In this document: positions 1 through 48,313 of the stretch, piece by piece
Layout: every line of letters starts with the position of its first letter
Numbering within the stretch: position 1 is the stretch's first letter
Source: Candidatus Schekmanbacteria bacterium
GTDB taxonomy: Bacteria; CSSED10-310; JACPHN01
Direction: 5' to 3'
Length of the DNA stretch: 48,313 nt
Assembly (NCBI GenBank): GCA_016188575.1
Contig: JACPHN010000009.1
Span: 1 to 48,313 of the forward strand
Made by a program: the position numbers and the translations under genes
The notes under the pieces: generated by a model
Databases searched by the model: none
What the model was told of the DNA's origin: nothing
The model's input: only the letters and a program-made list of their open reading frames with translations

Positions 1-125
1 GACCAGTCGATGTCCGCATGGACTTTCGGGAAAAAGAAGCTCAAGAACTGCTCCAGGTAGGCGTCGAGTATTTCCTTCCAGACGTTATCCTGCAGCGAGT
101 GGCGAGTCCGGGTGCGAGCTCCCAT
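1..125 (-). CDS. Rpn-type PD-(D/E)XK nuclease/transposase, N-terminal part (runs off window)
   Basis: Reading leftwards from an ATG at 125 gives 41 residues before the window edge. The stretch NVWKEILDAYLEQFLSFFFP followed by HADIDW is the typical opening of the Rpn (recombination-promoting nuclease, 'transposase_31'/DUF4351) family. In that family these residues start the PD-(D/E)XK nuclease fold. A GAAGGGA purine run lies upstream with a somewhat long spacing. The catalytic residues are outside the window, so intactness cannot be judged. A C-terminal fragment of a similar gene lies at 737-982. Confidence 0.6.
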   Translation of the reverse strand, partial: MGARTRTRHSLQDNVWKEILDAYLEQFLSFFFPKVHADIDW

Positions 126-268
126 CGGCGTGGTTTCCCTTCTTCAGCTCTGTTGGTCACATCTCCAAGCACCGCGACGAAAGCCAGGGTACCACTCCGC
201 CGCGCCGTTCGCGAGCGGCGCTCCCGGATTCGCGAGCGGCGCGCGCGAGGAATGGGACCCGGCTATGC

Positions 269-604
269 TCAACCATCGGCCGCGATCAGCCTGCGAGCCG
301 CCGCGACCAGGAGCAAACCCAGGATGATCGTGAGCAGCAGCGCCGCGGGCGGTTCCGCAGACGGCACTTCGCCCGATGCCGTTGTCGGGGTCGGCATCGC
401 TGTGGCGTCCGCAAGCGGCACGGCGTCTACCTCAGTGGACAGTGGCCCCGACTGGCCCTGAGCGTCGTAGGTCGCCACCTGGAAATAATGTGTTACGCCC
501 GCCGTGAGGTTCTCGACCACGGTTGTCGTGGAGCTCCCGACGTCCACGATCGTATCCGGTGACCCGCTCGTGGTGCCGTACTCGATGCTGGTAACGTAGG
601 CCAT
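269..604 (-). pseudogene. Fragment of a surface protein: half FN3 domain, linker and C-terminal membrane anchor
   Basis: The frame reads EYGTTSGSPDT, then VENLTAGVTHYFQVATYD and a Ser/Asp-Glu-Val strand. This is the second half of a fibronectin type III domain. A Thr/Pro-rich linker follows, then VPSAEPPAA, a hydrophobic segment (LLLTIILGLLLVAAA) and an Arg-containing tail. The tail organisation matches the anchored proteins ending at 20,480 and 37,897. Nothing upstream supplies a signal peptide or the first half of the FN3 domain. The frame instead runs back into an Rpn-type fragment, so this is read as the 3' remnant of a larger secreted gene. Confidence 0.55.
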
Positions 605-736
605 TTTCGGGCGTCGGCCGAATGTGGTTTGCACTTTGGCGACGCTGGCCGCAGCACATCTCGCATCCCAGGCGGCTTTTGGGCTTCTGAAATGGCGTCG
701 CGTGCAAGCTTGAGGCCCGGACATTCGACCGACGCC

Positions 737-982
737 CATCTTCTCACCTTTCTCCATTCTCTCGATTTCGTCACGAAACTCCTCTTCCCGCCCTGCTGGC
801 AGAATCAGCAGCCAATCGATGAACCGAAAGAGCGCCACGACTTCTTCTCGATTATACCCGCGCTCGTAGAGCATCCGTACGAGGCGCAGCTTCCACGCCA
901 GGCGCTGTTTCTGGTCCCGCGTTCGGGTCGCCCCGAGGTACGCCATGACCACCACCGCGAATCGATTGACGCTGGCTTGCAT
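737..982 (-). pseudogene. C-terminal fragment of an Rpn-type nuclease/transposase
   Basis: About 82 residues containing AWKLRLVRMLYERGYNREEV and LFRFIDWLLILP match the C-terminal helical part of Rpn-type proteins. That part normally follows the PD-(D/E)XK nuclease core and is followed by a Lys-Met-x-Tyr-Val-Thr-Ser tail. The nuclease core is absent upstream, where the frame enters repeat sequence near 1,120. The same frame continues into the FN3 fragment at 604. Curiously, that junction contains KMAYVTSIE, which looks like the Rpn tail itself, so the fusion may have arisen at the tail. A non-functional relic is the simplest reading. Confidence 0.55.
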
Positions 983-1122
983 CCGCAGTCGCCGGCATGT
1001 TGCCGGCTCACGAGCACCCGCGCCGGGACGCATGTCGAGCGTGCCCCGTTGCTGACGTAGCGATAGCGGGTGTCGCGCTCGTAGGCGGCGAGGCCACCGT
1101 AGGGATTGCGGAGCTCGCGCAG

Positions 1123-1283
1123 CAGCCGATCCGAAACCCCGCCCTTCAACGCGTGCAGCACATTGTCTCACCCGCACGCGCAGTGCGGCGCGATTCATCG
1201 CGCGCTAACGCCGCAACGAAGGCTGGTTTGGTGATCCCAAACATGTCGCCGGCCGAAAGGCCTGCATCCTTAATTTGGGTCGT
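1123..1283. repeat. Dispersed repeat, composite copy A
   Basis: Contains CCGAAACCCCGCCCTTCAAC near 1,131, the core of the dispersed family. It continues into a module (about 1,154-1,240) that recurs at 1,577-1,706. It ends with the CAAACATGTCGCCGGCC module at about 1,239, which is also present near 5,707. Small palindromes (GCCGGCC...GGCC) lie in the last part. Confidence 0.7.
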
Positions 1284-1576
1284 TGCGGAACGAGTGGGAG
1301 CGGGGGGAGGGACTGAGGGGCGAACAGCCGGTGGATCGGCGCCAATCGCGTCTTTGGCGATGACCTGGAGGGCCTCATGGACGCCGACCTGCGGCTGGAG
1401 CCGACGCGGGTGCTCGAAGCGGTCGCGCACTTTTCGGACGTGCTGGATTTCCCGGCAAGGCGGAGATGCTCACCGATCTGCACGACCGCGCGGACCGGCA
1501 ACAAGCGGCGCTCGTGGAGCGCGACGCCGGCGACGCGACGCCGGCGTCGCGACGGAGGCGCGGCTCGAGGATCGCG

Positions 1577-1765
1577 TGCTGCACATTGTCTCACCCGCAC
1601 GCGCAGTGCGGCGCGAGCAACCGCGCCGCTACGGTCTCGCGAAGAGCGTAGGCGCGCGATTCATCGCGCGCGAACGACGCGACGAATGCTGGTTTGATGA
1701 TCCCAAGCAATGTGCATCACGCGTTTCCGGGCGGGGTTTCGGACCGGTTGAGGATTGGATCAACT
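1577..1765. repeat. Dispersed repeat, composite copy B
   Basis: Repeats the CACATTGTCTCACCCGCACG module of copy A almost base for base. It then has an insertion of roughly 35 bases, followed by the GCGCGATTCATCGCGCGC module. It ends in the inverted core GGGCGGGGTTTCGGACCGG at about 1,730-1,748. It is therefore a diverged second copy of the 1,154-1,240 unit with a family core appended in the opposite orientation. Confidence 0.7.
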
Positions 1766-1933
1766 GGGGAAACCCCTGCTCGAGCGTTTCCCGCGCCCGC
1801 GACCCCATGTCGGCCTGCGCTTCCTCCGCGAAGCCCGGGGCGGCAAGAGGCCCGCGTCGCCGGAGCCTGCCGTGGAGGTGCCCGCCGTGCCGTAGCGAGT
1901 CGTGGTAGACACGCCAGGACCTCAACGAATTCC
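1766..1933. other. Gene-free spacer
   Basis: GC-rich sequence between copy B and the 42-bp tandem array. Open frames exist on both strands but show arginine/proline-rich composition with no recognisable domain, as expected for chance frames at this GC content. No RNA gene or clear promoter was seen. Confidence 0.5.
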
Positions 1934-2127
1934 CGAATTGCCCCCCACTCGACCGGGGGACGGCTCGCGCATCCAGAAACTCGCCCCCACTCGACCGGGG
2001 GACGTCTCGCCCCTCCGGAAACTCCCCCCCGCTCGACCGGGGGACGTCTCACGCATCCGGAAATTCGCCCCCTCTCGACCGGGGGACGTCTCGCGCCTCC
2101 CGAAATCGCCCCCCACTCGACCGGGGG
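1934..2127. repeat. Tandem array: five units of exactly 42 bp
   Basis: The 18-base core CCCCCACTCGACCGGGGG (third unit GCTC, fourth unit TCTC at the variable spot) starts at 1,942, 1,984, 2,026, 2,068 and 2,110. The period is exactly 42. Each core is an imperfect palindrome: C5/G5 arms around a central TCGA. The 24 bases between cores are also related (ACGTCTCGC...TCCGGAAA). Because 42 is divisible by three, all frames stay open through it, which creates long spurious ORFs. The intervening sequence is too short and too similar to be CRISPR spacers. Confidence 0.9.
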
Positions 2128-2403
2128 CACATAAGGCGCATTCGACACGTGCCGCCAGCAGCCACCTCCTTTCCGCCGTCGACGCGACAGTGCCCCCTCC
2201 ATCCCCATTCGGGAGCAGGCATTTTGCGCGGCGACCAGCTCACCAGACCGGCCAGGTGCAGAATCCCGGACGCTTGCTCGCTTTCTCCGAGCGCCATGCC
2301 TGCAGGTGTCTGCCGTAGCCATGGCCGTAGCCATAGCCCTTGCCCTCGCGATTGTGGATTCCGGTGTGGACGGCATAAGGCCCGTGCCCGGGGCGCGGTG
2401 CGG
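2128..2403. other. Gene-free spacer downstream of the acyltransferase
   Basis: The sequence between the tandem array and the 3' end of the acyltransferase gene. No frame shows a recognisable product. No intrinsic terminator with a T tract was seen. Confidence 0.4.
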
Positions 2404-3297
2404 TCAGGGGGCGTCCGGGGAAGGGGCGTCCGGTGCGGCCGCGCTCCGCTCTTCCGCGAGCCGGCGCAGCTCCGCCAGCACGCGCGCGAAGAGATGTTTC
2501 TCGGGATCGCCGCGGCGATACTCGCGCAACTCTTCGATCGCCTGCTCAACCGCGCCCTTGACGACGTCGCGCAGCTCGAAGCGGGCGGCCTCGTCTTCGT
2601 GACGGCCCGCCCACGGGCTCACGTCGATGGCCTCGCAAAACTTGAAGTAAAGCCTCACAGGTCGCGGCAAGGGCGTAGGCCCGATGCCGCGCACAAACGG
2701 GATCACGATATCCGGGCGTATGCCGAGCTTTTGCAACACCATGCCGGCCGGCGACGCGAAGATCTCGCCCGCATCGAGCACGATGTCCACGGATTCTTCC
2801 GCGCCGACGGCCGCGAAGGGCACGATCGCGCAGCCGTGTTGGATGGCCATGCGCGCAAATCCCGTGCGATCCTTCCAGATCAGGCGGTATTTCTCGCCCT
2901 TGCGCTTGGCAACCTCCCGGCCGCCGCCGGGAAATACCAGGATGGTCTCCTTCGCCGCCATCAATCTGGCGCAGTTTTCCCGGGTGCCATCGATGGCGCC
3001 GAGCTTGGTGAGCAGCTCACCCCAGACCGGGATACGAAAGTGCGCGTGATCACCGAGGCTCCGCAGGAAAATCCCCTGGCGGCGATACAGCTCGGCGATC
3101 ATGAGGGGGATGTCGAGCATCCCCATCACCGTGTGGTTGCCCACAAAGAGCAGCGGCCGCGCCGTAGGCAGGGCGTCCATGCCGAAGAACAACGGGTTCG
3201 TCAGGATTTCCCATGGCCTCAGGAGTTTGAGGACCTGCTCCAGCAGCTCTGGAGTCGGCCGCTCCCATGCCGTCGCGTCGCCGGTTGATGCGGTCAC
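2404..3297 (-). CDS. PlsC/TMEM68-like glycerolipid acyltransferase
   Basis: A 297-residue protein of the lysophospholipid acyltransferase superfamily. Members move an acyl chain from acyl-CoA or acyl-ACP onto a glycerolipid hydroxyl at the membrane. The catalytic His-Asp pair is in GNHTVMGMLD (about residues 53-62), with six residues between H and D as in TMEM68-like members rather than the four of classic PlsC. The substrate-binding block is FPGGGREV (about 128-135). A later FVRGIGPTPLPRP segment matches the family's fourth block. It starts at GTG 3,297, and its GTGA overlaps the stop of the oxidoreductase gene upstream, so translation is probably coupled. The acyl acceptor cannot be told from sequence. 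Confidence 0.85.
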   Translation of the reverse strand: MTASTGDATAWERPTPELLEQVLKLLRPWEILTNPLFFGMDALPTARPLLFVGNHTVMGMLDIPLMIAELYRRQGIFLRSLGDHAHFRIPVWGELLTKLGAIDGTRENCARLMAAKETILVFPGGGREVAKRKGEKYRLIWKDRTGFARMAIQHGCAIVPFAAVGAEESVDIVLDAGEIFASPAGMVLQKLGIRPDIVIPFVRGIGPTPLPRPVRLYFKFCEAIDVSPWAGRHEDEAARFELRDVVKGAVEQAIEELREYRRGDPEKHLFARVLAELRRLAEERSAAAPDAPSPDAP

Positions 3298-5540
3298 GAT
3301 TGTGCTACCTCCTGTCCGAGCTCGGCCGCAACCGATTCGTTCGGCGCCTGAGCGCGCCGGACGACGACCGAGGTGCCGTTGAAACCAGCGGTGCCGGTAA
3401 GCTCATCGAGATGCTTCTCGTCCGTGACGTCGTTGGCGCTCACTCCCGGTGTCCTGGCGGCTACGGACAGGCGCGCGCCGCTGCGGTGGTGACCCCAGCC
3501 GTGTGGAAGACTGACCACGCCCGGCATGATTCCGGGGTCCAGGGCAGCGGGAGCGCTCACGGTGCCCGTCCGGGACGTCACCTCGACGATGTCCTGATCC
3601 CCAATTCCACGGGAGGTCGCATCGCTCGGGTGGATGAGCAGCGTGCAGCGCGGCTTGCCGCGAACGAGGCGCGGAGAGTTGTGCATCCACGAGTTATTGC
3701 TGCGGAGATCGCGGCGGCCGATGAGCAACAGGGTGTCACCGCGCGGGGCGGAAGCCGAGACCAGCGCCGCCTCGACCCGGCCGATGTCCTTGAGCAACAC
3801 GAGGGGGGCGAGATTGATGGTCGGGTTCCCGAGCGCGCGCAGGCGCTCGGGAAAACACGGTTCCAGTGGCCCGAGGTCAATGCCGTGGGGGGCCTGGACA
3901 AGCGCGCGAAGGCTCAAGGCGGGATGCCCGTGCGCGCGGGTGCCAGCGCGGAACAGGCGCAAGAACGGCAGGACACCCCGGCCATAATACCCGCTCCGGA
4001 GCAGCAGATCCAGCGCGTTTCGCGGGCCGAGCCGCCGCAACGCGGCGAGCGCGGGGCGCATGGCGAAGGCGACCGGGTCGCGCCTGCGGGCATAGAGACG
4101 AGCCGCCAGGTCGCTGGCAATGTCCCAGTCCTCACGCCCGTCCGGCCCCGGCGGAAACACCGCGGGAGCGTATTTCACCACGTTGCGGACGGCCACAGAC
4201 GAAAGCACCAGGCCGAAGTCATCGCGCTCCAGAGGTGACACCGGCGGCAGCACGAGATGAGCGTGGCGCGTCGTCTCGTTGATGTAGGGGTCCATGGAGA
4301 TCATGAGCTCCAGGCTCGGCAAGACGCGTTCGAGGCGAGCACCGTTCGGAGCGGACAGGACCGGGTTGCCGGCAATGGTGATGAGCGCGCGGATGCGACC
4401 GTTGCCCGGGGTTTCGATTTCCTCGGCAAGCGCGGATACCGGCAGCTCCCCGCCAAACTCCGGGAGGTCGGAGACGCGCGAGCGCCAGCGATCGAAGGTG
4501 CCGCGCAGACTGCCGCGCCCGGCAAGCCGCGGCAGGTCCACGGCCGGTCGGGTGAACATCATGCCGCCGGGGCGATCCAGATTGCCGCTCAGGATGTTTA
4601 TCGCGAGCAGAAGCCAGGCATTGACGCCGCCGAAGGCCTGAACGCACGTCCCGAGGCGACCGTAGAAGGCGGCCGACTCCGCCCGGCAGAACCGCCTTGC
4701 GAGCTCCCGAATGACCTCCGCGGACATCCCGGTGGCGGCGGCGACGCGTTCTGGAGAAAAGCGAGACGCCACTTTTTCGAGTTGCTCGAGCTCGGAGCTG
4801 TAAGACCGCCATGGCCCGTAGCTCACCTCATGTTCCGCGAACATCACGTGCAGGACGGCCAGCAGCAGGAATGGGTCGGTACCCGGGCGAATGAAGTGAT
4901 GCTCGCTGGCGACGTCGGCCGTTTGCGTGCGCCGCGGATCCACCAGGACGATGGTGCCACCGCGCTCGCGGATGGCCTTGAGGCGCTTGAGCGGATCTCC
5001 GGCCGTCATGAGGCTGCCCATCGAGGCCGCCGGGTTGGCACCCAGGATGACGAGAAACTTCGTGCGGTCGATATCCGGGACGGGCAGCAGAAACTGGTTG
5101 CCGAACATCTGCAAGGCCGCGAACATGTGGGGCAACTGGTCGCTCGAAGTCGCCGAATAGCGGTTGCGGGTGGCCAGCGCCGCCAACAACGGTGGGCCGA
5201 AGAGCAGCGCCGAGTAGTTGTGCGCGAGTGGATTGCCGGCGTACAGCGCGACGGCATCGGGGCCGTGGGCGTTGCGGATGGCCTCGATGCGGCGGGCGGA
5301 CTCGTCCAGTGCCGTATCCCAGGATACCGTCCGCCACTCGGTGCCACTGCGCATCACCGGCTGGCGAAGGCGATCGGGGTCCTCGTGAAGATCCTGCAGG
5401 GCGACTCCTTTGGGGCAGATGTGACCGCGGCTGTGCGGATCGTCCGGGTCGCCCTTGATGGCAGTTACGGAGCGGCCGTCGGTGTGCACGACGATACCGC
5501 ATAGGGCCTCGCACAAACAGCACGTCGAGTGGCGAATCAT
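3294..5540 (-). CDS. Molybdopterin-dependent oxidoreductase (DMSO reductase/formate dehydrogenase superfamily)
   Basis: The protein has about 748 residues. It opens with a 4Fe-4S motif CxxCxxxC (in STCCLCEALCG) and a fourth Cys in HICPKG. The catalytic domain follows, with SGNLDRPGG typical of the superfamily. The C-terminal molybdopterin-dinucleotide-binding barrel includes HNSPRLVRG and VSLPHGWGHH. Where Fdh/NarB enzymes have Cys or Sec ligating molybdenum, this protein reads SATSSDQLPH, so a Ser or Asp ligand (or none) is implied. There is no Tat signal, so it is probably cytoplasmic. The ATG at 5,540 has AAAGGA nine bases upstream. An in-frame ATG at 5,600 lies inside a dispersed repeat and is disfavoured. 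The substrate is unknown. Confidence 0.88.
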   Translation of the reverse strand: MIRHSTCCLCEALCGIVVHTDGRSVTAIKGDPDDPHSRGHICPKGVALQDLHEDPDRLRQPVMRSGTEWRTVSWDTALDESARRIEAIRNAHGPDAVALYAGNPLAHNYSALLFGPPLLAALATRNRYSATSSDQLPHMFAALQMFGNQFLLPVPDIDRTKFLVILGANPAASMGSLMTAGDPLKRLKAIRERGGTIVLVDPRRTQTADVASEHHFIRPGTDPFLLLAVLHVMFAEHEVSYGPWRSYSSELEQLEKVASRFSPERVAAATGMSAEVIRELARRFCRAESAAFYGRLGTCVQAFGGVNAWLLLAINILSGNLDRPGGMMFTRPAVDLPRLAGRGSLRGTFDRWRSRVSDLPEFGGELPVSALAEEIETPGNGRIRALITIAGNPVLSAPNGARLERVLPSLELMISMDPYINETTRHAHLVLPPVSPLERDDFGLVLSSVAVRNVVKYAPAVFPPGPDGREDWDIASDLAARLYARRRDPVAFAMRPALAALRRLGPRNALDLLLRSGYYGRGVLPFLRLFRAGTRAHGHPALSLRALVQAPHGIDLGPLEPCFPERLRALGNPTINLAPLVLLKDIGRVEAALVSASAPRGDTLLLIGRRDLRSNNSWMHNSPRLVRGKPRCTLLIHPSDATSRGIGDQDIVEVTSRTGTVSAPAALDPGIMPGVVSLPHGWGHHRSGARLSVAARTPGVSANDVTDEKHLDELTGTAGFNGTSVVVRRAQAPNESVAAELGQEVAQS

Positions 5541-5592
5541 GAGTCCTGTTCCTTTTGTACGGGTGGAGATCCCACCTGACGCCTGTGGGGCG

Positions 5593-8500
5593 TCATCCAT
5601 TCGTCAGCCGGTCCGAAACCCCGCCCTTCGGGGCGGAATCACCGCGGATTCCCGACTTGAAGGCCGGGGTCTCAGCGGTGGTTTGGGCGGGGTCCAAACG
5701 CCGCCCAAACATGTCGCCGGCCTGAAGGCCAGCATCCTGATTGGTCATGGCGACCAGGGCATTGACTTCCTTGAGGAGCGATCGCGAGCCTTCGGTCGAG
5801 CCGGTGGCGATCAAACGCTGCGCTTCCTCGAGGTAGGGGCGGCCGTCAAGGCCGCGCTCGCACGCAATCCGCCCGCGCTCGAGCAGGCAGATGACAAGAT
5901 AGTGCCAGGTCTCCAGCTTGCGGTAGATCGGTTCCGCCTCTCGCAGCAGGGCCTCGGCGGCGACCAGGTCCCGCCGGCATTGCCGCTCCAGCTTGGCGCG
6001 CTGCACCATGCCGGTGGCGACAAAAAGCAGGTTTTTGGTCTCGCGGTTGATGTTCTCGGCGGCTTCGAGCAGCTCACGGGCGTCGTCGTAGCGCCCGATA
6101 TCGGCCTTGAGGTCGGCAAGCGCGCACAGCGTCTCCGCCTCGAACGCGCGGTTGCCGACGGATCGGTGAATGCGGAGCGCCGCCTCAAAGAGCGCCAGAG
6201 CGCGATCCGGTTCGCCGGCCTGGTGCGCTTCCGCGGCGAGATTGCTCAACATCCAGCCTTCGAAGCGGCGGTCACCGATGTCACGATAGATCGCCAGGGC
6301 GTGCTCCATGCTCTCGCGCGCGGTTTCCGCTCCGGTGCTTTCCGCGCCGGTGCTTTCCGCGCGGCACAGCGCCAGGTTCCCGAGCGCCCGGCCCTCCATC
6401 TTGCGATCGCCGAGATCGCGGAAAATGGCGATCGCCTTTTCGTAGAGCGCCCCGGCCTCGCGGTAGCGACCCTCGACGGCGTGCAGAGCTGCCAGCCCCG
6501 TCAGCGCCTGCGCTTCCGGGCCGGGACGGCCGGCAGCGCGCTGAATCCGCAGCGCCTCTTCGAAGGTGGCGACGGCTTCCGGCACTTTCCCCACGCGGGA
6601 TAGCGCGTGGGCAAGCTCGGCAAGAGCTTCCCCGCGCTGCGAGTCGGCGCGCAGCTCGGCGTAGATGTCGACCGCCGCCTGACAGGAGCTCAGCGCCTCG
6701 CTCATGTTGCCGAGCACGCTGGCAACGACACCGAGGCCATGCCGGGCCATGGCTTCCGTGCGCCGGTCGCCCGCCGCGCACGCCGTATCGAGAGCGCGCA
6801 AGAGCTCCTGGCGCGCCTCGTCGTTGCGCCCGCACATGTGCAGCACGTCGAGCGCGAGCTGCGTGCGCACCTGCGCGGTCGTGATGGCGTCCGCGGGCGC
6901 CAGATTCAGGTAGGAGCGAAACAGGCGTCGGGCCTCGGCATGCGCGTAGCGAGTTACGGCGTCGTTCGCTCCGGACAGGTAGAGCGCGCAGGCGCGGTCG
7001 TAGGTGCCGGCTTGCTCCCAGTGATAGGCGAGCAGCGGGAGGCGCTCGCGCAGGCGATCGCCGCAGTGACGCTCCAGCCACTCGGCGACGAGCCGATGCA
7101 GCTCGCGACGATCGCCGGGGGGCAGCCCGCGATAGGAGACGTCGCGGAGGAGATCGTGGGTAAAGGCAAACTCCTCACACCCGAGCAGAGACGATACCGG
7201 TCTTTCATCGATCATTTCTCGTTCGAGAAGGCCGCGCAGCGCGTTGTTGACGTCCTCCGCGGCGCCCAGGTAGGACCACACGTGAGCCACGGCCTGTTTC
7301 CAGAAAACTCTGCCGACGACTGCGGCCGCGCGAATCGCCGCGAGCTCCCCGGGAGCGAGCCGGTCCAGACGCGCCTGGAGCAGCCCCTCAACGGTGGCGG
7401 GCATCGGCAGTTGAGGCGTCGACTCCGACGGCACGAAGCGCCAGCCGAGCTCCTCCGCGACGATGGCGCCCTGATCCGCCAGGCTCTTGACGAGCTCTTC
7501 CGCAAAGAATGGCGTCCCCTCACAGCGCTGCGCCACTTCCTCGACCAGGCCCGATGGCAAGTCGCGCACGTTTTGCAGCAACTGTTCAACGAGCTCCCGG
7601 GCGGCCTCGAGGTCAAGCGGCGCCAGCGTCAGCAGCACCGCACGCTCGGCGCGGCGGACCCAGTCGGGATGCGCGGCGGCAATCTCCGGCCTGGCTGTAG
7701 TCAGCACCAGCAGGGGGTAATCCACCAGATGCTCGACGAGATGATCGAGCATCCCCATGGTGGAGACATCGGCCCATTGCGCGTCTTCGACCTCGAGAAT
7801 AACGGGCTGGCGACAGAGCTGCCGGAACAGCTCCACGAGCGCCGCACGGCTTTGTTCGAGCGACCCCGGCGGCTCGCGGTCACCGGGTTTCGGTGGCGCG
7901 TCGCGCTGGCGGTGAACGCCCAGGAGCTCACAGATGCGGTCGCGGCTCTCGGCCCAACTGGCCGGCGAATCAGCGGCGGGCGGCGCCGCGCTCACGTCGG
8001 TCGCGCGCCGGCGCGGCGTGATCGCACGGGAAAGGATGTCGTCGAGCCATCGTTCGAGCTTGCGGCGGGCGGCGTCGCCCGAGTCCTGATCGCGAATGCC
8101 GGCGCGCCCCAGTAGGGACTGGGCGAGCGCCTGATAGGGAAGATCCGCGGTCTCGGCGGAAGCGCGCGCCCGCAGCAGGAGCATCTCCGCGTCGATGGCA
8201 TCGGCGCGCCGATGAAACTCGTGCACGAGGCGGCTCTTCCCCACCCCCGGGGGACCGACAATGGTGACGGAGGCGGCGCGCCGGCGCTGAATCAGATCGT
8301 CAAGCACGAGCCAGAGCCGCGACATCTCATCGGTGCGCCCGACCATCTCGGTTTCCTGTCCGAGCACCTCGCGAGTGCCGATGAAGAGCTGCGGGTGCTT
8401 TTCCTCCTGAATGAGGTAGGTGGTGATGGGGTGGGAGCGGCCGCGCAGAAAGATCGGCGGCTGCGTCAGGGTCCCGAAGAGCCCGCGCACGTGCCGATAC

Positions 8501-9162
8501 GTTTCGTGCGACACCAGAATCGCCCCCGGAGGGCACGCAGACTGCAGTCGAGAGGCGATATTCACGGCATCTCCAAGAATCGACGTTTCCTTCTGGGGGC
8601 CATCCACGGAGGCGGCCACCACCCGCCCGGTATTGATGCCGACGCGGAGCTTGGCGGCGGGCACACCCTCATCGGCGAGCTGACGGTTGAGAAACTCGAT
8701 TTCCTTCTGGAATTGGAGCGCCGCGCGAATGGCGCGCGCCGCATCGTCCTCCCCGGCGCGGGGCAGGCCGAAGACCGCCATGACGCCGCCGGCGAGGTGT
8801 TTGTCAATGCTGCCCCCATTCGCCAGCACGGCGCGATCGGTGACCCGGAACAGCCGCTTCATGACGTCGTGCACATCTTCTGGGTCGAGATGCTCCGCCA
8901 TGGCAGCATAGCCGACGAGCTCGGCGAAGAGAATGGTCGCGGTGCACAGCTCGCCGCGAGGCGGGCTGGTGGCCGTGGGGGAAGAAGGAGGCGCTGCGGC
9001 GTCTACAGCAGCGCCGCACTCAGCACAGTGGCGGGCGCTGGCGATCACGCTGGCGCGACACCGCGGGCAGCGCAGCGCCACGGCATGGCCGCAGCCGGGA
9101 CAGTAACGAGCCTTGTCCGGGAGGGATTCCTGGCAGCGGGGGCATGAAGGAGCTAGGGGCAC
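5593..9162 (-). CDS. Zinc-ribbon / class III cyclase-like / AAA ATPase / TPR protein
   Basis: A 1,189-residue cytoplasmic regulator starting at GTG 9,162 (GAGG seven bases upstream). Two CxxC zinc ribbons occupy residues 8-50. A class III nucleotide cyclase homology domain spans about 70-230. An ATPase domain follows with Walker A GPPGVGKS (303-310) and Walker B LEVEDAQWAD. TPR-like repeats fill about 750-1,140. In the cyclase, the first metal Asp is Glu (FAELVG, E81) and the second is Gly (LAGGVMAVFG, G125). K121, N201 and R205 remain, so the domain is probably catalytically dead and may only bind nucleotide. The last 35-40 residues, ending GGVSDRLTNG, are encoded by a dispersed repeat and are not part of the ancestral protein. 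Such cyclase-AAA-TPR proteins are usually signal integrators; the ligand is unknown. Confidence 0.85.
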   Translation of the reverse strand: MPLAPSCPRCQESLPDKARYCPGCGHAVALRCPRCRASVIASARHCAECGAAVDAAAPPSSPTATSPPRGELCTATILFAELVGYAAMAEHLDPEDVHDVMKRLFRVTDRAVLANGGSIDKHLAGGVMAVFGLPRAGEDDAARAIRAALQFQKEIEFLNRQLADEGVPAAKLRVGINTGRVVAASVDGPQKETSILGDAVNIASRLQSACPPGAILVSHETYRHVRGLFGTLTQPPIFLRGRSHPITTYLIQEEKHPQLFIGTREVLGQETEMVGRTDEMSRLWLVLDDLIQRRRAASVTIVGPPGVGKSRLVHEFHRRADAIDAEMLLLRARASAETADLPYQALAQSLLGRAGIRDQDSGDAARRKLERWLDDILSRAITPRRRATDVSAAPPAADSPASWAESRDRICELLGVHRQRDAPPKPGDREPPGSLEQSRAALVELFRQLCRQPVILEVEDAQWADVSTMGMLDHLVEHLVDYPLLVLTTARPEIAAAHPDWVRRAERAVLLTLAPLDLEAARELVEQLLQNVRDLPSGLVEEVAQRCEGTPFFAEELVKSLADQGAIVAEELGWRFVPSESTPQLPMPATVEGLLQARLDRLAPGELAAIRAAAVVGRVFWKQAVAHVWSYLGAAEDVNNALRGLLEREMIDERPVSSLLGCEEFAFTHDLLRDVSYRGLPPGDRRELHRLVAEWLERHCGDRLRERLPLLAYHWEQAGTYDRACALYLSGANDAVTRYAHAEARRLFRSYLNLAPADAITTAQVRTQLALDVLHMCGRNDEARQELLRALDTACAAGDRRTEAMARHGLGVVASVLGNMSEALSSCQAAVDIYAELRADSQRGEALAELAHALSRVGKVPEAVATFEEALRIQRAAGRPGPEAQALTGLAALHAVEGRYREAGALYEKAIAIFRDLGDRKMEGRALGNLALCRAESTGAESTGAETARESMEHALAIYRDIGDRRFEGWMLSNLAAEAHQAGEPDRALALFEAALRIHRSVGNRAFEAETLCALADLKADIGRYDDARELLEAAENINRETKNLLFVATGMVQRAKLERQCRRDLVAAEALLREAEPIYRKLETWHYLVICLLERGRIACERGLDGRPYLEEAQRLIATGSTEGSRSLLKEVNALVAMTNQDAGLQAGDMFGRRLDPAQTTAETPAFKSGIRGDSAPKGGVSDRLTNG
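5597..5748. repeat. Dispersed palindromic repeat, long copy C
   Basis: The best-preserved copy. It has the outer end CATCCATTCGTCAGCCGG, then hairpin CCGCCC-TTCG-GGGCGG (5,621-5,636). A perfect 10-bp inverted repeat GTTTGGGCGG/CCGCCCAAAC follows (5,681-5,710), then hairpin GCCGGCC-TGAA-GGCCAGC (5,716-5,733). It overlaps the 3' end of the cyclase-like gene and supplies its stop codon. It ends about 55 bp upstream of the oxidoreductase start. Confidence 0.85.
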
Positions 9163-9480
9163 GCAAACCTCACTGATGTTGGGGACAGGGTATGGCGACG
9201 GCGCGCTGATGGCAAGGAGGCGGCAGGTCCTGAAGCCACCGGCAGCGCCCCCTGGCCTCCCGCCGCTGGCGGGGGGAGGTGAAAACGTCCGATTCAGGAG
9301 GTGCGGACGGCGTGGCTGATCGCGCCATTATGGTTGCAGTTTTGCTCCCGCCACCTCTCCCCCGCACCACGCTCCCCCAAGGTGCCGCGTTTCCACCCCT
9401 CAATTCTCGCCCCCGAACGTGGCCCGGATTTTGCTCCAGTCTCCCGTAAACACCCCCAAACCCTGGCCCCGGAGCTCTCA
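9163..9480. promoter_or_regulatory. Divergent intergenic region with hairpin
   Basis: About 320 bp separate the divergent starts at 9,162 (minus) and 9,481 (plus), so promoters for both are expected here. A GC-rich hairpin (CCTCCCGCC-GCT-GGCGGGGGGAGG, 9,256-9,279) is the only clear structure. No convincing -35/-10 pair was found. The plus-strand leader is C-rich and ends in CGGAGCTCTCAATG, giving a GGAG site about seven bases before the start. Confidence 0.4.
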
Positions 9481-12273
9481 ATGTACGCCCAAAAGAAACG
9501 CCGTAGCTTCTACTTCGTCACCTTCACCTCCCTCGCCGTGCTCGCCCTGGCGGCTCAGGCGACCGCCTTCACGCTCACCGAGGTCCAGCAAACCGTCACC
9601 ATCGACGGCGTGATCAACGTCACCACCGCCAGCACCTCCAAGTTCGCCGTCGTGCGCGACTACATGAACGCCCTGGGAATCGACAGCCTCGATGAGCTCG
9701 GCACTATCGAGCTCGACGAGTCCACCTCCCTCTCCCCGGGGCTCCACCTGCTGCAATCCTCCTGCGGTCGCGCTACCAGCGGCGTCACCGGCGGCAAACC
9801 GTACTCGTGGAGCGCCTCGTGCACCTCTCTTTCGGGTGTCCTCAGCTCCTCCATCTTCCCCGCGCTGGCGGCAGGGTCCAGCACCAACGTCACCCGCTAC
9901 ACCGGGACCGAGCTGACGGATACCTCGGTCATTCTCGCCGACAAGGTCGTCTTCGACGGCGCGACTCTCATCCTGTCTGACAGCGTCAAGGAGCTCTGGA
10001 TCGTCGCCGAGACCATCGAATCCAGCGATTCCGAGATCACCTGGTCTCACGCCGGCACGCAGGCTGACGACAGGAGCGGCTACACGAGCTGCGCCGCCGA
10101 CGGCCGCAGCTACGACTACAACGACGTGACGTCCGCCTCGGCCTTCGATTCCCCCGACGGCGGCAACGGTACCAGCGGCTCCGCCGGTGCCACCGGTAAT
10201 AGCGGCCTCGATGCACCGGAGGTCTACTTCGTGGTGAAGTACTTCACGAAGGATGGCGGCTATTTGAGCATGCCAAGCATGGACATGACCGGACAGGATG
10301 GCGGCAAGGGGCAAACCGGCCAGTGCGCGGGTGACGGCGGCGACGGCGCCAAGGGAGCGACAGCCAAGCAGAATCTGGTCAATTGCACCCAAGGTCCCGG
10401 ATACGGCGGCGACGGCGGCAACGGCGGCACCGGCGGTCGCGGCGGCACGGGCGGCACCGGCGGCGACGGCGGCGACATCCACTTCATGTACGTCGACAGC
10501 TACAGCATTGGCTTTCACCCGTACTGGCTCTATCCCAATGGCGGTGGCGAAAACGGCACGGGCGGCAGCGGCGGTACCGCCGGAGACGGCGGGCGCGGCG
10601 GCGAAGAAGGCGACCCGAAGTCGCCCTACTGCTGGGCTCAGCCCGAACGCGCCGGCGACGACGGCAGCGATGGATCCACCGGCAGCACCGGTAGCTCCGG
10701 TAGCGACGGCACCGACGGCACCAGCACCTTCGAGCTGATTACCGAGGAAGAGTGGGAGGCCTATTTTACCGCTCCCTACATCGTGTCGGCAGCTCCGACT
10801 ACCGCATCCGTGGGTGCCACCGTTACGTTCTCCACCGAAAACGTCAGCGGCGACGTTACCCTGGAGCTGGTCGACGACATCGATGGCAGCGCGCACACCT
10901 TCACCCTGAGCGAAACCGCCGAGGACGAGTATGGCTGGACGGAATCCGGCACGCTCGAGGCCGGCCGCTACACGGTCACACTGACCCGCAACCACGACGG
11001 CAAACAGACCAACACGTATGGCATCGAGCTGACTCCCGTGATCGACGGCATCACCTTCTCCGACCCCTACGACGCGCTTCCCGGCGGCACGGCGCGGCTC
11101 GTTGGCAGCGGCCTGCGCAGCGATGCCGAGGTCGTGCTCGACGGCGTTTCGCTCGGCAGCGGCACCTACTCGGCGACCGGCTCGTCGGGGAAAAACGAGA
11201 TCAGCTTCACTCTTCCCGTGCAGGCGACGAGTGGATCGGACTTCGAGCGGGACGGCGGCGTCGCGGCTCACGCCGTCTACCTCGACCAGCCGTACCCGCT
11301 GGCGAATAGCAGCTCAGCGTCATTGAGCTACAAGCGCTTCGCGCGGCTTACCTTCCGGCCAAGCGAAAACGCCTACCCGTTCTCCAACGGCGAGCTCACC
11401 GACCAGGCCAAGATCGAGGTCGCGGCCGCACCCTGGCGAGCGTTTGTCGATACCTTCGGCGCCAGCGAGGTCAACCGCAAGATCGTCACCAAGCCGGTGC
11501 GCACGCTCGCTTTCTATTTCGCCTACAAGAAATGGTGGGACCCGTCCCTGGGCTCGGCAAACTGCATGGGCATGTCGGCGAACGTCCTCAACGATTACTT
11601 TCACGGCGTTACCGGCGTCAACAGCTACGTAGAGACGGACGTTGCCTACAATGTCGCCTTGACGCAGGGCCATCTGCTTGGCCAGGAGGTGCTGTTCGAC
11701 CTGCTCGGAGAAACGCTCGACCGCGACGCGGCAACGGGAAACAGCGTGGATCGCGTCGTCGAGTTTCTCGAAACGGCTACCGACAGTGACGGCGATGACG
11801 CCCCCGTGTTGATTATGGTCCCCCACCTGGAGACGTATACCTCCGCGCTGGAAGAGGCGCTCATGGATCTCGAAGGCAGCACCTGTCTTCCCGACGTCGC
11901 CGCGTGCATGGTGACCAACGGGCTCAACAACTGCGGCGCCGAGCTGGAGGCCTGCGGCGAGGACATCGAGGAGAGCTTCGGGGAAGCGCTGAGCGACATT
12001 TCCGACGCCATCGGCAGCGCGCATGCGCTGGCTCCCTACATGGTCGCATACGAGAACGTTGGCGACGCGTTGCCGTCGCGCGTTTATTTCTACGACAGCA
12101 ACTACCCGCTCTACGACACGCGGTACATGGAGATCGGACAGAGCGGTGGAGCGGCGACCTTCGACTACAGTTGGGCCGGCTGGGGAACGACGGAAGACGA
12201 AGGCTGGATTCTGGCGACCGGGTCGGTGGCCTACATCATGGGAGACGCCACCATTCCGCTGACAGGGCTGTGA
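9481..12273 (+). CDS. Secreted Gly-rich protein with putative papain-like peptidase domain
   Basis: A 930-residue exported protein. The signal peptide (KKRR, then a hydrophobic stretch ending LAAQATA) covers about residues 1-29. The next 200 residues are beta-rich. Residues about 220-420 contain Gly-rich tracts (GGDGGNGGTGGRGG), a probable extended linker. Two IPT/TIG-like beta-sandwiches follow (PYIVSAAPTTASVGATVTF; PVIDGITFSDPYDALPGG). The C-terminal domain has SANCMGMSANV (C695), SAHALAPYMV (H848) and YFYDSNYPLYD (D872/N874). This Cys, His, Asn/Asp order and spacing suggest a papain-fold cysteine peptidase or a relative. That is inference: no precise family was recognised. No hydrophobic C-terminal anchor is present, so it is probably released or periplasmic. 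The start is set by GGAG at about -7. Confidence 0.75.
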   Translation: MYAQKKRRSFYFVTFTSLAVLALAAQATAFTLTEVQQTVTIDGVINVTTASTSKFAVVRDYMNALGIDSLDELGTIELDESTSLSPGLHLLQSSCGRATSGVTGGKPYSWSASCTSLSGVLSSSIFPALAAGSSTNVTRYTGTELTDTSVILADKVVFDGATLILSDSVKELWIVAETIESSDSEITWSHAGTQADDRSGYTSCAADGRSYDYNDVTSASAFDSPDGGNGTSGSAGATGNSGLDAPEVYFVVKYFTKDGGYLSMPSMDMTGQDGGKGQTGQCAGDGGDGAKGATAKQNLVNCTQGPGYGGDGGNGGTGGRGGTGGTGGDGGDIHFMYVDSYSIGFHPYWLYPNGGGENGTGGSGGTAGDGGRGGEEGDPKSPYCWAQPERAGDDGSDGSTGSTGSSGSDGTDGTSTFELITEEEWEAYFTAPYIVSAAPTTASVGATVTFSTENVSGDVTLELVDDIDGSAHTFTLSETAEDEYGWTESGTLEAGRYTVTLTRNHDGKQTNTYGIELTPVIDGITFSDPYDALPGGTARLVGSGLRSDAEVVLDGVSLGSGTYSATGSSGKNEISFTLPVQATSGSDFERDGGVAAHAVYLDQPYPLANSSSASLSYKRFARLTFRPSENAYPFSNGELTDQAKIEVAAAPWRAFVDTFGASEVNRKIVTKPVRTLAFYFAYKKWWDPSLGSANCMGMSANVLNDYFHGVTGVNSYVETDVAYNVALTQGHLLGQEVLFDLLGETLDRDAATGNSVDRVVEFLETATDSDGDDAPVLIMVPHLETYTSALEEALMDLEGSTCLPDVAACMVTNGLNNCGAELEACGEDIEESFGEALSDISDAIGSAHALAPYMVAYENVGDALPSRVYFYDSNYPLYDTRYMEIGQSGGAATFDYSWAGWGTTEDEGWILATGSVAYIMGDATIPLTGL

Positions 12274-12289
12274 TGCGACGCGGGCGCGA

Positions 12290-12364
12290 GTAGGGGCGGC
12301 GAGGACGCCCCTACCCGTGCCGAGACGTGATCCGCTCGGCGCCGCGGCGTGTGCGCCGAGCGGA
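12290..12364. terminator. Two strong hairpins between convergent genes
   Basis: A perfect 9-bp inverted repeat GTAGGGGCG/CGCCCCTAC (12,290-12,314, 7-base loop) is followed by a perfect 12-bp repeat TCCGCTCGGCGC/GCGCCGAGCGGA (12,331-12,364, 10-base loop). They fill the gap between convergent genes ending at 12,273 and 12,401. Neither has a T tract, so a role as a bidirectional terminator or mRNA 3' stabiliser is inferred from position. Confidence 0.55.
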
Positions 12365-12400
12365 GCGACACAGTACCACCCACCAGCGGAGGCCGGCCGG

Positions 12401-13225
12401 TCACGGTCGCCTCCGCTGATCTTGCCTGTAGGTGGGATGGCACAGGCCGCCGTTGCGCTCGGCCGGGCGAAAGCCGACAGTCTCATAGATGAGCGCCGCG
12501 TGGTAGCGCTCATCCGCGGACATCACCAGCGTCTCCAGCCCCATGCGTTCGAGTGCGAAGCTCGAGACCGCAAAGACCATGGCCCCGCAAATGCCTCGAC
12601 GTCGAAAACCCGGATGGGTCCCCACTGACTGGAAACGGCCCACGTAGCCGTCCCTGTAGAGCCCGAGATCGCCGACGAGCCGCTCTCCCAGGAACGCGCC
12701 GAACCAGTACCCCAGCCCGGCGTCGGCCATGGCCCGATACATTGCCATCTGCCGCCGCTTGAACATCACGAAGCTCGGTGCCCCATCCAGGGGGAGCAGC
12801 TCGCACGCGACCTGGTTTTGGCTGGCAGCCTCCCAGTCGGCATCACTCACCAGCGGGCGCACCTGGACCTCCGAGTCGAGCTTCGCGGGCTTCCGCACGC
12901 TTGAAGCGGTCAGCACGACGCTCTCGTCGTAGCTAAAACCTGCCGCCAAGAAGGGAGCAACGTCGCCGGGGCCTCCTTCCACCGAGTCCCAAGTAAATGT
13001 CATGTGGCCTACGCCTGAAGGTCCTCCGAGCTCCTGCTCAAACAGCTCAGTCCAGCGCCTGAAATCCCCGGGCCGCGGAGGTTTTTCCATCGCCAGAAAG
13101 TTGCCCCAGTAGTAGGTCGGATTCGCGGGGATCTCGGCGACGAGGTAGCTTCCGCGATCCGTCACCTGTCCCGCAAACCGGATGAAGAGGAGGTCTGTCT
13201 GCAAGCCGAGCGATCTGACAATCAT
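12401..13225 (-). CDS. GNAT-family N-acetyltransferase
   Basis: A 274-residue protein with a GNAT acetyl-CoA-binding domain in its C-terminal half. Motif A is SVGTHPGFRRRGICGAMV (about residues 195-212), carrying the R-R-R-G-x-C/G pyrophosphate loop. The preceding strand is VGDLGLYRDG, and the closing YETVGFRPAER matches the final GNAT beta strand. The N-terminal half has no motif recognised with confidence and may be a degenerate second GNAT fold. The acceptor substrate is unknown. The start at ATG 13,225 has CAGGAG six bases upstream. It is a single cytoplasmic gene, convergent with the secreted protein. Confidence 0.82.
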   Translation of the reverse strand: MIVRSLGLQTDLLFIRFAGQVTDRGSYLVAEIPANPTYYWGNFLAMEKPPRPGDFRRWTELFEQELGGPSGVGHMTFTWDSVEGGPGDVAPFLAAGFSYDESVVLTASSVRKPAKLDSEVQVRPLVSDADWEAASQNQVACELLPLDGAPSFVMFKRRQMAMYRAMADAGLGYWFGAFLGERLVGDLGLYRDGYVGRFQSVGTHPGFRRRGICGAMVFAVSSFALERMGLETLVMSADERYHAALIYETVGFRPAERNGGLCHPTYRQDQRRRP

Positions 13226-13344
13226 CGAAGCTCCTGGTCAAAGGTCATCAGCCACTGCAAGGTCGCTGTCTTGATGCAGGGACTCTATCAAGAGCGATGC
13301 CACGGTTCCACTGCCGGCACGGTGATTCCAAACGGCCCGGCCCG

Positions 13345-13794
13345 TCACGCCCCAGGCCCGTCATCCCCCTCGGCGATGCTGTCCGGAGGCAGCTCCAATG
13401 CCCTGCCGAGCGCGTCACTGAGGCGCTGCAGCTCGCGCGTGTCCGCCTCGCTCAGCAGTCGCCGGCGGTATGCCTGGCGCAGGAGGTAGCGGGTTTCGCG
13501 CAGGTTGAGCAGCGCCGCATGCGCCGACTCACCGCCGTTCGGCTCCCGCGAAAGGGTCGCACCTACGCGGTCCGTCGCGCGCACGATCGCCGTGGCAAGA
13601 ACGTCTCTCGGTAACCCCCGCCACTTCTGCACCAGACTCCAAACCGCATCTCCAAGCTGTTCCGCAAGCTGTTGAGCCGGGCACTCGGCCGGCCGCTCGC
13701 GCCGCACGTGACCCCGCGGCAAGTCCGGCACGCGGAATCCGCGATTCTGTCGCGGCGACCACGGAGGGGAATCGAGGCCTTCTGGATCAATCAC
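13345..13794 (-). CDS. Four-helix-bundle protein (S23/IVP-like), divergent
   Basis: A 149-residue, mostly helical protein. The stretch WSLVQKWRGLPRDVLATAIV, a small-residue turn, ESAHAALLNLRETRYLLRQA and a last helix RELQRLSDALGRAL follow the layout of the four-helix-bundle family. That family is named after a protein encoded in 23S rRNA intervening sequences; its function is poorly known. Similarity is by pattern only. The GTG start at 13,794 is supported by an ideal AGGAGG six bases upstream. The ~45 N-terminal residues are Pro/Arg-rich and not part of the fold. It lies 119 bp downstream of, and in the same direction as, neither an obvious operon partner nor a promoter. Confidence 0.5.
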   Translation of the reverse strand: MIDPEGLDSPPWSPRQNRGFRVPDLPRGHVRRERPAECPAQQLAEQLGDAVWSLVQKWRGLPRDVLATAIVRATDRVGATLSREPNGGESAHAALLNLRETRYLLRQAYRRRLLSEADTRELQRLSDALGRALELPPDSIAEGDDGPGA

Positions 13795-14235
13795 GGTACT
13801 CCTCCTGAAGTGAGCTCATGTTCTCATTGCGAAACTTAAGCGAAAATCTGCGTGCGTGCAAGTGCCCGGCAATCCACCGGCGAAGTCGCCGCGGTACGGT
13901 CCGAGATACGCCTGAGCTAGTACGCGCAGGCGCACATCACAACCTCATCCATTCCTCAGCCGGTCCGAAACCCCGCCCTTCAGGGCGGAATCGCCGCGGA
14001 ACCGAGCGCAGCGAGGTCCAGGGCGGCGCCCGCCGCCGCAGGCGGTGGGAGGGTTCCCGAACCCCGGCCTGCTTGGGGTCGCCCGAATGGTCGACCGCCC
14101 TGCCGCGCGATCGCGTCAGATGCTATTGTCGTGTGCATGAAGGAGAAGAGCCTGAGGGCCGGAGACGGGCGAGGAGGATAGCGCCAACCTGCTCCGGACC
14201 GGGCGAACGAGAGCTCACTGCGGGGAGGAATCGCG
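13795..14235. promoter_or_regulatory. Divergent intergenic region containing repeat copy D
   Basis: A 440-bp gene-free stretch between divergent starts at 13,794 and 14,236. The less GC-rich part (13,800-13,860) is the likeliest promoter zone for the minus-strand gene, but no clear box pair was seen. The middle is occupied by repeat copy D. A G-rich GCGGGGAGGAATCGCG just before 14,236 is the ribosome binding site of the plus-strand gene. Confidence 0.4.
13945..14000. repeat. Dispersed palindromic repeat, copy D
   Basis: CTCATCCATTCCTCAGCCGG followed by TCCGAAACC and hairpin CCGCCC-TTCA-GGGCGG (13,973-13,988). It has the same orientation as copies C and E and lies in the divergent promoter region. 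Confidence 0.8.
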
Positions 14236-15357
14236 ATGTCGTCCGCATCACCTGACAGCGGCATTGGTTCGACAGCTTCGAAGTCGGCGCTGAAGCTGCG
14301 CCTCGTGCAACTGAATGCCTGGTCCGGGCTGAATTACCGAGGCTGGTTGCGCCTGGGTGAGCACGAGTCCGCCGCGGCCCGGAGACAGCGCCGTACGGCG
14401 CTGCTTGCACAGCTCCAGGCACTGGCCCCGGACGTGGTCGTGCTCCACGAGATCAACGGTCTTCCCCACGCCGCGCGGTCACTTGCCGATGAGCTTGGGC
14501 TGGATGTCGTCTACTACCAGGCGCTCGCGGGAGTGCGCGTCGGCAGCTTCGGCATTCCGGTGAACCTGCGGGAAGGCGACCTGATTCTGGCCCGCCGCGG
14601 GCTGAGGTGCAGGTTCGCCTCCCGGACGCTCGTTTCGGGAGGTCCGGTCGGTAATCACGCCGCCTTTCACTTCAGCGACGTTTCGCAGGTACTTGCCGCC
14701 GAGCTCGAGGTGTCCGGCCGCAGGATCGTCGTCTTTGCTACCCACTGGCATTCCTCGATCTTGCTCAGCGCGCCGGTGCGCGACGTGCTCGCGCCGCACG
14801 CCGCCAAGCATGGACGCGAGGCGATGCGTCGCATCGAGCACGCGGCGGCGCAGGGTGCGCGCCGGCGGCTCCGCGAGGCGATCGGCACCTTGCAGCTCAT
14901 GCGCAGCACTGCCGGCGAGGACCTTTGCGTGCTCATGGGGGACCTCAATGCGACGCCGGACTGCCCCGAAGTGGCGCTACTGCGCCAGGCCGGCCTCATA
15001 GACGCGTTCGCGTACGTGCATCCGCACGCGGCCGGTTACACCTGGGATCCGGAGGCTAACCTCAATCAGCGGCGATGCTATGCTCCCCAGTTTGCCGCGA
15101 TCCTGGCCGCGAGCAGCGACCTCTCGGGGGTGGCGCTGGCGGCGAGCGAATCGGAAGCGCGGCGGATCGACTACGTGTTGGTCGGACCGGCATATCGAGT
15201 CCGCTGCCGCGAAATCGACATCGCCACGGCCGAGGTCCGTTTCCGCGACCCCGTATCGGGAGTACACGCCAGCGACCATTTCGGCCTTTGCGTCGAGGTG
15301 ATATTGTCGGGACATCGGGAGCACGCGGACAGCAACCTGCTCTCCCGCGCCGGCTGA
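14236..15357 (+). CDS. Endonuclease/exonuclease/phosphatase (EEP) family hydrolase
   Basis: A 373-residue metal-dependent phosphoesterase. All catalytic blocks of the EEP superfamily are visible in order: Asn in QLNAWSG, Glu in VVVLHEING, His in FATHWHSS, Asp-Asn in LMGDLNATPD, Asp in RRIDYVLVG, and the closing SDH in HASDHFG. These hydrolyse phosphodiesters or phosphomonoesters in nucleic acids, lipids or nucleotides; the substrate cannot be assigned. No signal peptide or membrane segment is apparent, so it is probably cytoplasmic. The ATG at 14,236 has GGGGAGG about eight bases upstream. The kinase gene starts 50 bp downstream in the same direction, so the two may be cotranscribed. Confidence 0.85.
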   Translation: MSSASPDSGIGSTASKSALKLRLVQLNAWSGLNYRGWLRLGEHESAAARRQRRTALLAQLQALAPDVVVLHEINGLPHAARSLADELGLDVVYYQALAGVRVGSFGIPVNLREGDLILARRGLRCRFASRTLVSGGPVGNHAAFHFSDVSQVLAAELEVSGRRIVVFATHWHSSILLSAPVRDVLAPHAAKHGREAMRRIEHAAAQGARRRLREAIGTLQLMRSTAGEDLCVLMGDLNATPDCPEVALLRQAGLIDAFAYVHPHAAGYTWDPEANLNQRRCYAPQFAAILAASSDLSGVALAASESEARRIDYVLVGPAYRVRCREIDIATAEVRFRDPVSGVHASDHFGLCVEVILSGHREHADSNLLSRAG

Positions 15358-15406
15358 TTGCCCCGAGACGTCGCCGGCGAGTCTTTGCAGCTCCTCTGGG
15401 CACCTC

Positions 15407-18400
15407 GTGAACGGTAGCACGCCAAACAACATAGATCGCTTCGAAGTCATGCGAATATGCGGCAGCGGCACCGCGGGCGTCGTCTATCAAGTGCGGGACC
15501 CCCAGCGGGGCTGCGTGCTCGCCCTCAAGCTTCTGCGGCCCGCGGGCAAGAAGCTGGCGCAGCGGCTCCGCCGCGAGTTCCTCACCATGCAGCGCCTGCA
15601 TCATCCGCAGCTCGTCGCGGTCTTCGACTGGGGAACCTACTGTGACCGGCCGTACTTCACGATGGAGTGGGTGGACGGACAGCGATTTTCCGACTTGTTT
15701 CACCCCGCCGACGGGCACTCGCCCGATGCCGCCGCCCTCCGGACGCGCGTGGAGCTCGCGCGCCAGGTCCTCAACCCGCTCGCACACCTGCACAACGAGG
15801 GTGTGGTCCACCGCGACCTGAAGGCCGAGAACATCATGGTTGATTGCCTCGGCGTGGTCAAGCTGCTGGATTTTGGCCTGGTGAAGGATCCCGAGATCTC
15901 ACTTGGGTTCACGTTGCCCGGAGCCTTGCTCGGGACGCCGGCAACCATGAGCCCGGAGCAGATCGAGGGCAAACAGGTCGACGCACGGGCGGATCTGTAC
16001 TCCTTCGGCGTCGTGCTGTACGAATCGTGCACCGGCCGGCCGCCGATCGAGGCGAGCTCGCTTGGCAACCTGCTGTTGCGGCGCGTCAGCGAGCCCCCGA
16101 CGCCGCCGCGCAGCCTCAACCCCGCAATCGACGCGGAGCTCGAGGACGTGCTCCAGCGCCTGCTCGCACGCGACCCGACCAGCCGCTTCTCTTCCGCTTT
16201 TGAGGTTGCCGACCGCCTCGATCGCTGGCTGGCGACCGGCGAGCCCCCTGCTGCCGGCAGGAACGGGGCGAAGATGACGAGCCCACCGCGCGACCTGCCG
16301 TCGTCCAGTGTCGCCCCCGCAGGTGCCTTCTTTCCGTCTCTCGTCGGTCGAGCCGCGGAGCTGGAGCAGGTCGACGGCATTCTTTCGCAGGTAGCCCGGG
16401 GGAAAGTCTCTGCTTGCTGGGTCATGATCGATGGCGAGACGGGCAGTGGCAAGACGCGGCTGGCGACGGAGATCGGCGTGCGCGCGCAACAGGTGGGTTT
16501 TCGCTTTGCGCGCGGCGGTTGCGGCGGGACGCGACGATCGCTCTTGCCGTTTGACAGCATTTTCCGATCGCTCCTCGTCGGACCGGGCAAGGTCCTGGGT
16601 ACGACCGACCTCGAGCCGGCGGTGCGCACGGCATTGCAAGCGCTTGCCGCCTACTTGCCGAGCCTGACGGAGACAGCTCACGAGCTCGACCCGGTGCCGG
16701 TGCCGGCATTGAGCCCGGTTTCGGAGCGCCATCGGGTCATCGACGCGCTCGCCGTCGTCATCGCCGCGCTCGCGCGCGATCGCGGGCTGCTCCTGATCGT
16801 CGAGGACTTGCAGGAGGCGGACGAGCTGTGCCTGAGCGCGCTCTGGCACATTCTCTCCCGCTTTGCCAAAGGGACGCCGGAGGCCGAATCGACGGGGACC
16901 GCCCGGCACCGCATCGTCGTGGTCACCACCTTCACACCCAACGCCGCGACTGAGGGGCCCGCGGACGTCGGCGCCGGCGACGGTCACTCCTCGCTGTGCA
17001 CCACCACGATTCCCGGCAGCCGCTATCGCCTCGTGCGCATCGAGCTTGGCCGTCTCGGCACGATGGAGGTGCAGGCTATGGTCTCCTCCATGCTCGGCGG
17101 GGTCGACGTTCCAAAATTCGCCGAATGGATTTACGGGCATACCGGCGGTCACCCGTTGTTCGTGTTGGAGACGGTGCATCTGCTCTTGAGCGAAGGAACG
17201 TTGCGGCGGCGGCACGACGGTCGCTGGGTGCTGACGGTAGCGGAACGTCCGGAAGGCGATGCCACCGCGGATGAGCTTTGCCTTCCGGACTTTCCGGAGT
17301 CGCTGTATGACGTCATTCGCCGGCGGCTGGAGCAGCTCGATCCCGATACCAAGGCTGTGCTGCGAGCCGCGGCCGTGATCGGACCTGTGGCGTCTCTCGA
17401 GCTCCTTGCCCGGGCCACGGGACGGGACGAGCACGACTTGCTGTGGCACGCGAGCGCGCTTTGCCGCGCCGCCATGCTGACGCCGCTCGGCGACTACGCC
17501 GACAGCTTTCGCTTCGACCACGACATGGTGCGCGAGGTCGTGCTGGGCTCGTGTCCGCCTGACGAGCGGGCGCGCTGGCATCTGTGCGCGGCCGCCGCGC
17601 TGGAGCAGGCGGGAACGGAAGGCACCGCCGTCGCCTCGGAAGACATCGCCTATCACTACGTGCTGGCCGATGACAAGGTGGCGGCGCTGCCGTGGCTGCT
17701 ATGGGCGGCGACGGAGGCGCTCGCTTCCGGCCGCAATCGGAGCTGCTGGGACCTGCTGGAGCGTTCCCGACTGCTCAGCGCGGATACCGGCCTGTCCGCG
17801 GATACCGAGCTATACGCGGAGCTCCATGAGCTGTCCGGCCGCGTGGCTCTACGCATGGGGCGATTCGAGCAGGCGCGCGAGTTTCTCTCGAGCGCCCTGC
17901 AGGGCGCAACCCGCGCGGGCAATGTCGCGCTCGAAGCGACCCTGAGAGGATCCCTGGCGGAGTGCGCTCTGCAGGCTGGCGAGCTGACTGACGCGAGGCA
18001 TGAGGCGGAGCAGGCGGTGGCCGCCGCGCGGCGACATGGGATCCCCCAGACTGAAGGCGATGCGCTCTACGTGTTGGCCCGCGCCGCCGCGGCGGACCAT
18101 CAGCGAGCGGAGGAGCTGCGCCTGATCCGCGCCGCCAGTGACGCCTACCGCACGGCGAAGGACCTCGCCGGCGAATCGCGAGCGCTCTTGCACCTGGGGC
18201 GGGCCCAGCTTGACAGCGGGCAAGCCGCGTGGGCCGCCGGTCTCTTTCGCCAGGCGCTGGCCCTGGCCCAGCAGGCTGAGGATCCCGATACCATGGCGTG
18301 GGCGAGCTACCGCCTCGGCGAGGCCTTTCGCTGGGCAGGTCGGGTGGTGCAGGCCACGGCGTACTTTCGGGCGAGCCTCACGGAGGCGCAGCGCTTTGGA

Positions 18401-19171
18401 ATTCTTCTGCTCGAGCAACTGTCCGAGGTCAGTCTCATCGGGCTCGAGATCGAGGCCGGCGTCGCCAGTGAATCCGAGGAGAGCCTGCTGCGGATCAAGT
18501 CCGCGATGCTAGGCGGGCAGTTCCCGGTTGCTGTCGGCCTGCTCTGTCTGGAGCTGGCGCGCGTCACATGTAATCGCGGCGCCTTTCAGCGCGGGCGGGC
18601 GCACGTGTTCGAAGCGCTGCAGGCGTTCCGCAAGGCTCGCGACCGCGAGGGGGAGGCCATGGCGATCGCCGAGATCGGCCATTCGCGCTGGCTGCAGGGT
18701 GATGCCGACGGCGCGGCCGAGGCATTCGAGAAGTCGCTGGCGCTGGCGCATCGCATGAGGCTCGTGCCGCCGACCGGCAGAATCCGGGCATTCAAGGCGC
18801 TGCTGGCACTCGATGCCGGGGTGGCGCCGGCGGAGCTCACTCCCGACATCGTGGCGGCGTTTTCGGCGATGAAACAGGGCGGCATCGGTCGCTACACGGC
18901 CCAGCTTCAGGCCGTGGTGGGGTATCTCGGCGTGCTGAGTGGAGACGCGGATGAGGGCCTGCGCACGCTGGCGCGGGCGATTGACGACGGTCGCGACCGG
19001 CAAGAGCTCAGCAGCGAGCTGCTCGGCGCCGGTTTGCACGCGCTCGCGCTGGCATCGCGCCAGGACCGGGCCGAAGCGGAGCGGGTCGTGAGCAGAACAG
19101 TCGATCGTGCCATCGCCGCAGGCTGGATGGCGTGGGCGCAGCGGCTTCCCGATCTCCTGGGGAGACTGTGA
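15407..19171 (+). CDS. Ser/Thr protein kinase with AAA ATPase and TPR domains (PknK-like layout)
   Basis: A 1,254-residue cytoplasmic kinase-regulator. The kinase domain covers about 11-275: loop GSGTAGVV, K41, HRDLKAEN (D137), DFG (155-157) and SPE in place of APE. All key residues are present, so it is probably active. An ATPase domain follows (about 310-720) with Walker A GETGSGKT (343-350) and Walker B LLIVEDLQEAD (461-471). The remaining ~500 residues are helical TPR-like repeats. The order kinase-ATPase-TPR is that of PknK-type signal integrators, in which the TPR/ATPase part senses a partner. The start is GTG 15,407 with only a weak ribosome binding site. Its stop precedes the next gene's GTG by one base, so the secreted protein downstream is probably co-translated. 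Confidence 0.88.
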   Translation: MNGSTPNNIDRFEVMRICGSGTAGVVYQVRDPQRGCVLALKLLRPAGKKLAQRLRREFLTMQRLHHPQLVAVFDWGTYCDRPYFTMEWVDGQRFSDLFHPADGHSPDAAALRTRVELARQVLNPLAHLHNEGVVHRDLKAENIMVDCLGVVKLLDFGLVKDPEISLGFTLPGALLGTPATMSPEQIEGKQVDARADLYSFGVVLYESCTGRPPIEASSLGNLLLRRVSEPPTPPRSLNPAIDAELEDVLQRLLARDPTSRFSSAFEVADRLDRWLATGEPPAAGRNGAKMTSPPRDLPSSSVAPAGAFFPSLVGRAAELEQVDGILSQVARGKVSACWVMIDGETGSGKTRLATEIGVRAQQVGFRFARGGCGGTRRSLLPFDSIFRSLLVGPGKVLGTTDLEPAVRTALQALAAYLPSLTETAHELDPVPVPALSPVSERHRVIDALAVVIAALARDRGLLLIVEDLQEADELCLSALWHILSRFAKGTPEAESTGTARHRIVVVTTFTPNAATEGPADVGAGDGHSSLCTTTIPGSRYRLVRIELGRLGTMEVQAMVSSMLGGVDVPKFAEWIYGHTGGHPLFVLETVHLLLSEGTLRRRHDGRWVLTVAERPEGDATADELCLPDFPESLYDVIRRRLEQLDPDTKAVLRAAAVIGPVASLELLARATGRDEHDLLWHASALCRAAMLTPLGDYADSFRFDHDMVREVVLGSCPPDERARWHLCAAAALEQAGTEGTAVASEDIAYHYVLADDKVAALPWLLWAATEALASGRNRSCWDLLERSRLLSADTGLSADTELYAELHELSGRVALRMGRFEQAREFLSSALQGATRAGNVALEATLRGSLAECALQAGELTDARHEAEQAVAAARRHGIPQTEGDALYVLARAAAADHQRAEELRLIRAASDAYRTAKDLAGESRALLHLGRAQLDSGQAAWAAGLFRQALALAQQAEDPDTMAWASYRLGEAFRWAGRVVQATAYFRASLTEAQRFGILLLEQLSEVSLIGLEIEAGVASESEESLLRIKSAMLGGQFPVAVGLLCLELARVTCNRGAFQRGRAHVFEALQAFRKARDREGEAMAIAEIGHSRWLQGDADGAAEAFEKSLALAHRMRLVPPTGRIRAFKALLALDAGVAPAELTPDIVAAFSAMKQGGIGRYTAQLQAVVGYLGVLSGDADEGLRTLARAIDDGRDRQELSSELLGAGLHALALASRQDRAEAERVVSRTVDRAIAAGWMAWAQRLPDLLGRL

Positions 19172-19172
19172 A

Positions 19173-20480
19173 GTGGACGGGCTCAGGCGCGGCGCACATC
19201 CCAAAGGTGGTTCGCATCCACTGCTCGCGCCGAACGGCCGGGCGCTACACCAAAGTCTCGTCGCGATGTCCCTGCTCCTGCAGCTCGGGGCGGCAACCGC
19301 GCTGGCGAGCACGGACCCCCCGGCGGGCTTCCGCCTCTTTGCCCCGAACGGCCCGTGGAATCTCCGCGCGGACGAGGCGCCACTGCAGCGCGCCGGCGAT
19401 TACGAGGGCACGCCGACGCACGACTCGGCCGCCTACATCGACTTTCTGGATGAGGTTGTCCAGGAGACGGTGATCGCGACCTCGCGGTGGAGTCTGCCGC
19501 TGCACTTCGTGGACAGCCGTGTGACCCCCGGAATGACTGTCGGGTTTACCGGCGAGGAGGGCTACGATAGTGGATTTCTGATCCGACTCAACCCGGTTCC
19601 CATTCCCGCCGAGGCGGTGTCCGATCCCGGGGAGACCAACCACTATCCACCCAGTCTCTCTGACATCGTTCCCGATCGCGACCTGACGGATGCTCACCTG
19701 TGTATCATTGACGTGAACCGGCAGGTCGAGTACGACTTCTGGCATCTGGTCAAGGACGCGAGCGGCCAGTGGGTGGCCAGTGCGGGGACGTCCATTTCGA
19801 CGACGGGAAGCGGCGTCATCGCCGACGTTCCGCCCGACGAGTTTCTCGATTATGCGCGCGGCACGGCGGTACCGCTGGCGGCTGGCGTGATCCTGCGGCA
19901 GGAGCTGGCCGCGGGTGACATTGCTCATGCGCTGCTCGTAACCATTCCCAGCTCTCGCAACCGCGAGGGGTTCTACGTCTGGCCGGGACTGCGGACGGAC
20001 GGGTATGCGAGCGACTCACGTGCCCTGCCGGAGGGCGCGCGCCTGCGGCTCCGGTGGACCGAGGCAGAAATCGAGGTCAGGTTCCAGGCAGGGGAGATCT
20101 CGGCCGCCGGGCGGACGATCGCCCTGGCGTTGCGCCGGTTTGGCGCCTATGTCGTGGACAACGGCGGCGAAACCCACTTCGGCCTGCAGGCGCAAAACAT
20201 CTCCGACGTGTCGGGCGATCACAACCACGACGCCGGGAGCTACGGCGAGCTGCTCGATCTGGACGAGGACGGCTATGCGTCCGACCTGTGGATGATGCGG
20301 GCGCGGGATTTTGAGGTTGTGGCGTTTGGCTACGGGCGCGAGCTCGCGGCAGTGCCGGCCGCCGGCCCGCGGGCCGCGGCGCTCCTCCTGATCGGATTGG
20401 TGCTGCTTGTGCGCGGCGCTGGACTTGCTACTGCGACTCCAGAGGGAGGAAGGTCGCCGAGCCGATCGGTCCGTACGTAA
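19173..20480 (+). CDS. Secreted beta-rich protein with VPAAG-type C-terminal anchor
   Basis: About 435 residues from GTG 19,173, which has GGGGAG eight to nine bases upstream inside the kinase gene's end. An unusually long N-region leads to a hydrophobic signal (VAMSLLLQLGAATALA) with a likely cleavage after ALA. The body is beta-rich. Conserved-looking features are DVNRQVEYDFWHL, HALLVTIPSSR with FYVWPG, GARLRLRW and RRFGAYVVDNGGETH. I associate these with uncharacterised secreted proteins of actinobacteria and deltaproteobacteria, without a function. The C-terminus reads AVPAAGPRAAALLLIGLVLL then a short basic tail, a sorting-type anchor. The final 140 bases are duplicated at 26,717-26,857. 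Coupling to the kinase suggests a regulator-target or sensor relation, by inference. Confidence 0.7.
   Translation: MDGLRRGAHPKGGSHPLLAPNGRALHQSLVAMSLLLQLGAATALASTDPPAGFRLFAPNGPWNLRADEAPLQRAGDYEGTPTHDSAAYIDFLDEVVQETVIATSRWSLPLHFVDSRVTPGMTVGFTGEEGYDSGFLIRLNPVPIPAEAVSDPGETNHYPPSLSDIVPDRDLTDAHLCIIDVNRQVEYDFWHLVKDASGQWVASAGTSISTTGSGVIADVPPDEFLDYARGTAVPLAAGVILRQELAAGDIAHALLVTIPSSRNREGFYVWPGLRTDGYASDSRALPEGARLRLRWTEAEIEVRFQAGEISAAGRTIALALRRFGAYVVDNGGETHFGLQAQNISDVSGDHNHDAGSYGELLDLDEDGYASDLWMMRARDFEVVAFGYGRELAAVPAAGPRAAALLLIGLVLLVRGAGLATATPEGGRSPSRSVRT
20321..20461. repeat. 141-bp duplicated block, copy 1
   Basis: By eye this matches 26,717-26,857 with four mismatches over 141 bases. On the plus strand it encodes the C-terminal anchor of the 19,173 gene. 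On the minus strand it ends with ten codons, SATFLPLESQ plus stop, that belong to the gene at 26,824-27,849. Confidence 0.92.
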
Positions 20481-20541
20481 CGGCCAGCGTGCTGCCGTCC
20501 AGCTCGATCTGCCAGAACTTGTTCGCGCCGCCTTGCGTCAT
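20428..20541 (-). pseudogene. WGR-domain N-terminal fragment fused to a foreign 3' end
   Basis: From ATG 20,541 the minus strand encodes 37 residues beginning MTQGGANKFWQIELDGST and continuing LAVTYGPIG. This is the characteristic start of a WGR domain (nucleic-acid-associated module, here W-Q-x-E with Y-G-x-x-G). At GPIG the sequence switches directly to SATFLPLESQ-stop, the end of the unrelated gene at 26,824. The fusion point coincides with the edge of the duplicated block, so the WGR gene was truncated by that rearrangement. Confidence 0.6.
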
Positions 20542-20605
20542 TTACGACGGCCGGCAGCTCGGCCGGCTGCGAGCCTTCTCTGCTTCGAACCGTCTGCAGG
20601 TGATG

Positions 20606-20700
20606 GTCATCCACTCGTCAGCCGGTCCGAAACCCCGCCCTTCAACGCGTGCGTGATTTCGTTGTCCGGGAACAAGATCGTGCCTTGATTTCCCCTGTCC
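20606..20700. repeat. Dispersed repeat, copy E
   Basis: GTCATCCACTCGTCAGCCGG then TCCGAAACCCCGCCC and a second module, TTCAACGCGTGCGTGATTTC, extending to about 20,700. That second module recurs in altered form at 35,172-35,232 (copy G), so the element is modular. Its outer end lies 65 bp from the WGR fragment. Confidence 0.8.
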
Positions 20701-20953
20701 ATGAGCGATCTCCGCTTTGGATCTCGCCGCGTAGACGGATCCCTCGCCCGCTGTCGATCCCCGCCGCACGCTGGAAGCGCCGCAGTCCGGTGCTCCAGCT
20801 CAGGCCCGAGGCCGCCCTGGTGTCGCAATGAGAGCGCTGCCATACCATGCCCACGGCCATAAAATCTGGCCGCCTCAACCACTGAGTGCCGTCGTCGACT
20901 TCGACAATCGCCGGCGGCCGGCGCCACGTCGTCGGAACACGGGAGCCCGAGCG
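20701..20953. other. Gene-free spacer
   Basis: No recognised product in any frame. It lies between repeat copy E and the small membrane-protein start and is probably rearrangement debris at the left edge of the defence-type island. Confidence 0.4.
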
Positions 20954-21197
20954 ATGGAAGTGTTGTTCGCCATCTTCATCGTCCTCATCCTGCCTCTCGC
21001 TATCGTGGTCTTTCTGGTAGCGCGCTCCACGAGCACCAAGCAGCGACAAGGAGCGAGCTTCCACCTCGACGCTCAGCCAGATCACTGCCGGCCCACGCCA
21101 CCGCGCTCGGCGTCGACCAACGCTCCTGTTCGGCAAGGCGGCTTCGAGCTCCGCGTCGAGGTCGTGGGCCCGCACTCCGTCCGCGGCTACAAGCCCG
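20954..21197 (+). pseudogene. N-terminal part of a small membrane protein, fused to island debris
   Basis: ATG 20,954 has GGGAG eight bases upstream. It opens MEVLFAIFIVLILPLAIVVF, one strong membrane helix, followed by a basic STSTKQR stretch. After about 35 residues the composition becomes Arg/Pro/His-rich and uninformative, although the frame stays open to 21,598 over another gene's sequence. I read it as a real start whose 3' part was replaced by the helicase fragment. A short single-helix protein cannot be excluded. Confidence 0.4.
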
Positions 21198-22040
21198 GGG
21201 CGAAGCGCGATGCCCGCTGGCTCCGCCAGGGAGCAGCTGATCGAGCAGGCACCAGACGGCACGCTGCTCCTCGGCGGACGAGGAGAGCGCATCGTCAACC
21301 GCCACAGCTTCTACGCCGTGTTTTGGTCGCCGGAGGAGTACCGGCCGTTCTCCGGCGGCAAGCTCCTCGGGACCCTGCCCATCACTCAGCCAGTCCAGGT
21401 CGAGATGCACCTCATCTTCGCAGGTCGACGCTGGCAGGTGCTCTCGGTGGAGGAGCAGCAAAAGGTGATCGACCTCGCGCCTTCTCCGGGCGGGAAGGTC
21501 CCGCTCTTCACCGGCTCGCCGGGGCAGGTGCACGACCGGGTGCGCCAGGAGATGCTGCAGGTCTACTTGAACCAGGTCCAACCTCCGGCGTTCCTTGATG
21601 CTCGTGCGAAGGAGCTCTTCCAGGAGGCGAGGGACAACTTCTTCCGGCTTGGCCTCGATCGAACCTGCCTCCTGGGGAGCGGAATGGATTCCCTCTTCTT
21701 CGTGTGGGCCGGCGATCGCGTCCGGAACACGGTCACGACGCTCATGGTCGAGCGCGGGCTCAAGGCGGCGGGCTCCGGGCTCACCATCTCTGTCGCCGGC
21801 CTGGCTCTAGCCGAGCTCGCCGCGCACCTCGAGGCCATCGCCGGCCGCGGGCCCGCGGATGCCCCAACTCTTGCGCGTTCGGTGAAGAACCCGGAGGCCA
21901 ATAAGTACGACGTCTACCTCTCGCCGGAACTGCTGGCCCTGGACTACGCGGCGCGCGAGCTGGAACCCGCGGGTGCCCACAGCCTGGTCAGGCAGCTCGT
22001 CGATTCTGGGTTCAGACCACCGGTGGTGGAGGAGGGATAG
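21198..22040 (+). pseudogene. C-terminal fragment of an Lhr-like DEAD/DEAH helicase
   Basis: About 280 residues without a helicase core. REQLIEQAPDGTLLLGGRGE, VNRHSFYAVFWSPEEYR, the HLIFAGRRWQVLSV segment and the FLDARAKELFQEAR segment are typical of the C-terminal region of large Lhr-like helicases found in bacterial defence islands. The Walker and DEAH motifs are missing. The first possible start, ATG 21,210, is internal to homologous sequence and lacks a good ribosome binding site, so a 5' truncation is clear. The matching N-terminal part of such a helicase lies 3.6 kb downstream at 25,696, after rather than before this piece. The reading frame itself is intact to the stop at 22,040. Confidence 0.65.
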
Positions 22041-22429
22041 GCCGGTCGTGGTCATTTGGCGGCTGCGCGTGTACTGCGGTTGCCGATTCATTCTGCGCAT
22101 GTGGTCAGCGCATGCGTCGCAGGACAAGGAAGCAAGGCGCTTGGCAATCAATCCGCATGCTGGGTGACGCGTTTCGAGGCGTCCTCGCCACCCTTGCTGG
22201 GAAGCAAGTGTAAACTCTAGCTGCGTCACTGTAAACTTCCGTTGACAATCAGGTGGCGCACAGCACGTGCACCGTTAGACAGGCACCAACTCTACTTGCT
22301 TGCCAGTCGATCGACGTTCCAGTAAAGTGGCAGTAATGAGCTCGACCGCTGGAAATCACCATACCCTTTGGACAGGTTTGGACTACCGTCCCCACCTGTC
22401 ACGCGACGCCACGGACGGTAAGGACGCTG
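22041..22429. promoter_or_regulatory. Leader region of the AAA-PIN-ligase operon
   Basis: 389 bp without a gene. Two direct copies of TGTAAACT (22,209-22,216 and 22,230-22,237) are followed by TTGACA at 22,242-22,247. No good -10 box sits 16-18 bp further on. Directly repeated TGTAAACT could be an operator for the HTH protein encoded next, or a relic of an IS21-type transposon end. AAGGA six bases before 22,430 is the ribosome binding site of the HTH gene. Confidence 0.4.
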
Positions 22430-22630
22430 ATGAGCACAGCCGCCATGACGGTGCAGGAGGTCGCCGAGTACCTGAACGTCGATCCGATTAAGGTGTGCCG
22501 GCTCGTGAATCGCGGGGAGTTGCCCGGGTTCAAGGTGGGCGGTAGCTGGCGGTTCCAGAATAACGACCTCGATGACGGGATCACCAGGCAGAAGGCGGCG
22601 GCAGCCAACAAAGAGGGCGACGAACGATGA
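22430..22630 (+). CDS. Excisionase/MerR-type helix-turn-helix protein
   Basis: 66 residues. TVQEVAEYLNVDPIKVCRLV followed by RGELPGFKVGGSWRF is the HTH_17 (excisionase-family) fold, with the wing residues GxWRF. Such proteins bind DNA as transcription regulators or as recombination directionality factors. No integrase is present in the window, and the gene heads a defence-type operon, so a regulator is more likely. AAGGA lies six bases before ATG 22,430. The chimeric ORF begins 55 bp downstream. Confidence 0.8.
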   Translation: MSTAAMTVQEVAEYLNVDPIKVCRLVNRGELPGFKVGGSWRFQNNDLDDGITRQKAAAANKEGDER

Positions 22631-22685
22631 GCCTGTCGTTGAAGGATGCGGCTCAGCGCGGGCTTGTGGATGCAGGCGTGAGCAC

Positions 22686-23171
22686 ATGAGCACGGAGCTG
22701 CAGCCGCGCGAGGGCATGATGGCCGTCGTCCGAAACCGCCGCGCCATGATCACCGACGTTCAACCCTACGATGCCGCCGAGCACGGCAGGTTCCACCTGG
22801 TAGAGGTCGACTATACCGATGGCCTGGGCCAGGAGTGCATCGACGCGGCGGCCGCGGACCGGGACGCCGGTATCCGGGCGTTCGCCGCGCAGAACGGCGG
22901 CGACGGCTGGCTGCTGCCGGAGACCCTGCGCCTCGCCGACCACGACCTCGGGCACGACGACCGCGCTCGTCAGCCGCAACCTGCCGCGAGCGCATTGGGG
23001 CCCCGCTTCCTGGACTGGCAGCTCGCGCCGACTCCCGAGGAGAGCTGGGCGGAGTGTGAGCGGCACGCCAAGGCCCTCCTGGAAGGCATGCCGGCCCCCG
23101 CGGTAACCTCCGGTCCCAAGGCACAGGCCCCCCCACCGCCACTGCGCACCCCTATGGACGAGGAAGCGTAG
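22686..23171 (+). pseudogene. Chimeric remnant: SNF2-helicase-like start joined to methylase-like C-terminus
   Basis: An open 161-residue frame in two unrelated parts. Residues 1-43 (MMAVVRNRRAMITDVQPYD, then HLVEVDYTDGLGQ) resemble the N-terminus of SNF2-type helicases of the DrmD kind. Residues about 70-130 (WLLPETLRLADHDLGHDDRA and GPRFLDWQLAPTPEESW) resemble the C-terminal end of Eco57I-type DNA methylases seen in defence loci. Neither has a catalytic core. An internal deletion joining the start of one gene to the end of the next explains this. Family assignments are from memory and moderate. Its stop is eight bases before the AAA gene start, and it could still be translated. Confidence 0.45.
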
Positions 23172-23179
23172 GAGTCCAC

Positions 23180-24517
23180 ATGTTCAAGAAGCTCTATCTC
23201 CGCAACATGAAGGTCTGGGGCGACCAGCTCTGGGACGAGGGCGTCGAGGTGGCGCCCGTGACGCTGCTGCTCGGTGCGAACAGCGCAGGCAAGACCTCCA
23301 TCCTGCAGCTCCCCCTGCTGCTGAAGCAGACTTTCGAGTCACCGGACCGGCACCTCGATCTCAACCTCGGCGGCCAGCAGACCGACATCGTGGATCTCGG
23401 TACGTACAAGGACCTGATCCACGGCCACGACACGAGCCGAGAGTTGGGGCTCGGGATCGAGGCCGAGGTCCCGGGCACGCCCCTGGTATCGCTGTCCTAC
23501 CGGGTGACCTACACGCTGGCCGCTGGCGCTCCGGTCGTCCAGCAGCTCGATCTGACCGAAGACGATCAGACCTACGGAGTGGAGCGCCAGTCCAAGGGCG
23601 GGTATCGGCTCCATGCGCCAGAATACGAGTCCCGAATGAGGGGCCAGCGCCGCGATGCGCGGCGCAGTTTCCAGCCCGAGCGGTCGCTGATGTTCTCGAC
23701 CGAGGCGCTGGCCGAGTTGGGCCGGGACGGCAGCCACGTCCAGGATCTCGCGCTGCGCGTCATGAAGGTGATGGGCTCGCTCACGTACCTCGGCCCGCTG
23801 CGCGAGCGCCCCGTGCGCAGCTACATGTGGAGTTGCCAGAGCCCCGGAGAGATCGGGAGCCGCGGCGAGCGCGCCGTGCATGCACTGTTGGCGAGCGCAA
23901 ACGCCCGGACGAAGCGCAAGGAGGGCGAGGAAGGTGGCCAGGGCTGGCTGGTCGAGAAGGTGTCGGAGTGGCTGGCGAGGATGGGCGTCGCCGATGCGCT
24001 CGTCCCGGAACGTCAGGGCCGCTCCCGCTTCTTCGAGGTCATCATCGAGGGCGAAGGACACCGCGCGAACATCATGGACGTCGGCTTCGGAGTGTCGCAG
24101 GTGCTCCCGCTGCTTGTTCTCGCCTACTTCGTGCCCAGAGGAGCCACGATCATCGCTGAGCAGCCGGAGATTCACCTGCACCCGCGCGCGCAGGTTGGGC
24201 TTGCCGAGCTGATGGTGGAGGTCTCCCGCGAGCGGGGGGTGCAGTTCCTCGTCGAGACGCACTCCGAGCACATCTTCCGCAGGCTGCAGTTCCTCATCGC
24301 CGACCAGAAGCTGACCAGGGACAAGTGCCGTCTCTACTTCGTCGATCGGCCGAAAGGACGGGCCGCCGAGCTGCGCCGTTTGAATGTGGACGACTTCGGG
24401 CGCGTCGCCGAGTGGCCCGAGCGCTTCTTCGGGGACGCTGCCGGCGAGACGGAGCGGCAGATGCGTCGCATGATGGCGCGTCTGCGAGCTGGCGAGGGCA
24501 GGGGCGACGGTGGCTGA
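23180..24517 (+). CDS. DUF3696-type AAA (OLD-like/SMC-like) ATPase
   Basis: A 445-residue ABC/SMC-class ATPase. Walker A GANSAGKTS (32-40), signature-like DVGFGVSQVLP (300-310), Walker B TIIAEQPEIHLHP (323-335) and the H-loop VETHSEHIFRR (358-368) are all intact. The C-terminal VDDFGRVAEWPERFF matches the DUF3696 tail. No TOPRIM nuclease domain is attached, so the nuclease is probably the PIN protein encoded next. The start at ATG 23,180 is supported by TAGGAG five bases upstream. The last eight bases overlap the PIN gene, implying coupled translation and probably a complex. Related ATPases act as sensors and assembly platforms in several anti-phage systems. Confidence 0.9.
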   Translation: MFKKLYLRNMKVWGDQLWDEGVEVAPVTLLLGANSAGKTSILQLPLLLKQTFESPDRHLDLNLGGQQTDIVDLGTYKDLIHGHDTSRELGLGIEAEVPGTPLVSLSYRVTYTLAAGAPVVQQLDLTEDDQTYGVERQSKGGYRLHAPEYESRMRGQRRDARRSFQPERSLMFSTEALAELGRDGSHVQDLALRVMKVMGSLTYLGPLRERPVRSYMWSCQSPGEIGSRGERAVHALLASANARTKRKEGEEGGQGWLVEKVSEWLARMGVADALVPERQGRSRFFEVIIEGEGHRANIMDVGFGVSQVLPLLVLAYFVPRGATIIAEQPEIHLHPRAQVGLAELMVEVSRERGVQFLVETHSEHIFRRLQFLIADQKLTRDKCRLYFVDRPKGRAAELRRLNVDDFGRVAEWPERFFGDAAGETERQMRRMMARLRAGEGRGDGG

Positions 24518-25013
24518 TCACATCATTGATACCAACGTGCTCCTGGTTGCAAGTGCCGCGCATCCCCACTCGCCGTTCGGAGACTCGGACCTGCCCCGGG
24601 AGCTCCAGGAGGCGGTCTTCGAGTGGCTCGCCGCGTTCCGTCGCGATTCGGCCCGCACCATGGTGTGGGACGAGCTGTGGAGGATCTACGACGAGTACCG
24701 CCGCAAGCTCACCGACCAGGACTATGGGCTTCAGGTCGTCACCGAGAAGATGGCGACCGCGCGGTTCGTGGCCGTGGGCTACGACGGCGACGGCGCGGCG
24801 GTCCTGCCGGCCGGCTTCGCTGCGTTCGATCCGTCAGACCGCAAGTTTTTGGCGGCCCTCCTGGCCGATGGCGGCGCAAGTACGCTCGTCAACGCGACCG
24901 ACACCGACTGGCTCGAGATCGAGGCGGAGATCGCAGCGGCGGGCCGCACGGTGCAACACCTCGTCGAAGACTGGCTTCGAGTCAAGTACGCCGAAAATAC
25001 AGGCAGGTTATGA
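24510..25013 (+). CDS. PIN-domain ribonuclease
   Basis: 167 residues from GTG 24,510, inside the end of the AAA gene. The acidic metal site of PIN nucleases is visible: D7 in HIIDTNVLL, E55 in VWDELWRIY, D110 in FDPSDRKFLA, and D131/D133 in NATDTDWLE. PIN domains usually cut single-stranded RNA, tRNA or mRNA. It is not paired with a VapB-like antitoxin. Its partners are an ATPase upstream and an RNA ligase whose ATG overlaps its TGA. This suggests that nuclease activity is gated by the ATPase and may be reversed by the ligase. The target RNA is unknown. Confidence 0.85.
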   Translation: MADHIIDTNVLLVASAAHPHSPFGDSDLPRELQEAVFEWLAAFRRDSARTMVWDELWRIYDEYRRKLTDQDYGLQVVTEKMATARFVAVGYDGDGAAVLPAGFAAFDPSDRKFLAALLADGGASTLVNATDTDWLEIEAEIAAAGRTVQHLVEDWLRVKYAENTGRL

Positions 25014-25705
25014 CCGACTTCTTCCGCTTCCCCCACACCCCGCACCTGGCGTGGCAGGGCGAAGGTCAACCGCGCGACGACAAGATCCTCTCGTCTGACG
25101 AGGTTGCCGGCCTGCTGTCCGGGGACCTGGTGGTGGAGGAGAAGATCGACGGGGCGAACCTGGGCTTCTCGGTCAGCGAGGATGGCGATCTGCGCGCCCA
25201 GAACCGTGGCGACTACCTGGCGCGCGATCATTGCCACGCGCAGTTCCGGCCGCTCCGGTCCTGGCTAGGTCCACGTGAGCATGCGCTCATCGACGCACTC
25301 TGGCCCGACTTGATGCTCTTCGGCGAGTGGTGCGTGGCCGTACACAGCGTCCAGTATGATCGGCTGCCCGACTGGTTTCTCGGTTTCGACGTCTACGACA
25401 GAGCTGAGGGCTACTTCTGGGACACGAGGCGGCGAGACATGTTTTTGGTCAAGCTCGGGCTCGCCTCCGTACCCCGCCTGGCGACGGGCCAGTTCTCCCT
25501 GGAAGCGCTCGTGGCGCTGCTGGATGGCTCGCGGGTTGGCAGCGCTCCCATGGAGGGCCTGGTGGTCCGGCGCGAGGCGGACGGCTGGACCGCGGCTCGC
25601 GCCAAGCTGGTCCGCGCGAGCTTCGCACAGAGCATCGAGGAGCACTGGTCGAGAGGCTCGCAGCGGCGCAACGCGCTCGCCGGAGGCACATCCCCATGGC
25701 ACTGA
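25010..25705 (+). CDS. ATP-dependent RNA ligase (Rnl family, PF09414-like)
   Basis: 231 residues with the nucleotidyltransferase motifs of RNA ligases: motif I EKIDGANLGFS (adenylated K45), motif III-like LFGEWC (104-108), motif IV EGLVVRR (182-188) and motif V AKLVR (198-202). The KIDGAN spacing and small size fit RNA repair ligases of the Rnl2/DraRnl kind rather than DNA ligases. DNA ligases would add an OB fold, which is absent. The family seals 3'-OH/5'-phosphate ends after self-adenylation. The start overlaps the PIN stop (ATGA), and the stop overlaps the helicase remnant start by ten bases, so all were translated as one unit. A role in repairing PIN-cut RNA is inference. Confidence 0.88.
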   Translation: MTDFFRFPHTPHLAWQGEGQPRDDKILSSDEVAGLLSGDLVVEEKIDGANLGFSVSEDGDLRAQNRGDYLARDHCHAQFRPLRSWLGPREHALIDALWPDLMLFGEWCVAVHSVQYDRLPDWFLGFDVYDRAEGYFWDTRRRDMFLVKLGLASVPRLATGQFSLEALVALLDGSRVGSAPMEGLVVRREADGWTAARAKLVRASFAQSIEEHWSRGSQRRNALAGGTSPWH

Positions 25706-26499
25706 ATCCCGTCGCCTTCACCGCGTCCGTCGTCGACGACTTCCTTCGCTATCAGCTCACGACTTACACGCTGGCGGACGTGGACCTGTACGCGCAGATG
25801 CAGGGGCTGCTCTCGCTCGACGTGTCCCGCGACACCCCGCTGCGCGCGGGTCCCTTCATCAGCCTGTCGAAGCCCTTCAAGCAGGGCGATGCCATCGAGA
25901 GCCTGGTCACCGAGGGCATCTTCCACCCGCATATGGAGACGCTGGTCCCGTACCCAAACCTCCGAGCGCACCAAGCCAGGGCCATTCGGGCCATCCACCA
26001 GGGGAAGCACGCCCTGGTCGCACGGGTACCGGCTCAGCCAAGACCGAGGCCTTCCTCTACCCGATCATCAGCCGCTGCCTGGAGACGAGGGACGAGCTTG
26101 CCGTTCCCGGCATCGCAGCGGTGCTCGTCTACCCGATGAACGCCCTGGCCGCGGACCAGCTCGACCGGCTCCGAGGGTTGTTGGCCGACAGCGGGATCCC
26201 CTTCGGCATGCACGTGGGCAAGACCCCGGAGAAGGAGGCTCAGGTCGAAGGCGAGCGACTGCCGGCGGGCAGCTCCCGCCGACTACCTCGCCCGCCTGGC
26301 GCAGCTCCGCGAAGCAGGCCAGGCGACCGTCCTGCGCCCGCCCGAGGAATGCGCCAGCCGCGAGGTCATACGAAAGCCCGGCGGCCAGCCGCGCATCCTG
26401 CTCACGAACACCAAGATGCTCGAGCTGCCGCTAACCCGCGGCAAGGACGTGCACCTCTTCGACGACGCGCCGCTCGCGCTCCCGGTCTACGACCAATAG
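25696..26499 (+). pseudogene. N-terminal part of an Lhr-like helicase, two frameshifts, truncated at the DEAH box
   Basis: It starts at ATG 25,696 with CGGAGG upstream, and LRAHQARAIRAIHQGKHALVA leads to Walker A. One base appears lost near 26,024 (GTCGCACGG where GTCGCCACGG is expected), after which TGTGSAKTEAFLYPIISRCL and VYPMNALAADQLDRLRGLL continue in another frame. A second shift near 26,275 leads to ADYLARLAQLREAG and PRILLTNTKMLELPLTRGKD. The sequence stops at LPVYDQ-stop, exactly where VFDEAHT would normally begin. Walker A reads GTGSAKTE rather than GSGKT. The gene cannot make a working helicase. Confidence 0.75.
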
Positions 26500-26716
26500 C
26501 GATGGGACTGGCGGCACAGGCGCTCGGATAAAACGGATGCCGCTTCCGGCCCCCCCGCTTGCGGGGAGAGGGTCGGGGTGGGGGGCGGACAGTGGCGGGC
26601 TCGCCGTTGTTCCCCTCTCCGGGATTCCCCCAGTGAGCGGTGGAGGGTCATTGCCCGCTGCCACTCCTTATCCGGGCGCTTATGGGGCGAGGAGGGGGTG
26701 ACGAATTCGAAGGTGC
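26500..26716. other. Gene-free junction at the right edge of the island
   Basis: 217 bp of GC-rich sequence with a CCCCCCGCTTGCGGGGAGAG inverted repeat near 26,549, a type of repeat common between genes. No product is recognised. It separates the helicase remnant from duplicated block copy 2. Confidence 0.45.
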
Positions 26717-26857
26717 GGCGTTTGGCTACGGGCGCGAGCTTGTGGCAGTGCCGGCCGCCGGCCCGCGGGCCGCGGCGCTCCTCCTGATCGGATTGGTGCT
26801 GCTTGTCCGCGGCGCTGGATTTGCTACTGCGACTCCAGAGGGAGGAAGGTCGCCGAG
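26717..26857. repeat. 141-bp duplicated block, copy 2
   Basis: Matches 20,321-20,461 with four mismatches. The plus strand still encodes VPAAGPRAAALLLIGLVLLV, but no upstream secreted gene is present. The minus strand is the genuine 3' end of the 26,824 gene. The original locus therefore probably held two convergent genes overlapping here. Confidence 0.92.
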
Positions 26858-27849
26858 ACCGAGATTTCGGCGCCGCGCGCATCTCTACCGGTGACGATGA
26901 GATCGATGTGGCCGTTGATCTGCTGGGAGTCGAAGAAGCAGTAGCCGCCGATTTGTGCGCGAATTTCCTGGCGCGGCTGCAAGGTATTGGTGCCGAAGAA
27001 GTCCACTACGGAGTACCCTTCGTATGCATACACGAGGGCGTTTGACGGGGAGTAGCTGTCGGCACGCACCGTCTCGAGAGTGACCGTGCCCCCGAGGTTT
27101 TCCGTCAGCCAGATGTCCGTCGGCCATCGCCACCCGGACGAGCATCCCTCGTCCGGAATCTTGCGCGCGGTATCCGGATCGTGCCACAGCGACAGCGCTC
27201 CGCTTTGGGGCGAATTGTCATCGCCGCCGCCGCCGCTAGCGGCCGCGACGGCACCGATCACGAGCACGGCACCGCCGATCACGCCCCAAACCCAGATTTT
27301 CTTGTACCAGGGTTTCGCCCCGGCCGCCGCGCCAGCCGCGCGGACCGGAGCAGGCTTGGCGGGCGCGTCCGCCGCTCTCGCGGCCGCCCCCGCGGCGGCC
27401 ACGGCGGCAGGTGGTCCGAGCACCACCGCGGGTTCGCGCACTGTCACCGGCAGCGCCGCGAGCCGTTCCTGAACGATGCGCTCGAAGGGTGCCACGAACT
27501 TCGGCGGAAACATCTCGGGCTCTAGCCGCTTCCCCGGCTGCAGATCGAGGACCTTGCGAAATTCATCCTCGGCCGCTGGCATGGAGCCGAGGTTGATGAG
27601 GCACATGCCGCGATAAAGGTGTGCCTCGACGAGAATCTCCGGGTCGCTGCTTTCCTTGAGGACGCGGTCGAGCGTCTCGATCACGAGCTGAAATTCGAGG
27701 TTCCGGAAGGCGGTCTTCGCCTGCAGTAGCAGGGACCGGGCATCCTGGGCCTGGGCCAACGCCGGAGCCACCGGCAGGAGCAGATTCAAGACAGTGAGAA
27801 CCACGGCCATGACCGCGAGTGGCCTGGACACCGAACGGCAGACACGCAT
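26824..27849 (-). CDS. Exported TPR protein with membrane segment and beta-type C-terminal domain
   Basis: 341 residues. A signal sequence runs to about residue 33 (LLLPVAPALAQA). Two TPR-like helical pairs follow (residues ~36-110, with LLLQAKTAFRNLEFQLVIET and AEDEFRKVLDLQPGKRLE), an arrangement common in tetratricopeptide 'stress' proteins. An Ala/Pro-rich stretch leads to a membrane helix (WVWGVIGGAVLVIGAVAAAS, ~185-204). The last 120 residues look beta-rich and may be periplasmic. The ATG at 27,849 has GAGGAGG six bases upstream. It lies 21 bp after the lipoprotein gene and 3' of a PEGA-domain kinase gene, so the three probably form one minus-strand operon. No enzymatic motif was seen. 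Confidence 0.72.
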   Translation of the reverse strand: MRVCRSVSRPLAVMAVVLTVLNLLLPVAPALAQAQDARSLLLQAKTAFRNLEFQLVIETLDRVLKESSDPEILVEAHLYRGMCLINLGSMPAAEDEFRKVLDLQPGKRLEPEMFPPKFVAPFERIVQERLAALPVTVREPAVVLGPPAAVAAAGAAARAADAPAKPAPVRAAGAAAGAKPWYKKIWVWGVIGGAVLVIGAVAAASGGGGDDNSPQSGALSLWHDPDTARKIPDEGCSSGWRWPTDIWLTENLGGTVTLETVRADSYSPSNALVYAYEGYSVVDFFGTNTLQPRQEIRAQIGGYCFFDSQQINGHIDLIVTGRDARGAEISVSATFLPLESQ

Positions 27850-27870
27850 GGCTACCTCCTCTTCCTCGCG

Positions 27871-28383
27871 TCAGGGCTGAACCTGGAGATTGAACGCTTT
27901 TTGCGCCGCGACGGCGCCATCGACGAGGACCACGACTTGCCAGTCGCCCGGGATCGCGGAGGCGCGTTCTCCGCTCACCGCCAGGCTGTGCCAGACCGCG
28001 GCCCAATCGCGAGCAGCGCCGCTCGCGGACACCGCCAGCGGCGCCGACTCCGCGTAGAGCGAGCCGCTCGGCTCGTACCATTTCCAGGATACCGTGTGCG
28101 CCCGGGTTACGGGCGCGGCGCGCAGCCAGCAGACGACCTGCGGATCGCGCGAACCGAAACGGGTGCGATCCTTGGGCGCCAAACTGCCATCACCGAGGAT
28201 GTCCGGAGCGAGAATCACCGCAGATACCTCGAAGTCCCGCTGCGGCGCCGCCGGCGCCGCCGTGGGCGGGCTCCCCGTGCCGGCGCGAGCCGCGCACGCA
28301 ACCGCAATCGCCGCCAACGAAACCGCGCCGGCGATGCGAACGATTCGCGAAAATCGGCCGCGGAGGCTTTCCTTTCCGTTCAT
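27871..28383 (-). CDS. Lipoprotein with Ig-like beta domain
   Basis: 170 residues. The N-terminus is basic, then hydrophobic (IVRIAGAVSLAAIAVACAA). The AVAC sequence serves as a lipobox, so Cys30 is probably lipidated. A Thr/Ala/Pro stretch leads into a beta-rich domain with WKWYEPSGSLYAES and GDWQVVVLVDGAVAAQKAFN. The latter resembles the C-terminal strand pattern of small immunoglobulin-like lipoproteins. No function is known. The ATG at 28,383 has GGGAGG nine bases upstream. It is flanked by the kinase gene upstream (110 bp) and the TPR protein downstream (21 bp). Confidence 0.68.
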   Translation of the reverse strand: MNGKESLRGRFSRIVRIAGAVSLAAIAVACAARAGTGSPPTAAPAAPQRDFEVSAVILAPDILGDGSLAPKDRTRFGSRDPQVVCWLRAAPVTRAHTVSWKWYEPSGSLYAESAPLAVSASGAARDWAAVWHSLAVSGERASAIPGDWQVVVLVDGAVAAQKAFNLQVQP

Positions 28384-28493
28384 GCTCGACTACCTCCCTG
28401 ATCTTTCTTTGGACTCGACTTTCGCGGTTCACGTCCGCAGCGCGAGGGGCGTGCCATGCGTCGCCCGGATCGCGGTGTCCGCTCCACCCGATC

Positions 28494-30620
28494 CTAGTTG
28501 AACTGGTGACGAATTTCCACCGTCTTGTCGCTCTCGATTTGCACCTGGGTCTCGAACCGGCCTGGCCCAAGACCTTCGGCGAGGACCAGACGGTGTGGCC
28601 CCGGCGCCAGGCTGATGGCGTTGCACGGCGTCGAGTCGATGTAGATGCCGTCCACGAACACTTTGGCCCAGCCGGCGCCGACGAGGACCTTGAGTAGTCC
28701 CGGGCTGGCGCTCGGGACGTCCGCCGGTCGCCGCGTCGTGGCGGTTGGCACCGGCGGCGGCTTCGGCGTGGATGACGGGGACGGGGAAAGGGCGATCGCG
28801 GGTGCGGCGGTAGCGGCACGGGTTGGCGTGTCGAGGATGACCGCGGGCTCCGCAGTCTGCGAGGCCACTAAGCGATCGCCACCGGCGGCGCCGGTCAGGG
28901 CGCTGCCTGTCCCCGTGGCGGCGACCGCGGTGATGATGCCGCGAATGGCAGTGGCGGAGGCGGCTGGCGAAACCACGCGCGGAGCCGTGGCCTCGCCGTT
29001 CTGCTCGGCGGGCGGCAGCCTGGCGAGAATCAGCCCGGAAGCGACGCCGAGAGCGGCCACGGCCGAAAAGGCCAGGATGAGTCCCATCCAGCGGACGTTC
29101 GTGGCAAAGCGGGCGGTGGGCCGCGATACGACTTCCGAGGACGCGCCTGCGAGGCCGCCGGTATCCGCGACCACGGTGTCAAGGTGCCCCGCCGTCGCCG
29201 TGGGCTGCCAGGACTCGCTCTCCGGCGCGGCGCGCACATCGGTGGGGCTACATTTCAGTACCTCATTGAGAAGCCAGTCGGGCCGCGTCTCGAGCACGAC
29301 GACGTCGGGCGGTGGCGTCCAGCCGCCCATCGACCACGGCGCACAAACCTGGGGCCGGCTCCCGGCCGCGGTGTCCGATGCCGCCGCGTTGATGACCGAG
29401 CGCAGCGTCGGGCGCGCCATGTCCGGGCCCACGAACAGCACGCGGCCACGGCGGAACCGGTCACGCAGCCAGCGTGGAAACGTGATTTCGCTCTGCGCCG
29501 CATCCGCCCGCATCGCCACCAACCCCGGCAGCAGCGGCACGAACACCGGTGCGGTCATCGCCTCGGGAGGGGGGCCCTCCGCCAGATCCCAGACTACCCC
29601 GCGCGCCCCCGCCCGCTCGGACAGGCGGGCGGCGAGCCGCGCATCGGACACAAGAAACGGCCCCAGCGCCGGATCGAGGTCCGCCGACACCTCGCACCCT
29701 AGACATACCGAGAGCTCACCTGCTCTCGCCTCCGCAGCCAGTTGGTTGACGATCTGCTCTTTCGCGCGGCTCTGGGCCATCGCCACCGCCTCGCGGAGTC
29801 GGGCCATGAAGGCCTCCGCCGTCTGCGGCCGGTCGTCCGGGTTCTTGGCCATCGCGTCCACGGCCAGATTCCCGGCTTCGGGAATGACCGGTGGGACGCG
29901 CATGCCAGGGTAGGGGGGGGCCGTATTGACGTGGTGAAACATCAAGGCCACCGGCGTATCCGCTTCGAACGGTAACAACCCCGTGAGCATCTGGTAGAAC
30001 ATGATTCCGAGCGAGTAGATGTCCGTGCGCAAGGTTACTGCGTTGCGGTAGATCTGCTCCGGTGCCATGTAGGACGGCGTGCCCACGACCTGGTCCTGGC
30101 TGGTAATCTGGCTGGCCTCGGCACGGTAGGCGAGCCCGAAGTCCATGACCTTCACCGTTCCGTCGCGGCCGACCATGATGTTTTGCGGCTTGAGATCGCG
30201 ATGAACGATGCCCTGCTCGTGAGCCAGGGCCAGCGCGCTGGTCACCGGCGCCAGGATGTCGGCAATCCGCCACACCGGCAGCGGCGCTTCCCGCAGGAGC
30301 AGCGAAGCCAGCGAATCGCCGTCGACGAGCTCCATGGTTACAAAGCGGCGACCGCGATCCTGTCCGAGCTCGTAGATCCGGCAGATGTTCGGGTGAGCGA
30401 GGCTTCTGGCGGTGACGATCTCGCGCCGGAACCGCGTCAGGCCGGCCTTGGTGGCGGCGATATCGGCCTTGAGCAGCTTGAGAGCGATCGACACCTGCAG
30501 CTCGGTGTCGAAGGCGCGAAACACGCGCCCCGAGCCACCCCGGCCGATCTCGGCCTCGAGCACGTAGCGATCGGCGAGAATCGGTCGACTTTGCGGCCCG
30601 GCGGGTTTCTCATCGGACAT
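28494..30620 (-). CDS. Transmembrane Ser/Thr protein kinase with PEGA C-terminal domain
   Basis: 708 residues. The kinase domain (~18-285) has GRGGSGRV, K48, HRDLKPQN (D142), DFG (160-162) and APE, all intact. A middle region (~300-500) contains SVCLGCEVSADLDPALG and RVLFVGPDMARPTLRSVI. These weakly recall the nucleotide-binding and late strands of SIR2-like domains; this is a hunch. A membrane helix (~511-534) and a Thr/Pro/Ala-rich linker follow, then a PEGA domain (~645-700; WAKVFVDGIYIDSTPCN), a beta-sandwich typical of extracytoplasmic ends of bacterial kinases. The start ATG 30,620 has GGAGAG eight bases upstream. It probably senses envelope signals and heads an operon with the lipoprotein and TPR protein. 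Confidence 0.88.
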   Translation of the reverse strand: MSDEKPAGPQSRPILADRYVLEAEIGRGGSGRVFRAFDTELQVSIALKLLKADIAATKAGLTRFRREIVTARSLAHPNICRIYELGQDRGRRFVTMELVDGDSLASLLLREAPLPVWRIADILAPVTSALALAHEQGIVHRDLKPQNIMVGRDGTVKVMDFGLAYRAEASQITSQDQVVGTPSYMAPEQIYRNAVTLRTDIYSLGIMFYQMLTGLLPFEADTPVALMFHHVNTAPPYPGMRVPPVIPEAGNLAVDAMAKNPDDRPQTAEAFMARLREAVAMAQSRAKEQIVNQLAAEARAGELSVCLGCEVSADLDPALGPFLVSDARLAARLSERAGARGVVWDLAEGPPPEAMTAPVFVPLLPGLVAMRADAAQSEITFPRWLRDRFRRGRVLFVGPDMARPTLRSVINAAASDTAAGSRPQVCAPWSMGGWTPPPDVVVLETRPDWLLNEVLKCSPTDVRAAPESESWQPTATAGHLDTVVADTGGLAGASSEVVSRPTARFATNVRWMGLILAFSAVAALGVASGLILARLPPAEQNGEATAPRVVSPAASATAIRGIITAVAATGTGSALTGAAGGDRLVASQTAEPAVILDTPTRAATAAPAIALSPSPSSTPKPPPVPTATTRRPADVPSASPGLLKVLVGAGWAKVFVDGIYIDSTPCNAISLAPGPHRLVLAEGLGPGRFETQVQIESDKTVEIRHQFN

Positions 30621-30752
30621 CGGGTGCTCTCCGGCGCGCCGCTGCCTGCGTGAGCCGCGACACTCGCCTGCCAGTGCGCCGCCGCCCGCCCTGGCGAACC
30701 GCCTTGCCGCCGCCTGAAAGAGTCATGGATGGGATCCGCCCTTTCGGCCTGT

Positions 30753-31223
30753 TCAGGGGATCGCGCCCGGCTTTCCAGCCATGCGGCGCAGCAGGCCAAG
30801 CTGGCCCGCGTGATAAGATTCGTGAAAGGACAGGAGCGCCAGAGATTCCGCGACCGTGCCCCGCTCACCAGTGCGGTCGAGGTCCGCCTCCGTCAGCGCG
30901 CTCAAACCGCTGAGAATGAGATCCTGAGACTCGTCCAACAGCGCAAGCAGGTCCGCAAGCGCCGGCAGCGCCGCCTCTCGCTCGCGTACCGGCAGCGAGC
31001 CCCGTTCGTATCGACTCGCTCCCGTTGTCGTCCAAAAAGCGGGCTTGGCCAGGAGGCCGACGGTTCGCATGCGACTCGCCAGAATGTGTCCCACCACCCA
31101 GTTAGTGCAGTTGCCGCCTTGTGGCGGTTGCATCAGCGCCTCAGACTCCGTCAACCCCTCTGTATTGGCTTTGATTACGTAGTGATTAAGCTCGAACTGC
31201 TGTTGCAAAAGTTTGGATCTCAT
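30753..31223 (-). CDS. DinB-like four-helix metalloprotein
   Basis: 156 residues fitting the DinB/YfiT superfamily. The first helix reads LLQQQFELNHYVIKANTEGL. A metal-binding His lies in NWVVGHILASR, and the second pair lies in LLSFHESYHAGQLGLLRR. The H...HxxxH arrangement is typical for this fold. Known members include thiol-dependent transferases and damage-induced proteins, but this one cannot be assigned a reaction. The ATG at 31,223 has GGGAG eight bases upstream. It lies 132 bp downstream of the kinase gene start in minus orientation and is probably a separate transcript. Confidence 0.8.
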   Translation of the reverse strand: MRSKLLQQQFELNHYVIKANTEGLTESEALMQPPQGGNCTNWVVGHILASRMRTVGLLAKPAFWTTTGASRYERGSLPVREREAALPALADLLALLDESQDLILSGLSALTEADLDRTGERGTVAESLALLSFHESYHAGQLGLLRRMAGKPGAIP

Positions 31224-31557
31224 CCTCCGTGCTCCCTATTCGGTACCTGTCCGCCCTCTCCCCGCGCAGGCGTCATGCAGATGTCGCCGGCCTGAGGGCC
31301 GGCATCCTTGTTGGCGTCGGCGACCCCCGGCTTTCGCCGGGGGTCGGGGTGACGGAGCCATGTCCATCACGCGTCCTCGCGGGGAAAGGGTCGGGGTGGG
31401 GGCGTAGGACGCGCATCTGCACTTGTTCTCCCCCTCCTTTCGCCCGGCCCCGACCACGCCCCGGGCGGCAGCCGATCCACCTGTGCCCGCATGCCAGTCG
31501 CCCCGCCCCGCCGGCGGCACCCGGAGGGGACGAGAGCGATGGCGGAACGCGGCGCGG
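31224..31557. other. Intergenic region with repeat copy F and strong hairpin
   Basis: 334 bp between the FadL gene end and the DinB-like gene start, both on the minus strand. It holds repeat copy F and a perfect 10-bp stem. The promoter of the DinB-like gene should lie here but was not identified. Confidence 0.45.
31275..31345. repeat. Dispersed repeat copy F with two hairpins
   Basis: The module ATGTCGCCGGCCTGAGGGCC with hairpin GCCGGCC-TGAG-GGCCGGC (31,286-31,303) matches the second half of copy C. It is followed at once by the perfect stem GACCCCCGGC-TTTC-GCCGGGGGTC (31,322-31,345). The latter may help end transcription from FadL, though it lacks a T tract. Confidence 0.75.
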
Positions 31558-32931
31558 CTACCTGCGTCCGCGATACGTGACGGACAAGCCGATGACATGC
31601 GTATCCATATCGTATACGCCGTTGGCCGGGATTCCCGTAATGCGGTTCTTGATCTGGGACGTGGTCACCGTCCTTTCGTCGCCCGCGAGAAAGGCGTAGG
31701 CGAAATCCAGGTCAAAGCTCGAAAAACTGTAGCCGGCTCCGGCCGTGATCGCCCACTTGTCCGCGTCGATTGACCCAGGGGACATGCTGCCATCCGGGAT
31801 GCCGTTCTCGTCGATAAGGCCGCCCATGCGGAGCGCCAGCGATCCCAGGCGATATTCCATGCCCAGCTTGTAGGTCAAGGCGTTCTCGAACGCCACCGGG
31901 ATGAGATTCTCTTCCCCGTCCTCGAGGATCTGCGGGTGTGAGGACCCCTTGTTGCGGAGCAGCAGGCGCTCCTTGGAGCGCTGCAGCAACTGCACCTCAC
32001 CCGTCACGAGCAGCGCCGAAAGAGGCTTGAAGCTGGCTCCGAGCCGCCAGATTTCCGGCATGCGCAGATCCATTTCCTCGTCGCGGTATTCGATCTTTGC
32101 CGGCATGCCGAGCGCCTGCTGCAACTGCACGGGAATGGTCACGTAGCGCGTGCCACTGGCAATCATGGTCACCGAGCTCAGGTAGGACAGGCCAAATGAG
32201 AGCTTCTCGGTGGGCTTGAAGCTGATCCCGGCGTTGGCGGCATATCCCCAGCCGTCACCGGACATGTGGCCGTTGCCATCGAACGCAGCGTTCTCGGGCC
32301 GCCCGGCCAGTGCTCCCCAGTCGACCTTAGCATTGATCTCCCCATCGAAAAAGACGATGTCGAGACCCGCTCCGATCGCCAGGCTCGGGAGAATCTTGTA
32401 GGCGACGGCTGGCGTGACGTACGTGAAGCTGAACTTGGAGTCCGTTGTCCAGTATCGATTGGGTCCGTTTCCCCACTCGAGATCCTCGGCGAATGGCACG
32501 TTGACGGCAAAGCCGAACGCCACCTTTTCACCTTTGGGATGGTGGAGAACACCGAGGTGGGGCACGGTAGAAAAGCTGTTGGTCGTGTATTGCTGGGGAT
32601 AGCCGGTCGGTGAGAGGAGATCGGGAGCGCGTTTGAAGGCGATGCCATCGGGGTGGTAGAAATTCACCGTGCTCAGCCCCGCGACCGTGCCGTCGGCGTC
32701 GGCAATGAGCGCGGGGTTGACCAGAATCGCTGCCGTATCCGTCGAGTTTGACACGATTGCGGTGCCCATGCCGAGCCCTCTCGCTCCGGATTCGGGGCGC
32801 CACGATACCGATGCGGCGCTCGGCGCGGCCGAAAGAAGCAGCAATGCCGGCAGGAGCGCGGCAAGAGCGGCGGCGAGCGCGCGCTGATCTGGCAGGCATT
32901 TTCTGGCATGGACGTGCTGTAGATCGGACAT
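31558..32931 (-). CDS. FadL/TodX-type outer-membrane transport protein (OMPP1)
   Basis: 457 residues. The signal peptide is LAAALAALLPALLLLSAAPS with cleavage near AASA/VSW. The mature N-terminus, GARGLGMGTAIVSNSTDTAA with LVNPAL, is the conserved N-terminal hatch region of the FadL family. The rest consists of alternating beta strands with YKLGMEYRLG, AGAGYSF and a final HVIGLSVTYR ending in basic residues. The family admits hydrophobic compounds (long-chain fatty acids, aromatic hydrocarbons) across the outer membrane. The start at 32,931 has GGGAGG six bases upstream; a start at 33,033 would add 34 unlikely residues. It shows that the organism has an outer membrane. Confidence 0.88.
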   Translation of the reverse strand: MSDLQHVHARKCLPDQRALAAALAALLPALLLLSAAPSAASVSWRPESGARGLGMGTAIVSNSTDTAAILVNPALIADADGTVAGLSTVNFYHPDGIAFKRAPDLLSPTGYPQQYTTNSFSTVPHLGVLHHPKGEKVAFGFAVNVPFAEDLEWGNGPNRYWTTDSKFSFTYVTPAVAYKILPSLAIGAGLDIVFFDGEINAKVDWGALAGRPENAAFDGNGHMSGDGWGYAANAGISFKPTEKLSFGLSYLSSVTMIASGTRYVTIPVQLQQALGMPAKIEYRDEEMDLRMPEIWRLGASFKPLSALLVTGEVQLLQRSKERLLLRNKGSSHPQILEDGEENLIPVAFENALTYKLGMEYRLGSLALRMGGLIDENGIPDGSMSPGSIDADKWAITAGAGYSFSSFDLDFAYAFLAGDERTVTTSQIKNRITGIPANGVYDMDTHVIGLSVTYRGRR

Positions 32932-33101
32932 CCAATCCTCCCTGGTTCGACAATACCGAAGTGATCCGCCCCCGGTGGTGCGGCACGGCACAGTGTAGCG
33001 CGACGATGGTGGTTTTCGTACCCCACCGGCCACGTTCGATTCTCATTGACAGCGCCGTGTCGATCATACAGGGCGCGACCGCAGCCTGGCAGCGAGCTAG
33101 A

Positions 33102-34382
33102 ATGCGCGCCATGCGTTGCATCTGTTATCCAGTCATCGGGGGCCTGGCGGCGCTTGCAGCGAGCACCTTGCTGGCGGGCTGCGTCGGCGTGGGGCCCGTG
33201 GTCATCGCCGGCGGCGAGGCGCCGCTGGACCTGGCGGCATTTGCGCCGACAATCGAGAGTATCGCCGGCGCGCCACCAACAACCGGGAATGACGTGACCA
33301 TTGTCGCCTCGGGTCCCGAGACCTTCTCCCGTCTACTCGCGCTGCTGCAGAGCGCCCGGCGCAGCATCGAAATCGAAACGTACCTGTTCCACGACGACGC
33401 GACCGGACGCCGCGTCGCGCAGGTGTTGGCTCGCAAGGCCGAAGACGGGGTCTCGGTGCGGCTCCTGGTGGATGCGGTCGGCTCGCGCGGCTGGCGGTCC
33501 TCACTGGCCCGCGCCATGAGGGCGTCAGGAGTAAGAGTCTGCCGCTTCAACCCGCTACGCCCATGGCGTCCCGGGCAGGTCAGCCACCGCATGCACCGCA
33601 AGATCATCGTGGTGGACGGTCGCGTGGCGATGACCGGCGGTTTTGGGATCGCGGACCTCTGGGCAGGCAGCGGCACGAGCCCGCCGCGGCATCGCGATCT
33701 CCAGGTCGTGGTGCAAGGTCCGATCGTCGCGGCACTGGCGCGAGGGTTTCGCGAGGACTGGTTCTTCTACGCGGGCGAGGTCATTCCGGTTGGCGGCGCC
33801 CGCCAGCATCGCCCCGCGGCGTCCGGAGCCAGCGCGTGTCAGGTCGTCCTGAGCACCCCACGTTCCGGAAGAAGCCACAGCCAGGCGGCCTTCCTGTTGC
33901 TCCTGGCGGGAGCGTCGCGCTCGTTCTGGATGGAGGTGGGCTATTTCACTCCGGACCCGCAAAGCCTGGCCGCGATCCTGGCGGCGGCGAGGCGCGGAGT
34001 CGACATCCGCTTCGTCGTGTCTTCTCCTGCCAACTGCGTGGTTTGCGGGCCGGCTCATGCCGGTCGCCGGGTGTATCCCGAGCTGCTCGACGCGGGAGTG
34101 GCGATCTACGAATATGAAGCCGCGGCGCTGCACGCAAAATTCGGCGTGGTGGACCGGACAATCGCTACCGTCGGCTCGACCAACCTCGATGCTCGCAGCT
34201 TCGGCGGCAATGATGAAGCAAACATTTTCATCCAGGGCGACGAGGTTGTCGGACAGCTCGAAGCGATCCTGGTCGCCGACATGGGCAAAAGCCGCCGGAT
34301 CGACCGGCGCTGGTTCGCGGACCGTCCGTTCCGGGCGCGGCTCACCGAGTGGCTCTTCGGCCTGGTCGCGGGAGCGCTCTGA
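33102..34382 (+). CDS. PLD-superfamily lipoprotein, cardiolipin-synthase-like
   Basis: 426 residues. The N-terminus ends in a lipobox, AASTLLAGCVG, so the protein is probably a lipoprotein. It has two phospholipase D motifs: HRKIIVVDGRVAMTGG (first HxKx4D) and HAKFGVVDRTIATVGSTNLD (second). Order and spacing match bacterial cardiolipin synthases, which join phosphatidylglycerol molecules or hydrolyse and transfer phosphatidyl groups. ClsA-type N-terminal membrane helices are replaced by the lipid anchor. The ATG at 33,102 or 33,111 is possible; neither has a strong ribosome binding site. It is divergent from the FadL gene. Confidence 0.83.
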   Translation: MRAMRCICYPVIGGLAALAASTLLAGCVGVGPVVIAGGEAPLDLAAFAPTIESIAGAPPTTGNDVTIVASGPETFSRLLALLQSARRSIEIETYLFHDDATGRRVAQVLARKAEDGVSVRLLVDAVGSRGWRSSLARAMRASGVRVCRFNPLRPWRPGQVSHRMHRKIIVVDGRVAMTGGFGIADLWAGSGTSPPRHRDLQVVVQGPIVAALARGFREDWFFYAGEVIPVGGARQHRPAASGASACQVVLSTPRSGRSHSQAAFLLLLAGASRSFWMEVGYFTPDPQSLAAILAAARRGVDIRFVVSSPANCVVCGPAHAGRRVYPELLDAGVAIYEYEAAALHAKFGVVDRTIATVGSTNLDARSFGGNDEANIFIQGDEVVGQLEAILVADMGKSRRIDRRWFADRPFRARLTEWLFGLVAGAL

Positions 34383-34544
34383 CGGCGGCAGGCTGTGGGG
34401 AAGCGCGCACTCGCATGACGATCCCGGTCTTGCCGAGCCCGAGAGCATTGATCTTGGAGGCGGGCAGGCTGTCTTTGCGTCCCGCCCAAGGCTTCCGGCG
34501 CGCGCCGACGCTCACGCCGATCCCCACGTCGGGGGCGGAGAATG

Positions 34545-34790
34545 TCCTGGCGCCGCCGGCAGACCGGGGTCGCCGCCGACGTTATGGTTGACAAGCGCCT
34601 CGCGGTGCTGCGCGGGCGCGTCCTCGGCCCCTCCGGCGCGGGCGTCGCGGCGGTCACGTTCAGCATTCTCCAGCACGCCGAGCTCGCAGCGACGGTGACG
34701 CGGCCGATGGCGGCTTCGACCTCGCGGTCAACGGCGGCGGGCGGCTCGTCGTCGCCCACGCAACACCGGTTACCTCGGCGTGCAGCGGCC
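34545..34790 (+). pseudogene. N-terminal fragment of an RHS/YD-repeat protein
   Basis: RQTGVAADVMVDKRLAVLRG and GRVLGPSGAGVAAVTFSILQ, then after a one-base shift near 34,699 ADGGFDLAVNGGGRLVV, and after another GYLGVQRPV. This sequence resembles the carboxypeptidase-regulatory-like domain near the start of large RHS/teneurin-type surface proteins. Two frameshifts and the absence of any YD repeats show it is a relic. Confidence 0.55.
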
Positions 34791-34792
34791 CG

Positions 34793-35160
34793 TTGCTCAT
34801 CGTGTCGTATCATGCCCGCGCGGGCGGCGTTCTCTTGCCTGACCTTCCCCCCGTCTGTGCCGCCCACGGTGCGGACGCCCACGACTGCCGAATCGCCGTG
34901 CATCATCTCCGGCCGCGAGTTGCTGGACCGGGCTTTCCGCTGGTGGTGGCGCAGTGCCGCACCCATCGCCTGACGTTCACCCTCTACCCGCCTGGCCACG
35001 TTCCCTACGGCCGGTCGGCGGTCGTCCCTATCGCAGTCGACGGCAAGCGCATCCAGCGGCAACCCGCTGCGCGCAGCGCCGAGGGATTGCGCGGCACGAT
35101 CTTCGATGCCGCGCTGGATGGCGCCGCGGGCCGGCAGTGGGCGCGAATGGACGACCAATA
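34793..35160 (+). pseudogene. First half of an unknown gene, split by repeat copy G
   Basis: The frame contains AVHHLRPRVAGPGFPLVVAQ, CRTHRLTFTLYPPGHVPYGR and GTIFDAALDGAAGRQWARMD, a pattern I associate with an uncharacterised family possibly linked to mobile elements. It stops at DDQ-stop, right where repeat copy G begins. The second half resumes after the repeat at about 35,366. No start with a ribosome binding site was found. Confidence 0.45.
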
Positions 35161-35365
35161 AGCATGCGGGCCTTCAACGCATGAGTGATACTGTTGGCCG
35201 CGAACGAGATCCTGTCGCGATTCTCCTGACCCCGCTGCCCGTGTCCAGGGGGAAAAAGAAGGAAGTCGACAGCGCCGTCATGCGGGCTGCCGTAATGTCA
35301 CTCACACGTTTCAGGCCGGCGAGATGTTTGGGCGGGGTCTCGGACCGGCTGACGAATGGATGAGG
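35161..35365. repeat. Dispersed repeat, long copy G interrupting a gene
   Basis: It begins GCATGCGGGCCTTCAACGCA, related to the second module of copy E. It ends in the inverted outer end TTTGGGCGGGGTCTCGGACC then GGCTGACGAATGGATGA. At about 205 bp it is the longest copy. It lies inside the unknown gene at 34,793-35,860. Confidence 0.8.
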
Positions 35366-35866
35366 GTAGCAAGCTGTGGTGGAACATGCAGGTCCGGCAT
35401 CAGGCGATGATCGAGCGCTGGCTGCGGCTATGGCCGGCGCAATCCCCGTCGCTGCGGGAGCAGCTCGCTACCGCCCTGGGCGTGCCCCTGTTCGATCTCG
35501 GAAACGGTGCTGCTGCCATCGCCGCCGCGCCGGGGTACCGCAGCCGCGGCACCGCCGCGGTTGCCGTGTTACAGGTGATGACCGAGCAGCCTGCCTTCTC
35601 GGGCGACTGCTTCGCGCCGGTGAGCTCGCCGGTCTGTGGGGCACGCCCTGGTTCAGCGGCTCGATCGCACCACGGTCTACCGGGTGCTCAAGCGCATGGG
35701 CACTGCGGCGAGGAATCAGCGAAGGTTTGCGCGGCCAGGCGGTCCGCCTGCGGTGGAACTGCCCGCTCGCGCCGGCACCGGGACACTCGCCCGGTGTCCA
35801 GATGATGACGCGAGACGAACGCGCGCACCGGCTGCTGAGTTTCGGGTGCTGAATTTCGCGTGCTGA
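35366..35866 (+). pseudogene. Second half of the unknown gene, frameshifted
   Basis: GSKLWWNMQVRHQAMIERWL and LREQLATALGVPLFDLGNGA, then PGYRSRGTAAVAVLQVMTEQ, then after a shift near 35,615 AGELAGLWGTPWFSG. A later frame gives TVYRVLKRMGTAARN. The order is consistent with the C-terminal half of the gene split by copy G, now carrying at least two frameshifts. Confidence 0.4.
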
Positions 35867-35955
35867 CTGCTGAGAAAGACCAAGAGCAAGAGGGCACCGC
35901 CCGTCTGTCTTCATCTTCACTCTGCACTCGAAACTCAGCACTCAGCACTTCTTCC
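35826..35955. repeat. Inverted repeat with AGCACTCAG motifs
   Basis: GCTGAGTTTCGGGTGC near 35,835 pairs with GCACTCGAAACTCAGC near 35,926. CACTCAGCACTTC motifs are repeated. This could form a long imperfect hairpin with a loop of about 75 bases. Function is unknown; it may be an end of a small non-autonomous element. Confidence 0.45.
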
Positions 35956-36052
35956 GTCTCAGCGGGGTGCCAAACAGACTGCTCCATTTCTTCGACGACC
36001 TCTCCGCGAAACGGCGGGCTGCATGAGTCAGGCCGCCCGCCGAGTCCTCAGA

Positions 36053-36113
36053 AAATGGCACAAACCCACCATTTCAGACGGTAACCGCACCCACGGTTGC
36101 CAACCGGTGGGTG
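36053..36113. repeat. Second palindromic repeat family, copy H1
   Basis: AAATGGCACAAACCCACCAT then TTCAGACGG and CACCCACGGTTGCCAACCGG. It contains two short palindromes (AAATGG/CCATTT and CCCACGG/CCGTGGG types). It matches 38,387-38,450 in direct orientation and abuts the truncated glycosyltransferase end. Confidence 0.8.
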
Positions 36114-36413
36114 TGTGCAAGCGACATCGCGGCCACGCGCGAGTTTGCGGGCGACGCCGCGGTATTCTTCGATCCACTCAGCGAGGATGACATGACCCAC
36201 GCGCTCGTGAGCGTCGTTGAGTCAGAGGGTCTCGGCAGCCGGCTTTGCGCGCGGGCCCAGCAGCGTTTGGAATCGTTTTCCTGGGAGCGCACCGCCGCGG
36301 CCGTTGCCCGGTGCCATGTTGCGCAGGCGCGAATGGGTTTTGTGCCGTTTTTTGTCACACCGGCGACGCGATTTTGGCCGATGACTGGCGCGTGTCGCTG
36401 CGCTTCGCGGTAA
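36111..36413 (+). pseudogene. C-terminal fragment of a GT4-family glycosyltransferase
   Basis: CASDIAATREFAGDAAVFFD then DMTHALVSVVESEG and RAQQRLESFSWERTAAAV is the typical end of family 4/1 (GT-B) glycosyltransferases. It includes the donor-binding segment before a Gly-Asp-Ala-Ala-x-x-Phe-Asp motif and the final SWERTA helix. The N-terminal domain and most of the C-terminal domain are missing. The sequence is cut precisely at repeat H1. Confidence 0.7.
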
Positions 36414-36538
36414 CGCATTGCTTTGGATACGCCGTTCGCCATGCGGCAGCCAACCTTAATTAACGATGGCACATCGTTTGCCTCGTCAGCGTTGGCTGCT
36501 GCTTCGAACCGGTCGTCGTCAACCAGAGGGCAAGTCGA

Positions 36539-37897
36539 ATGCGCATGGACTACTCGGCCAAGCATCGCAAGGCTGCTTTGCGGGTGGTTTTTGGCATGGG
36601 TTGGAGTCTCACGTGTCAGATTTGGCTCGTCATGGCTGTATCGAGCGCCACCGCCACTGGCCTTGATCCAGACGCTGTCGTCCTCGGTCCCGCCCGCCAA
36701 TCGGCGCCGTGCTTGAGCCAGGACTCCAGTCGTGAAATCCGCGCCCGGCTCCGCATGACGGTCGAGAACCTGACCCAGCGCGGTATTCTCGCCGCGGAGC
36801 CGCTAGCCTCCAGCACGACCCGCACCGGCGCGATGGCATGGCCGGTCGCGCCACCCGAAGGCCTCTCGCTACCTGGCATCCACGGCATCGGCGCCTTTGT
36901 CGACCACAACCCAAGCTACCCGAGCCAACTGCTTGATTATGAGTGCGGTGGACGCACCTACGATACGGCCTCCGGCGCCAACCACAGGGGCACGGATATC
37001 TTCCCCTGGCCGTTTGGCTGGTACCGCATGGAACATACACCTGTCGTCATCCGCGCAGCCTTGCCGGGCACGATCATCGGCAAGGACGACGGCAATTTCG
37101 ATCGCAGTTGTGGGTTTACCAGTACGCCCTGGAACGCCGTGTACGTCCGACACGCCGACGGCTCGACCCTCTGGTACGGTCACATGAAGTCGGGATCACT
37201 GACGACCAAGAGCGTGGGTGAAACCGTGACGGAAGGGGATTACCTCGGTGCCGTGGGTAGCTCAGGCTCGTCGACTGGTCCCCACTTGCACCTCGAACTG
37301 CATGACGCCCACGACAATGTGATCGATCCCTATGCGGGTGCCTGCAACAACACGACGGCCGAAAGCTGGTGGCAGGGGCAGCGCCCGTATGTGGACTCGA
37401 CCATCAATCTGGTGGCCACTCATGATGAGCGGCCCGAGTTTCCATCGTGTCCACAGGCGGAAGTGCCCCATATTCAAGACGTCTTCCAACCTGGCCAGCA
37501 GGTCACGTTCGCCGTTTACTACCGAGATCCTCGCTCCTGGCTCACAAGCACGTATTCCGTCGTGAAGCCGGATGGGGGTGTGCAATGGACCTGGCAATAT
37601 GCTCCCACCGTCGATACGTATTCGGTCGCGGGCTTTGTCTGGCAGGCAACGCTATCGGCGGGCGCCCCGCTTGGAAGTTGGCGTTTCAAGGTGTCTTTCC
37701 TTGGCCAGGACTACGAACACATGTTCAATGTAGGCACGGAGCCGACGGCGACGCCAACACCCACATCGGGGCCAACTGTAACGCCAACGCCCACCATGAC
37801 AGCCGTGCCGGCCGCAGGGGGCGGCGCGGTGAGCACATTGGTCCTTCTGATAGGCGTTCTGTTCATGAACATGAGGCGACGGCCTCGCCTGGGCTGA
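36539..37897 (+). CDS. Surface-anchored M23 (LytM-type) metallopeptidase
   Basis: 452 residues. A long N-region with a hydrophobic segment (GWSLTCQIWLVMAVSSATA) is the probable signal peptide. The M23 domain spans ~135-290: zinc ligands H149 and D153 in NHRGTDI, H215 in YGHMKSG, and H249/H251 in TGPHLHLEL, all intact. Such enzymes cut peptidoglycan cross-bridges or other Gly-rich peptides. A beta domain (~305-410) follows, then a TPTPT linker and a C-terminal anchor, AVPAAGGGAVSTLVLLIGVL plus an MRRRPR basic tail. This is the same anchor type as at 20,480. It is the one intact gene in a decayed zone, between repeats H1 and H2. Confidence 0.86.
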   Translation: MRMDYSAKHRKAALRVVFGMGWSLTCQIWLVMAVSSATATGLDPDAVVLGPARQSAPCLSQDSSREIRARLRMTVENLTQRGILAAEPLASSTTRTGAMAWPVAPPEGLSLPGIHGIGAFVDHNPSYPSQLLDYECGGRTYDTASGANHRGTDIFPWPFGWYRMEHTPVVIRAALPGTIIGKDDGNFDRSCGFTSTPWNAVYVRHADGSTLWYGHMKSGSLTTKSVGETVTEGDYLGAVGSSGSSTGPHLHLELHDAHDNVIDPYAGACNNTTAESWWQGQRPYVDSTINLVATHDERPEFPSCPQAEVPHIQDVFQPGQQVTFAVYYRDPRSWLTSTYSVVKPDGGVQWTWQYAPTVDTYSVAGFVWQATLSAGAPLGSWRFKVSFLGQDYEHMFNVGTEPTATPTPTSGPTVTPTPTMTAVPAAGGGAVSTLVLLIGVLFMNMRRRPRLG

Positions 37898-37953
37898 ATC
37901 GCCGAGACTCACGCCCGTTCGCTTGGCGATCGCCTCCCGGTGCCCCCGGTGAC

Positions 37954-38200
37954 CTACTGAGTCTCTTCCCCTTCGTGACCGACCGCGCCGACAGCGCGCT
38001 GACGGCTTGCGATCTGCTGGGCTTGTATCTGGGGCGTGGCGGCTTCGAGGGAACTCTGGCACAAGAGGATCGGGAGCAGGACGCGGACCGCTGGGTGAGC
38101 ACCAACGCCGAGGGACAGGAGCTCTGGCAACTGATCTGCCTGACGGCGTGGAACAGCCGGGTTAGGCTGGGGCGCGTGGTCAGCGACCCACCGCGCCGGC
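37954..38200 (+). pseudogene. C-terminal fragment of a transposase
   Basis: LLSLFPFVTDRADSAL, CDLLGLYLGRGGFEGTLAQE and ELWQLICLTAWNSRVRLG follow the late part of DDE transposases. There a Glu in a helix after LYxxRGxxE is the third catalytic residue, and a Trp-Asn-x-Arg helix follows. No upstream catalytic domain is in frame. The rest, to about 38,380, shows no further homology. Confidence 0.5.
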
Positions 38201-38386
38201 GCACCGTCTGGTCGGAAGCGCTGCCGCAGGCCCCGGGAAGCGAGTCGGGGGCGGTGCTGCTGGCAGGAAGCGAGAATGCGCCGGGGTCCGCTGCCGATGA
38301 AACGGTGTCCGTGCCGCGTGGCGCGCGGATAGCCGCGGCCCGGGGTGCCGGCCAGAGCAGGCGGGGACGACTTCGCCTGGCTCGAC

Positions 38387-38450
38387 AAAATGGCATGAAC
38401 CCGCCATTTCAGACGGCAATAGCACCCACGGTTGCGCAACCCGTGGGATG
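38387..38450. repeat. Second palindromic repeat family, copy H2
   Basis: AAAATGGCATGAACCCGCCA then TTTCAGACGG and GCACCCACGGTTGCGCAACC. It holds inverted repeats AAATGG/CCATTT and CCCACGG/CCGTGGG. It is in direct orientation to H1, 2.3 kb away. Confidence 0.8.
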
Positions 38451-38537
38451 GGCGTGGAAACCTGTCTGAATTGCAGCTCGGACACGCAGACCGCACCCTT
38501 GATTTCCCTGCATGTTCGGCATACATTCACCATATGG

Positions 38538-38840
38538 TGAATGACTCTCCTATCCCTCGCTTCGCTCACACCGCCCTGCGGCGGATCAAGGAGGAGAGCT
38601 ACCGCTGGCTGCTCTCCTACCAACGCGCCACGGAGCTGGCGCAGCGCTGCGAAGGCACCCGGGTCGTCAGCGTTTGCGACCGGGAAGGCGACATCTTTGA
38701 GCTGTTCGACCAGACGTGAACCACCATCGGGGGGGCCGATCTGTCGACTGGATGCTGTTGCCGACCGTGCCCACCGAAACCTTCGCAGAGGCGGTAGAAA
38801 GAATCCGATGGTATCGGGCGCGATCGAGCGACTTTAGCCA
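38538..38840 (+). pseudogene. IS4-family (Tn5-like) transposase remnant
   Basis: SYRWLLSYQRATELAQRC and GTRVVSVCDREGDIFELF match the middle of IS4/Tn5-type transposases, the latter around the second catalytic Asp (CDREGDI). After a stop at 38,719 another frame gives WMLLPTVPTETFAEAVERIR with WYRARS, the next conserved block. The first Asp and the catalytic Glu regions are missing. This is a broken copy. Confidence 0.7.
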
Positions 38841-38938
38841 GAAAAGACTAGCTAGATAATCAAACCAGCCGTCGTCGTGTCATGCCGCCTGGTATTCAGG
38901 GCAGGCGACATGGGCGTGGATCAGCTTGGCCTCCCTCG

Positions 38939-39391
38939 CTACGCCGCCCGCCTGAGGTAATCCAGTGTCCCTGGCACGTCCCGCAACAGTTTGAGCAGCA
39001 GGTCCAGGGCCCCGCTCTGCACGTTGCGGCCGGACTCCCAGCGGGAGACGGTGTTCAGCCCGAGCTGCAACAGGGTGGCGAGCTGGGCCTGGGTCAGGCC
39101 GAGTTGCTGCCGCAGCGTTCGGATATCCTCGGCGGTCAACAGGCCGTGTTGCCGCCGGTATACCTCCACTCCTTGCTCCCGGAGCGCCCTGGCGTCCTCG
39201 TAAGGCAGGACGATCTCCCCACAAGACGGGCAGTGTAGGTGCTCCACTCCGGGGACTTGAACCCGCTCGCCGTTGATGACGGTCGGAAGCTCCTCTTTGG
39301 ACACGATCATCGCCTTTCCGCAAGTGGGGCAGGCGTCGTCTGGCGGCGTTGAACGCCTGGGAGAGCGGTTTCGGTCGGACAATGGCTTCAT
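38939..39391 (-). CDS. MqsA-like antitoxin (zinc-binding plus Xre HTH)
   Basis: 150 residues from ATG 39,391. The N-terminal half has two zinc knuckles, CPTCGKAM and CPSCGEIV, separated by a short beta region with a VINGERVQVPGVEH strand. This is the YgiT/MqsA zinc-finger layout. The C-terminal half is an Xre helix-turn-helix: LRQQLGLTQAQLATLLQLGL with TVSRWESGRNVQS. Such antitoxins bind the toxin through the zinc domain and repress their operon through the HTH. The start ATG overlaps the toxin's stop (ATGA), the toxin-first order seen in mqsRA. The first 54 codons of the longer frame are discarded for that reason. Confidence 0.85.
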   Translation of the reverse strand: MKPLSDRNRSPRRSTPPDDACPTCGKAMIVSKEELPTVINGERVQVPGVEHLHCPSCGEIVLPYEDARALREQGVEVYRRQHGLLTAEDIRTLRQQLGLTQAQLATLLQLGLNTVSRWESGRNVQSGALDLLLKLLRDVPGTLDYLRRAA

Positions 39392-39648
39392 GTCTCCACC
39401 TCCTCGTGGAACGAGACCACGATACAGTCGGTGCGGATCACTACCTTCAGGTACAGCGGCCCGAACGGCGTAATCGGCTTGAAAACATACATCGTCTCTC
39501 CGGTGGCCCGGGAGGTCAAACGCCCGGCCCAGTCCTCCAGTTCGAGCCGCCAAGGCGTCTCCATCGCGTCGTCGATGTCGGCCGGGGGTTCGAGGGCCGC
39601 CATTTCGTTCAGCGCCTTGAGCGTGATCCGCACGGCCCTTCTCGCCAC
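39388..39648 (-). CDS. Small toxin, partner of the MqsA-like antitoxin
   Basis: 86 residues, from GTG 39,648 (TTG 39,651 is also possible). A helix (ITLKALNEMAALEPP) is followed by strands METPWRLELEDWAGRLTSRA, TMYVFKPITPFGPLYLKVVI and TDCIVVSFHEEVE. The helix-plus-sheet layout and the closing VVSFHE match the DUF4258/MqsR-like toxin class found upstream of YgiT-type antitoxins. The MqsR reaction (GCU-specific mRNA cleavage) should not be assumed. No good ribosome binding site precedes it. It overlaps the antitoxin by four bases. Confidence 0.72.
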   Translation of the reverse strand: MARRAVRITLKALNEMAALEPPADIDDAMETPWRLELEDWAGRLTSRATGETMYVFKPITPFGPLYLKVVIRTDCIVVSFHEEVET

Positions 39649-39901
39649 CAACTCAATCGAGCAGATACGAAGAAAGCATGGCCTGTGATCGACGTTGTGG
39701 CGGCTGGTAGCAGCTTCGGTAGGTTTGGGCCCACATTAAGGGGAGATGAGGTGTGGAGTCTTCGTGATGCGCATTCCGAACAGCTTGCGGACGAACAGGC
39801 GGTGGCTTCAGGGCGCGATTCCGGGTGGACGTGCTGCCCACAAGCGGCTACACTCAGAAAATAAACGATCGACAGGTCGCCGTTCTCCCGGGGGCAAGCA
39901 G

Positions 39902-40774
39902 ATGAACATCAACGTCGCCAATGGATATCGCCTCCCAACCGTGGGTCTGGGCTACATCCACCAGTTCTTGCTGCGGTTCGGCCAGCGGGTTGACGAGGCT
40001 ACACATGGATTGCTGTCGCGTGCCGAGGCCAGGCTCGCGTGTAGCCTCACGGACCGTTACAAGTATGGGCTCGAGGTGCATCTGCCTGCCACCTACATCA
40101 GCGATGGCCACGTGGTGCCTGCCGAATTCGCCGCGCGCCGCGTCGCCGACGACGCGGAAATCGCGTTTCGCAAGGGATCTCGGTCCCCGCACGACTATTT
40201 TTGCAGAGTCGCGGTCATCCCGCGTCAGGATCACGTCCTGGCGCTGCTCTATACGTCGCAGCGCCGCTTCGTGGAGCTTTGGGAGTCACTTCCCGAGGTA
40301 CGTGGATATGGGTACTGGGATGAATCGGACCCGCCCGAGGACGTGAGCGAGTCGGAGTGGGAGCAGCGGCGTCTGGAATGGGAGCAGTCGCTGCCTCTCG
40401 TTGGCGCCCCGCGCTGTCCGGGCCAGATGGGTCTCTTTTTTCAGGCGATGACCAATCGTAACCTCCCGGAAGTCACTGCGAGCGACATGTGCGCGTTTGC
40501 GCCGACGCTCGAAGAGCGCACCATGGCACTCGCCATCGACATGCTCTATCCGGAGTTTCTGCGGCACATGGAGCATGACGATCACCAACTTCCGGCGTGG
40601 GCGGTGATGCTCGAGTTCAGCGAGTGGATCGACGGCAGCGGCATGCAGCGCAAGGAGCGAAAGATGGATGAGGTGAGGTCAAAGCTCGAGCCGTTGCCCT
40701 CGGAGGAATCTTTCCTGGCCCAGATTCCGGCCTCGGTTGCCACGGACATCGACCCGATGATCGCCAGGCTCTGA
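39902..40774 (+). CDS. Hypothetical protein of unknown family
   Basis: 290 residues from ATG 39,902, preceded by a GGGGG-CAAGCAG purine-rich site. It is acidic, Trp/Tyr-rich and without membrane segments or signal. Visible features are a start NVANGYRLPTVGLGYIHQFL, an RYKYGLEVHLPATYISDGHV stretch, an acidic middle (ESDPPEDVSESEWEQRRLEW) and a helical C-terminus. I do not recognise the family and see no catalytic motif. It is followed 118 bp later by the EttA gene in the same direction. The codon composition is like its neighbours, so there is no sign of recent transfer. Confidence 0.65.
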   Translation: MNINVANGYRLPTVGLGYIHQFLLRFGQRVDEATHGLLSRAEARLACSLTDRYKYGLEVHLPATYISDGHVVPAEFAARRVADDAEIAFRKGSRSPHDYFCRVAVIPRQDHVLALLYTSQRRFVELWESLPEVRGYGYWDESDPPEDVSESEWEQRRLEWEQSLPLVGAPRCPGQMGLFFQAMTNRNLPEVTASDMCAFAPTLEERTMALAIDMLYPEFLRHMEHDDHQLPAWAVMLEFSEWIDGSGMQRKERKMDEVRSKLEPLPSEESFLAQIPASVATDIDPMIARL

Positions 40775-40892
40775 CCGACCGCCCCGACCCGAATCGCCGG
40801 TCTGTTTGCCCGCGCGCCGCCATTGCCGGCGCCTGCCGGAATTGCTATCCTGCTCCCACCGAAGAGCTCACGTCCCCGCCAAGGAGGCACGC

Positions 40893-42569
<1,677 letters not shown>

Positions 42570-42603
42570 TGCCGGCCGGAAGCTGGTCCGCGCGCCGCTG
42601 CCG

Positions 42604-43017
42604 TCACTCCTGTCCGCCGGCCCGCTCCAGGGCGCGGATGCAATCGGCGTCGCGGCGCTTCCTGGCCACGGCAAGGGCGGTTCTCCCCTGCAAGTCGCGG
42701 ACGTTCGGCTTGGCGCCGGCCATGAGAAGCTCGCGGACAATGCTCGCTTGCCCCGCTTCCGCGGCGACGACGAGCGGCGGGCCATGACGGATCGCATTGA
42801 TGTCCGTCCCGGCCTTGATCAGCTCCTTGAGCCTGCTCAGGTCGCCCCGGCGAGCGGCCTTCATGAGCTCGGTCTCCGGACCGCGAGCAGCGCGACGTCT
42901 GCTCAGCACCACATAGGCGACGATCACCGCCACGACGGCGGCAACGACCGCGGGATGCAAGCTCGACAAGAAATCCGTGATCGTTTGCACGACCCCCGGC
43001 TGGACCTGTTCTTCCAC
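42604..43017 (-). CDS. Membrane-anchored ankyrin-repeat protein
   Basis: 137 residues from GTG 43,017, chosen because GGAGG lies six bases upstream; the upstream 64 codons are low-quality. A single membrane helix (HPAVVAAVVAVIVAYVVLSR, ~17-36) is followed by ankyrin repeats: ELMKAARRGDLSRLKELI, then GTDINAIRHGPPLVVAAEAG and VRELLMAGAKPNVRDLQGRT. The repeats have the usual consensus (A-G-A-x-x-N/D, ALxxAxxxG). Such small proteins serve as protein-protein interaction modules. The partner is unknown. It converges with the EttA gene with 34 bp between stops. Confidence 0.8.
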   Translation of the reverse strand: MEEQVQPGVVQTITDFLSSLHPAVVAAVVAVIVAYVVLSRRRAARGPETELMKAARRGDLSRLKELIKAGTDINAIRHGPPLVVAAEAGQASIVRELLMAGAKPNVRDLQGRTALAVARKRRDADCIRALERAGGQE

Positions 43018-43274
43018 CTCTGACCTCCGATTCCTTTTCGCGTGTCGAGTCTCGAGTTTCGGGTTCAGGAATGTTGTCGCCAAAGGCGCGAGCTCAAACT
43101 CGAAACGCGGCGCTCGAACGCAGATGATACCCGGGCGCGCGGAGCGACCGCAAGGCGTTTGGTGCTCGCGGCGCACTGTCCCTGCGGCCGCGATTGCGCT
43201 ACAGTTCACCGCCAGCGGCTGCCGGAGCTCTCGGCCCGCGCTGGACAGTCGTTTTCCGCTGAGGAGCGTGTGCC

Positions 43275-43916
43275 GTGTCTGTAGATCTTGCGCTGTATGA
43301 GCTTCGTTTCTCTCCCAACAACATCAAGGCGCGCGTGGCGCTCGGCTACAAGGGCCTGGAGCATACGCTGATTCCCGTGGATCCCGCCGACCGCGGAACG
43401 GTCATCGCGGTCTCGGGTCAACCCCTGACCCCGGTGCTGAAGCACGGCAGCACCGTGATTTTCGATTCCGGCGCGATCCTGCGCTATCTGGACGCGAATT
43501 TCCCACAGGCGCCGCGGCTCTTCTCGGCAGACTACAGCAAGATGCGCGCGATCGAGGAATGGGAGCACTTCGGCAGAGGCGCCGCCATCGCCCCCGTCGG
43601 ACGCATGTTCCGAGCAGTGTTTGGGGGCGACCGCGACCCCGAGGTTGGCCGGCTGGCGTCGGCCGCGCTGGCCACGGTCAGCGAGCGGATCGAAGCGCGG
43701 TTGGCAGAAGCCGAGTGGCTCGTCGGCGACCGGATGACGGCGGCGGATGTCACGGTGGCGCCTCCCATCTGGTACGGCATGCTGCCGGAGAGTGTCGCCT
43801 CGCGTTTCGAGATGCTCGCGTTTTTTGCCGCAAATCTACATCTCGGCGCCGGGCGTGAGCGCACGCGAGCGTGGGTGAACCGCGTCCTCGCCCATGACGG
43901 CGGCTTGCGCCTGTGA
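43275..43916 (+). CDS. Glutathione S-transferase-like protein
   Basis: 213 residues. The N-terminal thioredoxin-like domain starts LALYELRFSPNNIKARVALG, with the LTPVLKHG cis-Pro loop and VIFDSGAILRYLDANFP, which holds the Glu/Asp-Ser glutathione-binding pair as DS. The C-terminal helical domain has WLVGDRMTAADVTVAPPIWY, the GDxxTxADxxxxP signature of GSTs. The first-domain catalytic position is Ser/Asn rather than Cys. Electrophile substrate unknown. The GTG start at 43,275 has GAGGAG eight bases upstream. It runs convergent to the kinase gene. Confidence 0.88.
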   Translation: MSVDLALYELRFSPNNIKARVALGYKGLEHTLIPVDPADRGTVIAVSGQPLTPVLKHGSTVIFDSGAILRYLDANFPQAPRLFSADYSKMRAIEEWEHFGRGAAIAPVGRMFRAVFGGDRDPEVGRLASAALATVSERIEARLAEAEWLVGDRMTAADVTVAPPIWYGMLPESVASRFEMLAFFAANLHLGAGRERTRAWVNRVLAHDGGLRL

Positions 43917-43937
43917 CCGCGCCGTAGCGGCTCCCCC

Positions 43938-46220
43938 TCAGCGGACTGCCGAAATCCGCCAGCGGCCCTCAAACCGCTTGAACAGAAACGTCTGCCGCCG
44001 CTCTTCTCGGGCTTCTTCGCCGTCCACGGTGACCACGGTATCGACCATCCGGCACTGAAGCGAGAGACCCGATGGGGCGAAGATGACCTTGCCGACCGGC
44101 TCGATCTCGACTCGCCGCGTTTCGACGTCGGCGAACCTCGCCGCAATCGCCGCTTTCGTCGTGTCGTCGATCGTCGGCCAGGCACTCTCGAGCAGGCGCA
44201 TGTCCTTTGTCGCGAGTGCCTTCGCGTATTGCTCGAGGACCGCGCGCAACTGGTAGTCGAGGGATCCGGATCGATCCGGCGTCGCGGTCGGCTCGGCGCC
44301 GGGACGGACGATCGGTGGGCCACCGCTGCCGCCGGGCACGATCTTTTTTCTGTCCAGTTCCTGGCCGGTGGCGGTGGCGGTAGGCCCTCCACCGACTGGT
44401 GCCGGTGTCAGCCGCGCCGCCGCGACTTCAGTGAGAGCGGTCGCCGTTGCCGCCGCGGCGGCTAGCTCCTGTCGCTGGGCCCCTGCGAGCGCCGCGGCGA
44501 GCCTTTGTCGCGCGGCTTCGAAAGCGACTTCCGCGGCGCGGTACTCGCCCGAGGCGAAAAGCTCCTCGCCGTTACGGGCGAGATCACCGGCGTTCTCAAT
44601 CGCCCTTTGTAGCGCCGGGCGCTGGTCCGAGGGTTTCGGGAGCTGCGTCGCCGCCTCATCATACCGAGCTTTCGCCGCCATTGCGGTCTGGCGCTGGCTC
44701 GCCGCCCGGGCCTCCCTCGCGATGGCCTCTTGCTGCAGCTCACTCTCCGCCCTGCTCACGAGGTCCGCCAGCGCCCGGTCGTTCGGCGCCTGCGCCAGTG
44801 CCGCGCGGGAAACGTAAAGAGCCTCTTGCGCTCGCCCCGCGGCGAGGAGCTCCTCAGCGCTCCCACGCGCCGCGGCGGCGGCCTCGAGCGCCGCTTCAGC
44901 CGCCGCCACGATCGTGGACGCCAGGAGATCTGCCTCCTGGTGTCCCAGCAGGGGCTGTGCCAGCGCCAGGGCGCCGGCGAAATCTCGCGCTGCCAGTAGC
45001 TCCCGCGCCGCGGCGAGATCCTCGGCCCACCGGGGAGCTTTTTCCGGCGGTTGCTCCGCCGCGGTCGTCATGGGCGGAGGTGTTTGCAGCTCTTCCGCAC
45101 GTTCTGCTTCGCGGTCGCCGCCAGGAGCGGCGACTGCGGTCGCAGTGGCGCCCACTCCCTGCAGGGGCCGGAGAGCCGTCGCGGTTGCCGCGGGGGACGG
45201 CCCGGGACGCGGGGCCCAGGCGGGGAGAAACGTCAATCCCCCGCGCCACGCCATGCCCGCAGCAATCATTGCGGCTACGGCGACGGCCGCGATCAGCGCG
45301 AGAGCCCCCCACTTGCCCATGCGGCGAGCGGCGATGGTTGCCTGGGCCGCCCGCGGCGGGACCGCCTTCAGTCCCGTGCTGTCCGGTGCGGCCGGCGGCG
45401 GCCGTAGGGCCGCGCCAATCGAGCGCAATGCCGTACCCACTTCCGCCAGCGATTGCGGCCGGTCCGCGGCCCTTTTTGCGAGCATTCTCGTGATCACCGC
45501 GCAGAGGTCCGCCGGAAGGTCGGGCTTCACCTCGTGCAGCGGCGCGGGGTCTTCCCGCGTGATCCGAAACAGAATTCGCGGGATGGAGTCGCCGCTGAAA
45601 GCGCGCAAGCCGCTGATGAGCTCGTAAAAAACACACCCGGCCGAGAATACGTCCGAGGTCGCCCGCACCGCCTGTCCCAGGATCTGCTCGGGCGCCATGT
45701 AGCTCGGAGTGCCCAGCGCGATGCCGCTCTTGGTCAGATCGGAGGTGTCGGTTCGCGCCAGCCCGAAGTCGAGAATCTTTACTGTCCCATCGGGGAGCAG
45801 AAAAATATTGCCCGGCTTGACGTCGCGATGAACCACCCCGTGCTGATGAGCGTGGTGAAGCCCGTCACAGATCTGAATCATCACGTCGAGCCGGCTCGCG
45901 AGCGACAAGTCACCTTCGTCGATGACGCGGCGCAGAGTCCTCCCCTCCAGATACTCCATCGCGATGAACAGGCGCGCGCGATCATCCCCGAGCTCGTAGA
46001 TCGTCACGATATTGCGATGAGATAGGCTCCCCGCGGACCGCGCCTCTCTGATGAAGCGACTGCGGATTTCTTCACTGGTGGAAAGCTCGCGACTGATCAC
46101 CTTGATGGCCACGGGCCGGTTTATGCGCGGGTCCACGCCGCGATAAACGGTGCCCATGGATCCGGCGCCCAGCTTACCGACGATTACGTAGTTGCCCAGG
46201 TGCTGAGACTTGTCACTCAC
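43938..46220 (-). CDS. Transmembrane Ser/Thr protein kinase with helical and NTF2-like C-terminal part
   Basis: About 760 residues. Kinase domain (~7-265): LGAGSMGTVY, K40, HRDVKPGN (D133), DFG (151-153) and APE all intact. A membrane helix (~305-330, WGALALIAAVAVAAMIAAGM) separates it from an outer region of Ala/Glu-rich helices (EELLAAGRAQEALYVSRAAL and similar, TPR-like or coiled-coil). The last ~110 residues (QLRAVLEQYAKALATKDMRL, RWRISAVR end) look like an NTF2/SnoaL-type domain with a typical closing strand. The start at GTG 46,220 has GGGGAG ten bases upstream. An ATG at 46,271 is possible but lacks a ribosome binding site. Divergent from the next kinase gene. Confidence 0.86.
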   Translation of the reverse strand: MSDKSQHLGNYVIVGKLGAGSMGTVYRGVDPRINRPVAIKVISRELSTSEEIRSRFIREARSAGSLSHRNIVTIYELGDDRARLFIAMEYLEGRTLRRVIDEGDLSLASRLDVMIQICDGLHHAHQHGVVHRDVKPGNIFLLPDGTVKILDFGLARTDTSDLTKSGIALGTPSYMAPEQILGQAVRATSDVFSAGCVFYELISGLRAFSGDSIPRILFRITREDPAPLHEVKPDLPADLCAVITRMLAKRAADRPQSLAEVGTALRSIGAALRPPPAAPDSTGLKAVPPRAAQATIAARRMGKWGALALIAAVAVAAMIAAGMAWRGGLTFLPAWAPRPGPSPAATATALRPLQGVGATATAVAAPGGDREAERAEELQTPPPMTTAAEQPPEKAPRWAEDLAAARELLAARDFAGALALAQPLLGHQEADLLASTIVAAAEAALEAAAAARGSAEELLAAGRAQEALYVSRAALAQAPNDRALADLVSRAESELQQEAIAREARAASQRQTAMAAKARYDEAATQLPKPSDQRPALQRAIENAGDLARNGEELFASGEYRAAEVAFEAARQRLAAALAGAQRQELAAAAATATALTEVAAARLTPAPVGGGPTATATGQELDRKKIVPGGSGGPPIVRPGAEPTATPDRSGSLDYQLRAVLEQYAKALATKDMRLLESAWPTIDDTTKAAIAARFADVETRRVEIEPVGKVIFAPSGLSLQCRMVDTVVTVDGEEAREERRQTFLFKRFEGRWRISAVR

Positions 46221-46583
46221 AGAAAGCTCGCTCCCCGGCGCGACTGCCGCTTGCCGGGTCAGGAACGCCATTCGCGATGGCCGCGTTCACAGCCAGCGCG
46301 GGCGTGGTATTCACTATCGCCGCGCTCTGCATATCCCCACCGCCAAGGCGTTGTCCACCCTCCGGCCGCGCGCGAGCGCACCCCTGCGTGCGTGAACCGG
46401 GCTTTGCCCAGGGGTTGGATTGCAGCTCCACGCTATCTGGTGTAGAAGCGGAAGACGGCCAGGTCACCTGAATCCACCGGCGGTTCGACTGCGAGAAGAC
46501 CCCCTACCTCACCTCCGCCCGCAAGCGGCGGGAAGGACGGAAGTTGGCGGGTGCGACGCTTCTGTCTGCGTGAGGGGAATCCC
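46221..46583. promoter_or_regulatory. Divergent region between two kinase genes
   Basis: 363 bp shared by the divergent starts at 46,220 and 46,584. No convincing box pair was found. A CCGCCCGCAAGCGGCGGG inverted repeat near 46,516-46,533 is the only clear structure. The plus gene's GAGGGGAATCCC ribosome binding site ends the region. Confidence 0.35.
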
Positions 46584-47705
46584 GTGCCGTCTTGCCATAT
46601 CTGCCAGATCGAGCTCGGGCAAGGTGCCGGGTCTTGCAGCGCGTGCGGTGCACCCGCACTCCCGGAGCTCGAAATCGCCGGCGGCGAGGGCGCCAGAGTC
46701 GGACCCTTCTGGTTGGGGCGAAAACTCGGTGAAGGCGGAATGGGCGTTGTCTATGAGGCTGCTCACGCCGAGACCGGCGAGCCGGTCGCGCTGAAAACAG
46801 TGAAGGTTGCGCGACAGCGCTCGGTGCTTTCGATACGTCGCGAAATTCGCGCGCTTGCCCGACTCAACCACCCCGGTATCGCGCGTGTTGTCGCTGAAGG
46901 AGTCCACGATGGCGTGCCCTGGTACGCGATGGCGTATGTGGAGGGCGTATCGATGCGCCGGTGGTTGCGGCGATCAGCGGATATCGGTCGCGCCTCCGCC
47001 GGAACGATCATGGACACGCCGGCAATGCCCGCGAGCGAGATCCTCGCGAGCCGCCTGATGCCGACCACGATGGACCTCGACAGCGGGGGCGAAGGCGCCG
47101 AGGTCTCATCGCGCGCTCTTCCCCCCGACTTGCTGCCCGCGCTTGCGCTGGTCAACCTGCTCGGCGAGCCGCTCTCCTACATGCACGGCGAAGGATTCGT
47201 GCATCGGGACCTCAAGCCCGAAAACGTCCTGGTGAGGGACGACGGCAGGCCGATCTTGATTGATTTTGGCCTGGCCCTGCACGGCGGTTTCGTCAGTAGA
47301 GAGCAGCTTGCGGGTCCAGACGTGGCAGCGGGAACGCCCCAGTACATGGCCCCTGAGCAGATCCGGGGCAGGCATGTCGACGCTCGGGCTGATCTCTACG
47401 CTCTCGGCTGCATGTTGTACGAGATGGTTACCGGCGCAGCGCCATTCGCCGCGGGGAACGCAAACGAGCTGGCCGCGAGACACCTGACCGAAAACGCCGC
47501 ACCGCCGTCTCGCAGCGCACCGAGCATCCCGCCAGAGCTCGACGCGCTCATCCTGAGCCTCCTGGCCAAGGACCCCGGCGCTCGGCCCGGTCACGCCGAC
47601 GCTATTGCCGTTGCCCTGAAGAGACTCGGAGTCGCTGCCGGCGGTGTCTGGCGAGACGCCCCAAAGGCGCGGCCCTGCCTCTATCGCGCGCCTCGCAGGG
47701 CGTGA
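46584..47705 (+). CDS. Ser/Thr protein kinase with zinc ribbon (5' part of a frameshifted kinase-AAA gene)
   Basis: 373 residues from GTG 46,584 with GAGGGG six bases upstream. An N-terminal zinc ribbon (CHIC...CSAC) precedes the kinase: LGEGGMGVVYEAA, VALKTVKV, HRDLKPENVLV, IDFGLALH in place of DFG preceded by Ile-Asp, and APEQIRGR. A long insert (~60 residues) lies before the catalytic loop. The frame ends at RAPRRA-stop. The neighbouring frame continues with an AAA domain, so the ancestral gene was a kinase-AAA-TPR protein like that at 15,407. Two bases (GC) seem to have been lost near 47,688 in a GCGCGC run. The kinase part could still fold alone. Confidence 0.75.
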   Translation: MPSCHICQIELGQGAGSCSACGAPALPELEIAGGEGARVGPFWLGRKLGEGGMGVVYEAAHAETGEPVALKTVKVARQRSVLSIRREIRALARLNHPGIARVVAEGVHDGVPWYAMAYVEGVSMRRWLRRSADIGRASAGTIMDTPAMPASEILASRLMPTTMDLDSGGEGAEVSSRALPPDLLPALALVNLLGEPLSYMHGEGFVHRDLKPENVLVRDDGRPILIDFGLALHGGFVSREQLAGPDVAAGTPQYMAPEQIRGRHVDARADLYALGCMLYEMVTGAAPFAAGNANELAARHLTENAAPPSRSAPSIPPELDALILSLLAKDPGARPGHADAIAVALKRLGVAAGGVWRDAPKARPCLYRAPRRA

Positions 47706-48130
47706 TCGCGAGCTCGGGCTCCTCATGGCTCGCGTGGCTGACGTGCAACATGGCATGGGCGGCATGGTGCTCATCTCGGGCGAAAGTGGTGTCGGCAAGA
47801 GCCGGCTCATGCTGGAAATCGCCGCACGCGCAACCGACAGGGGTGTCAAAGTCTTGTTCGGACATTGCTTGCCGGACCAGCGTCGGGCCTTGGGTGCTTT
47901 TCACGCCGTATTCGAAAGCATTGCCGATCATTGCCGGGAAGAGGGCATGGTGACCACAGACAGGATTCTGGCTCATCGTGGCCGCGTGCTGGCGCAATAC
48001 TTCGACGGCCTGGCGGCGCTACCCGGCCAGGCCGCGTATGCGAATCCGGCCGAGCTGCCCGCCGGACAGGCGCTCACGCGACTTTATCACTATCTCTGGA
48101 AGACTCTGACGGCCTTTGCGAGCAATGGGC
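47692..48130 (+). pseudogene. AAA-domain fragment separated from its kinase by a frameshift
   Basis: In frame 1, RLAGRDRELGLLMARVADVQ leads to Walker A ISGESGVGKSRL and a FGHCLPDQRRALGAFHAVFE stretch. These follow the ATPase-domain layout of kinase-AAA-TPR regulators. It directly continues the kinase frame after an apparent two-base loss. Recognisable homology ends about 48,130 at TLTAFASNG, where a foreign segment with a minus-strand ORF end begins. Confidence 0.7.
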
Positions 48131-48313
48131 TTCGCCGCTGGCGAAAATCAGGCCATCTGTGCCGGCCAGAAGTCGACCAGGGTGCGAATCCGAAATTTCA
48201 ACTGAGTCGCGGTTTCACGGGAGCATCAGGCAATCAAGAGCGACGGGAAAGGGCCTTGGCAACGGTCCGCTTTGCGTATGCGAAGGCGCCCCGGCCGCGC
48301 CGGACCAGGGCCC
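48131..48313. mobile_element. Possible end of an inserted element (runs off window)
   Basis: The AAA sequence stops abruptly near 48,130. On the minus strand an open frame from the window edge ends at a TGA at 48,234 with the basic tail AKRTVAKALSRRS. This would suit the C-terminus of a transposase. About 100 bp between that stop and the AAA break could be the element end. Nothing specific identifies the family; low confidence. Confidence 0.25.

Follow-up and report, generated by a model that had tools for sequence, protein, structure and literature searches.

The open reading frame (ORF) at 22686-23171 of the window, by which we mean the whole analysed stretch of 48,313 nucleotides from Candidatus Schekmanbacteria bacterium, is, judged from its sequence, a clean fusion scar in which a deletion has joined the ends of two unrelated genes. 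We consider it quite probable that a nested cargo has outlived its host here. The host, a defence array, lost about 7.6 kb and its third gene decayed; the intact trio of ATPase, PIN nuclease and RNA ligase genes is probably self-sufficient, and the fusion itself is most likely functionless. The stretch lost would extend from codon 50 of the first array gene into the second, of which about 110 codons are left at the end; the third gene would be decayed and would lack its distal 1700 codons. The features are collected in Table 1.

Table 1. Features around the fusion ORF in the window, and contents of the corresponding slot at related loci (L numbers).
Feature	Position	Strand	Evidence or remark
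Excisionase-type helix-turn-helix (HTH) protein, 66 aa, intact, first host-operon gene	22430..22630	+	Pfam HTH_17 2e-12
Mini-ORF, 20 codons	22627..22689	+	ATGA overlaps with HTH stop and fusion start; could be meaningless
Fusion residues 1-50	22686..22835	+	DrmD/ArmA-type SNF2 helicase N-terminus; 84% identity to L022, 51 aa, E 4e-21
Deletion junction, codon 51	22836..22838	+	Alignments to relatives
Fusion residues 52-161 and stop codon	22839..23171	+	DrmMI/ArmB-type (type IIG-like) methylase C-terminus
DUF3696 AAA/ABC-type ATPase, 445 aa, intact	23180..24517	+	PADLOC HEC-03B 8e-92 (residues 1-427); Pfam AAA_15, AAA_21, DUF3696
PIN-fold nuclease, 167 aa	24510..25013	+	PADLOC HEC-03A 3e-11 over residues 59-152
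RNA ligase, 231 aa	25010..25705	+	Pfam PF09414, 6e-32
YprA/DruE-type helicase remnant, first ~268 of ~1980 residues	25696..26499	+	Similarity ends at 26496, at motif II
Slot in L010			DarT, DarG (DarTG), PDC-M50A and ThsB genes
Slot in L021	10381-13556		NsnA and NsnC (Menshen)
Slot in L016	10560-15532		MkoA and MkoB (Mokosh)
Slot in L020	11614-13254		HEC-01A-like ATPase

The fusion ORF lies on the forward strand and is open throughout its 161 codons. A preliminary description of this DNA took it for a chimera of a SNF2-helicase start and a methylase end and proposed separate searches with the two parts, and these searches bear the idea out, each part matching its own gene family. Residues 1-51 match the SNF2/DrmD N-terminus of L006 (59% over 71 aa, E 4e-19) and seven further SNF2/DrmD N-termini (67-74%, E 3e-17 to 6e-14). 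The rest matches the methylase C-termini of L005 (80% over 71 aa, E 4e-30) and L004 (65% over 104 aa, E 2e-32), and with PADLOC residues 59-138 correspond to positions 1420-1499 of a methylase model of 1524 positions (E 6e-25). This two-part homology is far beyond chance. In the protein alignment the DrmD similarity reaches up to E50 and the methylase similarity begins at I52, with one codon unassigned between them; the helicase start, put at about 43 residues before, is thus right in kind and is 50 residues long. Is there any single family that covers the whole ORF, which had been named beforehand as the observation to speak against a chimera? Pfam and NCBIfam gave no match for the ORF at E up to 1, and the PADLOC match spans residues 59-138 only, so such a family was rejected. 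Both parts are little changed at columns invariant among relatives, with 0/24 in the SNF2 part and 4/39 in the methylase part. The latter equals the highest value among the relatives (0-4 of 35-39), and the C-terminal tail is weakly conserved even between full methylases.

How much DNA has been lost? A similarity scan of genome contigs with the fusion ORF gave 24 loci, three of them found via the first part (L022, L023, L025) and 21 mainly or only via the second. With the parts searched separately by tblastn, 14 of these loci (L004-L008, L011, L012, L014-L016, L018, L020, L021, L025) have both, widely separated and in the order of the fusion, and a Synechocystis plasmid (L002) also carries both parts apart. 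A further genome, G036, has them in two separate open frames, of 1164 and 1786 codons, on one contig with the matches about 7.9 kb apart. The closest first-part match, L022, carries a SNF2 gene of full length (1101 aa) with no adjoining methylase, and its next ORFs run in the opposite direction. The distance from E50 to I52 is about 7.55-7.77 kb in seven of the eight loci measured (about 7697 bp in L004, 7553 in L005, 7772 in L006, 7595 in L007, 7550 in L008, 7580 in L011 and 7598 in L021), and about 8909 bp in L020, where an extra gene is present. The deletion of several kb suggested earlier is therefore confirmed, and the comparison with intact loci that was advised places the junction at codon 51. 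The ends of the deletion can be given to the codon and not to the base, because no intact relative of the same family is among the genomes listed; seven genomes of the same phylum are listed and none of them matched, and 123 of the 145 genomes without a match lie outside that list.

The missing DNA was also sought in the window's own genome, which is about 94% complete. A query with the methylase middle matches only the fusion ORF. Other places similar to SNF2 are 27-37% identical, or are pieces of 50-117 residues at 38-57%, and YprA matches besides the remnant are partial and at most 50% identical. These SNF2, methylase and YprA queries thus gave no sign that the genome contains the array a second time.

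There is a further question, what kind of array this was. In L011 the order is a small ORF, SNF2 helicase, methylase, ATPase, PIN and a third helicase of 2009 aa. With PADLOC, its SNF2 helicase (1092 aa) matches DrmD at 2e-189 and BrxHI/BrxHII at 2e-68, and its methylase (1607 aa) matches REase_MTase_IIG at E 0, DrmMI at 1e-126 and PglX at 3e-7. For its third helicase DruE3 is by far the better match (1e-106; DrmA 1e-16), and this helicase has the MZB domain PF09369. The BrxHII/RapA-like SNF2 gene, the PglX-like methyltransferase and the Druantia-closest YprA helicase of ARMADA are all present in L011. The ancestral array was probably ARMADA-like and related to DISARM, with the order HTH, SNF2 (ArmA/DrmD), methylase (ArmB/DrmMI), cargo slot and YprA/DruE helicase (ArmC). 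No ARMADA type is assigned, because in L004 and L011 no GajB-like ArmD was found within the 1.3-1.4 kb that follow the helicase. A similar HTH frame is found directly before the SNF2 gene in L004, L005 and L007; the HTH protein of the window matches PADLOC mad1 at 3e-4 and NCBIfam MADS1 at 1e-14, the latter under the cut-off. The mini-ORF that follows it is absent in the seven relatives examined. Of the core genes, 50 residues of the SNF2 helicase, 110 of the methylase and the first 268 or so of the YprA helicase, in broken form, are left over in the window, and the locus fails as a working ARMADA, none of its three core genes being intact. Bell et al. (2025 preprint, PMC12458937) report that an E. 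coli type II ARMADA lost its protection when any of its four genes was deleted. With all three core genes broken, the array of the window should thus be dead.

The slot between methylase and third helicase holds the trio also in L003, L004 and L008. In L007 and L009 the trio reaches up to the contig ends, the PIN match of L007 covering residues 100-165 only, and in L005 and L011 the slot holds ATPase and PIN with no ligase matched by tblastn. Other relatives have other genes there, and in L014 and L015 only a gap of about 0.3 kb is found. Since the genes in the slot vary so much across relatives, the slot is exchangeable. In L010 the ligase is reduced in frame to residues 2-27 and 199-230 (L010:7819-8007), directly before a full-length YprA helicase; here the situation of the window is reversed, with the ligase lost and the host array kept. 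In an Acinetobacter array (L041:8001-9366; L088, CP119212.1) an HNH endonuclease replaces the ligase after ATPase and PIN, and the reading frames of YprA, methylase and ATPase are each split; the order in L088 is YprA, SNF2, methylase, ATPase and PIN.

All three genes of the trio are full length in the window, with their motifs kept. The ATPase shows a weak PADLOC match to AriA (2e-19) and one match among solved structures, the OLD-family endonuclease 6p74 (3e-5). For the PIN product, Pfam gave no PIN domain match, a profile of the PIN alignment found nothing relevant among solved structures, and Foldseek with the AlphaFold2 model (mean pLDDT 92.2) returned nothing under E 0.001, its weak matches including some PIN entries. 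With the same model VIA-align ranked VapC21 best (Z 10.1, rmsd 2.7, 119 aligned) and further VapC at Z about 9, and its top 14 rows were all VapC, PIN or toxin-antitoxin entries. The acidic residues D7, D54, E62, D107, D110 and D131 are invariant in 13 sequences. On the predicted structure, the PIN fold of this protein is confirmed and we regard it as settled. In the ligase the nucleotidyl-transfer motifs are present (EEKIDG, EG, RAKLV); its sequence gave no match among solved structures at E 0.01.

Then has selection retained the trio after the host was lost, as was supposed in the preliminary description? In the window, 1/44 invariant columns are changed in the ATPase, 1/15 in the PIN nuclease and 0/45 in the ligase, 2/104 in total, versus 13/103 in the helicase remnant (Fisher p = 0.003, which is indicative, the columns being treated as independent and the sets differing in diversity). 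Thirteen helicase relatives show 0-4 changes of 90-94, in a comparison of the first 300 residues per relative that includes L003, cut by a contig end, and L012 and L018, which may be shorter than full length. The remnant is divided into three frame segments by two frameshifts, near 26022 and 26276; its Walker A has changed from GSGKT to GSAKT (G115A) and the DE of its motif II to DQ (E268Q), and it is without the distal 1700 or so codons. With embedded relatives only, 8/202 columns of the trio are changed versus 22/147 of the near helicase set (p = 4e-4); here other carriers of the trio show up to 28/104 (L008 ATPase) and 14/36 (L004 PIN), and helicase relatives at most 9/134. These embedded-only trio columns are weak constraints, because other carriers deviate as much as the window or more.

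The most serious alternative is that neutral decay is under way, and the whole array including the trio is dying, with only the recent date of the deletion accounting for the intact trio. We hold this for possible, on the doubtful side. The fusion parts have hardly decayed, so the scar may be young, and if it is young the intact trio says little about selection. The contrast in frameshifts, two in 0.8 kb of helicase and zero in 2.5 kb of trio, would arise by chance with a probability of about 0.06 at one common rate and is not decisive. Against neutral decay, the helicase remnant is changed at catalytic positions while the motifs of the trio are kept, and trios standing free elsewhere show the module persisting by itself. 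There is thus support, not proof, for retention of the trio by selection: the column contrast and the free-standing trios speak for it, and a young deletion would weaken it.

Does the trio occur without any array? Apart from the window, the order ATPase-PIN-ligase without array was found at ten loci: plasmids of Azotobacter (L037), Aeromonas (L038), Rhodococcus (L039) and Tistrella (L040), the viral contigs L047, L049 and L050, and the genomes L084-L086. Among 53 plasmid records with a ligase match, L037-L040 and L089 were examined; of the 28 viral contigs matched 17 were examined, and the whole trio is present in three of these. The ATPase of L040 is more divergent, with 12/55 columns changed. 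In the stretches examined, no array genes were detected beside the ten free trios, except for the scars described below. Among genomes with the ligase, other than that of the window, one of four (L087) is without a matching ATPase or PIN, and extending the census to 20 genomes in the phyla of G186 and G118 gave one more ligase match, in G386. On each of two viral contigs an ORF stops 1-3 bases short of the ATPase (L049:4862-6064 and L050:1-1218); from a reading of its residues, with no profile, it looks like a tyrosine recombinase or integrase.

Two of the ten loci bear a methylase-end scar like the window, which makes three lineages together. In the Azotobacter plasmid pAcX50e (L037:11584-12081), a 165-aa ORF overlapping the ATPase start has YprA residues 1-136 fused in frame to a methylase tail. 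The YprA part scores 345 against 28.7 +/- 4.6 for shuffles; the tail, residues 128-165, scores 59 against 21.5 +/- 4.1 (highest of 1000 = 40) and resembles that of the Acinetobacter array L088. In the Aeromonas plasmid L038 and the near-identical L089, a methylase tail with broken frames lies before the ATPase of an intact trio. At the other eight loci no methylase-end scar was detected in the stretches examined. These findings support that the scar-bearing free trios descend from embedded trios by loss of the host. Frame is kept in the scars of the window and L037 and in the ligase scar of L010, and broken in L038/L089. Selection for an open scar frame was considered and is not claimed, as three or more frame-keeping scars among four would arise by chance with a probability of about 0.11 if each has odds of 1/3.

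Another explanation makes the trio an accessory of the ARMADA-like array, with no function once the array is gone. In the embedded cases seen the trio lies directly downstream of the methylase; the ATPase overlaps the methylase in L007, and the two form one continuous reading frame in L005 (5591-11758, 2055 codons) and L008 (5552-11779, 2075 codons), which suggests a functional tie of the ATPase to the host array. However, the ten free-standing loci, eight of them with no detected scar, and the arrays that have other defence genes or a gap of about 0.3 kb in place of the trio make this explanation unlikely.

The fusion might also be a new functional protein, for instance a leader or regulator of the trio. 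Its frame is open and its codon use resembles that of the neighbours, with a third-position GC of 0.86; yet it consists only of the first 50 helicase and the last 110 methylase residues, the tail is poorly conserved in full methylases, and the analogous Aeromonas scar is frame-broken, so that we give this very little weight. Hardly any credit is due either to a misjoin of two array fragments in metagenomic assembly: the assembly is fragmented (275 contigs), but assemblers join sequences at long shared words and the parents share at most about one codon at the junction in the protein alignment to relatives, no methylase middle turns up elsewhere in the genome, the helicase downstream is broken in its own right, and the complete record of pAcX50e has a like fusion.

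It was also suggested that the open frame and the spacing of 8 bp keep the trio translated. The spacing is correct, with eight bases between the fusion stop TAG (23169-23171) and the ATPase ATG (23180). The suggestion as worded is unsupported: a ribosome-binding-like AGGAG (23170-23174) overlaps the stop codon and ends five bases before the ATG, so translation of the ATPase need not depend on the frame of the fusion, and the broken Aeromonas tail before an intact trio agrees with translation independent of that frame. By chance alone the frame would be kept in 1 of 3 cases. Continuous ribosome traffic through the fusion may still help against transcription termination.

If the cargo has outlived its host, how could it work? 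The trio would still be expressed from the old promoter of the HTH operon or via the ribosome-binding site before the ATPase. In PARIS an ATPase gates a nuclease, and we borrow the gating idea from there: the ATPase may sense infection and hold or release the PIN nuclease, which could cut RNA, perhaps tRNA. The ends left by PIN/VapC RNases are a 5'-phosphate and a 3'-OH, and ends of this kind are joined by Rnl2-type ligases. With such cuts from the PIN nuclease, the ligase could seal them directly and so repair leak cutting or help recovery. Since the end chemistries match, the trio is chemically a cut-and-reseal set, and given its anatomy we put the chance of an ATPase-gated mechanism of this kind at about even. 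A role in phage defence would follow from the HEC-03 family, the embedding and the presence on mobile elements. A wider and more tentative scenario, to which we give somewhat less than an even chance, is that array collapse is a recurrent route that frees the nested module, in at least three lineages (the window, pAcX50e and the Aeromonas plasmids, with two in-frame helicase-methylase chimeras), and that the trio is a cut-and-reseal RNA defence that rides inside arrays and survives them.

Which of this is already known? ARMADA and embedded candidates are; the ligase-bearing trio and the repeated scars of host loss are added here. As described in PMC12458937, ARMADA shares with the relatives of the window a BrxHII/DrmD-like SNF2, a PglX/DrmMI-like methylase and a YprA helicase closest to DruE; unlike the system, the window has its three core genes destroyed. 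The word 'ligase' is absent from the main text of that paper, and two of its Results sections mention no cargo of defence genes between the methylase and the YprA helicase, a position where an in-operon cargo slot of ARMADA-like arrays is shown here. DISARM class 1 has DrmD-like and DrmMI-like proteins in common with the array. In DISARM, DrmA and DrmB are separate genes, whereas the third gene of the array encodes one DruE-like protein of about 2000 aa. MADS membership was rejected: the HTH protein and ATPase of the window match the MAD1 and MAD3 models far under the curated cut-offs, with 54.5 of 80 bits and 42.9 of 420 bits. PARIS (AriA ATPase and AriB nuclease; PMC12409363) shares an ABC-type ATPase beside an RNase, a pairing known as sensor and effector, but its nuclease is Toprim and not PIN, and the window has an RNA ligase in addition.

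The nearest named candidate is PADLOC HEC-03 (Hma-embedded candidate 3), which the ATPase and PIN nuclease match as HEC-03B and HEC-03A; in the window the pair belongs to an ARMADA-like array, not Hma, and has an RNA ligase added to it, which leads to the specific and testable cut-and-reseal hypothesis. Defence candidates are now sought as genes nested in known systems. The window is the converse natural experiment, with the host system lost and its nested genes still in place; this is evidence that these genes are a unit of their own. No antiviral test of HEC-03 is among the literature matches listed; in a passage of PMC12988326 HEC-06 is named as tested, and PMC13356809 contains the name HEC-03 once. 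Titles and abstract starts among these matches mention no module of DUF3696 ATPase, PIN and RNA ligase. Further DUF3696-related ATPases, 30-41% identical over C-terminal parts, are encoded elsewhere in the window's genome (G000 contigs C196, C59, C112 and C14).

Follow-up and report, generated by a model that had tools for sequence, protein, structure and literature searches.

A widespread ATPase, PIN nuclease and RNA ligase cassette as a candidate anti-phage defence with a possible RNA repair arm of its own

INTRODUCTION

Why should a gene for an enzyme that joins RNA overlap a gene for an enzyme presumed to cut it? This question is raised by three genes at positions 23180 to 25705 of a contig from Candidatus Schekmanbacteria (JACPHN010000009.1), of which a stretch of 48,313 nucleotides, here called the window, was analyzed. 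RNA ligases in this field are best known as phage counter-defences that undo tRNA cutting by the host. PIN nucleases depend on metal ions, and the ends that they produce carry a 5'-phosphate and a 3'-hydroxyl. For an ATP-dependent ligase precisely these two groups are required; other ends call for a kinase and a phosphatase (PMC7824862). In the PARIS system the nuclease AriB is sequestered by AriA and, once released, cuts tRNA and leaves a 3'-hydroxyl, with a 5'-phosphate expected on the other side (PMC12409363).

RESULTS

The cassette is the intact unit of a decayed defence island

The first gene (23180..24517, plus strand) encodes a 445-aa AAA/ABC-type ATPase with a C-terminal DUF3696 (Pfam), which was assigned to the HEC-03B family by PADLOC. 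It is followed by the GTG-started gene of a 167-aa PIN-domain nuclease of the HEC-03A family (24510..25013, plus strand), the presumed RNase effector, assigned by the HEC-03A match, motifs and a structural model, and by the gene of a 231-aa minimal ATP-dependent RNA ligase (25010..25705, plus strand; Pfam PF09414). All three reading frames are open and intact, with overlaps of 8 nt (ATPase/PIN) and 4 nt (PIN/ligase), just as an earlier sequence-only reading had described them. The ATPase, PIN and ligase genes are under purifying selection, dN/dS being mostly 0.03-0.18 in close pairs for each of the three.

Among the recognisable defence genes of the surrounding decayed island, the cassette is the only intact unit. 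Upstream, the C-terminal piece of a SngC/BrxH-like helicase (21210..22040, plus strand; PADLOC SngC, 1.9e-64, profile positions 466-718 of 720) and that of a type IIG restriction enzyme-methyltransferase (22686..23171, plus strand; PADLOC REase_MTase_IIG, profile positions 1420-1499 of 1524) were found. Between them lies the gene of a small HTH_17/excisionase-like, MAD1-like protein (22430..22630, plus strand; HTH_17 at 2e-12, MAD1 score under its NCBIfam cut-off), a possible regulator of the island. Downstream, an ORF starting at 25696 overlaps the ligase gene by 10 nt. Three-frame translation showed it to be a frameshifted and truncated pseudogene (25696..26499, plus strand) for the N-terminal portion of a helicase resembling DruE of Druantia, with a weak PADLOC DruE match for the ORF itself (P0004) and one of 1.3e-16 for its shifted frame. 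The first 21 codons of this ORF match the start of the post-ligase gene in locus L003 to 81%; a similar gene start after the ligase is seen only there, at a contig end. As a frameshifted, truncated helicase, the ORF is ruled out as a fourth working component of the cassette. Both this ORF and the two C-terminal fragments upstream had been overlooked in the sequence-only reading.

The whole island is enclosed by a 155-nt direct repeat with a left copy at 20307..20461 and a right copy at 26703..26857 (both plus strand, 94% identity in a repeat search). The copies repeat the last part of the gene at 19107-20480, which codes for a hydrophobic VPAAGP tail, as if the island had been inserted at this gene and had duplicated its end.

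The three proteins

In the ATPase, Pfam detects AAA_15, AAA_21 and DUF3696, in agreement with the proposed DUF3696-type ATPase, and no Toprim domain; AAA and DUF3696 alone make up the 445 residues. The PADLOC model HEC-03B matches residues 1-427 at 7.7e-92. Among 61 homologues, G32, N34, S35, G37 and K38 (Walker A), E327, P329, E330, H332 and H334, and H361, S362 and E363 are invariant; the Walker A, EQPE and ETHSEH motifs vary hardly or not at all. Relatives with solved structures are OLD, the retron/Septu protein PtuA and PARIS AriA, whose PADLOC match is partial (1.9e-19, residues 285-365) and far exceeded by that of HEC-03B. The ATPase also matches NsnB of Menshen at 1.7e-54 (PADLOC). A Menshen system is ruled out, as NsnA and NsnC are missing and neither the PIN protein nor the ligase matches any Nsn model in PADLOC, and so is MADS, the ATPase reaching 42.9 bits against a NCBIfam cut-off of 420 for MAD3. 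The ATPase is presumed to be the sensor and gate. At three Aquabacterium loci (L043, L046 and L049) the ATPase frame is short (331 aa) and a tblastn match is confined to its C-terminal part, the PIN and ligase genes being intact.

The second protein is harder to recognise. Pfam gave no PIN match for the window protein and found PIN_3 in two only of 65 homologues, and a search of PDB sequences with the PIN profile returned no matches. HEC-03A matches the window protein at 3.4e-11 and also six of six further homologues tested (PADLOC). Residues D54, D110 and D131 are invariant among the 65 homologues, and D7 and E62 are present in at least 90% of them. An AlphaFold (AF2) model of high confidence (pLDDT 95.4) yielded no significant PIN match with Foldseek alone (E > 0.02). 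In a second structural comparison its best match was VapC21 (Z 10.2, 119 residues, rmsd 2.7), other matches being further VapC toxins as well as PIN RNases and PIN domains that act on RNA. The assignment as a putative PIN nuclease rests on the HEC-03A match, the motifs and the predicted model, which together bear out the PIN nuclease with an acidic site that had been read from the sequence. Its role as RNase effector is presumed.

The third protein carries no PADLOC or NCBIfam name, but is matched by Pfam RNA_ligase at 6e-32 and has, as proposed, a KIDG motif I at K45. K45, D47 and G48, E106, F126-D127, E182 and G183, and K199 are invariant in 66 sequences, solo ligases included, as are motifs I (KxDG), III, IIIa, IV and V. 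The AF2 model (pLDDT 92.7) is most similar to Naegleria Rnl, an Rnl5 enzyme (Z 17.2, 189 residues, rmsd 2.9), followed by T4 Rnl2 (Z 15.9) and trypanosome REL1 (Z 15.1); DNA ligases rank lower. These three enzymes have the ligase fold and motifs in common with the cassette protein, but their identity to it is only ~16-19%, and the additional domain that they carry at the N or C terminus is missing from it, as it consists of the nucleotidyltransferase domain only, without accessory, DNA-binding or OB domain. By motifs and model it is thus a predicted RNA ligase of the Rnl5/Rnl2 type. The residues singled out in the sequence-only reading, D7 (PIN protein), K38 (ATPase) and K45 (ligase), all proved to be conserved across their families.

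The three genes travel together

The ligase, used as query in a genome-wide scan, retrieved 80 loci, from which HMMs were built. In 71 of these, ATPase, PIN and ligase genes follow one another in the same order and on the same strand. The remaining nine comprise three cut by contig ends, two with PIN and ligase but no ATPase (L042:6309-7521 and L056:9241-10408, the ligase frame of the latter being truncated) and four, all alphaproteobacterial, with the ligase alone. Hosts with a nameable phylum belong to at least 8 phyla; a search of complete E. coli genomes with a single query, taken from a viral contig, did not detect the cassette. The reverse test started from the PADLOC HEC-03B model, which is blind to the ligase, and covered ~1,480 genomes of five phyla; with the seed genomes left out, the ligase adjoins the PIN gene in 27 of the 37 ATPase-PIN loci counted. 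A chance neighbourhood is ruled out by these counts. An ordinary VapBC pair is likewise ruled out, as there is no antitoxin gene and the PIN neighbours are an ATPase and a ligase in the 71 loci. The possibility left by the sequence-only reading that the three genes never meet elsewhere has thus given way to a common arrangement.

In a tree built from 105 ATPase sequences, the systems without a ligase comprise one clade of six, on which the PADLOC HEC-03B model scores top, and three isolated losses. As only four changes on this tree account for the presence of the ligase, the ligase-bearing form is a stable subtype, with the two-gene form as its sister group.

The ligase is exchanged between two ATPase-PIN lineages

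Patristic distances of ATPase and PIN proteins are tightly correlated (r=0.94), whereas those of the ligase correlate with ATPase and PIN distances by only 0.14 and 0.06, respectively. The ATPase tree divides into clades I, which contains the window protein, and II, and the PIN tree reproduces this split with one change. The ligase tree requires 17 changes, close to the mean of 21 after shuffling, and the split is rejected for the ligase (AU p ~1e-47). Pairs of cassettes across the clades reach up to 84% identity in the ligase as compared to ~31% in PIN and ~38% in the ATPase. ATPase and PIN evolve as a single partnership, and the two ancient lineages of this pair exchange the ligase with almost no restriction. 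Between L037:10000-10718 and L016:2840-3558, similarity at the DNA level starts one base before the ligase start codon, which by sequence comparison reads as a module exchange with its breakpoint at the gene boundary.

Because of this nearly free re-assortment and the breakpoint at the start codon, the ligase probably has the RNA product as its substrate rather than working within a dedicated complex. Furthermore, since it is absent from the six systems of the sister clade and has been lost in three others, the ligase serves the cutting arm as an accessory and is dispensable for the core function. In nearly all members of clades I and II it is nonetheless found directly 3' of the PIN gene, often with an overlap of 4 or 8 nt.

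Defence genes and mobile elements surround the cassette

An enrichment in defence islands, proposed earlier as a check, was indeed found. At a threshold of 1e-30, the 99 proteins flanking the cassette matched 89 PADLOC families, as compared to 2 for 86 control proteins drawn from randomly chosen stretches in four genomes with the cassette; the family count is inflated by overlapping helicase models and stems from about a dozen different proteins. The matches include SNF2 helicases of the DISARM/Dpd/Hma type, type IIG enzymes, BREX genes and restriction-modification genes. At about ten loci (among them L013, L021, L022, L002 and L037) a SNF2 helicase and a type IIG enzyme with methyltransferase precede the cassette, sometimes with an HNH nuclease behind it. 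This recurrent larger layout may represent a cassette embedded in a Hma/R-M-like system, of which the window would retain only the methyltransferase tail. The flanking set (A4) also holds one RlaP, an RNA-repair nucleotidyltransferase, and two QueH proteins of tRNA queuosine synthesis, too few to interpret.

The cassette is also plasmid-borne, in Azotobacter on a mobilizable plasmid and in Aeromonas on conjugative ones, there beside AbiEii and a GASH system. On two viral contigs (L108 and L109) the cassette lies directly behind an apparently P4-type integrase, and at L106 in a prophage fragment with portal and terminase genes of putative P2 type, labels that were read from the integrase sequence and PHROG families. 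P4 integrases and P2 flanks are known defence hotspots, in one of which PARIS was found. Other loci have ordinary neighbours, e.g. ATP synthase genes, and the cassette thus also occurs outside islands. That the cassette is a mobile anti-phage defence unit is well supported, albeit indirectly.

DISCUSSION

A proposed mechanism and its alternatives

The mechanism that we propose begins with the DUF3696 ATPase, which would sense infection and keep the PIN nuclease inactive until triggered; such gating is suggested by the family of the ATPase and its tight co-evolution with PIN. The target of the released nuclease would be a structured host RNA, with tRNA as the likeliest candidate, and the cut ends, a 5'-phosphate and a 3'-hydroxyl, could be resealed by a ligase of the Rnl5/Rnl2 type without a kinase or phosphatase. 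Resealing would limit the toxicity of leaks and let survivors recover. We favour this order of release, cutting and resealing because the end chemistry of PIN nuclease and ligase matches, because neither kinase nor phosphatase is found in the cassette and because PARIS provides a precedent. Both the chemistry and the anatomy are in keeping with an RNase gated by an ATPase and a ligase that reseals its cuts. The RNA target and the purpose of the ligase, be it leak protection, recovery or general RNA repair, are what we infer. Taken as a whole, an ATPase-gated PIN RNase cassette against phages, the cuts of which are resealed by its own ligase, is the best explanation, and we give it an even chance. 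We are more tentative, and somewhat short of an even chance, in suggesting a defence with its own RNA repair arm, in which the gated PIN RNase stops translation and the cassette ligase makes the shutdown reversible, as the first anti-phage system of this kind. With similar reserve, we consider as part of this suggestion that diverging sensor-nuclease pairs have been swapped onto a ligase gene that serves as a conserved, exchangeable module.

The ATPase-PIN pair (HEC-03) might also be the whole defence, with a hitch-hiking ligase that repairs RNA damage by phage nucleases or host RNases in general and not specifically PIN cuts. The two-gene clade and the three losses agree with this, as do the ligase tree, nearly random with respect to the ATPase-PIN clades (17 changes vs 21 shuffled), and the solo ligases at four alphaproteobacterial loci. 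However, the ligase has been kept directly after PIN, often overlapping, in nearly all members of clades I and II, its exchange amounts to replacement by another ligase and not to loss, and PIN ends suit this ligase, which leaves hitch-hiking unlikely but worth serious consideration. The pairing of a cutter with a joiner, including the two PIN-ligase loci without ATPase, could instead point to ATPase-gated cut-and-join RNA processing (splicing, circularising or tagging), the joined product being an effector or signal; a dedicated machine of this sort is improbable given a clade with ATPase and PIN but no ligase and the free exchange of the ligase.

The nucleases gated by OLD-type ATPases are usually DNA nucleases, and the fold lists contain some DNA ligases at lower ranks, which would suit an OLD-style DNA restriction or repair system with a FEN-like PIN protein acting on DNA and a ligase sealing DNA or DNA-RNA nicks. 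The top matches of the ligase are, however, RNA ligases by sequence as well as by fold, it has no DNA-binding or OB domain, and the PIN protein is matched by VapC toxins and by other PIN domains that act on RNA; we regard a DNA substrate as very improbable. Finally, a bare nucleotidyltransferase domain without any accessory domain might act in counter-counter-defence or as a regulatory adenylyltransferase, e.g. by 5'-adenylating cut RNA, and not seal at all. This we find very unlikely, since none of the sealing motifs (I, III, IIIa, IV and V) varies and T4 Rnl2-type and Rnl5-type enzymes have this core as well.

Relation to known systems

The closest relative of the cassette is HEC-03, a candidate system in PADLOC-DB with the same two adjacent families, HEC-03A (PIN) and HEC-03B (DUF3696 ATPase). 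As listed it has two genes and no ligase, whereas in the cassette a ligase gene overlaps the PIN gene by 4 nt; literature searches retrieved no experimental report on HEC-03. PARIS is similar in that a gene for an AAA_15-type ABC ATPase directly precedes a nuclease gene, and in that cutting to 5'-phosphate and 3'-hydroxyl ends is expected. Moreover, PARIS lives in the P4-type integrase niche that the cassette occupies in L108 and L109. The effector differs, AriB being a Toprim protein and that of the cassette a predicted PIN fold, with an RNA ligase as third gene. In OLD and Gabija, Toprim is fused to the ATPase, unlike in the cassette. VapBC has the PIN fold in common with it, VapC being the best structural match, but the cassette lacks a VapB-like antitoxin, and its 167-aa PIN protein is partnered with an ATPase.

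The sequence-only reading had drawn an analogy to the anticodon nucleases PrrC and RloC and the T4 repair pair Pnkp/Rnl1. It holds insofar as ATPase-gated RNA cutting would be combined with an RNA ligase able to reverse it, and fails insofar as the ends left by those cutters need a kinase/phosphatase, which is absent here. Furthermore, the cassette has a separate PIN protein instead of a HEPN-type nuclease, and its ligase is Rnl5/Rnl2-like and encoded by the host instead of the phage. The novelty claimed for the trio stands in part: the ATPase-PIN pair is already PADLOC HEC-03, but no description of the three genes as a conserved system was found in literature searches, PADLOC 2.0.0 or NCBIfam 2026, although a mention in work on Menshen polymorphism or RNA repair in conflict is possible. 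New is therefore the trio, with possibly a new principle, a self-encoded repair arm, within the known ATPase-gated RNase defence.

Should the proposed mechanism be true, hosts would build the undo step into the weapon itself, with cutter and matching ligase in one widespread cassette. The low carrying cost of abortive RNases would be explained, and reversible dormancy would be directly testable by single catalytic mutants. For HEC-03, listed in databases as two genes, the cassette provides a three-gene definition.

Related ligases were also seen in other settings. The solo ligases at L012:9331-10693 and L062:9347-10693 have a conserved divergent neighbour that resembles a macro (ADP-ribose) domain, possibly a separate RNA-repair pair in Alphaproteobacteria. 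A ligase that is more distant, found on a plasmid of Pseudomonas aeruginosa (L100:5956-7974), is accompanied by a different AAA ATPase, possibly a kinase, and no PIN protein.
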